From a virus: a stretch of DNA of 40,061 bases. Under the pieces are notes generated by a model. It saw only the letters and a program-made list of their open reading frames with translations. It was not told where the DNA came from and did no database searches. The stretch covers positions 1 to 40,061 of IMG/VR virus record IMGVR_UViG_3300023180_000139; one strand, 5' to 3'. Made by a program: the position numbers and the translations under genes. The stretch's first letter is position 1, and each line of letters opens with the position of its first letter. Below, in pieces: positions 1 through 40,061 of this stretch.

Positions 1-1031
1 GAGTCCTTAACCTTGTTCACGTCTGATTTCGGATAGGGAGTATTAGTCCAAATGTTCGTAAATGGAACAATTGGATAGATATCAGTGTTAAGAATACGCT
101 CATAAAGTAAAGTATCACCAATGCTACTGCATTGTGCAATTCTTGTTTGCATAATTTCTTCTATTTCAATAGCACCTTTATTAATAGCTTGAATTGTTTG
201 CTCATCTTCTATAATAACAGAATAAACATCAGAGTCAACAATTTTTTCACTTCCATCAATAGTATTGAATATTCTATAAAAAGGAACTTTGATTTTGTAG
301 AATCTATCAAGTATTTGATATTTTTGATTTACTTGATAATCTAAATCTTTTGCTTCAGCAGGAGTTAAAACACTATTACTGTTTTTTAAATTAGATGTTG
401 GATAATCTTCTCCGTATAATGAATTAACACCAACTTCTAGGTCATCAATGTATTCTTCCATTTGAGGATAAAGGTCTAATACTTGCTGTCTTGTTAAAAA
501 TGTAGATAAAATAACACCAGAAGCATCGTTAAAGAATCTATCTCTAGCTGCTGGGTCTACATAAACACGAAAAGGGTCAACGTGAGTATATTTTACTTCA
601 CCTCTACCATAATCAGATTCAGGGTCAACATAAACATACATATATCCTAAACCTGTGACAGCATAATCGTGAACTACTTGCTTGAAAACAGTGTCACCAT
701 TAGAAATGTCCCAAATATATTCTAAAATAGTTCTCCAAACATTTGCTAATTTATTATCTGAATCTTCTCTAGCTATAACAGAAAACCTTGCTGGTCTTGC
801 TGTTAGTAATGATTTTAATTTGTCAACAGCAGCATAAACTCTATCAATAACAAAATCAGCTTGCCCTACAGCTTGCAAAGCATCTGATTCATCTGTACTG
901 TAATGATTTCCTAAAGTAAAGTCAACTGCATTTCTTGCTTCAGCGTCCCATTGTTGTCTAGCATCTCTCCAGCGTCTAAACAATTCTTTGGTAACTTGAG
1001 GCTTAGTTTTGTTTTCGTCGTAATTTGCCAT
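1..1031 (-). CDS. Portal protein, P22-like, 3' end outside window
   Basis: The reverse strand is open from the ATG at 1031 to the window edge, giving the first 343 residues (starting MANYDENKTKPQ). The portal forms the dodecameric ring at the capsid vertex through which DNA is packaged and ejected. Support: position directly after the large terminase gene, and an N-terminal region with an FRRWRDARQQW helix, YMYVYVDPESDYGRGE and HVDPFRVYVDPAARD, which look like P22-type portals of podoviruses. A GGGAG Shine-Dalgarno lies 4-5 bases before the ATG. The C-terminal half is missing only because the window ends; no stop or frameshift is seen. The family call rests on recognition and gene order. Confidence 0.82.
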   Translation of the reverse strand, partial: MANYDENKTKPQVTKELFRRWRDARQQWDAEARNAVDFTLGNHYSTDESDALQAVGQADFVIDRVYAAVDKLKSLLTARPARFSVIAREDSDNKLANVWRTILEYIWDISNGDTVFKQVVHDYAVTGLGYMYVYVDPESDYGRGEVKYTHVDPFRVYVDPAARDRFFNDASGVILSTFLTRQQVLDLYPQMEEYIDDLEVGVNSLYGEDYPTSNLKNSNSVLTPAEAKDLDYQVNQKYQILDRFYKIKVPFYRIFNTIDGSEKIVDSDVYSVIIEDEQTIQAINKGAIEIEEIMQTRIAQCSSIGDTLLYERILNTDIYPIVPFTNIWTNTPYPKSDVNKVKD

Positions 1032-1056
1032 AAACTCCCAAAAATATTTTATAGCA

Positions 1057-1086
1057 AAAATAACAAATTTTTATACTTTAAGTCAA
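1057..1086 (-). promoter_or_regulatory. Candidate sigma70-type promoter before the portal gene
   Basis: On the reverse strand TTGACT (1081-1086) is followed after 18 bases by TATTTT (1057-1062), in the only gap (63 bases) between the terminase and portal genes. The -35 and spacing match the candidate promoter at 28267-28296. The portal ATG lies 26 bases past the -10 and has a normal Shine-Dalgarno in between. Not tested. Confidence 0.4.
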
Positions 1087-1094
1087 GACAAAAT

Positions 1095-2687
1095 CTATAT
1101 TTTTTGTCCAGTAACCCAATTAATGACTCTTTTTGCAGGATTGTCTATTTCTTTAGTTGTTCTTTCGTTAAAAACATCTTTATCTATTGCGGAACTTTTT
1201 GGAGGTTTAGCCGTAGTAATAGCATACCATAATCCATCTAACAAGTCATCATGTCTACCTTTTGGAAACTCAAACATTTCATCAACTAAGTCTGCGTGTT
1301 CTTTCTTGATAAACATTTTTCTTCGATTGACAATAGGACATAATAATGCTTCTATCCTATCTTCTTTTTTGATACCACTAGGTGGTCGAACTCCTTGCGA
1401 TAAGCCAGGAGCTAATTTTCTATCTTTACCAGCTAATTGATTTACATAATCCTTTACTAAACCTTGAGCACCTACTTTTTCAATATTTACTCTACGTACT
1501 GGATTATATTGTTTAGCATAATCAACAATTCTTTTAGGCATATCATATAAAGGCGAATGTTCTCTATAATAGTCAACAACATAAAAATTACGCTCACTAT
1601 CTACTGCTACTACCATAATAATCTGATAGTCATTCTTAGCGCCTGATTCGTATGCCAAGTCAACTCCCATATAAACATTAACTGGAATAGCAGATTCATC
1701 TATTATCATATAATTAAATCCATTCTTAGATACTAGTTCACCTTTGTAATAATTTAATCTATCTATTTGGAATTTAGCAGTTTCTAAGTCTCTTGCTTCA
1801 TTAAGATACTCTTGTGCAAATTTATGAACAAGACCCATCTCAGTAAATCTTCTTCGAATACTATCTAGTTTTTCTTTTGTAAAATAACTTTGCCATAATG
1901 GAATACCATCAACAATTGCTTTTTTATATAAAACTTCCCAAGCAGACTTTCTATTTTCTTTTTCTGCTTGTAAGTAACCATCATAAACTCCCTGTAAAAA
2001 AGAATCATAATGAACAATAGTACCAATCAACCAAATAGAGCCTTCGTTTTCTTTTGAGTTTTCTAAAGCTGGTTCTACAGTTGACATAACCCATTCTTTA
2101 ATTTCTCTTCTACGTTCAGGTGTTTTAGTATTTAACTCTGATTCAAAGTCGTCTAAAATAATATTAGTATAACGTAATCCTAATTGTGAACGACCACGCA
2201 AACGTTGAGATGTACCTTTTGCTATTACTCTATCACCTCTAGCAGTAGTAAATTCTTTTTCAGTCCATTTACTTCCTTTTAAGTCACCAAAGTAATATTG
2301 CAATGCTGGATTCATATCAATATGATTTTGAATATACTTGATATGGTCTATTGCCTGAGATTGTTCTTCAGATACCCAAGCAATAAATTCTTTCTTTTCA
2401 GGTGGATTAAAATAGAGTTTATATAATAATGCTGTTTTAGCTAATGTTGATTTTGCGTGACCACGCGGCAAGATAATACAAAGTCTTTTATCTTCACCTA
2501 ATAATAAGTTACTTAACTCATATTGATAAGGAGCTGGCGTTGATTTCATAAAGTCTTCTGGTAAAAACATTTGACCAAAAGTAACAATGTCTTTTTTTGC
2601 TAATTCTAATGCTTGTTCCTTTGCAGATAAATCTGGAGGAATAATATTAAAAATCTCTGGCTTCTTCGTCTCTGTATTCTTTTTCAT
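1095..2687 (-). CDS. terL: Terminase large subunit (packaging ATPase-nuclease)
   Basis: 530 residues, normal length for the family. It drives ATP-dependent DNA packaging into the prohead and cuts the concatemer. Walker A is LPRGHAKST (about 73-81) and Walker B with the catalytic acid is NIILDD (about 175-180). The RNase H-like nuclease domain follows: acidic strand VYMGVDLAY (Asp near 343) and the C-terminal KGRHDDLLDG (Asp 480/481/484). Both ATPase and nuclease residues look intact. The ATG at 2687 lies inside the end of the upstream cyclotransferase-like gene (41-base overlap), so the two are probably translationally coupled. The portal gene follows, as usual in tailed phages. Confidence 0.95.
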   Translation of the reverse strand: MKKNTETKKPEIFNIIPPDLSAKEQALELAKKDIVTFGQMFLPEDFMKSTPAPYQYELSNLLLGEDKRLCIILPRGHAKSTLAKTALLYKLYFNPPEKKEFIAWVSEEQSQAIDHIKYIQNHIDMNPALQYYFGDLKGSKWTEKEFTTARGDRVIAKGTSQRLRGRSQLGLRYTNIILDDFESELNTKTPERRREIKEWVMSTVEPALENSKENEGSIWLIGTIVHYDSFLQGVYDGYLQAEKENRKSAWEVLYKKAIVDGIPLWQSYFTKEKLDSIRRRFTEMGLVHKFAQEYLNEARDLETAKFQIDRLNYYKGELVSKNGFNYMIIDESAIPVNVYMGVDLAYESGAKNDYQIIMVVAVDSERNFYVVDYYREHSPLYDMPKRIVDYAKQYNPVRRVNIEKVGAQGLVKDYVNQLAGKDRKLAPGLSQGVRPPSGIKKEDRIEALLCPIVNRRKMFIKKEHADLVDEMFEFPKGRHDDLLDGLWYAITTAKPPKSSAIDKDVFNERTTKEIDNPAKRVINWVTGQKI

Positions 2688-3060
2688 ATACTCTATTCAT
2701 CATAACTAATGTTTTACGTGATAACCAATCACCGTCAGGTACTTCAGTAAACATACTTGAACTTTGCCATAATAATGGACCAGCTACATATACCCAACAT
2801 TTTTCTTTTTCTTTTGTATCATCTAATATGACATCAGCTGTGGTTCTGATATATAAACCATCTCTAATACCTTCATACATATCATATTGATTTAAGTCAT
2901 CTTCAGTAACATCAATTACTTCTACAACAGCACCTTTGCCTTTTGTATTCTTAATTAATGCTGGAAATGATTTAGTACCAGGAAATACAAGACTAAACCC
3001 TTCTATTCGTCCTGTATCTGGATATCCACGTCTTAATGTTCCGTAAACTGCTAGTCTCAT
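2647..3060 (-). CDS. Gamma-glutamylcyclotransferase/AIG2-like protein
   Basis: 137 residues. The N-terminus MRLAVYGTLRRGYPDTG carries the YGTLR-x-G substrate loop of the GGCT/AIG2 fold, and the Glu of DMYEGIRDGLYIR near 80-85 is placed like the family's catalytic acid. Family members release 5-oxoproline from gamma-glutamyl amines or peptides. The gene lies between the two terminase genes, overlapping the upstream zinc-ribbon gene by ATGA and terL by 41 bases. Its position says little about its role, but the same phage carries a class II glutamine amidotransferase and an amidoligase at 9168-12039, and GGCT/AIG2 proteins are known neighbours of Amidoligase_2 enzymes. Substrate unknown. Confidence 0.82.
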   Translation of the reverse strand: MRLAVYGTLRRGYPDTGRIEGFSLVFPGTKSFPALIKNTKGKGAVVEVIDVTEDDLNQYDMYEGIRDGLYIRTTADVILDDTKEKEKCWVYVAGPLLWQSSSMFTEVPDGDWLSRKTLVMMNRVYEKEYRDEEARDF

Positions 3061-3284
3061 GATTCTCCTATCTGGTCTGGTATTCCTACTTCTGATATCT
3101 CAAAATCAACTCCATATATCGTTAAACAATTAATGCATTTGATATGCGTAGTATCTTTTTTGTTTATATTCCAAATATAAACACCAGTATCTTTTAATTT
3201 ACTATGGCAGAAATGACAGCGTTTACTTTTCGCTATCTCTTTTAACTTCCGCCAGTTTTTCGTATTTAGATTCTTGAATTGCAT
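3057..3284 (-). CDS. Small zinc-ribbon protein
   Basis: 75 residues, function unknown. Two cysteine knuckles, CHFC near 23-26 and CINC near 50-53, are spaced like a single zinc ribbon; the N-terminus is basic (KNWRKLKEIAKSKR). It overlaps the end of the small terminase gene by 62 bases and the next gene by ATGA, so it sits inside the packaging operon. Possible roles are DNA or RNA binding in packaging, but nothing in the sequence decides this. Confidence 0.7.
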   Translation of the reverse strand: MQFKNLNTKNWRKLKEIAKSKRCHFCHSKLKDTGVYIWNINKKDTTHIKCINCLTIYGVDFEISEVGIPDQIGES

Positions 3285-3984
3285 TTAATTGCTCCTTTGT
3301 AAAACCTTGGAATACTGTTACAGATTCAGTAGTCTTTTCTGTATCCATCATTCCAGATATTTTCATTAATGTAGTTAATGCTGTTAATTTATCTCTATCT
3401 GAAGAATCAATCTTATCAATAATATTCCTCATTGCTTCTAATAGATAAGTAGGAGTAATTTCTGCTTCATTTAGATATTTATCTATTTCTTCTCTAATCA
3501 ATTTTTTTACCCTATCGGTTTTTAATAATAATTTTGCTTGAGACTTTGCATATTCTTCATTCTTGCTTGGAAAAGCTTTCATATAAGCTTCTACAACGTC
3601 ATCGCCTTTTGCAACATACTTACCAAATAAAAATTCTTTATCTGTAGTATGCTTTCTGTTTCTCTTCCTAACTGAAGGTGATTCACCGTCAGTAGCAAAA
3701 GTATGCATATTTGTTTTCATATCTCCTTCAATAAATATTTTAGGACTACAAATATACGAACCCATAATAGTTCTGATATAACTAACATCTTTCTTTCTGT
3801 CTTTTTTGTTTAGAATACCTAAATACAATACTTGACAGACTTGACCATCGTCAGTTTCTATCCAATCTCCCTTGTTAGAATGACGCCAATCAGTAACTAA
3901 AGATACGTTTGGTTGATATCTTCGAAACTCATCGACGTCATCATACAAGTAATGAGTGACACCTTTTACAATGCGTTCTCTCAT
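3223..3984 (-). CDS. terS: Terminase small subunit
   Basis: 253 residues. TerS recognises the packaging start site and regulates TerL. From about residue 110 the protein has EFLFGKYVAKGDDVVEAYMK, a VVEAYMKAFPSKNEEYAKSQ stretch, LLLKTDRVKKLIREEID and a later helical region. This matches the helix-turn-helix plus oligomerisation layout of phage small terminases (AYMKAFP followed by a repeated-helix segment and VKKLI). The first 100 residues are an extra beta-rich domain (YLYDDVDEFRRYQPN, DDGQVCQVLYLG) not usual in short TerS proteins. It lies two genes upstream of terL. No clear Shine-Dalgarno before the ATG. Confidence 0.75.
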   Translation of the reverse strand: MRERIVKGVTHYLYDDVDEFRRYQPNVSLVTDWRHSNKGDWIETDDGQVCQVLYLGILNKKDRKKDVSYIRTIMGSYICSPKIFIEGDMKTNMHTFATDGESPSVRKRNRKHTTDKEFLFGKYVAKGDDVVEAYMKAFPSKNEEYAKSQAKLLLKTDRVKKLIREEIDKYLNEAEITPTYLLEAMRNIIDKIDSSDRDKLTALTTLMKISGMMDTEKTTESVTVFQGFTKEQLNAIQESKYEKLAEVKRDSEK

Positions 3985-3991
3985 AATTTAA

Positions 3992-4228
3992 CTATTTTTC
4001 TTCTTTTTCGTCAACTTCTTTGTTGTCTAACTCATCAGTGACAAATCGAACGTAGTTATTAGCAAGAAAACGTAACTCATTAGATTGTTGCTCTAAACGC
4101 ATCAATTGTCCAGCTAATTCGTTGGCACGATTATATTGCGCTTTAGCTTCATCAGATAATTCAGAATATAAAAAAGTATATTCTTTTTCATCTTTCATGA
4201 TTGTTAGCTTTTGTTCTTTTTCAGCCAT
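3992..4228 (-). CDS. Hypothetical small helical protein
   Basis: 78 residues, not recognised. It is acidic and mostly helical, with a heptad-like segment (ANELAGQLMRLEQQSNELRF) and a Glu/Lys-rich tail. GAGGAG lies upstream of the ATG. It overlaps the end of the preceding gene by 8 bases and ends 7 bases before terS. A packaging or scaffold accessory is possible from position only. Confidence 0.65.
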   Translation of the reverse strand: MAEKEQKLTIMKDEKEYTFLYSELSDEAKAQYNRANELAGQLMRLEQQSNELRFLANNYVRFVTDELDNKEVDEKEEK

Positions 4229-4439
4229 TTTCTTTTTGCTCCTCTTTAGCTTTGTTTTCTATTTTCTTTTGTAAGAATTTATTGAACTTTTCAGTATCTT
4301 TCTTCATTTCAACATAATTGCTTACAACAGAGTCTAACACACTAATAGTTTGTTTTAATACTATAATGTCTTGTTTTAATAACGCAATATTATATGCCAA
4401 GTCTTTTGCTGTTGGTTTTTTATATTTACGTATAGCCAT
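4221..4439 (-). CDS. Hypothetical coiled-coil protein
   Basis: 72 residues, not recognised. The basic N-terminus MAIRKYKKPTAKD is followed by a long hydrophobic heptad stretch (LLKQDIIVLKQTISVLDSVV) and a Lys/Glu-rich end, so it is probably an oligomeric coiled coil. Its start overlaps the exonuclease stop as TAATG, showing tight operon coupling. Confidence 0.65.
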   Translation of the reverse strand: MAIRKYKKPTAKDLAYNIALLKQDIIVLKQTISVLDSVVSNYVEMKKDTEKFNKFLQKKIENKAKEEQKENG

Positions 4440-5164
4440 TATAACGGTCTTACCATTGGTGGTGCATACTCTTCTAGTTTTCTATGTAGTTTCTCTAAAA
4501 TAACTACATCAGCTACATTGTGGTCATAAACATACTTCATTGCTTCTTCATTACCCCAACGTGCTTTTTGCCACATTTCAGGTTTAACTCTAGTTTTACC
4601 GCCAATGCCGAAAAACTCAGTAGCAGCCTGTAAAGACGAACGATGTAGTTTTAATTTAGATTTAACTACATAATATAAGTCTTTATGTGATTTTTGCCTG
4701 TACATAGGAAAGAAAGTATTATGATGTAATGCTCTTGTACGTATAAATGGAATATCAAACTTTGTTCCATAATATGTAAAAATAACATCATATTTATTCA
4801 TTTCTTCTACTAACAACTCAACAATGCGGGCATCTTGAGATTCTGACATAAGCTCTTCTCTAGTAATCTTAGCTCCTGCTACCTCTTTGTCACCTCTTCC
4901 TTTTAAACACCACGACAACATTACATCGATATTAGCACTAAATCCAGTAGATTCAATATCTAAATATCCAATAGTCATTTCGTGTCCAGTTGAATATCGA
5001 GTTGGTTTACGTAATCCAAGAGATTCAATCTTTCTAGTTACTGCTTTATAAGTACGATTAAACCCTGCAATACGTATTTCTTGGTAAAGAACAAACGCAG
5101 ACTTCGCAGTACGTTCATACTGGTCTAATATGCGAATCTCTTCTTCTGTCCATTTTGTTGACAT
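4439..5164 (-). CDS. DEDD-family 3'-5' exonuclease with Myb/SANT-like N-terminus
   Basis: 241 residues. Residues about 65-235 form an RNase H-like (RNase_H_2/YprB type) exonuclease domain: motif I YLDIESTG, motif II TYYGTKFDIPFI, and motif III YDHNVADVVIL with the Tyr-to-Asp spacing of DEDDy enzymes. The acidic residues seem complete. The first 50 residues (TKWTEEEIRILDQY, then FNRTYKAVTRKIESLG) resemble a Myb/SANT-like DNA-binding helical unit. No DNA polymerase accompanies it, so it is a stand-alone nuclease; roles in DNA recycling, end processing or recombination are all possible. Starts and stops overlap with both neighbours (TAATG). Confidence 0.8.
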   Translation of the reverse strand: MSTKWTEEEIRILDQYERTAKSAFVLYQEIRIAGFNRTYKAVTRKIESLGLRKPTRYSTGHEMTIGYLDIESTGFSANIDVMLSWCLKGRGDKEVAGAKITREELMSESQDARIVELLVEEMNKYDVIFTYYGTKFDIPFIRTRALHHNTFFPMYRQKSHKDLYYVVKSKLKLHRSSLQAATEFFGIGGKTRVKPEMWQKARWGNEEAMKYVYDHNVADVVILEKLHRKLEEYAPPMVRPL

Positions 5165-5361
5165 TATTCACCTGCCTTCTTTTCTTGTTCGTTTATTTGA
5201 TTCCAAATATTTTCTAATACAAATAATCCGCAATCATTTAAGTAAAAGTTTTCATCAACTCCTCCAAGTCCAAGATTTTCTAAAGCATAACTAAGATACT
5301 CTATATCTTTTGGAGTTAATGTTACAGAATATTCATTTAACTTATATTCGTATTCACTCAT
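5164..5361 (-). CDS. Hypothetical small acidic protein
   Basis: 65 residues, not recognised. It begins MSEYEYKLNEYSVTLTPKD and contains a predicted helix around DIEYLSYALENLGLGG. No cysteine knuckles, signal peptide or membrane segment. Coupled by TAATG to the downstream exonuclease; one base from the upstream gene. Confidence 0.6.
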   Translation of the reverse strand: MSEYEYKLNEYSVTLTPKDIEYLSYALENLGLGGVDENFYLNDCGLFVLENIWNQINEQEKKAGE

Positions 5362-5362
5362 G

Positions 5363-5701
5363 TTATTTTCCCCATTTTTTTTGATTAACGATTAATGCCA
5401 TAACCGCATAGATAGCAATATCTAAGAATGCGTCCTCAATTGGTTCATTCTTTGCATCTAAGTCGTGTTTCATTGACAAATTTGTTAAACGATTGATTTT
5501 ATCATTTAATCGAACAATGATACTGAATAGTGACATTTTGATTTCTTCATCTGTTTGAAGCATTGTACCCATTGCTATGTTATTTGGACCATAATCATAT
5601 TGTTTTCTACAAAAGGTCAAATACATATTATTCAGTTCTTTTTGAAAGAACTTATCTGTTTCTGGGTAATTATCTTTGATATATTTTACTACATCTTCCA
5701 T
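5363..5701 (-). CDS. Nmad1/DUF1599-like all-helical protein
   Basis: 112 residues. The pattern RKQYDYGPNNIAMG, then SIIVRLNDKINRLTNL, then EPIEDAFLDIAIYAVMALI matches the layout I know from the DUF1599/Nmad1 family (KxxDYGxxN, LxxDKIxRLxNL, ExxxDTxxDLxxYAI). That family was named for links to modified nucleotides and is related in style to MazG-like nucleotide pyrophosphatases. Acidic helices with conserved Asp/Glu are visible, which fits a metal-dependent nucleotide-binding role. Substrate is unknown. A GGAG precedes the ATG, within the 3' end of the upstream gene. The alternative is a general MazG-like house-cleaning protein. Confidence 0.6.
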   Translation of the reverse strand: MEDVVKYIKDNYPETDKFFQKELNNMYLTFCRKQYDYGPNNIAMGTMLQTDEEIKMSLFSIIVRLNDKINRLTNLSMKHDLDAKNEPIEDAFLDIAIYAVMALIVNQKKWGK

Positions 5702-5883
5702 TAAAACTCCTCCTGGTCGTCCATATCGATTCTATCTTCTAAACTACGGAATACTTCGTATGTTTTTTGTTCTTCACGTTTTTCTTCTAGTTTTTTAAGA
5801 TTTTCTAGTAGTTGATTGTTTTCTTCACGCAATGTTTGCATTATTCTTTTTTCAGTCTCTTTATCCATTAGCTTATTTACCAT
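5701..5883 (-). CDS. Hypothetical coiled-coil protein
   Basis: 60 residues (or 55 from the in-frame ATG at 5868), not recognised. Nearly all helix with heptads: RIMQTLREENNQLLENLKKL, then KREEQKTYEVF and an acidic end. The ATG at 5883 lies inside the end of the metallopeptidase gene. The 3' end carries GAGGAG, which also serves as ribosome site for the next gene. Confidence 0.55.
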   Translation of the reverse strand: MVNKLMDKETEKRIMQTLREENNQLLENLKKLEEKREEQKTYEVFRSLEDRIDMDDQEEF

Positions 5884-6178
5884 CTCTTTGTGCCTTATGC
5901 CATAGAAAGTCTGCTACACCTAATTGGAATAATCCATTACTAATTGCTTCGATTTCACGTTCATTATGTTCTAAACCAGTATTATAGTAGACTGCATGCA
6001 GTACTTCGTGCATTAATGTTTCTTTCTGCCTAGAATCTTCTATTTCTTCATTAATAAGGATAATATTGTTCTTAACAAGGTGTCTACCATACAATTCTTT
6101 ATCATTATCTTCATGTTCTAACGGTGTAACCATAATATTATAGTTATGACCACCTATATTTAACTCCATTTTTTTCAT
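5873..6178 (-). CDS. Small HExxH zinc metallopeptidase-like protein
   Basis: 101 residues from the ATG at 6178, chosen over the in-frame ATG at 6190 because GGGAG lies 5 bases before it. LMHEVLHAVYYNTGL (HEVLH at about 57-61) is a zinc metallopeptidase helix. A glutamate cluster EREIEAISN about 12-16 residues later could supply the third ligand. The size and layout resemble minimal ImmA/IrrE- or SprT-like phage proteases. First gene of the leftward packaging operon. Targets could be host regulators or phage proteins; not decidable here. Confidence 0.72.
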   Translation of the reverse strand: MKKMELNIGGHNYNIMVTPLEHEDNDKELYGRHLVKNNIILINEEIEDSRQKETLMHEVLHAVYYNTGLEHNEREIEAISNGLFQLGVADFLWHKAQRDGK

Positions 6179-6210
6179 TAATACTCCCATATCTTTAGTT
6201 GTGTATGCAA

Positions 6211-6238
6211 ATTACAACAATATACCTACACAAGTCAA
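6211..6238 (-). promoter_or_regulatory. Candidate promoter of the leftward packaging operon
   Basis: Reverse-strand TTGACT (6233-6238), 16 bases, then TGTAAT (6211-6216). Transcription would start near 6204, about 25 bases before the metallopeptidase start codon. It lies at the left end of the long intergenic region, where a leftward promoter is required. Confidence 0.45.
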
Positions 6239-6408
6239 ATAAAAAATACATTTTTATAAAAAAAGTTGCCGACCCGTTACTTTCATGCTCGGGTACTACG
6301 CGACTCACAAGAAAAATCAAAAAAAACAGGTAAACAACAAAAAAGACTTGCCCCAAATATGCGCAGAAGGTTAAATTTTGCAGTCCGTAGGACGAAAAAA
6401 AACCCCTA

Positions 6409-6471
6409 ATGTTCGGTGTTCGTGATTTGCCTAAAGTGTTCAATCTATTTCCTAAAGCATGTTCGGTGTTC
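6409..6471. repeat. Iteron-like direct repeats (ATGTTCGGTGTTC, CCTAAAG)
   Basis: ATGTTCGGTGTTC occurs exactly at 6409-6421 and 6459-6471, a 50-base period. Between them CCTAAAG occurs at 6430-6436 and 6451-6457 (21 bases apart), and a further TGTTC lies at 6437-6441. The helical spacing of about five and two turns suggests a protein bound repeatedly on one face of the DNA. Confidence 0.6.
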
Positions 6472-6484
6472 TAGAGACTCTAGA
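6470..6484. promoter_or_regulatory. 15-base perfect palindrome, operator-like
   Basis: TCTAGAGACTCTAGA reads as two 7-base arms around a central A. It abuts the second iteron-like repeat. A dimeric regulator site is likely in form, but the binding protein is unknown. Confidence 0.45.
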
Positions 6485-6579
6485 GGGGCTTGACCCCAAA
6501 ATTTGAAAATAATAAAATTTTTATTTCAAAAAAAGAACCACCTCACGAATATTACCCCAAAATTTCAAAAACCGTTGAG

Positions 6580-6608
6580 TTTTCCACAAAATTATCCACA
6601 TATCCACA
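6580..6608 (+). promoter_or_regulatory. Cluster of three DnaA-box-like sites
   Basis: TTTTCCACA (6580-6588), TTATCCACA (6592-6600) and ATATCCACA (6600-6608) lie head to tail. The middle one is a perfect match to the E. coli-type consensus TTATNCACA; the others differ by one base. The spacing is tight, as in initiator-binding arrays. Confidence 0.6.
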
Positions 6609-6736
6609 TACTGCCTACTCAAAAAATTGGCTTAGTTTGTGTGCTAGTCTTTTTTCCTTAATGCCGCCCGGTCTTTTTCTAAGTTGGAAATTGTAAATTT
6701 GGTTGAAAATCCTAATTTTGGTTGATTTGTAAAAAA

Positions 6737-6750
6737 ACCGACTGGTCGGT
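6737..6750. promoter_or_regulatory. 14-base perfect palindrome
   Basis: ACCGACTGGTCGGT, two 6-base arms around TG, followed by the GC-rich palindromic GCACAGTGC and GTGCGCAC motifs. It stands out in an otherwise AT-rich stretch just before the T-rich tract. It could be an operator or an origin-associated site. Confidence 0.4.
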
Positions 6751-6770
6751 CTGGTCGCACAGTGCGCACT

Positions 6771-6830
6771 TTTATAGTTTTTTTATATTTTTTTATATTT
6801 TTTTATTGCTTTTTATTTTTTTTATATATA
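6771..6830. other. T-rich low-melting tract, unwinding-element candidate
   Basis: About 60 bases with almost no G or C on the plus strand, made of repeated TATTTTTT units followed by TATATATA. It lies some 160 bases from the DnaA-box cluster, on the side of the rightward early operon. Such a tract is expected of a DNA unwinding element, but could also be promoter-associated. Confidence 0.5.
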
Positions 6831-6949
6831 GTTTCTTATTGAACTTGACAATTTGAACTATCGCATAAGCCCTGAAGGTATTATCACTGGGGCGAATAAA
6901 TGGCGAAAGGTTATAATATTAACATCACATTATATGGAAAGGATATAAT

Positions 6950-7210
6950 ATGGCTATGACTAAACAAGACTTTGAAGCAATAGCCCACTGTTTTACACCA
7001 TTCTCTGAACATGGGGAACGTGGAACAGACAGAGATAAACCATTGCGTTTGATTGGTTCACCTGTTGCAATAGTGGCACTATTAATTCCAGTCTTTTTGG
7101 ATAGTAATCCACGCTTCGATATGAATAAATTTTTATATGCCTGCGGTTTTGGTGCCGAGGAAATAGAAGAAATTCATGAAGCCATGGGTTTAGAAGAAGA
7201 GGTTTATTAA
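6950..7210 (+). CDS. Hypothetical early protein
   Basis: 86 residues, not recognised. First gene of the rightward early operon. It has a hydrophobic helix (SPVAIVALLIPVFLDS, about 44-59) inside an otherwise soluble sequence and an acidic tail. GAAAGGA lies 8 bases before the ATG, and TATAAT directly abuts the start codon. Early genes at this position often act on host functions, but nothing here says which. Confidence 0.65.
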   Translation: MAMTKQDFEAIAHCFTPFSEHGERGTDRDKPLRLIGSPVAIVALLIPVFLDSNPRFDMNKFLYACGFGAEEIEEIHEAMGLEEEVY

Positions 7211-7225
7211 TCTCTTAACGTTAAC

Positions 7226-7249
7226 GGCGGGGGCAATGATGCCCCTGCC
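7226..7249 (+). other. GC-rich intergenic stem-loop
   Basis: Arms GGCGGGGGC and GCCCCTGCC (9 base pairs with one G-T pair) around AATGAT. No T-run follows, so it is more likely an mRNA-stabilising or processing hairpin than a terminator. It lies 20 bases before the next start codon. Confidence 0.5.
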
Positions 7250-7268
7250 ACAATAAAAGGAAAATAAA

Positions 7269-7463
7269 ATGGAAACATTTTTAATCTTTGTACTACTAAT
7301 TGTTTTAGCGGTGTTGGTTATTTCGGTAATAACATTGAATGGAATATCAGAATATCGCAAAGGATACCGAAATGGTATTAATGATGGTTTAGATAGAGCA
7401 AAGGAAATAATAAAACAAAAAGAAATTCAAGAGCATTGCGGACACGGGCAATGTTGTCAATAA
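7269..7463 (+). CDS. Small single-pass membrane protein
   Basis: 64 residues. The first 25 residues are a transmembrane helix (FLIFVLLIVLAVLVISVITL), followed by a polar, basic helix and a cysteine/histidine-rich end (HCGHGQCCQ). AAAAGGA precedes the ATG at 7 bases. Location before the strong terminator and in the early region argues against a lysis role. It may alter the host membrane or exclude other phages. Function unknown. Confidence 0.65.
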   Translation: METFLIFVLLIVLAVLVISVITLNGISEYRKGYRNGINDGLDRAKEIIKQKEIQEHCGHGQCCQ

Positions 7464-7470
7464 ACAAAAG

Positions 7471-7507
7471 ATACCCTGGGGCTAACAACCCTGGGGTATT
7501 TTTTTTT
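7471..7507 (+). terminator. Rho-independent terminator
   Basis: Stem arms 7471-7481 and 7489-7499 (11 base pairs, two G-T pairs, GC-rich core) with a 7-base loop, followed directly by nine Ts. It ends the short unit of the two genes at 6950-7463. Confidence 0.85.
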
Positions 7508-7534
7508 GTATATATAAAAAATAATAACCAGCTC

Positions 7535-7653
7535 TAGAGCTAGACTACGCTGGCTTCGTCTAGCTCTAACCCCCGTCAATTCGATATTTTTTGGCTAGAT
7601 TTTAGGGGCTAGACACTAGCCCCTAGAGTGACCCCCGAGGTAGAAGGGGTCAC
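7535..7653. other. Array of three perfect stem-loops between convergent genes
   Basis: Hairpin A: arms 7535-7545 and 7558-7568, 11 perfect pairs (TAGAGCTAGAC arm). Hairpin B: arms 7603-7612 and 7616-7625, 10 perfect pairs with a 3-base loop. Hairpin C: arms 7628-7635 and 7646-7653, 8 perfect pairs. The cluster follows the terminator of the rightward genes and lies 18 bases past the stop of the leftward gene at 7671. It may insulate the units or end leftward transcription; a T-rich stretch follows hairpin A on the reverse strand. A small structured RNA is the other option. Confidence 0.6.
7558..7575 (+). repeat. GTCTAGCTC...ACCCCCG repeat, left copy
   Basis: GTCTAGCTCTAACCCCCG; a near-identical copy in the same direction lies at 8174-8192. 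In both places it forms the right arm of an AGCTAGAC/GTCTAGCT hairpin. The pair brackets the lone reverse gene 7671-8042. Confidence 0.55.
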
Positions 7654-7670
7654 CCTGAGAGAATATTACC

Positions 7671-8042
7671 TTAGACTTCTAAGATAATTTTAGTGTAGTA
7701 TCTAGGAAATTTGACTTTTCCTTCTACTTCACGAGCTAAGGAAGGTAATTTTCTTACCTTCTTATTTATTGACGAAAGAACACTTGTAAGGCTTTTGACT
7801 TCTTGTTTAAGAAGTTCGGCCAACTCTTTATCCTTTTCGCTTGTTTCGGAATTCGCCAAAAGTTCGTCAATTGTTCCGAGCAACTGACCTTCGTTCGTTT
7901 TTGGCAATACTAACTCAACACCCAAAGTTGAAGCAAGTTCATTCAAATTAATGTCTTGGACTTGACCTTCAGAATTATGAGCTTTGCGGGAAACTTCGGC
8001 GACAATTCCCGCTAGTATTGATTTGTTTATCTTGTTTGCCAT
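7671..8042 (-). CDS. Lone reverse-strand protein, possible regulator or moron
   Basis: 123 residues, not recognised. It begins MANKINKSILAGIVAEVSRK, has an ELASTLGVELVLP segment, then a long charged helix with heptads (ELAELLKQEVKSLTSVLSSI) and a basic end. It is the only reverse gene between 6.2 and 19 kb. Hairpins of the AGCTAGAC/GTCTAGCT type stand on both sides. A weak reverse promoter (TTGCAC, 17 bases, TAAAAT) may lie just upstream. The layout is that of a self-contained moron or a regulator reading against the early operon; function is inferred only from context. Confidence 0.6.
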   Translation of the reverse strand: MANKINKSILAGIVAEVSRKAHNSEGQVQDINLNELASTLGVELVLPKTNEGQLLGTIDELLANSETSEKDKELAELLKQEVKSLTSVLSSINKKVRKLPSLAREVEGKVKFPRYYTKIILEV

Positions 8043-8136
8043 ATCTTATTTTAGTGAATAATAAGGAAAAGTGCAACTTTTTTTATGACTTTTTAATCTT
8101 TTTTTGACCGAAGTTCCTAGATGGTCAAACCAATTA

Positions 8137-8192
8137 AAGCTAGACTATAGCTCTTAAAGCTAGACTAAGTCTAGTCTAGCTCATTACCCCCG
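8137..8192 (+). repeat. GCTAGACTA repeat block, right copy
   Basis: AAGCTAGACTA occurs at 8137-8147 and 8157-8167 (20 bases apart). CTAGACTAAGTCTAG is a 15-base palindrome, and GTCTAGCTCATTACCCCCG (8174-8192) repeats the segment at 7558. Another AAGCTAGACTA lies at 8765-8775, before the gene at 8789. Five copies in the non-coding DNA of 7.5-8.8 kb suggest operator sites. The remainder of 8043-8307 holds a 7-base inverted repeat (TTTGACC...GGTCAAA, near 8103-8129) and a TTGACA at 8209. Confidence 0.5.
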
Positions 8193-8307
8193 ACAAAAAA
8201 CATAGCGCTTGACATTAGTTCTTTTGTTTGTCTCGTGGAAAATGCGTATATTATGGACGTGGGAAAGTATACCAAAATATCAACCTTACAGACAAAAAGG
8301 ATACAAA

Positions 8308-8709
8308 ATGACTAAAACATACAAAAAGACAATCAACGAGAAATGCCCTTGTTGCAAACAATGGACAGAAAAGGAAGTTGAGGTCAAAATGGAACTAGGT
8401 CTCGAGTTCATAGCTATTAGAGACAATAATCATAAAGTCGAATTGACTTGTATTGGACATAAGACACAACAAGGACAATTAGATGGTGTCGTGTTAGACG
8501 AGTTTCCTTTGTTCAGTATTGAGCAAGCAGACGTTACAATGCAAATATTGTCTAAGAAGTTTCACTTGACTGGAACATACATTACGATTGATAGTAATTA
8601 TATGGACAAAATAGAGATACACAACAAAAGACACGTAATTGATGGAACTAGTATTGACGATTTGTTGAAAACGTCTAGAAAAATGTATAGACAAAGTAGA
8701 TACAGATAG
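8308..8709 (+). CDS. Hypothetical protein with N-terminal zinc knuckle
   Basis: 133 residues from the ATG at 8308, chosen because AAAAAGGA lies 7 bases before it; the longer frame upstream lacks such a site. CPCCKQW near residues 13-19 could bind a metal, but only one clear knuckle is seen. The rest is a mixed alpha/beta sequence with a basic C-terminus (KTSRKMYRQSRYR) that could bind nucleic acid. Not recognised. Confidence 0.65.
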   Translation: MTKTYKKTINEKCPCCKQWTEKEVEVKMELGLEFIAIRDNNHKVELTCIGHKTQQGQLDGVVLDEFPLFSIEQADVTMQILSKKFHLTGTYITIDSNYMDKIEIHNKRHVIDGTSIDDLLKTSRKMYRQSRYR

Positions 8710-8788
8710 ACAGATGACAACCGATTGTCCAGAGATTATCAATAGACATTTTTATAAAAATAATAAGCTAGACTAAGGGCTATATACA

Positions 8789-9010
8789 ATGATTATATTA
8801 AAACCAAATAAGTATGGTATTAGAAAAGAATTGACCGAAAAAGAACAAGAACGTTTAGCATATAATAGACGTGCTTGGTTATTAAGACAAAAGTATAAAA
8901 ACATAACACACGATATGTTAAAATTATTTTCAGATTATAGTAGAATAGAAGAATTAAAATTGTCAAGACGCGCAAAAATTGCAGTTATTACTATCGGGAC
9001 AGAAGAATGA
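8789..9010 (+). CDS. Hypothetical small basic protein
   Basis: 73 residues, not recognised. Rich in Arg/Lys (ELTEKEQERLAYNRRAWLLR, then LKLSRRAKIAVITI), probably helical. An AAGCTAGACTA repeat lies 13 bases before the ATG, and the sequence between is ATA-rich with no clear Shine-Dalgarno. Confidence 0.55.
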   Translation: MIILKPNKYGIRKELTEKEQERLAYNRRAWLLRQKYKNITHDMLKLFSDYSRIEELKLSRRAKIAVITIGTEE

Positions 9011-9189
9011 AGAATTTAGAAATAGCGACAAATGTATACCCTAAGCAGTCACTTAGTCGAACGACTGAACGTTTTAATCCTTTCACGTTGGTATATATTT
9101 GTCGCGCAAAGATTAGTAGACAAATGTCTATTAATACAAGCAAACAAAAACAAAAAGGAGGTTTCATATGTGTGGAATATATGGAATAG
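9007..9189 (+). CDS. Doubtful small ORF in the amidotransferase leader
   Basis: 60 residues, starting within the stop of the previous gene (ATGA) and running 22 bases into the amidotransferase gene. No recognised motif and weak start signal. The same DNA carries two perfect inverted repeats (AGTCGAACGACT at 9055-9066, TAGACAAATGTCTA at 9117-9130), so the stretch may instead be a regulatory leader. Kept because ATGA coupling is frequent in this genome. Confidence 0.3.
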   Translation: MKNLEIATNVYPKQSLSRTTERFNPFTLVYICRAKISRQMSINTSKQKQKGGFICVEYME

Positions 9190-10277
9190 CAAAGTCGCCA
9201 AAACCTTATACTAGCAGACAATTTCAAATTGTCAGAAAGGTAGTAAGGGAAATAGCAATAGCGAGTGAGACACGTGGTGCGCATTCGTCAGGTATTGCTA
9301 GAATTGGCGCTAACCCTAGAATATACAAATCACTTCTTCCTTCAAGTAAATTTGTAGACACTAAAGAATATAATGAAGCTGTCAAATCACTACATAACGA
9401 CACTTATATTCTCTTAGGACATACGCGATTTGCGACAGAGGGCGCCATCATAAAGTCAAATGCACACCCTTTCAGAGTGGGCGAGACAATCGGCGCGCAT
9501 AATGGTTGTGTTTATAACATAGCCGAAATGCAGACTACTTTAGACAAACAATGTCCGGTAGATAGTCAATTGATATTCAAGGCAATAGATGACAATGATA
9601 ACATACAAGACGCAGTTCGCGATTTTGATAGTGATTTTGCTTTGTCTTTTGTAAAGAAAAATCCTATGGTATTGTATTTATGTCGCGAGTCAAATCGTCC
9701 TTTACACGTAGCGTATGTCCCTCAACTAAAGACATTATTTTATGCGAGTGAACAACGTTTCATTGAAGACGCGTTTGATAAGTATGGAATTAAAGTTGAG
9801 ATAATTGGTCTAAACAAAAATACATTATATACTTATGATGTCGCCAAGTTTGATGATGTCAAAAGTAATGTGCAAAAGACAGAGTTTGAATACGAGTCTA
9901 GAGTTTACCAATTCAACATTAATAACTATGCTAACAAATGGAACTCATTAGACAATTATCAATATGATGACAAATACCTAAACTATTGGTATGGAGATTT
10001 ATATGACGATTGTTATGAAGCGCCATTAGACGCAGACGAATTCGCCGAATGGGAAGACGAACAAAAGAATATGCTTTGTCTAGATTTTGGTGGTCGTCCA
10101 AGCAGTTGGTGGTTTGACAAATCAGAATGCGAATGGTATCATTGGAGTCAAACAACAAACGAGATACTAACCCTTCCTCAAATTATTCAAAAGTGGGAAG
10201 ACAATGGTGTCTCTTTTGACTTAGATGACAATAATGAACAACTATTATTGGAGGAAAATTATGAATCCAAGAGATAG
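9168..10277 (+). CDS. Class II glutamine amidotransferase (Ntn-hydrolase)
   Basis: 369 residues. It starts MCGIYGIA, so Cys2 becomes the N-terminal nucleophile after Met removal. RGAHSSG (36-42), LGHTRFATEG (83-92), NAHP (98-101), HNGCVYN (111-117) and an Asp near 132 match the glutamine-binding and oxyanion residues of GlmS/PurF-type glutaminases. It should therefore release ammonia from glutamine. The usual second domain (SIS or phosphoribosyltransferase) is absent; instead there are about 130 acidic, Tyr/Trp-rich residues of unknown fold. AAGGAGG precedes the ATG at 6 bases, a strong site. It overlaps the amidoligase gene by 17 bases, so the two are probably made together. Confidence 0.88.
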   Translation: MCGIYGIAKSPKPYTSRQFQIVRKVVREIAIASETRGAHSSGIARIGANPRIYKSLLPSSKFVDTKEYNEAVKSLHNDTYILLGHTRFATEGAIIKSNAHPFRVGETIGAHNGCVYNIAEMQTTLDKQCPVDSQLIFKAIDDNDNIQDAVRDFDSDFALSFVKKNPMVLYLCRESNRPLHVAYVPQLKTLFYASEQRFIEDAFDKYGIKVEIIGLNKNTLYTYDVAKFDDVKSNVQKTEFEYESRVYQFNINNYANKWNSLDNYQYDDKYLNYWYGDLYDDCYEAPLDADEFAEWEDEQKNMLCLDFGGRPSSWWFDKSECEWYHWSQTTNEILTLPQIIQKWEDNGVSFDLDDNNEQLLLEENYESKR

Positions 10278-12039
10278 AAGGGAAGACATAAATCAAGAAA
10301 TAGACAATGAAACACTATATTGTTATCATTGTTCTGTTGACTTAAAGTCAGAATCAGACTATTCATTGATTAATGACGAACCTGTTTGTGAAGATTGTCA
10401 TCACGAAAGATATACAAATTGTTATGAATGTGAAGAGCCTGTTCCAAATGACGATACATATTATTCAGACTATACGTCAGAATATTATTGTAGTGATTGT
10501 TATTGGGAAAATCATACAGAATGTTACGAATGTGGTGAACAAGGACATTTTGACGCAATGGTCTGGCACGAACCAAGTGACGATTACTATTGTGATGATT
10601 GTGTTCCGAGAAAAGAACACCCTGATTGGAATGTCTATTCTAATTCATTTGTTCAAACTAATGACCATTTTGTCAATCCAAGAACAGATGGTTATATAAA
10701 AGACACATTCAAAGCAATAACGTCAAAACGTTATGTTGGTCTAGAAGTAGAAGTTAACAATAGAAGTAGTATTGACTATTACGATACAAGAGACGAATTG
10801 AGTTATGTAGTCAATGACACAAGAGACAAAAGAATAACACGAGCTGGTGGATTTGAATATACTCGTAGATTAGACGTTGTCAATGATAGTAGTGTAACTT
10901 CTTCAGAACACCCTAATGGTTGTGAAATTGTCTTACAACCAAGACGTGGCGACATAATGTTAAAAGACCTTAAATCTAGTTTAGACTATATGTATCATAC
11001 AGACAATTACTATGTAAGTGTCAAATGTGGTCTTCATCTTCACGTAGATACTAGAGACTATGATTGGAAACATTTTGCAGTTTTGTCGCTTTTTACAAAG
11101 TTGATAGAACCTTACATATATAATATGGTTCCATCTAGTCGGTATGAAGGACGTTGGTCAAAACCTGTTAGTCAGTCAATGAATGACTTTGCCTACATAG
11201 AAGGACGAGATAGTTTTATTGACTTTTGGTATGACAATGGTAGTTTTACATATGACAAATACAATAGTAAAAGATATCATGGACTAAATCTACATTCTCA
11301 TTTCCAAGCTAATCAAGGGACAGAAATACGCTATCATTCTGGAACAATGAATTATTCAAAAATAAAACATTGGATTATTTTATGGACGAATATCATTGAT
11401 AAATGTTACGACATTGCAGAACGTTTAGACAATAGCACGTTTGATTCATTTGGAGAAACTAGTATATACGAAAGTCTAGTTAGACCACCAAAGTCAATTT
11501 ACGACATAATAAAACGATATAGTATCAATGAAGTCAATCATTATAATATCGACCAATATTATAAAGATAGTGAATTGTTGAGACGTTATCTTAAGTTAGA
11601 GAAATTAGACAAACCATACATCATACAACCAATGCTTGATTATGTGACAAAACATAGACACAAGCAACCAATGATGAGTTTGTCAGATATGTTTGAATTG
11701 TTTGAAATACCTTATTTCACACAAAAATATATCAAAACTCGTATGCGTAGTCTTAGAGTAAATAATGAACGTAGCAGGGCTTTTGACAATGTGACTAGTA
11801 TTGTCAAATTTGACGCAGACAAGTTAGTCTTCAAATATGTAGATAACTTTAGCAAGAGGTTTGCGACAATAGACAATCGGATTCTTAAAGGTGAAGAAGG
11901 TCTAATGAGTAGTTATGATACATTTGGTTACTTAAAAAATAACTATAATATCTATTGGTCATTAGACAATTACATACTCAATAGTCAAGTGCCAATAGAA
12001 TCGGTATCGCTTAGACTTCAAAGGTTGTATATGCCTTAG
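10261..12039 (+). CDS. Amidoligase_2-like enzyme with N-terminal zinc-finger array
   Basis: 592 residues from the ATG at 10261, chosen because GGAGG lies 6 bases before it. Residues 20-115 carry six CxxC knuckles (21/24, 43/46, 54/57, 77/80, 88/91, 111/114), a regular LIM/treble-clef-like array. The catalytic part shows YVGLEVEV (158-165), NGCEIVLQP (219-227), KCGLHLHVD (255-263), and LNLHSHF...GTEIRYHSGT (342-362). These are the signatures of the glutamine-synthetase-like carboxylate-amine ligases of Amidoligase_2. Such enzymes use ATP to join a carboxylate to an amine or ammonia. The partner just upstream can supply ammonia or process glutamine. Residues 420-592 are unassigned. The zinc array may hold a protein or nucleic-acid substrate. 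Confidence 0.83.
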   Translation: MNPRDRREDINQEIDNETLYCYHCSVDLKSESDYSLINDEPVCEDCHHERYTNCYECEEPVPNDDTYYSDYTSEYYCSDCYWENHTECYECGEQGHFDAMVWHEPSDDYYCDDCVPRKEHPDWNVYSNSFVQTNDHFVNPRTDGYIKDTFKAITSKRYVGLEVEVNNRSSIDYYDTRDELSYVVNDTRDKRITRAGGFEYTRRLDVVNDSSVTSSEHPNGCEIVLQPRRGDIMLKDLKSSLDYMYHTDNYYVSVKCGLHLHVDTRDYDWKHFAVLSLFTKLIEPYIYNMVPSSRYEGRWSKPVSQSMNDFAYIEGRDSFIDFWYDNGSFTYDKYNSKRYHGLNLHSHFQANQGTEIRYHSGTMNYSKIKHWIILWTNIIDKCYDIAERLDNSTFDSFGETSIYESLVRPPKSIYDIIKRYSINEVNHYNIDQYYKDSELLRRYLKLEKLDKPYIIQPMLDYVTKHRHKQPMMSLSDMFELFEIPYFTQKYIKTRMRSLRVNNERSRAFDNVTSIVKFDADKLVFKYVDNFSKRFATIDNRILKGEEGLMSSYDTFGYLKNNYNIYWSLDNYILNSQVPIESVSLRLQRLYMP

Positions 12040-12057
12040 AATCTAAACGACAAAACG

Positions 12058-12099
12058 CTAGGGATAGACAATATTTTTATTGTTTGTCCCTAGTTTTTT
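12058..12099 (+). terminator. Strong Rho-independent terminator
   Basis: Arms 12058-12072 and 12079-12093 give a 15-pair stem (CTAGGGA core, two G-T pairs) with a 6-base loop, followed by six Ts and a second T-run. It closes the amidotransferase-amidoligase unit. The following 120 bases are A-rich, contain AGCTCGAT twice (near 12127-12143) and TTGACT at 12163, and otherwise show nothing clear. Confidence 0.88.
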
Positions 12100-12221
12100 G
12101 TATTTTTTTAAAAAAAATAAAAAAAAAGCTCGATGCAGCTCGATAAAAAGCGACAAAAAAACTTGACTGCGACATTTATTTTGTTGCATTTTAGTAAATT
12201 TATAATTAAACTCAGCAAGAT

Positions 12222-12371
12222 ATGAACAAGTGGTGGATAAGCATTAAACAATTAACAATATACGAACTAGGACGTATGGTGGTAAACAATCCACTAAGAT
12301 TCTTATGGTTATATTTTATTTGCGATAATGGCAAGCACTTATCCACCGCTACAATTTGGAGAATACAATGA
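12222..12371 (+). CDS. Small 49-residue protein, translationally coupled
   Basis: Open frame MNKWWISIKQLTIYELG... of 49 residues whose TGA overlaps the ATG of the next gene (ATGA). It is basic and aromatic, with a hydrophobic centre (NNPLRFLWLYFI). No good Shine-Dalgarno. The same DNA holds a 9-base inverted repeat (GTGGATAAG near 12232, CTTATCCAC near 12337), so part of the signal may be structural. Not recognised. Confidence 0.45.
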   Translation: MNKWWISIKQLTIYELGRMVVNNPLRFLWLYFICDNGKHLSTATIWRIQ

Positions 12372-12574
12372 TAAGAAATGATGAATGGATAACTATTAAA
12401 ATTGATTATTATACCGACCTAGAAACAGGAATCAAGATGTATGATTTTGAAGAAATGGAAGCTCAATTTGTAGAACATATGATGGAATTACGTAATGATA
12501 TGGACGAACAAATAGATGCTTGGAACGAAAAACAACTAGACTATGCTATGGATAGTATGACTAACGATGAGTAA
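12368..12574 (+). CDS. Hypothetical acidic protein
   Basis: 68 residues from the ATG at 12368, chosen because GGAGA lies 7 bases upstream. It is strongly acidic (DYYTDLETGIKMYDFEEMEA) and helical, with no recognised domain. It overlaps the next gene by 8 bases. Confidence 0.6.
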   Translation: MIRNDEWITIKIDYYTDLETGIKMYDFEEMEAQFVEHMMELRNDMDEQIDAWNEKQLDYAMDSMTNDE

Positions 12575-12893
12575 TTATTTAAAATTTATATCATATCAAG
12601 TCTTTGCAGACAAGTATAAATTATATACCCCTGCAATTGTTTGTCAGAATTGTGGTCAGTCGTGTGGCGGCGACGAGCCTAAGAAGATTGTAGAAAATTG
12701 TAATCTATGTGAGGAGGAAACTATGGATACAGACGAAGGAGTAAAACTTGTCAACAGAGAAATTGGCAGTTTACGTTCTGATTGTTGTGGAGGTTATCCC
12801 GCTTCAGAACTAATAAATGATATAGATGAATACGTCGCTATATGTAGCGAGTGTCAAGATTGGGCAGACTTTTATTATGAGGAGGAAGAATGA
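12567..12893 (+). CDS. Zinc-binding protein with four cysteine clusters
   Basis: 108 residues. Cysteine knuckles CQNCGQSC, CNLC, CC and CSEC are spaced like two zinc ribbons or one treble clef pair, and the C-terminus is acidic (DFYYEEEE). Function unknown. Its acidic tail makes nucleic-acid binding less certain; it may bind a protein. Its start overlaps the previous stop and its stop overlaps the next start (ATGA). Confidence 0.6.
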   Translation: MSNYLKFISYQVFADKYKLYTPAIVCQNCGQSCGGDEPKKIVENCNLCEEETMDTDEGVKLVNREIGSLRSDCCGGYPASELINDIDEYVAICSECQDWADFYYEEEE

Positions 12894-13138
12894 GTTTAAC
12901 AAATAAAGAACACGAACAATTAATAACTTTACTTGAAAAAGCAAATGTCATTTGGCAATACTATGAAAAAGAACATATAGCTGATGACTTATCTGATAAA
13001 GAATGGGAAGAGTTTGTAGCTTTATATCAAGATAACTTTTGCGAAGGTGCATATTTTGTTGTCGATGATTTACTTGGAGATTATAGATATGAATTAGAAA
13101 ATAAGGAGAAAAAAAATAATGAAACCATTAGACAATAG
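12890..13138 (+). CDS. Hypothetical acidic helical protein
   Basis: 82 residues, not recognised: MSLTNKEHEQLITLLEKANV then acidic helices. GAGGAGGAA lies just before the ATG, within the previous gene. It overlaps the GroES gene by 20 bases. Confidence 0.6.
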   Translation: MSLTNKEHEQLITLLEKANVIWQYYEKEHIADDLSDKEWEEFVALYQDNFCEGAYFVVDDLLGDYRYELENKEKKNNETIRQ

Positions 13139-13379
13139 AATAATAGTTCACGAAGAAGTTGCTAAAGACACCACTGATAGTGGTATCATACTAGCAGATA
13201 GCAACAAAAAAAGAAAATGTGTCGGTAAGGTTGTAGCAGTCGGACCGAAAGTTAATGTAATCAAAGTTGGAGACAGTGTTATGTATCCCGAATATAGTGG
13301 AACAACAGTTGTCGCTAACAATGTAGTAAACTTAATATTAAGAGAGACAGAAGTTATGGCAATATTGGAGGACAAATGA
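13119..13379 (+). CDS. groES: GroES-like co-chaperonin
   Basis: 86 residues. MKPLDNRIIVHEEVAKDTTD is the family start, followed by the mobile-loop region SGIILADSNKKRK, then GKVVAVGPKVNVIKVGDSVM and a C-terminal ETEVMAILEDK. Length is slightly below bacterial GroES (about 95). The protein should cap the host GroEL chamber during folding of phage proteins, as T4 gp31 does for its capsid. No GroEL gene is present in the window. AAGGAG lies 8 bases before the ATG. The gene sits among early/recombination genes rather than head genes. Confidence 0.9.
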   Translation: MKPLDNRIIVHEEVAKDTTDSGIILADSNKKRKCVGKVVAVGPKVNVIKVGDSVMYPEYSGTTVVANNVVNLILRETEVMAILEDK

Positions 13380-13561
13380 CTGAAGAATATTTTAAAGATT
13401 TCAAAAAAGAACTAGAAAAACTTATTGAACGTATGAAAGAATTAGAAGAAGAACGTGATAGATATAAAAAAGGTTATTATATACTTCACGACTATTTTGA
13501 TTCTATTCCAGACGATGAAAAGCAATGGGTTGATGCTAAACTAATGAATATTAATTTATAA
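13376..13561 (+). CDS. Hypothetical coiled-coil protein
   Basis: 61 residues: FKKELEKLIERMKELEEERD is a clear coiled coil, followed by a mixed tail. Coupled to the GroES gene by ATGA overlap. Not recognised. Confidence 0.6.
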   Translation: MTEEYFKDFKKELEKLIERMKELEEERDRYKKGYYILHDYFDSIPDDEKQWVDAKLMNINL

Positions 13562-13580
13562 TAAAGTTTTAAAGTTTTGC

Positions 13581-13610
13581 TTGACTTAGGTAATAATATT
13601 TCAGTAGTAT
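13581..13610 (+). promoter_or_regulatory. Candidate promoter abutting a start codon
   Basis: TTGACT (13581-13586), 18 bases, TAGTAT (13605-13610), then only five bases to the ATG at 13616. The expected transcription start falls on the start codon, and no Shine-Dalgarno is present, so a leaderless mRNA is possible. Confidence 0.4.
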
Positions 13611-13615
13611 CTTGT

Positions 13616-13798
13616 ATGAAAAATAGATATCAAACTTCTTTTGTTTTAGATAAGGAACTTTGGATAAAGTTTAAGTCTAAAGCATTGAAGGAAGGTGTTT
13701 CAATTAAAGATAAACTTAATAATCTTATTCAAGATTATGTTAATAATAAGGAGACAAATAATGCCCGCAGTTGGTTTCGTTTACCCAAATGGAGATAA
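13616..13798 (+). CDS. Ribbon-helix-helix-like small DNA-binding protein
   Basis: 60 residues from the ATG at 13616. RYQTSFVLDKELWIKFKSKA is a beta strand followed by a helix, then EGVSIKDKLNNLIQDYV a second helix. This is the Arc/CopG ribbon-helix-helix plan. It would act as a dimeric transcription regulator. Its tail overlaps the nuclease gene by 38 bases. A candidate promoter ends five bases before the start, suggesting independent, perhaps self-regulated, expression in front of the recombination genes. Confidence 0.6.
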   Translation: MKNRYQTSFVLDKELWIKFKSKALKEGVSIKDKLNNLIQDYVNNKETNNARSWFRLPKWR

Positions 13799-14642
13799 AG
13801 TGTCATTTGAAGACGTAAGAAAGGGCAATGTCGATATTGTTAAAATGGGTATGTCTTTACCTACTTTAATTGAAATGTCAAAAGAAAGAGACCCTGATAG
13901 AAAGCCGTCTACTACTGAGTTGCTAATAGGAACGTGTGAGGCATATCTCAAAAGAACTAAAGAATATTATATAGACCCTCAAGAGAGAGCTTATTCTTTG
14001 GCAGGAACTATGCACCACGCAAGACTAGAACAACACGAAGACGATAGACATTTATTAGAAGAAAAGCTCGAAGAGTTTGACATAACTGGTATTGCAGACT
14101 TGTATGATATGGAGACTAAAACCTTGATTGACTACAAAAATACTGGTTCTTATAAATGCGCTCAACTATTAGGTATGACATACAAAATGATTCCAGACCC
14201 TTCTGGGGCTAAATATAAGTCAAGCGGTAAATGGGGAAAAAAAGGAACACCCCGAATGGTTAAACAATGGTATCGCGACGAAGGTTTAGCGGACTTCGGA
14301 GACTGGGGTTGGCAGGTAAATTGGTATAGATATTTGCTAAATAAAGCAGGATATGAGGTTGACAAGATGTTTATTCAAGTCACTCTTAGAGATGGTGGTT
14401 TAGCAGTAGCTCGAGACAGAGGGCTAGACAGACATATCTATCTTATTGAATTGCCTAAGTATGACGATGAAGTCCTAGAGAATAAATTCCTAAAATCTAG
14501 AGATGAGTTGCTCAAAGCTCTAGACACAGGAAACTTACCTCAGAAATGCACAGATGAACAAACTTGGGAAGGCAGAAAGTGTGAGATGTATTGCGATGTC
14601 AGACACTTATGTCCTCACAACAATAGGAGTATAAATGAGTAA
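13761..14642 (+). CDS. Cas4/RecB-like PD-(D/E)XK exonuclease with Fe-S-type cysteines
   Basis: 293 residues from the ATG at 13761, chosen because AAGGAGA lies 7 bases before it. Nuclease core: GTMHHARLE (His 85/86), ITGIADLYD (Asp 113), TLIDYKNTG (Asp 124, Lys 126) and WQVNWYRY (Gln 185, Tyr 189). Cys 59 near the N-terminus and Cys 263, 274, 278 and 284 near the C-terminus resemble the iron-sulphur cluster of Cas4/AddB-type nucleases. It probably resects DNA ends for the annealing protein encoded next, with which it overlaps by 8 bases. No cas genes or CRISPR array are present. Confidence 0.82.
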   Translation: MPAVGFVYPNGDKVSFEDVRKGNVDIVKMGMSLPTLIEMSKERDPDRKPSTTELLIGTCEAYLKRTKEYYIDPQERAYSLAGTMHHARLEQHEDDRHLLEEKLEEFDITGIADLYDMETKTLIDYKNTGSYKCAQLLGMTYKMIPDPSGAKYKSSGKWGKKGTPRMVKQWYRDEGLADFGDWGWQVNWYRYLLNKAGYEVDKMFIQVTLRDGGLAVARDRGLDRHIYLIELPKYDDEVLENKFLKSRDELLKALDTGNLPQKCTDEQTWEGRKCEMYCDVRHLCPHNNRSINE

Positions 14643-15261
14643 AAAGATAGATTCTGAATTAGCTATGTATCAATCTGATATGGAGGCATTGCACGACCAA
14701 GCAATCCAAGATGACGTATTGATACGTAAACACCAAAGTGTATCAGAGCAACCTACTCCTCAAGAAGTAGTTAAAAGCAGAAATGGTTTTGATTATGTAG
14801 ATGAAGGATATATGCGTTGGCGATTAAACCAACACTATCCTATATGGTCTTGGGAAGTAGTAAAGTACGAAACACTTGGAGACAAGGCTATCGTAGTTCA
14901 TGGACGCTTGAAGATTATTGACGAAGGCGTAGCTAGAACTTTTGATTCAGTAGCTGCACATAGAATAGCAGTTTCTAGAAATGGTTCAGGTTATGTTGAC
15001 TTAGGTAATGACCTTAAAGCAGCAAACTCTGACGCGTTCAAGGTTGCAGTAAATAGACTATGTAATGTTGCAGATGATGTATATCGAAAACAATACATAG
15101 ATAAAAGTCTAGACGAAACACAATACAATTCTATTCTTGCTGCTATAGAAGAAATGGAAGTAGAAGAGGCGGATAAAATATATTCTGCTCTTCAGTCTGG
15201 AAAGATAAACAAAGACAATTACAAGAAAGTAATGTCTAAACTAACAAATGGGAGTAAATAA
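14635..15261 (+). CDS. Rad52/Erf-type single-strand annealing protein
   Basis: 208 residues. The core is VVKSRNGFDYVDEGYMRWRL, then HYPIWSWEVVKYETLGDKA, a beta strand VHGRLKIIDEG, and ANSDAFKVAVNRLCNVADDV, matching the GxxYVxG...W, Gly-rich turn and D-A-x-K-x-A pattern of Rad52-like annealing proteins. It pairs complementary single strands after exonuclease resection. It lies between the Cas4-like exonuclease and an SSB-like gene, the standard two-component recombination layout of phages. The C-terminal 50 residues are a helical, probably regulatory, part. Confidence 0.8.
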   Translation: MSKKIDSELAMYQSDMEALHDQAIQDDVLIRKHQSVSEQPTPQEVVKSRNGFDYVDEGYMRWRLNQHYPIWSWEVVKYETLGDKAIVVHGRLKIIDEGVARTFDSVAAHRIAVSRNGSGYVDLGNDLKAANSDAFKVAVNRLCNVADDVYRKQYIDKSLDETQYNSILAAIEEMEVEEADKIYSALQSGKINKDNYKKVMSKLTNGSK

Positions 15262-15821
15262 TGAGTAATGTTAATGATATACTAAGTGATATTGATAACA
15301 ACGTAGCTTACTATAATCCTAATGATGATACTAGTGGCAAGAAATATGCTACTATTGAAGAAGGAACATATGAAGCTACCGTTAGTAAGTTGAATGTCAA
15401 AAGAGATATCGTTATTAAAAACGAATATCTAAGTGATATCTTTGAGGCTACTTATACTATCGACGACGATAAGTATCCTGACCTCAGGGGTAGAGAAGTC
15501 AAATCTAAAGGTTACTTTAGGTTTAAGACTCCTGACAAAGCTAAGTATCCAAAACTAAAAGACAATCAAGGCAATAATAAAGGTTATATGATTTTTGCCG
15601 AGGCTTGTGGTTTTGAGATGCAAAAAGATGACCAAGGTAGATATCTACTACCAATGGTAATGGAATCTGACATAGCAGGTAATCCAGTAGTAATTAAGGT
15701 TGTACACGATAAGTGGACTGACCAATCTGGAGATGAGAGAATCACTCCTACTGCTATCAATGTCTTTAAGTCTGAACGTAAGGTTGAGGTAAATCTTAAA
15801 GACGAGGAGCTGCCATTCTAA
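15261..15821 (+). CDS. SSB-like single-stranded DNA-binding protein
   Basis: 186 residues. A beta-rich middle (EGTYEATVSKLNVKRDIVI to VHDKWTDQSGDERITPTAIN) and the end LKDEELPF. The acidic tail with a final Pro-Phe is the hallmark of bacterial SSB proteins (E. coli ends DDDIPF), which recruit host repair and replication proteins. The position after the annealing protein supports the call. Sequence in the OB region is not close enough for me to name the subfamily; a DUF669-type phage SSB is the alternative. Confidence 0.65.
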   Translation: MSNVNDILSDIDNNVAYYNPNDDTSGKKYATIEEGTYEATVSKLNVKRDIVIKNEYLSDIFEATYTIDDDKYPDLRGREVKSKGYFRFKTPDKAKYPKLKDNQGNNKGYMIFAEACGFEMQKDDQGRYLLPMVMESDIAGNPVVIKVVHDKWTDQSGDERITPTAINVFKSERKVEVNLKDEELPF

Positions 15822-16045
15822 TGATGTATCTTTTTAGACTATCTAAGGAACAAGCAACTAGTATTATTGAATCTCTAGAATCTCTTAGAAGAGAAGATGA
15901 GAGCGACATAATACATAGTGCTAGACATTCTCTCAAAGAACAATACAAAGAGCAATTTGAAGAAGACAGAGAAATAGATGAGTCTGAAGTAATTAATGCC
16001 ACACATCATATGATGGGTGTTAATTATTGTGAAAGTTGCGATTAA
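15821..16045 (+). CDS. Hypothetical acidic protein
   Basis: 74 residues: FRLSKEQATSIIESLESLRR then a charged helix, ending with NYCESCD, a single knuckle. Coupled by TAATG to the SSB-like gene. Not recognised. Confidence 0.6.
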   Translation: MMYLFRLSKEQATSIIESLESLRREDESDIIHSARHSLKEQYKEQFEEDREIDESEVINATHHMMGVNYCESCD

Positions 16046-16257
16046 TGGAAATTGGGAGATGGAACAAGATAATGGAAGAGTTCCAAAACCTTGTCGGTTG
16101 GTATAATGGAATTGACGAGGTAATCGATATCAAGAGAAAACTTTTTCCTGGTGTCGATATTAGAACAATCACAGGGCGAGGAGAAAAGCTCCTCGTCCAC
16201 GTTCTAAGAAAAAGATATAAAGAACTATTAGAATATAAGGAGTCGCGTAATGAGTGA
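16045..16257 (+). CDS. Hypothetical small protein
   Basis: 70 residues from the ATG at 16045, which overlaps the previous stop (TAATG); an in-frame ATG at 16072 with GGGAGA upstream is an alternative. LVGWYNGIDEVIDIKRKLFP and a Lys/Arg-rich C-terminal helix are the only visible features. Confidence 0.55.
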   Translation: MEIGRWNKIMEEFQNLVGWYNGIDEVIDIKRKLFPGVDIRTITGRGEKLLVHVLRKRYKELLEYKESRNE

Positions 16258-16483
16258 GAAAGAAAAAAATATTAGGGAGAAAATCGAAAAGACAGGAATG
16301 ACATCAATAAAAGAGTCTTTTGTATTGTATAGAGCATTCCCTTCCTTTACAAAAAAGGTAGTAAAAAAGATGATTGATGAAGGATATAACATTTCAATCA
16401 TTGATGACTACATAGATTTGACGTTTTGTTGGCTAGATTGCACAAATAATGTCATTTTTCCGCAAAAAAGGGTCGTAAATTAA
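16250..16483 (+). CDS. Hypothetical small protein
   Basis: 77 residues: a charged N-terminus, then SFVLYRAFPSFTKKVVKKMI and a hydrophobic end. AAGGAG lies 7-8 bases before the ATG. It overlaps the previous gene by 8 bases and is followed by a structured stretch (16500-16573). Confidence 0.6.
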   Translation: MSEKEKNIREKIEKTGMTSIKESFVLYRAFPSFTKKVVKKMIDEGYNISIIDDYIDLTFCWLDCTNNVIFPQKRVVN

Positions 16484-16499
16484 AATAAAGCACGAGAAT

Positions 16500-16573
16500 A
16501 TGCCTCTAAGAGACTTTTATACTATATGCGATAGTTATGTCCTAAAAAGTATTTTACGAGCTTCTAGGGGCAT
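16500..16573 (+). ncRNA. Candidate structured leader RNA (three-way junction)
   Basis: Closing stem: 16500-16507 with 16566-16573 (eight pairs, one G-T), extended by AAG/CTT across a two-base bulge. Inside: hairpin ACTAT-ATGCG-ATAGT (16521-16535) and hairpin TAAAA-AGTA-TTTTA (16543-16556). It sits in the 107-base gap before a gene starting with TTG (16591), with AAAGGA between. It matches no riboswitch or ribozyme class I know; regulation of the nuclease gene downstream is an inference. Confidence 0.4.
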
Positions 16574-16590
16574 TTTCGAAAGGAAAATTT

Positions 16591-16998
16591 TTGAAAAGAC
16601 CGATAAAATTTGAAAAAAGGTTCAAACAACCTATAATATTTGATGAGTTGCAAAATGGGCTTGTATCTCCTACTGATATTGACTTTTGTTTTGAGGTAGA
16701 CAATCAATTTCTAATTATTGGAGATTGTAAAAAAGACGATGCACAATTTCCAATTGGACAAAGGTTGGTATTAGAAAGAATAGCAAATGCTTGGAATAGT
16801 TCTGGAAAGAATAAACTAGCTATTGCAGTAATATCCACACATAGTACAAGCCCTGAGCAACCAATAATGTTAGCAAGAACGGTAGTAACAAAAATGTATA
16901 GCAATAGACAATGGCATAAGACATTTATAACCTTTGCAGACTTTGTTAGAAAGTTTGCAGAAAAGTATGACATAGTCAAACTCAAAAATATACATTGA
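16591..16998 (+). CDS. PD-(D/E)XK-like nuclease, TTG start
   Basis: 135 residues beginning at TTG, with AAAGGA about 7 bases before it. SPTDIDFCFEVDNQFLIIGD then CKK gives the D...(D/E)-x-K core of the restriction-endonuclease-like fold (Asp in TDIDF, Asp-Cys-Lys after a hydrophobic strand), followed by a helix with QRLVLERIANAW. A role in resolving or trimming phage DNA fits the gene's place between recombination and helicase genes. No close family recognised. Confidence 0.6.
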   Translation: MKRPIKFEKRFKQPIIFDELQNGLVSPTDIDFCFEVDNQFLIIGDCKKDDAQFPIGQRLVLERIANAWNSSGKNKLAIAVISTHSTSPEQPIMLARTVVTKMYSNRQWHKTFITFADFVRKFAEKYDIVKLKNIH

Positions 16999-17022
16999 CA
17001 GGAATAGTAGTATATATATAAA
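16995..17022 (+). promoter_or_regulatory. Candidate promoter abutting a start codon
   Basis: TTGACA (16995-17000), 16 bases, TATAAA (17017-17022), then seven bases to the ATG at 17030. No Shine-Dalgarno lies between. Transcription would begin at or just before the ATG. Confidence 0.45.
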
Positions 17023-17029
17023 TTAGCAT

Positions 17030-17371
17030 ATGGCAAGTAAATCAAAAGCAAAAGGCAACCGATTCGAAAGAGAATGCGTAGATATCGCAGAACAACATGG
17101 GTTCTCTGCAAAGAGAGCTTGGGGCAGCGATGGCAGAAGCATTGGATTATCTCCTGAAGTAGATATCGTCTTAGAATATTTATTAGACGAAAATACTTCT
17201 AGAGATATGAAAGTCCAATGTAAAGTAAGAAAATCTATAGCAAGTTATCTCTTACCACCAGATGATTGCGATATCACTCTCATCAAACAAGATAGAGGTG
17301 AAATATATGCTACTATTCGTTACAAAGATTTGTTAGAATTAATTCAACTAACATTTCAATTAAATAGATAA
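17030..17371 (+). CDS. Hjc-like Holliday junction resolvase
   Basis: 113 residues. KGNRFERECVDIAEQHGFSA (first helix with catalytic Glu), KRAWGSDGRSIGLSPEVDIV (Asp before a strand), and VQCKVRKSIASYL (the Q-C-K form of the D/E-x-K motif) match archaeal-type Hjc and phage resolvases of the PD-(D/E)XK fold. It would cut branched recombination or replication intermediates before packaging. A candidate promoter ends seven bases before its ATG. Confidence 0.8.
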   Translation: MASKSKAKGNRFERECVDIAEQHGFSAKRAWGSDGRSIGLSPEVDIVLEYLLDENTSRDMKVQCKVRKSIASYLLPPDDCDITLIKQDRGEIYATIRYKDLLELIQLTFQLNR

Positions 17372-17408
17372 TTACTATCTATATTTAAAATAAAACTAAG
17401 GAGCAAAT

Positions 17409-17768
17409 ATGGCACACGTATTAAGTTATGTAAAAACTCGCGAAGACTTTGAAAGGGAAAAGTCTGAATTTATGACTTATTATAATTATCTAAGTCAAGT
17501 AGACCCTGATAATGTAGATGAATGGTTTGATGAAGACTATATTAATTTATATATCAGAGGTAAATTAAATCCTCACTTCTTTAGTTCTAGGTCTAATCCT
17601 GGATATAATAAAGTGTCAATGGTTAGGGTTCCAACAAGATGTCCTGAATGTAAAAGAGCTTGGGCTATTGAAGCTATGGAAAGAAGTCGATTCAGACCTA
17701 ATTTCTTAGACCAATCAGTTTATAAAAACATTCCATTAGAGAAAGGAGTATGTCACGAATGCAAGTAA
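17409..17768 (+). CDS. Zinc-binding protein next to DnaB
   Basis: 119 residues. CPECKRAW near 78-85 and a terminal CHECK form two knuckles of one zinc site. The N-terminus is acidic and helical (VKTREDFEREKSEFMTYYNY). GGAG lies 8 bases before the ATG. It overlaps the helicase gene by 10 or 19 bases, so it could be a helicase loader or partner, but no family is recognised. Confidence 0.65.
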   Translation: MAHVLSYVKTREDFEREKSEFMTYYNYLSQVDPDNVDEWFDEDYINLYIRGKLNPHFFSSRSNPGYNKVSMVRVPTRCPECKRAWAIEAMERSRFRPNFLDQSVYKNIPLEKGVCHECK

Positions 17769-19072
17769 TTAATATGTTTAATGAAGAAGCTGAAAAATCA
17801 GTATTAGGTTCTATCATTGTAGACGAATCTTGCTATGACACTATTAGAGAATACATTGTTGAACCTGAATCATTTTATTCTGAAACACATCAGAAGATAT
17901 GGAATGCTATTGTAGAACTTAAGTCTGAAAATATTCCAATAGATACTGTTAACCTTGGAACTAAATTAAAAGGTATGACATTCTATCTAACTGGATTAAT
18001 TGACCACGTTCCTTCTGTTGCTAATGTGCGTTCTCACGCAGTTCAAGTTCATTCTAATTGGTTAAGAAGAAAACTAATTAATCAATCACTTGAGATTGCA
18101 GATAAGGCTCAAGATAATGCTAATGACATTAGTTCATTATTAGCAGATGTACACGACACTACTTCTAATTTATTAAACTTTGAACCTGGACAAGAATTTA
18201 ATCTTGGTAATCTATTAGATATGACTAAAGATTCTATCTTTAATAAAAGAAATTTAACAACCACTGGTTTCGCACCATTAGATAATATCATATCGGGTAT
18301 GACTAAAGGTGAGATTACCATTTTTGCTGGACGACCTGGGAATGCAAAGACCACAACCGTTGCCAACATTGCTCGCAATCTTGTGTTGTCTGGCAAAAAA
18401 GTGGTTATGTTTAATAGAGAGATGCCTAATACTGAGATGATGAAAAAGTTTATTGCTATGGAATCACAAGGTATTACATATCATATGTTAAGACATAACG
18501 CTGTAACTAATAAGAAAGCCATCGAAAATAGTTTAAATATTATTAAAGAAAAGTATTCTGACAAACTATTTATGTTTGATAATATAAGAAATTTAGAGGG
18601 AACTTTTCGTGAAATCAGACGTATAAAACCTGATGTGGTAATTGATGACCATATCGGTCTGATTGAATACCCTACAAGAGATATGAGAGATTTAAGATTA
18701 AAGATAGGTGATACTTCAAGACGATATAAATGGTTGTGTAAATCAGAGAATATTTCAGTTATTCTTGTTTCACAATTAAATCGTAATATTGAGTATAGAA
18801 CAGAAAGAATACCAAAACTTAGTGACCTAGCAGAATCTGGTAATCTAGAACAAGATGCAGAGATTGTTGCATTTACTCACTATCCTTGGACTGTAAATTT
18901 TGAGAATGCTCAACATGGAAAATATGGATTAGATATTGTTGTAGCTAAAAATAGATATGGTTCAACTGGAAAGGCTACTGTAGGATTCTCTCCTGATTGT
19001 TGTACATTATACAATACTCCTGAAGAGGCAGAAGCTAGTCAATCAAAAGAAATAAAAGGTTTACCTTTTTAA
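17759..19072 (+). CDS. dnaB: Replicative DNA helicase, DnaB family
   Basis: 437 residues from the ATG at 17759; an in-frame ATG at 17750 has the ribosome site only one base away and is less likely. The N-terminal DnaB domain (NEEAEKSVLGSIIVDESCY) is followed by the RecA-like motor: TTGFAPLDNIISGMTKGEIT, Walker A AGRPGNAKTTT (about 190-200), an acidic NREMP motif, Walker B DVVIDDHIG (about 292-300), SQLNR and LAESGNLEQDAEIVAF. The hexamer unwinds the fork. No primase domain is attached and none is seen elsewhere, so host DnaG is probably used. It ends in GLPF, like an SSB tail. The gene converges with the next, overlapping it by four bases. Confidence 0.93.
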   Translation: MQVINMFNEEAEKSVLGSIIVDESCYDTIREYIVEPESFYSETHQKIWNAIVELKSENIPIDTVNLGTKLKGMTFYLTGLIDHVPSVANVRSHAVQVHSNWLRRKLINQSLEIADKAQDNANDISSLLADVHDTTSNLLNFEPGQEFNLGNLLDMTKDSIFNKRNLTTTGFAPLDNIISGMTKGEITIFAGRPGNAKTTTVANIARNLVLSGKKVVMFNREMPNTEMMKKFIAMESQGITYHMLRHNAVTNKKAIENSLNIIKEKYSDKLFMFDNIRNLEGTFREIRRIKPDVVIDDHIGLIEYPTRDMRDLRLKIGDTSRRYKWLCKSENISVILVSQLNRNIEYRTERIPKLSDLAESGNLEQDAEIVAFTHYPWTVNFENAQHGKYGLDIVVAKNRYGSTGKATVGFSPDCCTLYNTPEEAEASQSKEIKGLPF

Positions 19073-19479
19073 TCAGTTTTTCTAAGCATATCAAGTAAAT
19101 TTTCAAGCCAATCTGTGTTTTTAAGTTTAGTCATTAGATTTGCTATATCGTCCATTTGTCCGATAGATATATCTGGATTGTTTTCCATAGCAGTTCCTAA
19201 TGCTTCTTCAAACCAACCTTGACGAATTTCTTCGTTCTTTTGACTTCTTAATATTTTACCTTTTTTGCCTAATTCTAACTTTTTGATACTTGCTGCGCTA
19301 CCTAAGAAAGGAATCATAGAAAGGGCAGATAGTCCAGCATCTCCGACATTTCCTCTAAACAAAGAAATGATTGCATTTGCTGCATCTGCAGGTTCTCCAT
19401 ATCCTGGAACAAAGCCAGCTGCGTCAAGCATAGATTGTAAGGTATCTAGTTTACTGTTTTGTGTTTCTATGTTTTTCAT
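19069..19479 (-). CDS. Virion-operon protein with pretoxin-like hydrophobic segment
   Basis: 136 residues, last gene of the leftward virion operon. Residues 18-65 read MLDAAGFVPGYGEPADAANA, then SLFRGNVGDAGLSALSMIPF and LGSAA. This Gly/Pro/Ala-rich hydrophobic stretch (xxGxxPGxGxxADxxNA...GDxxxAxxSxxxMIPxxG) resembles the linker found before toxin domains in polymorphic toxins and in other secreted proteins. The C-terminus is a polar helical part, not a recognised toxin. Membrane insertion during DNA ejection is one reading. Start coupled by TAATG. Confidence 0.6.
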   Translation of the reverse strand: MKNIETQNSKLDTLQSMLDAAGFVPGYGEPADAANAIISLFRGNVGDAGLSALSMIPFLGSAASIKKLELGKKGKILRSQKNEEIRQGWFEEALGTAMENNPDISIGQMDDIANLMTKLKNTDWLENLLDMLRKTD

Positions 19480-20039
19480 TAGTTCTTTTTGTTAAAAAAT
19501 TTAAATAAGTCTTCAACATTAACTTCACTATAACCTTTACCAGTTGGTCTTCCAAGAGCTTCACCAAATGTTTTGATACCTTCTCTTGTTTTCTCTATTT
19601 CTTTTTTGGCTATTTCTGAAGCAGATAAAGCTTTTGGTCTTCTTTTCATTAATATATCTCTTAATGCTCTATTCATAGGATTAGAACTTGAACCTAAACC
19701 TTCTTTGTAAAGAACATTAGGTAGATTAGAAAATAATTCAAATTGACCATAAGGTGTTACTTCTGGTCCTTTTTTAATGATATCACCTATTTCTGGTTTT
19801 CCTTTTCCAATTAATTCTTTGAATATATCCACAAAAGTTTTTCCACTTCTTTTGATGCCTTTTAATAATTTTAATTTAGATGAAGGGTCTATTATTCCCA
19901 TCATCATCGCTAAAGATGCATCTTCTTGAATTTTTGAATCATATGCTTGCATTCTTTTCAATACATCATAGAAAACTCCACCTTCCTTGCTTTTTTCTTG
20001 GAATAAATCCATAAATGTTTGTTGATTATTTTTATCCAT
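19479..20039 (-). CDS. Hypothetical virion-operon protein
   Basis: 186 residues, not recognised. N-terminal helices (FMDLFQEKSKEGGVFYDVLK, with MMMGIIDPSSKLKLL) and a basic centre (KLLKGIKRSGKTF, MKRRPKALSASE). GGAGA precedes the ATG. It lies directly after the 1,614-residue protein and could be packaged with it. Confidence 0.55.
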   Translation of the reverse strand: MDKNNQQTFMDLFQEKSKEGGVFYDVLKRMQAYDSKIQEDASLAMMMGIIDPSSKLKLLKGIKRSGKTFVDIFKELIGKGKPEIGDIIKKGPEVTPYGQFELFSNLPNVLYKEGLGSSSNPMNRALRDILMKRRPKALSASEIAKKEIEKTREGIKTFGEALGRPTGKGYSEVNVEDLFKFFNKKN

Positions 20040-20056
20040 TGCTTATCTCCGTTTTT

Positions 20057-23000
20057 TTAATCTTTTCTATATCTATCCGTAACCTTGTCCAGATTCATTA
20101 TTTTAGTAAGTCCTTTAAAAAATTTTCTAATAGAACCGTCACTTTTTAATTCTTCTGTATTATTCCAATCAATGTCTTCAAGTTTCATTTCATATTTATC
20201 TTTATTTTTATTAACTTCTTGTTCCATTTTTTTAAATAAACTCTGATTACTAAAAGGGTTTCTTGTGCTAGTATCAAAAGGGTTAATTGCTAATCCTTTA
20301 AATTTTTCTACTTGACTAGAAGCATTCCATGCTTGAGCTAATTCTAAGGCTCTTTCGCTATTTCCAGCAAACAAATATTGTTGTATGTCTTCGTAAACTC
20401 TTCCTCTTTCGTTCTCAGCTGCATCTCTTTCCATTCCAGGAACTGCTGGTCCTCCAACAATAGGAACATTCCATTCACTATATAAAAATCTTTTCATAAA
20501 ATTATTAAATCCACTACCAAGAACTGGACCCAAATTTTTCATAATTTTTCTAGCTTGTATATTAAGAGGGTCTTCGTTTGCATATAAATTTGTTACTGCA
20601 GACCAACCAGTTTTCAATAATCTTTCCATATCGTCAAACATTACAGGCTTAACTGCAAACTCAATAGCATTTAAAGGTTCTGAATCTCTGATGATGTCTC
20701 CATAAATACCAACAACACCAGCACCTACAATATTATCAACAAATTCTTTACCACTTCTTGTTTGTAAAAGTTTTGTTTTTGCTTCTAATCCATAAAAATT
20801 TTCATCTCCAGAAAGAGCTTGTTTCAATTGTTGAACTCCCCAAATAGCTAAACTTCCTCCAAATGCTCCTGAAGCTGCTATTTGTAATGGTTGAATTATG
20901 TTTCCATGAACCAATTCAAATTCAACCATATCTCTAGCATACTTAGCTTGTCTTATAGGGAATCTTTTAAATAGAGTTGCTGGTTTAGTAAATGAATCTG
21001 CAAAACCAAGAGCATCTAAAGCTAAGTCTCTTCCTTGTTGAGAAAACTGAGCATAAGTTTCCATTCCTCTTAAAATCTTTCTTTTTAAATCTATAAGGTC
21101 TGGTCCATATGTTCTATTTAAAATAGCATCTTTATTTTTTAATAACTCATCTGCATCTAAATTAAAATATTTTCTTAATTTTGCTTTTGCATAAGCTTTT
21201 CTATTCCCTAATAATGTTTGAGTATATAACCCTGGAATTAAATCAGCGAAACCTTTTTGACCATCATACATTTTTACTAGCTTGATAATATATTCTTCTG
21301 CTGCAGCACCAGAAACAACTTTATTCATTAAGTTAACCATCATAAAAGGTTTACCAACAAATTCAGAACCTGTTCTCATAATATCTTTGATGCCAGCCTC
21401 TCCCTTAGCGAGCTGTACCCATAATTTTGTTAAATCACCTTCAAGGTTAACTAATTTAGCTTGACCAATTTGCAAAGCTCTGTTACCTCCTAAAAGCTCG
21501 TCCCAAAGAGATAAACCTGTAATACCTGAAGATTTTATCATATCTCTTAACACTGGATTCGTTGCATAATTATAAAGACCTTTTACAACTGGACCAACTC
21601 CTAATTGAGGTAAAGCAGAAATAAATATCTGAGTTAAATTTGGTATAACTGCTGTACCTAAAGAAATTTTAGTAGTCATTTCAAATTGTGATGCTGTTTG
21701 AGCTGCTCTTGTAAATAAGTTATTTCTTGTGATAGAATCTTCTCCAGTTAAATGTTCTTTAAGAATTGTAACCGCATCACGTTCTTTTATCGCAAACGTA
21801 GGAACTTTTCCAGCTGCTACTCTAGCTTTTTCTGAAGCACTGTCTCCCATTCTTCTACCTAATGCAGCTCCTAGTCCCTGTAGTTCAGCTGTTTCAGGTA
21901 TTCTTTCTATTAGTTTAGTTAAAAATGCAGCATCTGGCATAAAAGATTTAGATAATTCAATTCTTTTTGTAGCTCCACCAATATAATCAGTAAAGAGTGT
22001 TATTAAATTTTTATCTAACATCTCTCTTTTAGTTTTTGCTAAAACAGTAACAACGTCTACATTAGTAGATTTTTGAGAACCTAGAATTTTTCTTGATTTT
22101 TCAAGAGGGGCATATGGTCTAAATCCATCACTATATATATTAAACATCATATTAGCCCAAACATCATAATCTGGAACATCAGAAAGAGTAGAAGGATTTT
22201 TAAGCATTTCATTTTTTGTAGCATTAAAAATATCAGCAAAAGCTCTTTGTTTTGCATCTGGAGCCTTTGCCATCTTTTCTATAAAATCAGAAATAGTTTC
22301 TCGTAATGCTTCTTTTTCTGCATTTGTTTTACCTCTTAAGGCAACTAAAGAATCCAATTCTAATTCATTTGTCAACTTGCTAATCTTTTCATTTAAACTA
22401 ATCATATTAGAATATATAGTATCTCTAATATCTTTTTTGATAACAAAAGGCATATACCATTGTTTTCTACCAGCTACAGCAATTTTTGCACTTAAAGCAT
22501 CGTCATATACCTCGTCCATAAGTGTTTGTATTCTAGGAAATATATCTAATCTTCTTTGTAAGAACGCAACTTCTTTTTCACTAAGACCACCTTTATTAAT
22601 TAGTCTGGTGGTATTTTTTTTCATTGTTTGATAATAATTGTCTGGATTTGCATCAAGTTTTAAATAGTCATCAAAACCACTTGTAATTTTAGTTCCATTG
22701 CTTAAAGTAACACTTTCTCCAACTATCCATTTTTCTAAAAATTCATTTTTAAAAGCATTATATCCTACTATTTTTTGTGCAAACTTTGGAAGCGATTTAG
22801 CTGATAAAATAGCAGTGTCCATTCCAAATATTTTTTGTAAATTATTTACCCTTTCAATTGACCTTTGTACAACATTTCTATCTGTTAAAGCAATCAATTT
22901 TATAGCAGTTCTTGCTTCAGGAGATTGAACGTCATTACCAATACTTCCAAATAATGATTTTGCAAAATTTAATGTTGTAGATTCTCCAGCTATTCCAGTT

Positions 23001-24901
23001 AAATTATCTAACTGTGCACCAAAATTCTTTTGTATAAAGGTTTCAAAATTTCTCATAAACTGAACATCTTGAAGTCTCTCAGTTACTAGTCTCATTTCTA
23101 TATCAGACATATTTTGAATTTTTGGCATATCAGCTTTTTTATCTAACCATTTTGTAATTCCATATTGATTTGCAACATCTTCAATAGCCTTTTTATAATC
23201 TCCGCTTTCTAAACCTGCAAAGTTTCTATTTGCATCTCTTCTTAAGTCTCTTAAAGCTTTTCTTCTAACTCTAGTTAATTGAAAAAAAGATTTATTTCTT
23301 GATTCAAATCTTTTCATTAGACCAGGTTGAGATGTATAAAATTTTAAAAACAATTCTGAATTAGCTTCGTCTAATATATATTTATTTCTACCTACTTGAA
23401 CTTCAAAAGTAAATCCACCATTTTCAGTATATTTTAAGCTACTTCTATCAATTCTTGCATTGACAGATGCAGGTATTTCTGTCACTTCTGATGCAATTTT
23501 TGGTGCAACTTTACCTGCTTTTGTAGTTTCTGTAGTTATTTGTTTTCCAAATATTTCTACGTTTGCATATGCACCGCTAGCCATACCTGCAGGTAACTGT
23601 TTTTTATTAATATCTTTTATTGTTAAAGCAACTTGTTCAGTTACGATAGGGTCTCCAGGTCTTCCTGTAATTGCAGCTAAAGGTTCTTGAAATCTTTGAA
23701 AAACTTGTGATTTTCTTCTAAGGAATGATTGCAATCCAACAGATTCTGGAATAATTTCTTTTATTTCTTTTTTGTTTAATCCTCTTAGAATTTTTTCTTC
23801 TTCCGCAACAGGTTTTAAAGTAATTCCAGTATCTATACCAAATATTTTTACTTCACCAGTTTCTGATAAAACTTTTCCTTTTTGAAGTCTATATATTTCT
23901 CTACTTTTGTTAAAAACATTTCTAGGTAATCCAGCTGCAGCTACAATTCCACTAGCTAATATGAAAGTTCCAAGAGTAGCATCTGGTTGTTCTGATGATA
24001 TATCTCTTCCATAAATCATAGGACTAGCCATCATAACACTTCCTATTTCAGCAGCTATACCTCTTTCAATGTTTCTTGCTTTTTCTAAAGGTTCTAGTGT
24101 TCTAGTAACTGCACCAGATGGTGTTGGTATTTTTAACGTGGTAGGCTTTAAATATCTACCTGCTCCAAAACCTATAGAGCCTATAGCTCCTACTCCATAT
24201 CCTCTTGCATAATCTATTGGATTAGATTGTTTAAATAAATCTCCTAAAACAGCCCGATATCTTTCTCCCTCATCTTCAATTTCTTGATATTTAGATATAT
24301 CAAATTCAGAATTGACAATAGCTTCTTTAGTTTTAGCTACACTAGAATACATTCCTTCTTGAGCTGCAAAAGCTCCAGCTTCAACAAACGCTATTCTAGA
24401 TACCTCTCCAACAAATTCTTTTTCCAATGATTTACTTAATAAACCTTTTTGGATTAATTTCTTTGCAACAAATTCAGTTGCTTTTCTTCCTCCAGCAATT
24501 TGAGCTCCTTTACCAATCAATCCACCACCAACTAACAAAGCAACGTTTTCTGGAGTTGGATATAAAAAAGATAACATTTGAACTCCAATGTCATACATAA
24601 CACCTTTGTCCATTGTTGCTCTATCTTGAACATTATATTTTTTTCTTCCATTGATAATTTCGTATGCAACTCCACTAATCGTATTATTGTATGCATCTTT
24701 AAAAATAGGAAAGGTTTTCATAAGCCAGTTTTCTTTTTCAGATTCAGTAGTGTCGACAGATTGTGAAAAATCTACCTTAGAATAATCAGTGGTGTCTACT
24801 TTTGTAGATTCTGGAGTAGAAGTTCCCCAACCAGGCAAATTTGAATAATCTTGCTGTAATAGTTCTTCTAAACTTTTTTTTTGTTGGTTTTGTTCAGGCA
24901 A
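20057..24901 (-). CDS. Giant internal virion (ejection) protein
   Basis: 1,614 residues starting at TTG with AAAGGAG six bases before it. There is a charged N-terminal 60 residues, then Gly-rich hydrophobic segments (VALLVGGGLIGKGAQIAGG near 120; ARGYGVGAIGSIGFGAGRYL near 235; GTFILASGIVAAAGLP near 310) and a long, mostly helical body with many Lys/Arg. Size, position last in the virion operon and the Gly-rich membrane-like parts fit the large ejection proteins of podoviruses (T7 gp16 type), which form a conduit into the cell. I see no transglycosylase motif in it; that activity is at 27715-28260. Family not confirmed. Confidence 0.65.
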   Translation of the reverse strand: MPEQNQQKKSLEELLQQDYSNLPGWGTSTPESTKVDTTDYSKVDFSQSVDTTESEKENWLMKTFPIFKDAYNNTISGVAYEIINGRKKYNVQDRATMDKGVMYDIGVQMLSFLYPTPENVALLVGGGLIGKGAQIAGGRKATEFVAKKLIQKGLLSKSLEKEFVGEVSRIAFVEAGAFAAQEGMYSSVAKTKEAIVNSEFDISKYQEIEDEGERYRAVLGDLFKQSNPIDYARGYGVGAIGSIGFGAGRYLKPTTLKIPTPSGAVTRTLEPLEKARNIERGIAAEIGSVMMASPMIYGRDISSEQPDATLGTFILASGIVAAAGLPRNVFNKSREIYRLQKGKVLSETGEVKIFGIDTGITLKPVAEEEKILRGLNKKEIKEIIPESVGLQSFLRRKSQVFQRFQEPLAAITGRPGDPIVTEQVALTIKDINKKQLPAGMASGAYANVEIFGKQITTETTKAGKVAPKIASEVTEIPASVNARIDRSSLKYTENGGFTFEVQVGRNKYILDEANSELFLKFYTSQPGLMKRFESRNKSFFQLTRVRRKALRDLRRDANRNFAGLESGDYKKAIEDVANQYGITKWLDKKADMPKIQNMSDIEMRLVTERLQDVQFMRNFETFIQKNFGAQLDNLTGIAGESTTLNFAKSLFGSIGNDVQSPEARTAIKLIALTDRNVVQRSIERVNNLQKIFGMDTAILSAKSLPKFAQKIVGYNAFKNEFLEKWIVGESVTLSNGTKITSGFDDYLKLDANPDNYYQTMKKNTTRLINKGGLSEKEVAFLQRRLDIFPRIQTLMDEVYDDALSAKIAVAGRKQWYMPFVIKKDIRDTIYSNMISLNEKISKLTNELELDSLVALRGKTNAEKEALRETISDFIEKMAKAPDAKQRAFADIFNATKNEMLKNPSTLSDVPDYDVWANMMFNIYSDGFRPYAPLEKSRKILGSQKSTNVDVVTVLAKTKREMLDKNLITLFTDYIGGATKRIELSKSFMPDAAFLTKLIERIPETAELQGLGAALGRRMGDSASEKARVAAGKVPTFAIKERDAVTILKEHLTGEDSITRNNLFTRAAQTASQFEMTTKISLGTAVIPNLTQIFISALPQLGVGPVVKGLYNYATNPVLRDMIKSSGITGLSLWDELLGGNRALQIGQAKLVNLEGDLTKLWVQLAKGEAGIKDIMRTGSEFVGKPFMMVNLMNKVVSGAAAEEYIIKLVKMYDGQKGFADLIPGLYTQTLLGNRKAYAKAKLRKYFNLDADELLKNKDAILNRTYGPDLIDLKRKILRGMETYAQFSQQGRDLALDALGFADSFTKPATLFKRFPIRQAKYARDMVEFELVHGNIIQPLQIAASGAFGGSLAIWGVQQLKQALSGDENFYGLEAKTKLLQTRSGKEFVDNIVGAGVVGIYGDIIRDSEPLNAIEFAVKPVMFDDMERLLKTGWSAVTNLYANEDPLNIQARKIMKNLGPVLGSGFNNFMKRFLYSEWNVPIVGGPAVPGMERDAAENERGRVYEDIQQYLFAGNSERALELAQAWNASSQVEKFKGLAINPFDTSTRNPFSNQSLFKKMEQEVNKNKDKYEMKLEDIDWNNTEELKSDGSIRKFFKGLTKIMNLDKVTDRYRKD

Positions 24902-24912
24902 TTTTAACTCCT

Positions 24913-26013
24913 TTATTTACCAAACGCAGATTGTTTACCTTCTAAAATTTCAAATCTAGCTGTGCTTAAATAATTTTGCCATTCGTCAGTTCCAAAAGTT
25001 TTTACAAATTTTATTCCAAATTCTTGTCTTAATTTTTTAGCTTTTTCAGATTCATTTTCTGAGCTTAGCATATCTTTTAATTCTTGTCCAGATAAATTAG
25101 CAAGTTCAGGTATGGATTCTATAATAATACCTCCAACTTGGTCTACAAGAGCTTGTTTTTGTATATCTCCAACTTGTTCGAATAGAGTTGGTTCTCCTGG
25201 TCTACCATACATTATACTACTTTGAATTTGTTGTAAAGCGCTTTCTGCTCTAGTAATGTTTCTTTTACCGAACTCTTGAATTATTTGAGCTTGTACTTCT
25301 TTTTTAGCTATATCTCCTGGAAAAATCTTTAATTCATTAGCTAGGGCGTTACGATTTTCATCTGTAAATGCACTTTTTGTTCTAAAGTCTGAAACAACAG
25401 TATAAGTTTTGCTCATTCCAGACTGTATTGTAGCTCTGGTTAATCCTGTTGTTTTTGGTGCTTTTGGGTCAGAAAAACCTAAAGATTCATCTAAATTAGC
25501 TTCTCCAGAAATTTTAAACATTTGGTCAATATCTGAAACAGGTCTATTACCCTTTGATACTTCTTTAAGAATACCTTGTACAATATATTGTTTATCTTCT
25601 ATGCTTAAGTTTGGATTTGCTAAGTTAGCAAAATTTCTTTGAGAAGTAGATTCTTTTCTTTTACCTTCATTAATTTTTAGTTTTAAATCTGCTTCACTAA
25701 AATAAAGATTTCTGTTTTCCTCTCTAACCATTCTACTTAATCTAGAGTTGTATCCTAACATATAGTTTTCAGCTAAACCAAAATCGCCTTTATTAATTGA
25801 CTTAAGTATTTCATCATGAATTTTTGAAAAATCAATTTCATTATCTTTTTGTTCTTGAGAAATAGACTCTGCAAGTTTTATATTTAGCGCTTCTCTTTGA
25901 AGTTTTAACTCTTGTTGAGCGACACTATCTTTTAATATTGAAGATAATAAATCTTGAGTTGTTTTTCTAGATTGGTCTCTTAAATTTTGTGGTTTTAAAA
26001 CTTTTACTGCCAT
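24913..26013 (-). CDS. Probable internal virion protein
   Basis: 366 residues, not recognised. Long helical, charged and Gln/Ser-rich (KTTQDLLSSILKDSVAQQEL, many NxxL repeats). It lies just before the giant internal protein and may be a gp15-like core or ejection protein. The call is from position and composition only. Confidence 0.5.
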   Translation of the reverse strand: MAVKVLKPQNLRDQSRKTTQDLLSSILKDSVAQQELKLQREALNIKLAESISQEQKDNEIDFSKIHDEILKSINKGDFGLAENYMLGYNSRLSRMVREENRNLYFSEADLKLKINEGKRKESTSQRNFANLANPNLSIEDKQYIVQGILKEVSKGNRPVSDIDQMFKISGEANLDESLGFSDPKAPKTTGLTRATIQSGMSKTYTVVSDFRTKSAFTDENRNALANELKIFPGDIAKKEVQAQIIQEFGKRNITRAESALQQIQSSIMYGRPGEPTLFEQVGDIQKQALVDQVGGIIIESIPELANLSGQELKDMLSSENESEKAKKLRQEFGIKFVKTFGTDEWQNYLSTARFEILEGKQSAFGK

Positions 26014-26021
26014 CGGTTTAC

Positions 26022-26705
26022 CTAAATATAATTAAAGTTTGTTTGTCCATATTGTCCATATAAATCTAATAAAGACTGATATGATTGACCAACTAAACTA
26101 GATGCATTTGACATAAATGATTCTCTGTCATATGGTAATCTATTAGCTAATTCGTCAATATCAGCTTGAGTGGCTAATCTAGTTTCGCTTGCTCCTCCTA
26201 CTCCAGTAGGGTCTGCTTGTCTTATTTGTAGGGCTCTCGTTGGAATATCTCCTAAGAAACTATATAATAATCCTGTTAATGCACCATATTGAGAACCTAA
26301 ACTTTCTTCAGCTTGAATCATTTGCTGACTTCTTCTCTGTACGATATCTTCATATCCTTCAGCTCCTGCCATTCTAGCAAATCTACTTAATCTTTCTGTA
26401 GCTCCTTTTTGTAATCCAGTTTGAGGAGCCATTCCTTGTATTTGCATTAAAGATGATTGCAATCCAGTTCTTGCTTGTGTTCCAGCAGCTCCAAATTGAG
26501 ATTCAATACCAGCATAAGTAGAAGTTTCTAATTCTTTCAACCTTGAAATACCTTGAGTATATAATTGTTCATTAAAAGAAGGAAAGAATTGACCGTATGA
26601 AGTGTCTTGACCATATCCAAATCTAGCTCCTGGGTCTCTAAGAGCTTCCATAGTTAAACCTTGTTCTGCTAATAATTGTTCTAGTGTTTTATATTGAATT
26701 GCCAT
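26022..26705 (-). CDS. Probable virion protein, Gln/Gly-rich
   Basis: 227 residues from the ATG at 26705, which follows GGGGA and overlaps no upstream coding. Composition is rich in Gln, Gly, Ser and Tyr (RFGYGQDTSYGQFFPSFNEQ, then SQFGAAGTQARTGLQSSLMQ). Such sequences are common in podovirus internal proteins that must unfold. Function unassigned. Confidence 0.5.
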   Translation of the reverse strand: MAIQYKTLEQLLAEQGLTMEALRDPGARFGYGQDTSYGQFFPSFNEQLYTQGISRLKELETSTYAGIESQFGAAGTQARTGLQSSLMQIQGMAPQTGLQKGATERLSRFARMAGAEGYEDIVQRRSQQMIQAEESLGSQYGALTGLLYSFLGDIPTRALQIRQADPTGVGGASETRLATQADIDELANRLPYDRESFMSNASSLVGQSYQSLLDLYGQYGQTNFNYI

Positions 26706-26707
26706 AA

Positions 26708-27715
26708 TTATATTCCCCAATACCTACTTGGTAATGTTCTATCTTCTTTTCTTTTAGTTAAAAGTCTTAATAATCCTAATGGTTTAATTTTTCCTTCTGC
26801 TGTAACAAAGTCAGATTCTTTTTGAATACCAGTTTTTGGTAAAAGATATTCTTGTTCTAATGGTGAAACAATATCTAATCTAGGATTAAAATTTAATAGA
26901 GGTTTTTGTAAAGCTTCTGAAGGGTCATATTTATTAATTAAATTTTGAGCATTTTCATAACCACCAAAATCTATTAAACTTTCAGAAATAGATTCATCTA
27001 CTTGTTCAACTGGAACATCTTCATAGTCTAAAGAAAGGTTAAACATCTTTCTAGAATCTTCTATTCCATAGTTTTTATCTCTTAATACATTATAATTTGA
27101 TGAATCCATTGCTGAACGATAAGCTGTATCATCAAAATAAGCTGAAGTTGCTGTATCAGAAGCTGTTTCTACTGCTTCTTTTCCCGCATCTCCCTTTAAC
27201 CAACTTCCAAAGCTTTGCTCTCCTACAGTATCAGGTTTTAAAATTTGGTCTAATTTGTATCCAGAATAAACAGAAGTAGCTGTAGAAACTATATCATTAA
27301 ATAAAGAACCTTTTAAAGCATTGCTAATATTACTTCTAGTTAAATCAATTGAAGTTAATAAATCTAATCCTTTTTGTTTTCCAAACAATCTATCCTCAAA
27401 ACCAGGAGCAGCTTTTTCAACATCTAGTCTAAATTTAGGTATTTTTCTATTTCTTCTACCTAACAAACCTGTTACAGCAGCTAATACTGGGTCTACTGTA
27501 GACAATATTGTTATAGCAGTATCTATATTTTTACCTGCTCTATCATAGTCTTCTATGTCTTGTCCAAATTTATTAGCTGCTACTTCATAAGCTCTTTGTA
27601 GTTCAGCAATATCTTCTTCTGATTCAAGAATTTCTGTACCAAGCAAACCAAGAGTTTCTGATTTTTCAATCTGCTGTTCTCCTTTAAGCTGACTTAATAT
27701 TTCTGTTAATGACAT
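26708..27715 (-). CDS. Probable internal virion protein
   Basis: 335 residues, not recognised. An N-terminal helical half (EEDIAELQRAYEVAANKFGQ) contains a short hydrophobic segment DPVLAAVTGLLG near 75-86, followed by acidic, low-complexity sequence. The start overlaps the transglycosylase stop (TAATG), so the two are translated together. A gp14-like ejection role is possible. Confidence 0.5.
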   Translation of the reverse strand: MSLTEILSQLKGEQQIEKSETLGLLGTEILESEEDIAELQRAYEVAANKFGQDIEDYDRAGKNIDTAITILSTVDPVLAAVTGLLGRRNRKIPKFRLDVEKAAPGFEDRLFGKQKGLDLLTSIDLTRSNISNALKGSLFNDIVSTATSVYSGYKLDQILKPDTVGEQSFGSWLKGDAGKEAVETASDTATSAYFDDTAYRSAMDSSNYNVLRDKNYGIEDSRKMFNLSLDYEDVPVEQVDESISESLIDFGGYENAQNLINKYDPSEALQKPLLNFNPRLDIVSPLEQEYLLPKTGIQKESDFVTAEGKIKPLGLLRLLTKRKEDRTLPSRYWGI

Positions 27716-28260
27716 TATAATTTATCCTTTGTTAATTCTAAAAAATGTTCCACTGTACCAGCGCCTTGTTCTGTGTTATAATGTTTCTTCCAATACTTGG
27801 CTAAAGCTTCTTTACCTTTTTCGATAGGCTCTGGTATACGCCAGTACTTAATCCTACAATGTAATATCCCAGCAGCAATATTGGTGCGAAGAATCCAATC
27901 CCAATCATCAATAGTAGCATCAATGAAATAATAAGGGTCGATACCCAAAGTATCAGCACATGCTTGCAAAAGGTCAGGGCGCTTAGAAATAAAGTTACGA
28001 CAATTGTCCACGGCTGTTTCTGGTTCCACTTGCCAAAAGCTTCTTGCAGGTCCGCTACCAATCTGTTCAATATACTTGTACTTGCTTTCCACAAGCCCAG
28101 TGGCGTAAACCATGTCAATAGCTTCTTGTTTAGCATATTTGTCTCCTAATTGAACACAAACATCTTTAATTAAAGATTTAATTTGTTTATTATCGATGCC
28201 CATTGCTTCTCCTCGTATTGAAAACACCAATACTACTAGTAGTAATTGTATGTACTTCAC
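27715..28260 (-). CDS. Lysozyme/transglycosylase-like cell-wall hydrolase
   Basis: 181 residues from GTG at 28260. Residues 1-19 (KYIQLLLVVLVFSIRGEA after the first Met) look like a signal peptide or anchor. YATGLVESKYKYIEQIGSGP has the catalytic-type Glu after a helix and ARSFWQVEP a following strand, as in lysozyme-like and SLT-type enzymes that cut the glycan backbone. An internal ATG at 28203 has a better ribosome site (AGGAG, 5 bases) and would make a form without the signal segment. Gene order (before internal proteins) suggests a virion-associated entry enzyme or an endolysin. Confidence 0.7.
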   Translation of the reverse strand: MKYIQLLLVVLVFSIRGEAMGIDNKQIKSLIKDVCVQLGDKYAKQEAIDMVYATGLVESKYKYIEQIGSGPARSFWQVEPETAVDNCRNFISKRPDLLQACADTLGIDPYYFIDATIDDWDWILRTNIAAGILHCRIKYWRIPEPIEKGKEALAKYWKKHYNTEQGAGTVEHFLELTKDKL

Positions 28261-28266
28261 CTCTAT

Positions 28267-28296
28267 AAAATAAGAAATTTTCTCTCTCTATGTCAA
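28267..28296 (-). promoter_or_regulatory. Candidate promoter before the transglycosylase
   Basis: Reverse-strand TTGACA (28291-28296), 18 bases, TATTTT (28267-28272), then six bases to the GTG at 28260. Transcription would start on the GTG itself, so either the GTG is read leaderless or the ATG at 28203 is used. The 51-base gap is the only break in this part of the operon. Confidence 0.5.
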
Positions 28297-28311
28297 GCAT
28301 TTTCTTATTCG

Positions 28312-28623
28312 TTATGCACCTGTATAACCACTTGTATCGGCTGCTCTCCCTGTTGGAAATTCTGACATTGCATGACCTGGAGTAATCGTTTGGTCATAAG
28401 TATCGTCAATAGGATTAGCTACTAACCAATTCTGTAAACTTCCATTAGTAGTTGTTTCAGGTGTACTTGGTAAAATTGTTCTACTAATACTTGAATAAGA
28501 CATTGCAGGATTATTAATAGATAACCCTCTTAGACTTATATCAGATGTATCGGTACAACTACAAGACTCTCTCAAGTTTGCATACAATCCAATATTAGTG
28601 GCTGGTACTACTGGTAATGCCAT
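28312..28623 (-). CDS. Hypothetical structural protein
   Basis: 103 residues, not recognised. Rich in Ser, Thr, Pro and Asn with few helices (ALPVVPATNIGLYANLRESC, later ETTTNGSLQNWLVANPID), and three cysteines near 20. Probably beta-rich and virion-associated. Coupled by TAATG to the upstream gene. Confidence 0.55.
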   Translation of the reverse strand: MALPVVPATNIGLYANLRESCSCTDTSDISLRGLSINNPAMSYSSISRTILPSTPETTTNGSLQNWLVANPIDDTYDQTITPGHAMSEFPTGRAADTSGYTGA

Positions 28624-28874
28624 TATTGACCATCTCTAATTGCTATCATATCTGCAAGTTCTGCTTCACATAATGCTAAGTCAGCTTCTAATCTTGCTTT
28701 GTGTGCTTCACAATCACTAATTGCTTGGTCTACTTGTTTGGTTTCTACATAATCCACTACTTCTACATCATTACCTGAAGCATCTTGCATAGTTCTTGTA
28801 TGCTTGATTTCTACTTGCTTAGGTGAATCAACTTGTACTTGTTCTTGTACTTTTTCTGCGATTATTTTAGCCAT
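28623..28874 (-). CDS. Hypothetical coiled-coil protein after the fibre
   Basis: 83 residues: a Gln/Val-rich N-terminus (EKVQEQVQVDSPKQVEIKHT) and a C-terminal coil (QAISDCEAHKARLEADLALC). Its start lies 8 bases inside the end of the fibre gene, as for many fibre chaperones, but this is only suggestive. Confidence 0.55.
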   Translation of the reverse strand: MAKIIAEKVQEQVQVDSPKQVEIKHTRTMQDASGNDVEVVDYVETKQVDQAISDCEAHKARLEADLALCEAELADMIAIRDGQ

Positions 28875-31800
28875 TTAACTTCTCCTCTAATTTGTTAATT
28901 TGTTCTTGTTGTTCTTTAACTGCTTCAATTAAAACACCGACTATTTTTTCATAATCTACTGTTTTAAATTCTTGTTCATTACCTTCGTATTCTCCTGTGC
29001 AAAGAGTTTTTTCCCTAACTAATTCAGGTAATACTTCTTCTACTTCTTGTGCAATAAGTCCTAAATCGTGCTGTCCTTTTCTTTTACCTTGATTCCAGTC
29101 AAATTCTACACCTCTTAATTTCATCACTTTATCTAAAGCATTATCTATTACTTTGACATTATCTTTTAATCTTTTATCTGATACTGTAGTAGAAAAAGCA
29201 ATCACATCTCCATCTGCATGAAAGTCTCCATCGTGTTGGAATTGAAATTCATTAGATACTCCACCACTTCCTTGTAGATATATATTTAATATAGATGAAG
29301 CATGACCTGCTACTAATAAAATCCCTGCACTATCTGATGTAACACCTGATTCAAAATATGTTCCATGATTGCTTGTAGAAGTTCTTGTTCTTGTATCTCC
29401 TGCTGTTCCATTCGTGTGTAGCTTTTGTGAGGGTGAGGTAGTTCCTATACCGACATTACCTGAACCTCCAGGACTTAAAATTAAATCTCCACCATTAGTG
29501 TTGATTGTTCCTGGTGAACTATTAAAGTTAATATAACCATCTCCATTGCCATCAATAGCAGCAATAGTCATTATTTCAGTTCCACTACTATTTCTAATCT
29601 TTATTACTTCTTGTGAAGTATCTCCATTTGCTTTTACTTCTAATTTAGTTCCAGGTGATGATGTTCCTATACCGACATTACCTGTGCTATTGTCAATCCT
29701 CATTCTTTCAACAAAACCTGCACTTGTTACTGGACTACCACCATAACCAAAGACTAAATCATCTGCACTTGCAGTAGTTGCTAATGCTATTCTTTGAGTT
29801 GATAGTGCATGAATACCACCTCTTGAATTTCCTTGATAATGAACTACTAACCCTGCATCAGTCCCATAAGCTTCTAATTTATTGCTTGGTGATGTAGTTC
29901 CTATTCCGACTCTTTGAGAACTATCTATTCTCATAGCTTCAACATTATTATCAGTTGAAAAAATTAAAGAATGACCAGTATTTGCAGTCATTAGTTTTAA
30001 AGAATTGTTGTAATAACTATATTGAAGCCCTGCACCGAAAGCATCGTTTGCACTACCAAAGATTAATGTACCAGTATGTATGCTACTTTCTCCTGATAAG
30101 ATACTAATACCACTATCACCACTATTTTCAACTACTAATTCATCACCATCACTATCAGGTGCCACACTTGCATCTCCATTATAAATGTGGACTTTACCTT
30201 CAGGTGATGCAATTCCTATACCTACATTACCTGATGAGTTAATTTTAAAAGCATTAGCACCTGCTCCACTTTCAATTACAAAAGGGTCACCTGCACCAGT
30301 TTCTGTTATGTGAAAATTATTAGTTACTGCTCTTGTTCTCCAGGTCTTACTGCCATCTGTATCTGTAAATGCTAATTCAGGAGCAGTTCCTGATAAGTGT
30401 AAAAGATAACTTGGCGATGTAGTTCCTATACCGACATTACCTGCTGAAGTAATAGTCATTTTTTCAGTACCATTAGTCCAAAATTCCATATTATTAGTTG
30501 AGTTTTCATATCTAACTCTACCTACACTTTGAGCATCTGTATCTCCAAACCAAATAGATGATTGCCCAGTAGTAGAACCAACAATACTTACAATAGAATG
30601 ATTACTACTTGTTCCTTCAAATATTGCAGTTGTTCCACCATAAGGTGTCCAAGTATAAGAAGTTGCACCATTTTGGATATGCATCTTTGCACCAGGTGAT
30701 GTAGTTCCTATACCGACATTACCTGCATTTGTAATTCTCATTCTTTCTGCAGGTGCTGCAGATACTGCTGAAGTAGCAAAAATTAAATCGTGATTATTTC
30801 CTGTTGATTGAACTTCTGCAAGAATTGATGCTCCTCTTGTTGGTGTGCCTGATACTGATTTAGCAGCTAAATGTATTCCTACTGTATCTGTTGCAACTCC
30901 TGCAACATCTCCTGCAACAACTAAACCATAATTGCCATTAGCAAGAGTATTTGAAACTGTATCTAAAGTTTGCACAGTATGAAGTTTACTTTGTGGTGAG
31001 TTAGTTCCTATACCGACATTTCCTGATGAGTCTATTTTCATAGCAGTACTAAAAGATATTGCTGTATCAGCAGTACCTGAAGCTGCTTGGTCAAAATTAA
31101 ATTCATTATCATTTAAATACATTCTTGCTGCTGCACCAGTAGTAATATAGCTATCTACATTGCTTGAGTTTACATAGTAGTTATTAGCAAACATTGAGTC
31201 TATTGTTGTATCTGATTTTCTTGCAACTAAATTACCAGTTCCACCAAATTGAATATGTTGCCAAGTTGAACCACCAGTTTTTGGTACAATTCCTATACCG
31301 ACATTAGCAGAATTATCAACAACTAAAGCATTTTGGTCTACTGCTGTTCCTGCTGAATTATATACTTGTAAATATAGTTTACCTTGATAATTATGAAGTT
31401 GATAAGCACCATAACTTCCATTTAAAATAGCACCAGTATTTACATTTCTATTAAATCCTAAAATACCCATATAAGTGGAAGATGCTTCAATTTGAAAATA
31501 ATCTTTTATTTCTAATGCTGCATTTGGTGAATTTGTGCCAATTCCAACATATCCATCAGTTGTTATTCTCATTTTTTCTGAGCCAGTTGCACCAGTTCCA
31601 GTATGAAATGCTAAGTGAGATGGTGAGCCATTTACATAACCAATCATACCAGTATTACTATCAAGCATACCTGCTAAGAAATATCTACTTGTACCATTAT
31701 CTCCAAGTCTTATTTTAGTATCATAACTTACATTAGAATTAATTTGTAATTTTTCATTTGGTGCTATATTTCCAACACCAATATTCCCTGAACTATCTAT

Positions 31801-34020
31801 TCTAACTCTTTCAGTATTACTTGTATAAAATCTTACACTTCCTGCATCTTTTGCATTTAATGATAAAACACCAGTACCTCTATGTTCAATAGCTGTTCCT
31901 GTGTTTGGTCCAGTATTTTCTCTAATAAATCTTGCACCAAAATCTGTATAAGTAGTGTCTCCAATTAAATCTATGTAAGCATAATTATTTCCAGTTGTAC
32001 CATAACCAATTTCAATATTTTTAGTTGCATTATTATCTCCTCTAATTAATAAGGAATTTCCATCAAAAGTAAGATATTGTTCTACATCTATTGTAGTGCT
32101 ACTACCATAAGTCAATACTCCATTAGCAGTTGAGCCATTGTAGGTGAGTCCTGCTGAAGCTAAATCTGCTATTTCTTGTGCAGTTACTAATACTGTTCCT
32201 TCTGTTGAATCATATACTGCAACATTATCTGTTCCACTTAGACTTCCTGCCATTGCAGGTAAATCACCTAAATCAATTTGGAATTGTAAATCATAAGGGT
32301 CACCTGAACTACCTGCACCCAATGGACTTGCCCATTGAATATCTAATCCACCATTATTTAATGCTTGGAATTTGACATATTTACCTTGTGAAATAGTAAC
32401 ATTAGAAGGTGTTCCACTATCTTGTATTACAAAAGTAGTTGCTTGACTTGTATCTGTATAATTAGAAGAATGTATTGTTCCTGCACTTGCTGCTGTCCAA
32501 TCTATATGTTCATTAGCTACATAATTTGCTAAAGCATCGTGATTAATAGATGCAACATCAAGCTCTATATTTCTTGTAACTGCACCTGTATAACTTGTTC
32601 CTAAAGTAAAAGATAATGGTGAACTTAATGTTAATGTATTTAAAGTTCCACCTAAAGAAACACCACTAATAGTAGAAGATGCTAATTTAGTAATTGTAAT
32701 TGCAGCATCACTTGCTATATCTCCATCTTCAATAACACCTGCACTTATAGCAGTAGATAAAGATACATTTCCTGTTCCATCAAAACTAACACCACCTGCA
32801 GTTATTTCTCCTGTTAAAGTAAAGGTTCTTGCAGTTTCTAAAGCTGTTGCTGTAGAAGCATTCCCTTCTAATGCAGCAACTAATGTTCCAGTAGTATATC
32901 CTGTTCCAAGTACATTAACTGTTGAAGTAGGCTCAGTTTGTAAATCTTTAAATAATTTAAACTTGCCACTATCATCAGCATCTCTAAATAATCCAGCATA
33001 TAAATCTTGTGAGCCACTGGTATCATATAAACCATAAAAACCAATATCAACTGTATCTGTTGCACTATTAGCTTTTGCTAATTTTATCAGTGGGTCTTGA
33101 ACAGCAAGAGTGTCAGTGTCAATAGTAATGGTTGTTCCATTAACAATTAAATTACCTGATAAAGTAAGATTAACTCCAGTAGCAGTTCCTGTAAAAGCAG
33201 GAGATGCAAATAAAGTTGTGGTATTGACTGCAACATCATCGGCATTGACTGTAATATGTGTTCCTGCACCGACATTTAAACTTCCTGAAGAAGTGATTGT
33301 TCCAGTTAAACCATTACCACCTGATACACTTGTTACTGTTCCTGTTGTAGTACTATAACCATAACTTAAAATCTTATCTTGTATTGCTGCAGAAGTCATT
33401 ATAGAAGTATCATTGTCTGCAAAAGCTTCTAATGAAGTTTGAATAGCAGTTAAAGCTACTGAATCAAAAGTCAAAGAAGTGTTAATAGTAGGACTTGTTA
33501 AAGTTTTATTGCTTAGGGTATCAGTTGTTGCTCTACCTACTAAGGTATCAGTAGAAGTAGGTAATGTTAAAGTTCCAGTATTGCTAATAGAACTTATAAT
33601 TGGACTTGTTAAAGTTTTGTTAGTTAAGGTTTGTGTGCCTGTTAAAGTAACAACAGTAGAATCAATACTAACAGAGTTAGAAGATACTGTAATACCAGTA
33701 CCAGCTCCTACATCTAAATTAACTGTACCAGTAGTTCCTCCTCCAGTTAGACCAGCTCCTGCTGTGATTGCAGAAATTAAACCAGCAGAACTAGAGCTAC
33801 TAGAACTTGAAGCTGTAGTTTTTTCAGATTTTACTTTATCTTGTTTGCCAAGTTCAGTAAGTTTGATTTCATAAACAACACCATTTCTTTTTTCTTGCTT
33901 AACAAGCTTTCCATCTTCAAGAAATGATACTGTTTCTCCTTCTCTTAAGTTAGTTCTAGATGGTCTAACTCTAAAGAACGAGTCAATATTATTGACATTA
34001 TGTTCTCCTGATTTAGGCAT
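28867..34020 (-). CDS. Giant tail fibre with C-terminal S74 chaperone domain
   Basis: 1,717 residues. The N-terminal 60 residues are probably the attachment part; Ser-rich and Gly/Thr-rich beta repeats follow. About ten copies of a GNVGIGTTSP-type repeat lie between residues 730 and 1,580. The final 110 residues carry SDKRLKDN (the autocleavage site of S74 intramolecular chaperones), RGVEFDWNQGKRKGQHDLG and LIAQEVEEVLPELV, then a coiled coil. Such domains trimerise the fibre and then cut themselves off. The fibre is the probable receptor-binding protein. Starts and stops overlap its neighbours. Confidence 0.9.
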   Translation of the reverse strand: MPKSGEHNVNNIDSFFRVRPSRTNLREGETVSFLEDGKLVKQEKRNGVVYEIKLTELGKQDKVKSEKTTASSSSSSSSAGLISAITAGAGLTGGGTTGTVNLDVGAGTGITVSSNSVSIDSTVVTLTGTQTLTNKTLTSPIISSISNTGTLTLPTSTDTLVGRATTDTLSNKTLTSPTINTSLTFDSVALTAIQTSLEAFADNDTSIMTSAAIQDKILSYGYSTTTGTVTSVSGGNGLTGTITSSGSLNVGAGTHITVNADDVAVNTTTLFASPAFTGTATGVNLTLSGNLIVNGTTITIDTDTLAVQDPLIKLAKANSATDTVDIGFYGLYDTSGSQDLYAGLFRDADDSGKFKLFKDLQTEPTSTVNVLGTGYTTGTLVAALEGNASTATALETARTFTLTGEITAGGVSFDGTGNVSLSTAISAGVIEDGDIASDAAITITKLASSTISGVSLGGTLNTLTLSSPLSFTLGTSYTGAVTRNIELDVASINHDALANYVANEHIDWTAASAGTIHSSNYTDTSQATTFVIQDSGTPSNVTISQGKYVKFQALNNGGLDIQWASPLGAGSSGDPYDLQFQIDLGDLPAMAGSLSGTDNVAVYDSTEGTVLVTAQEIADLASAGLTYNGSTANGVLTYGSSTTIDVEQYLTFDGNSLLIRGDNNATKNIEIGYGTTGNNYAYIDLIGDTTYTDFGARFIRENTGPNTGTAIEHRGTGVLSLNAKDAGSVRFYTSNTERVRIDSSGNIGVGNIAPNEKLQINSNVSYDTKIRLGDNGTSRYFLAGMLDSNTGMIGYVNGSPSHLAFHTGTGATGSEKMRITTDGYVGIGTNSPNAALEIKDYFQIEASSTYMGILGFNRNVNTGAILNGSYGAYQLHNYQGKLYLQVYNSAGTAVDQNALVVDNSANVGIGIVPKTGGSTWQHIQFGGTGNLVARKSDTTIDSMFANNYYVNSSNVDSYITTGAAARMYLNDNEFNFDQAASGTADTAISFSTAMKIDSSGNVGIGTNSPQSKLHTVQTLDTVSNTLANGNYGLVVAGDVAGVATDTVGIHLAAKSVSGTPTRGASILAEVQSTGNNHDLIFATSAVSAAPAERMRITNAGNVGIGTTSPGAKMHIQNGATSYTWTPYGGTTAIFEGTSSNHSIVSIVGSTTGQSSIWFGDTDAQSVGRVRYENSTNNMEFWTNGTEKMTITSAGNVGIGTTSPSYLLHLSGTAPELAFTDTDGSKTWRTRAVTNNFHITETGAGDPFVIESGAGANAFKINSSGNVGIGIASPEGKVHIYNGDASVAPDSDGDELVVENSGDSGISILSGESSIHTGTLIFGSANDAFGAGLQYSYYNNSLKLMTANTGHSLIFSTDNNVEAMRIDSSQRVGIGTTSPSNKLEAYGTDAGLVVHYQGNSRGGIHALSTQRIALATTASADDLVFGYGGSPVTSAGFVERMRIDNSTGNVGIGTSSPGTKLEVKANGDTSQEVIKIRNSSGTEIMTIAAIDGNGDGYINFNSSPGTINTNGGDLILSPGGSGNVGIGTTSPSQKLHTNGTAGDTRTRTSTSNHGTYFESGVTSDSAGILLVAGHASSILNIYLQGSGGVSNEFQFQHDGDFHADGDVIAFSTTVSDKRLKDNVKVIDNALDKVMKLRGVEFDWNQGKRKGQHDLGLIAQEVEEVLPELVREKTLCTGEYEGNEQEFKTVDYEKIVGVLIEAVKEQQEQINKLEEKLNG
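29436..31790 (-). repeat. Array of VGIGTxSP-coding repeats in the fibre gene
   Basis: About ten imperfect copies of a unit whose plus-strand core is TTCCTATACCGACATTACCT, with the core near-identical in at least six. Intervals run from about 110 to 310 bases. Units encode GNVGIGTTSP-type segments, which occur before changes of beta-structure in long fibres. Repeats could recombine and change fibre length. Confidence 0.75.
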
Positions 34021-36542
34021 TATGAAGGTCTCTTATTAGTTAATCTGTAATCTATATTTATATCGTTTATAGTTATAGCTTCGCCGTCTTCGTCTGTTAG
34101 TTCTAAAGCTATTGATTGACAATTTTGATTTATAGTGTATGTTAGTGTATCAAATTCACCTAATTCATCTTCAGGCGTTGCAGTTGCTGCATTACCAAAA
34201 GAAGTATTACCATCTAAAGCATATTTTAGAGTTAAAGTGTTTCCACTACCAGCTCCTCCGTCATCTTTTACTGATATATAAACTTTTTTTACTTTTTTTA
34301 CTAGACCAGGGTTTCCAAAATCTATATCTTTTGTTTGTAAAGTAATTTGTTTTGTACCTACATCACCAGTTAATAACTTTACTGTTTTAGCATTTGTTGC
34401 TCCGTATTCTATATAATACAATCCATCAAAAGAAGGTAGAAAATTTGATATTCCACTACTACCAATTGATTTAGTTAAGCTCCAACCTTGTGTAGGAAAA
34501 TCAAATACAAATACATCTGTATCTGCTGCAGTGTCCTGTACTACATTTAATTGTTTATATTTATTATTATAACCAATTGCTGGATTCTTATTAATTTGAT
34601 TTGTTCTCCAAGTAGCATCATCTAATGCAACACTTAATTCTTTTGGTAATCCTTGTCCATCATAAATATAAACACCATCATCATTTACCCAACATACTCC
34701 AAATGGTGTTTTACATACTGATTCTTGTTGTCTACAACCTACGCCATCATATTCTGCTTCTAGGTACCAACCAGCATCAGAAGAAGAAGATATGTTAATT
34801 ACGTAAAGTTTTCTTTGTTTAAACGCTAATAATCTATTGCCTAAACTATGTAATGCAGTAAATGAATCACCGTCACTAATTCCTATATCTAAATAATAAC
34901 TATCTGGAAAAGTAGAAAATCTATTGACTGGTGTATAATAAATTCTATCGTCGTAAACTTTATCATTCTTTCTAACATTTGCTACCCAAGCTCTTCTTGC
35001 ACATACTGTAGCTGCTTTATATCCGCCATCAGTACCAAAAGTAATATCTTCTTCGTCTTGAGAATATCCATTAATACTTTCATAAGTATCAAGAGAAGGA
35101 TTAACAATGTTTAATAAATTAGTAGTAGCTACTTGTTTATATGTTGAAGTGTTATCTTCAAGAGCTTGATAATCTTCAAATAAATTCTTTCTAATACCTC
35201 CATGAGTTCCAAAAGTATAATCTACATCTAAAAATAATATCCATCTACCATTACCACCACTTTTTCTTGTATAAATACGAACACCTTTTTCATTTTTTCT
35301 TGAAGTCCAAGATGCATATTTAACTCTAAATCCAACACTATTAAAGTATGACCCCTCTGATATATCAAATTTTGTTGATAATGGTATTTGCGGTAAAGTT
35401 TCATTTTCTTGCAAGTCTACAAAAGTATGACAAAATTCATAAGAACCTACTTCCCAACCACCTCCTGTAACTACATCTGTATCACTAGTTAATACTTTTA
35501 TTTGAGAATTACTTTCATGTTCAATTCCACCTCCATAAACTCCATAGATATCTCTTTGAACCGTTAATCTGGCAATATCACTTGTTCCACCACTATCTAG
35601 ATAAGAAACACTTAGTATTTTCATTGCTTCATTATTAATATAGATTACCATATCAGGTTCAAAATCTGTAGAAGATGAATATGCAGTATCAAAATCTAAA
35701 TCGTCTGTATCTAGGTTTACAGCACCAGTTAGAGATTTTACATAAATAATTTTATCTGTAAGACCAATATCATAATAAGGGTCTGGACTTGCATCATCTG
35801 GATTAGTTGTAGTAACTATATTGACTGCTGCAGATGTTGTCACAGTAGTTAAATCTTGTGAATCAATAGTAGGACTTGAACTTAATACTACTTGAAAATC
35901 TCCTGTATCTGTAATAGCTGAATATTCACTTCCACTTGCATATTGATTTATTCCAGTAAAAACTGTATCTGTTTCTATTTGCATAGTTAAATTTTGCCAA
36001 CCAGAAACTGATTGTCCAAATCTGTCTGATTCAATATAAGTTAGTTTTTTAGGTTCAGAACTATTTACTGTTCCGTCTACAACTAATTTATCAGAAACAT
36101 ATAATAATCCATCTACAAAATAATATACTGGTTGAACTTCTCCATCAACTCCCATATCTATTTCAGTATTTGTCGTTGTATAATCTAGATGTGAAAAGTC
36201 TCCAGTGCTGTCAAAATTTCTTCTAAAAAATTGTATTGTAGAATTACCAACACCCTTATTGATTGGATATGCTATTGCTTGAGTAGGTTGTGTTGCAGTG
36301 CCATCTGTATCAACATTATATTGAGAGTTAAAAATAAATGCGCCATTACCTTGTTTGGTATGTGTCATTGTTGGAGATGTTGTGCTTTTAGATGTAGCAT
36401 CTGATGTAGCCTGAATTAAACCAGGATTAGATAAGAATGCATTATCTGCTTTCTGTACCTGATTAGGTGCAATATCCCTAGGAGAGGACTTAGTATTAAG
36501 CCCTCCGCTAAAGTCATTTAGTTGTAATGACATTCTAGGCAT
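34020..36542 (-). CDS. Tail nozzle / tail tubular protein B-like
   Basis: 840 residues. The start LQLNDFSGGLNTKSSPRDIA and PNQVQKADNAFLSNPG is typical of podovirus nozzle proteins (P22 gp10, T7 gp12 type), followed by propeller-like strands (LLAFKQRKLYVINISSSSDA; VCWVNDDGVYIYDGQG; YIEYGATNAKTVKLLTG). It forms the lower part of the short tail tube. GGAGG lies 8 bases before the ATG, inside the 13-residue ORF. Directly upstream of the fibre gene, as expected. Confidence 0.8.
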   Translation of the reverse strand: MPRMSLQLNDFSGGLNTKSSPRDIAPNQVQKADNAFLSNPGLIQATSDATSKSTTSPTMTHTKQGNGAFIFNSQYNVDTDGTATQPTQAIAYPINKGVGNSTIQFFRRNFDSTGDFSHLDYTTTNTEIDMGVDGEVQPVYYFVDGLLYVSDKLVVDGTVNSSEPKKLTYIESDRFGQSVSGWQNLTMQIETDTVFTGINQYASGSEYSAITDTGDFQVVLSSSPTIDSQDLTTVTTSAAVNIVTTTNPDDASPDPYYDIGLTDKIIYVKSLTGAVNLDTDDLDFDTAYSSSTDFEPDMVIYINNEAMKILSVSYLDSGGTSDIARLTVQRDIYGVYGGGIEHESNSQIKVLTSDTDVVTGGGWEVGSYEFCHTFVDLQENETLPQIPLSTKFDISEGSYFNSVGFRVKYASWTSRKNEKGVRIYTRKSGGNGRWILFLDVDYTFGTHGGIRKNLFEDYQALEDNTSTYKQVATTNLLNIVNPSLDTYESINGYSQDEEDITFGTDGGYKAATVCARRAWVANVRKNDKVYDDRIYYTPVNRFSTFPDSYYLDIGISDGDSFTALHSLGNRLLAFKQRKLYVINISSSSDAGWYLEAEYDGVGCRQQESVCKTPFGVCWVNDDGVYIYDGQGLPKELSVALDDATWRTNQINKNPAIGYNNKYKQLNVVQDTAADTDVFVFDFPTQGWSLTKSIGSSGISNFLPSFDGLYYIEYGATNAKTVKLLTGDVGTKQITLQTKDIDFGNPGLVKKVKKVYISVKDDGGAGSGNTLTLKYALDGNTSFGNAATATPEDELGEFDTLTYTINQNCQSIALELTDEDGEAITINDINIDYRLTNKRPS

Positions 36543-36576
36543 TTACACAGCCTCCACAGCCACAATCACAGTTCAT
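36535..36576 (-). CDS. 13-residue cysteine-rich micro-ORF
   Basis: ATG at 36576 encodes MNCDCGCGGCVNA and stops at TAG, which overlaps the nozzle start region. AGGAGA lies 4-5 bases before the ATG, a textbook ribosome site. Five of 13 residues are Cys in C-x-C/C-x-x-C form. The GGAGG of the next gene lies in its Gly-Gly codons, so the peptide may serve translational coupling, metal binding, or nothing. Confidence 0.4.
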   Translation of the reverse strand: MNCDCGCGGCVNA

Positions 36577-36584
36577 ATTCTCTC

Positions 36585-36740
36585 CTATTTATCTAAGGTT
36601 TTTTTAACTTCACTCCAAAGCTTGTCATCTAATTTATTAGAAGATTTAGCTACTAACCAATCGCCTAAATGTAATAGAATAGCTTTGATGAATTTCTCGG
36701 TTCCTAAACTAGTTAGGATTTTACTGATTACTAAGTTCAT
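36585..36740 (-). CDS. Small 51-residue protein
   Basis: MNLVISKILTSLGTEKFIKA to VKKTLDK: an amphipathic helix with a hydrophobic N-terminal half (LVISKILTSL, IKAILLHLGDWLV) and a charged C-terminal half. CAGGAG lies 6 bases before the ATG. The gene sits between the basic protein and nozzle genes of the virion operon. A small virion or membrane-active (lysis-like) protein is possible. Not recognised. Confidence 0.65.
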   Translation of the reverse strand: MNLVISKILTSLGTEKFIKAILLHLGDWLVAKSSNKLDDKLWSEVKKTLDK

Positions 36741-36752
36741 GTTTTCTCCTGT

Positions 36753-37055
36753 TTACCATTTAACTTTATCTGCCCAATATGCAGCAGACATCTTTCCTTT
36801 GGCAATATTTCTTCTATGTCTTGCCTTGAAACTTGCTCTCTTTTTCTTCATTTTCTCAGATTCACCTTTTTTAGGTTTACCTGCAGTTTTAGCACCTTGT
36901 TCTCCAAAACGTATAGTCTTTACTTTACTCCCTTCTTTAGCTACAACAATGTGTGACTTTTTAGGGTGATTTGGTGTACGTTTAGGTTTATTGTAGCCAG
37001 ATACACCAGCTCTTGCTAGACGTGGGTCTTTCTTTGATGTTTTTTTTGCTGGCAT
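36753..37055 (-). CDS. Very basic small virion-operon protein
   Basis: 100 residues, about a third Lys/Arg. MPAKKTSKKDPRLARAGVSG, a central VKTIRFGEQGAKTAGKPKKG and the end SFKARHRRNIAKGKMSAAYW, then ADKVKW. I recall similar basic proteins with a SFxARH...YW end in marine phage structural operons, but no function is known. DNA or RNA binding in the head is plausible. Confidence 0.65.
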   Translation of the reverse strand: MPAKKTSKKDPRLARAGVSGYNKPKRTPNHPKKSHIVVAKEGSKVKTIRFGEQGAKTAGKPKKGESEKMKKKRASFKARHRRNIAKGKMSAAYWADKVKW

Positions 37056-37064
37056 TGTTTACTC

Positions 37065-37463
37065 CTAGTTTATTTTAATAATTTCTTGCTTAATCTTATC
37101 TAATATCTCATCTTTATGAAACTTCATAGATAAACCAGCTTCAAATCTTTTAACTTCTTTTCCATATTCAAAAATAATAATGGTAGGCACAACAGTAATG
37201 TTCCATTCATTTTGAATAATAGCCCCTATAGCTGGATTTGCTAAGTCAACATATCCAGTATAACACTTCTCCAGTTCTTCAATCGGAACTTTATTTTTCC
37301 AGTTCCAAGATGCATTTACTTCAATAACTGCACAAAACTCATTCTTCATGAGTTGGACTGATTGAACTGTATCTAAGTTAACAGTTTGAGAGTATAAGGA
37401 AGATAAGGATAGTGATAAATATACACCAGCCCATACTAGCCATGAGAAAAAATATTTCTTCAT
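37065..37463 (-). CDS. Secreted thioredoxin-fold protein without CxxC
   Basis: 132 residues. Residues 1-25 are a signal peptide (KKYFFSWLVWAGVYLSLSLS). The rest follows the thioredoxin plan: a strand VIEVNASWNWKNK in the place of the WCGPC loop, then NEWNITVVPTIIIFEYGKE with the cis-Pro V-P-T and VKRFEAGL. The two active-site cysteines are missing; the only cysteines are at about 44 and 67. It therefore should not be a redox enzyme, and may be a binding or structural module outside the cytoplasm. Confidence 0.65.
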   Translation of the reverse strand: MKKYFFSWLVWAGVYLSLSLSSLYSQTVNLDTVQSVQLMKNEFCAVIEVNASWNWKNKVPIEELEKCYTGYVDLANPAIGAIIQNEWNITVVPTIIIFEYGKEVKRFEAGLSMKFHKDEILDKIKQEIIKIN

Positions 37464-37472
37464 CTCTTAACC

Positions 37473-37769
37473 TCATTTATTGTTCATATTAAGTAGAGTC
37501 TCGTTAATACTTCTTGTATCTTCTTTAATATCGTCTACTTTTTCTTCAAGCTTTTCTACTTTTTCTTCAGTGTTTAAAATAGAATTTCTAATCATTTGGT
37601 CTTTTAAATCGTATTCAGTTCTACTGATTGGTGGCTCAGGTAATTCTTTAGCTATTTCAATTTCAGCTTTTAATGAATACCACATACCTACAACCATTGC
37701 AATAGTTACAGCAATACTAATCCCAGTTTCAATACTAATTGTAAATTTACTGTCTTTATTTACTTCCAT
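37473..37769 (-). CDS. Membrane protein with coiled coil, spanin/holin-like
   Basis: 98 residues: a short polar start, one transmembrane helix (SIETGISIAVTIAMVVGMWY, about 11-30) and a charged coiled coil (LNTEEKVEKLEEKVDDIKED). This layout is seen in inner-membrane spanin subunits and in some one-helix holin-associated proteins. No outer-membrane lipoprotein partner was found. Function inferred from shape only. Confidence 0.55.
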   Translation of the reverse strand: MEVNKDSKFTISIETGISIAVTIAMVVGMWYSLKAEIEIAKELPEPPISRTEYDLKDQMIRNSILNTEEKVEKLEEKVDDIKEDTRSINETLLNMNNK

Positions 37770-37778
37770 TGTGCCCTC

Positions 37779-38228
37779 TTATCTTAAATCTGCTGGTGCA
37801 ATTGCTCTAGTTCCACCAACTTTATCGTTTTTCTTCATACCATATCTTCTGACTGCTTCTTTGTAGTTTGCCATACATTGTTGCGCAGAAGCCATTCTAA
37901 TTTGTGCAGTAGCTGGATTTTCTGTTTTAGCCGCTGCGTCCATCAAAGCCTTTGCTTTTACAAAATCAATAATTGCTGGTTGTAGCACATTATCGATATC
38001 TAAAGAATCAGATAATGCGGTATATTTATCTGGTTCAGCATAATAAGAAATAACAATACCATCTGTAATAGTATTACCAGCTCCTAATTGTACTGGTTTT
38101 AATCTACCATTATCAGTAGCAGTTGTACCTCCATCTCCTTCAGTCGTACCAATAGCGATTCTATCGCCTTCAATCCACCAAACAAATGTTTTATTAGGGT
38201 CTTTGTATGAACTACTTACCGCTGCCAT
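37779..38228 (-). CDS. Hypothetical virion protein
   Basis: 149 residues from the ATG at 38228, which follows CGGAGG and overlaps the previous stop (TAATG). Beta-rich first half (TFVWWIEGDRIAIGTTEGDG) and a helical second half (IIDFVKAKALMDAAAKTENP). It may be a head-tail or tail protein. Not recognised. Confidence 0.6.
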   Translation of the reverse strand: MAAVSSSYKDPNKTFVWWIEGDRIAIGTTEGDGGTTATDNGRLKPVQLGAGNTITDGIVISYYAEPDKYTALSDSLDIDNVLQPAIIDFVKAKALMDAAAKTENPATAQIRMASAQQCMANYKEAVRRYGMKKNDKVGGTRAIAPADLR

Positions 38229-38569
38229 TATACCTCCGTCCAACTTGTATTAGTTGCTGTATCTGATTCATTATAAAATTGTTTAATTCTTCCAGGAGTT
38301 AATCTTGGTATCTCAATATACTCGCTATCTGAATTTAAGATTGCACATCTAAAAACTTTATTTACAGTTATTGATTCATCATCATCTAATGCGTACCAAA
38401 GTTGATTATGATTTAAATCTGTCTTTGCATTCTCTATTTGATTAGTATATCTACCCATATCAATCAATGCTTCATTAATTAAGTTTAAAACATAAGTTTC
38501 TGATACATTAGGAACTGCTTGTAACACTCTACTAAAAATTTCTTTTCCTGTAAATTCTATCGCTGCCAT
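38228..38569 (-). CDS. Possible head-tail connector/adaptor protein
   Basis: 113 residues: IFSRVLQAVPNVSETYVLNL and INEALIDMGRYTNQIENAKT are helical, the rest acidic strands (YALDDDESITVNKVFR). Adaptor or completion proteins of podoviruses share this size and place before nozzle genes. The family is not confirmed. Starts and stops overlap both neighbours as TAATG. Confidence 0.5.
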   Translation of the reverse strand: MAAIEFTGKEIFSRVLQAVPNVSETYVLNLINEALIDMGRYTNQIENAKTDLNHNQLWYALDDDESITVNKVFRCAILNSDSEYIEIPRLTPGRIKQFYNESDTATNTSWTEV

Positions 38570-40061
38570 TATCTACCTTCTCTGTGTAATCTTTGTTCTT
38601 CTGATTCTATTTTTTCAACAGATATTAACTGTAAAGCTTGTTTATATTGAGCATCAACTGCTGCATATTGTTGAGCATACCATTGATATTCAGTATTGTC
38701 TACTGCTAGTCTTAAATTAACCTCTGTTCCATATGCTTGAGCAATATTTATTTTAGACCCTAATTCTGTAGCATATCCTTGAGCTGCTGCTAAATAATTA
38801 TTTGCTACAGTTCCTTGAACATTAACTTGTGCTAATCTAGAATTAACTTCTGAAGCGTAAGTATTAACTTCATTTGCTCTAGCTTGTGCTTCTGCAAGGT
38901 AAGCATTACCTGCATTAATTCTTGCTTGAGATTCTTGATAATAACTAGCTTGTATTGCTAAAGCAGATTGATACTCAGATATTTTCTGTTGTAAATTTTG
39001 AGAATATTCTTGTATTTCTTTAGCAATGTTTTGTTGATAAAGATTTATTTCTTGTAAAAACTTTGTTACCAAGTCATCATTATTCGCAATAGTTGCTTGC
39101 ATAGTTTGAGCAGCATTTTGTAAAGCAAGAGCTTGGTCTTGAGCTTTATTAAACTTATCTATATCAGTTGTTTGAGCTGCTTCTTGTTGTGCATCTCTTG
39201 CATTTATTTCTGCTTGAGTTATTGCTTTTCTTAAATCAGAATTATGCTTTGCAAGTTCTGCTTGAACATTAGCTGTATATCTAGCATTTTCTTTATTAAA
39301 TTCATTTAATTCGTTTTGTATATCAGCTTGATACTCTCCTAACTCATTGTTTAATCTTCCAAGTTGTAGTTGTGCTAATTCTGTATCTTCATCTGTCTCT
39401 AAAAATGTTTCAAATTGTCCAATATCAAAAGTTTGTGTTGGTTTTGTATATGTTGGCACATCTCCAGATATATCTGCTTTAGCTACAGTATCTACAGTAA
39501 TTGCACTAACAGCAGATGCAGATGCGTCTGCATTTGTTGCTGCAGAATAGCTAACTGTTCCTAAAGTTGGAGCAGATGGAGCAGAAGAACTTATAGTTAA
39601 ATCTGCTATTGATAAAGCACTTACTGCTGCACTTCTAGCTGCTGATATTGGAGAGGTTGCAGTTCCTGTAACTTCTACTGCTACTTCATCATATTCATCA
39701 TTTGCTAACTCTATTGCAGTGTTAATTTTATCTGCAGCTGTTTTCATAGCTGATAATGCAGTATCTATACTTGCATCAATATTTATAACCATTTCTCCAA
39801 TTTCTGTAACAGCACTATCTACTTGAGTGTTAATCAAATCAGCTACTGCTTGCGTTTCATCTAATTCTGTTTTTAATGCTGTAAATGCTGTTGTAATACT
39901 TGAATTAGAATGTTTTGCATTCATTAGTCTCATCAATGCATTTCTAGCTGCAAATAAAACTACTGCATTATTTCCTTCTTTAGGAAAGTTCTCAACAGTA
40001 GTATCTGTAACTGCTATTGTAAAATCTTCGTTTATTTTTTGTAATAAGCAATCTGCAGTTC
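38569..40061 (-). CDS. Long Ala/Gln-rich coiled-coil virion protein, 5' end outside window
   Basis: The frame is open from the right edge to 38569, giving about 497 visible residues with no start seen upstream of the window edge. The first part is Ala/Ser/Thr-rich (SSAPSAPTLGTVSYSAATNA), then a very long Gln/Asn/Ala-rich helical region (QADIQNELNEFNKENARYTA; AYLAEAQARANEVNTYASEV) to the end. Long coiled-coil proteins of this composition occur in marine phage tail operons, perhaps as tape- or fibre-associated parts. Function not assigned. Confidence 0.75.
   Translation of the reverse strand, partial: TADCLLQKINEDFTIAVTDTTVENFPKEGNNAVVLFAARNALMRLMNAKHSNSSITTAFTALKTELDETQAVADLINTQVDSAVTEIGEMVINIDASIDTALSAMKTAADKINTAIELANDEYDEVAVEVTGTATSPISAARSAAVSALSIADLTISSSAPSAPTLGTVSYSAATNADASASAVSAITVDTVAKADISGDVPTYTKPTQTFDIGQFETFLETDEDTELAQLQLGRLNNELGEYQADIQNELNEFNKENARYTANVQAELAKHNSDLRKAITQAEINARDAQQEAAQTTDIDKFNKAQDQALALQNAAQTMQATIANNDDLVTKFLQEINLYQQNIAKEIQEYSQNLQQKISEYQSALAIQASYYQESQARINAGNAYLAEAQARANEVNTYASEVNSRLAQVNVQGTVANNYLAAAQGYATELGSKINIAQAYGTEVNLRLAVDNTEYQWYAQQYAAVDAQYKQALQLISVEKIESEEQRLHREGR

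Follow-up and report, generated by a model that had tools for sequence, protein, structure and literature searches.

The window, the whole 40,061-base stretch analysed, is a complete IMG/VR record from an uncultured phage (GC about 30-37%). It carries a glutamine amidotransferase (GATase) gene overlapping a gene for a putative amidoligase with an N-terminal zinc array and, on the opposite strand amid the terminase genes, a gamma-glutamyl cyclotransferase (GGCT) gene. The set is a stripped-down relative of a published phage cassette. The idea itself is not new; what is new here is a smaller set of genes, a zinc array on the ligase and a GGCT gene placed away from the pair. At a probability of roughly 0.5, the adjacent pair is read as a two-subunit glutamine-dependent amide ligase, with the zinc array guiding it to a peptide or protein carboxylate and GGCT as an auxiliary enzyme. 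Other window genes include those for DnaB helicase, RusA and tail fibres. No tRNA genes and no RNA elements were found in the window. The features referred to below are as follows.

1095-2687 (-): terminase large subunit (TerL), phrog_38 5.6e-82; downstream neighbour of GGCT
2647-3060 (-): GGCT/AIG2-like gamma-glutamyl cyclotransferase, 137 aa; YGTL 6-9 and E63 conserved
3057-3284 (-): small CxxC/CxxC zinc-ribbon-like protein, 75 residues; between GGCT and TerS
3223-3984 (-): terminase small subunit (TerS), phrog_51 6.6e-10; upstream of GGCT and its zinc-ribbon neighbour
9168-10277 (+): class II (Ntn) GATase, 369 aa; nucleophile Cys2, R87, N112-G113, D132
10261-12039 (+): Amidoligase_2 protein, 592 aa; its first 17 bases lie within the end of the GATase gene
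10321-10602 (+): N-terminal zinc array of the amidoligase, six CxxC in residues 21-114, giving three C4 fingers, each similar to half a LIM domain
10732-11388 (+): predicted amidoligase (GS/GCS-like) catalytic domain; ExE 162/164, E222, HxH 259/261, R338, E355-x-R357
12057-12094 (+): intrinsic-terminator-like hairpin, 17 pairs with a T tail; directly after the amidoligase gene, closing the pair

The GATase, amidoligase and GGCT genes

The GATase reading frame is preceded by AGGAGG and was matched by the GATase_6 profile at 1.8e-13, exceeding the curated cut-off. A cysteine directly after the initiator methionine and an Arg/Asn-Gly/Asp glutamine pocket place it in class II, and Cys2, HTR (R87), NAHP, HNG (N112-G113) and D132 were invariant across 28 orthologues, in agreement with the complete catalytic motifs described in the original prediction. 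The top PDB matches of the structure model (pLDDT 77) were GlmS, PurF and AsnB, followed at a lower level by EgtC. The glutaminase domain of GlmS was matched at 7.6e-12 with a TMt of 0.66, consistent with an Ntn fold. A small C-terminal domain spans about residues 286-345.

The program-made list of reading frames starts the amidoligase at 10225 (604 aa). The ATG at 10261, six bases behind a GGAGG at 10250-10254, reproduces both the 592 residues and the exact 17-base overlap that had been predicted. Amidoligase_2 (PF12224) was matched over residues 158-376 (7.6e-18, 65.7 bits against a cut-off of 22) and by all 30 aligned members, and the catalytic residue set was invariant among homologues down to 23% identity. 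The first PDB match of the structure model (pLDDT 76) was E. coli YbdK (1r8g, E 6.6e-5, probability 0.99), followed by glutamine synthetases and Dop. Whole-chain TM-scores were low (0.2-0.3), probably due to extra domains and limited alignment depth; the fold assignment was nonetheless consistent, and the model supports a GS/GCS-like fold with ExE, HxH and ExR active-site residues. The glutamine-synthetase-like fold and the retention of catalytic residues in homologues, on which the original prediction had been staked, were thus both found. In profile comparisons the HxH and ExR motifs lined up with those of YbdK, and ExR with GlnA; these alignments were used as support only, because the scores were not significant. 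A single-sequence search against solved structures gave no match, and the amidoligase profile reached LIM proteins only. The Amidoligase_2 family is itself named 'putative', and ATP-dependent ligase activity is here a predicted one.

The LIM matches fall in the zinc array. Its CxxC pairs start at residues 21, 43, 54, 77, 88 and 111, and the spacing alternates between about 20 and about 7, giving three C4 fingers. Each cysteine is retained by 28-30 of 30 orthologues, and no other residue of the array region is invariant. LIM chains were the best profile matches for the array among solved structures (E 0.0024), LIM structures appeared in the fold search with the amidoligase model (E about 0.02), and Pfam LIM was above cut-off in the distant homologue L114. 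Pfam LIM (PF00412) was not reported for the window protein; the array is termed LIM-like because the spacer between its fingers is about 7 and that of a canonical LIM domain is 2. The six predicted CxxC knuckles are therefore present and conserved, and are better read as three LIM-type C4 fingers. An annotated viral 'LIM domain containing protein' (A0A6J7X2B6) matched the amidoligase model, and the combination of zinc array and Amidoligase_2 has precedents in annotated viral proteins; among the papers searched, none dealt with a LIM-bearing phage amidoligase. Invariant zinc cysteines in an otherwise variable region fit a target-binding scaffold. By analogy only, the LIM-type array argues for a protein or peptide partner.

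The GGCT gene, at the position originally predicted, was matched by PF06094 (2.4e-14, 54.4 bits against a cut-off of 22.8), and Y6-G7-T8-L9 and E63 were invariant. The zinc-ribbon-like protein beside it is of nearly fixed length, lay between GGCT and TerS in 54/54 GGCT-bearing loci, and gave no family match. Identity to the window proteins across relatives was 33-45% for the amidoligase (29 orthologues), 46-63% for the GATase and 63-84% for GGCT (19 orthologues), with catalytic residues still invariant. In six close pairs dN/dS was 0.20-0.39 for the amidoligase, 0.08-0.27 for the GATase, 0.04-0.24 for GGCT and 0.02-0.06 for TerL; from these values all three genes are under purifying selection, which is weakest on the ligase.

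Several other features of the window were recorded. A strong terminator-like hairpin (7466-7504, +) sits between the divergently oriented gene blocks. A small Peptidase_M78 (IrrE-like) metallopeptidase gene (5873-6190, -) was kept in nearly all relatives. A GroES-like co-chaperonin gene (13119-13379, +; Cpn10 1.3e-19) was present in 8/60 related loci at varying positions. A 1614-residue reading frame (20057-24901, -) without a Pfam or PHROG match was matched in 7 related loci, most loci ending earlier. Downstream of the amidoligase a cysteine-rich 108-residue protein is encoded (12567-12893, +); its C-terminus in relatives is either acidic (EEE) or of unrelated sequence (...DEYHRILDGGRC), a pattern suggestive of an exchange of the gene's 3' portion. 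Small neighbours were considered as modification substrates and dropped: the 108-residue protein often ends in EEE, yet variants with unrelated tails exist.

Distribution and gene order

Viral contigs were scanned with the GATase as query, giving 47 loci (1 identical contig and 46 divergent), and with an amidoligase profile, giving 66 loci on contigs partly shared with the GATase scan. Gene-order counts were taken from 60 representative loci, which form one lineage, so that the counts are not independent events. In these loci the order GATase-amidoligase (plus strand) was fixed and the two genes were adjacent in 53; the order TerL-GGCT-zinc ribbon-TerS (minus strand) was likewise fixed, with TerL and GGCT adjacent in 53. 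All three genes were present in related uncultured contigs wherever the contig was long enough, bearing out the expected co-occurrence. Two scans of 84,980 genomes with narrow patterns gave no confirmed cellular relatives.

Beyond the window family, a GATase-fold gene immediately followed each of the distant amidoligases L108-L115 (mostly 23-29% identity), the reverse of the window order. Ligase and GATase were adjacent in 9/9 distant phage pairs, with a spacing of -65 to +6 nt. Contig L112 carries two amidoligase-GATase pairs in tandem (7865-12597); the first of its ligases is a shorter protein of 314 aa whose ligase domain starts at residue 69, and the second has an N-terminal CxxC region. 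A zinc array joined to Amidoligase_2, as in the window, was present in L108-L110 and L112-L114, and the GATase was next door in L108-L114; those seven contigs differ from the window in placing the amidoligase before the GATase, in their 23-29% identity and in that no GGCT was found.

All 22 viral records with a ligase that were searched gave a GATase_6 match (E <= 0.001), and in 16 the match exceeded the curated cut-off. GGCT was present in 14/14 window-family records and in one of eight distant records (G008, below cut-off); in the seven distant records that keep the ligase-GATase pair it was not found. The COOH-NH2 ligase (PF14395) was found in none of the 14 window-family records and was found in G008. 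With the PaP3 protein as query, a PaP3-type ATP-grasp was found in 0/14 window-family records, which may be incomplete, and in both controls (PaP3 and G008); a RimK profile for ATP-grasp gave no matches but is insensitive, having missed the PaP3 control. G008, with COOH-NH2 ligase, PaP3-like ATP-grasp and sub-cut-off GGCT, holds the full LUZ24-type cassette. Because the GATase is constant over the 22 records while the other three vary, ligase and GATase are the tightest unit in the window-family branch, and GGCT, second ligase and ATP-grasp are optional additions. The earlier view of GATase and amidoligase as a functional unit is strengthened by this adjacency, near and distant. The cyclotransferase proposed as their partner does co-occur in related phages, but the seven distant records show it to be less firmly tied to the pair than the two genes are to each other, and GGCT is a less constant partner than the GATase. 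GGCT recurs in other amidoligase phage genomes (Waltz, PaP3, NatCom and an Alcaligenes phage), and in NatCom it adjoins the amidoligase. No GATase_6 was found for the amidoligase phages NatCom (W04) and Porphyromonas (W05), and on that account the ligase family does not always need a GATase.

Relation to known cassettes and enzymes

The original prediction knew of no worked-out function for the pair in a phage, and rightly stated that Amidoligase_2 genes typically lie near GATase or AIG2-like genes. That association is published, and the ground is less new than was presented: the cassette and a proposed role are in print (Iyer 2009, as cited in PMC10580990; PMC5498523; PMC11945000). In phage UFV-P2, COOH-NH2_lig, Amidoligase_2, GATase_6, ATP-grasp and AIG2/GGCT are tabulated within 6 kb (PMC3890496). 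In PSA-HP1/RIO-1-like phages the genes are termed a 'peptidoglycan modification cassette' and credited with blocking superinfection (PMC5498523). The superinfection role was repeated elsewhere and lysis preparation added as an idea (PMC11945000), and cassette functions were described as still to be explored (PMC10580990). The published guess on the target, a prediction, is a cell-wall peptide whose alteration would act on competing phages or lysins. No altered host peptidoglycan and no biochemical test of the cassette are reported in PMC3890496, PMC5498523, PMC11945000 or PMC10580990.

The cassettes of LUZ24/PaP3, RIO-1/PSA-HP1, phiEco32, PA11 and tf share with the window Amidoligase_2, a class II GATase and GGCT in one genome (PMC5498523, PMC11945000, PMC3890496). 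In the LUZ24/RIO-1 type, amidoligase and GATase are among the early genes, likewise in the window, and the same division of labour is proposed. That type usually includes an ATP-grasp and a COOH-NH2 ligase, whereas the window family is without both; the window ligase has a zinc array and the window GGCT sits with terminase genes. Closest in content is Arthrobacter phage Waltz (gp94-96, MG099950), a bare trio of GGCT, amidoligase and GATase with no ATP-grasp annotated nearby, as in the window; the Waltz trio is adjacent on one strand, however, and its 338-aa amidoligase lacks a zinc array. A LIM-type array with amidoligase, as in the window, is found in uncultured Caudovirales (BFVD A0A6J7X5D3, A0A6J7X2B6).

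Among cellular enzymes, E. coli YbdK (GCS2) and glutamine synthetase have in common with the window ligase the predicted GS/GCS fold and the HxH and ExR motifs; there is no score-detectable homology, and they are without zinc array and GATase partner. Ergothioneine synthesis also employs a GCS-fold ligase, EgtA, and an Ntn GATase-fold enzyme, EgtC, in one pathway, resembling the window pair; EgtC differs in being a hydrolase at a later step, not a bound subunit.

Proposed reaction, alternatives and significance

In the favoured reading glutamine would be hydrolysed by the Ntn glutaminase through its Cys2 nucleophile, freeing ammonia. Using ATP, the GS/GCS-fold amidoligase would convert a carboxylate into an acyl phosphate and couple it to the GATase-derived ammonia or a small amine. 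Substrate binding would fall to the LIM-like array, with a peptide or protein as the likeliest substrate, a proposal drawn from the array's LIM likeness and from a variable surface on a fixed zinc frame. GGCT, as an auxiliary enzyme, would remove gamma-glutamyl groups as 5-oxoproline. The two-subunit ligase is favoured because the genes are inseparable and the nearest GATase folds (GlmS, PurF, AsnB) are ammonia-delivering enzymes; ammonia delivery is a putative role, as the matches of the GATase model also include EgtC, which hydrolyses gamma-glutamyl compounds. Also counted in favour of this reading are the invariant catalytic sets, the purifying selection on all three genes and the failure to find a second LUZ24-type ligase or a PaP3-type ATP-grasp in the window-family records. 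The cell wall as a possible target is inherited from the literature, and no wall-related gene was found next to the GATase-amidoligase pair.

In a different chemistry, a GCS/YbdK- or PuuA-like ligase would couple glutamate through its gamma-carboxylate to an amine of a peptide, polyamine or protein, and an EgtC-like GATase and GGCT would both remove or trim gamma-glutamyl groups. The GATase, amidoligase and GGCT families all recognise gamma-glutamyl amides, and NatCom has ligase and GGCT without the GATase. The GATase is nevertheless physically inseparable from the ligase, which a dedicated eraser need not be, its nearest matches are ammonia donors, and distant phages retain it and not GGCT. 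Such a scheme is considered unlikely; what weight it keeps comes from two structural matches, EgtC for the GATase and YbdK, a GCS2 that ranks first for the ligase fold. Under either chemistry GGCT could be independent of the pair, a packaging-operon gene acting on gamma-glutamyl metabolites or host glutathione and co-occurring through shared descent. Its opposite strand, its place beside TerL in 53 loci, its absence from the matches in seven distant pair-bearing records and a family-wide synteny that makes co-occurrence phylogenetically dependent make this a serious contender; its recurrence in Waltz, PaP3, NatCom and the Alcaligenes phage, far beyond one lineage, leaves it just short of even odds. 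Nucleic acid, named among the original targets, gained no support. The array could bind it, and the ligase genes map to the early replication region, but hypermodification of phage DNA or RNA is very improbable: the window proteins scanned included no recognisable thymidylate hydroxylase, base kinase or other hypermodification enzyme of known type; the matches of the array are to LIM domains, which are mostly protein binders and by analogy point to protein or peptide; and related cassettes are linked in print, as a prediction, to wall chemistry.

A more specific and speculative form of the two-subunit ligase, rather doubtful at present, is a phage protein-modification machine: a glutamine-fed ligase whose LIM-like adaptor picks one host or phage protein, or a wall precursor, to amidate or gamma-glutamylate, the variable face of the array setting the target. 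If true, this would be a minimal two-subunit system with a substrate distinct from that of the LUZ24 cassette. Phage amidoligase cassettes have been in print since 2009 or earlier, with the same guess repeated and apparently no biochemical test made. As a two-gene core that is conserved in distant phages and does without the other ligases, the pair is the simplest setting for resolving reaction and substrate, and the zinc array could serve as bait for the target.
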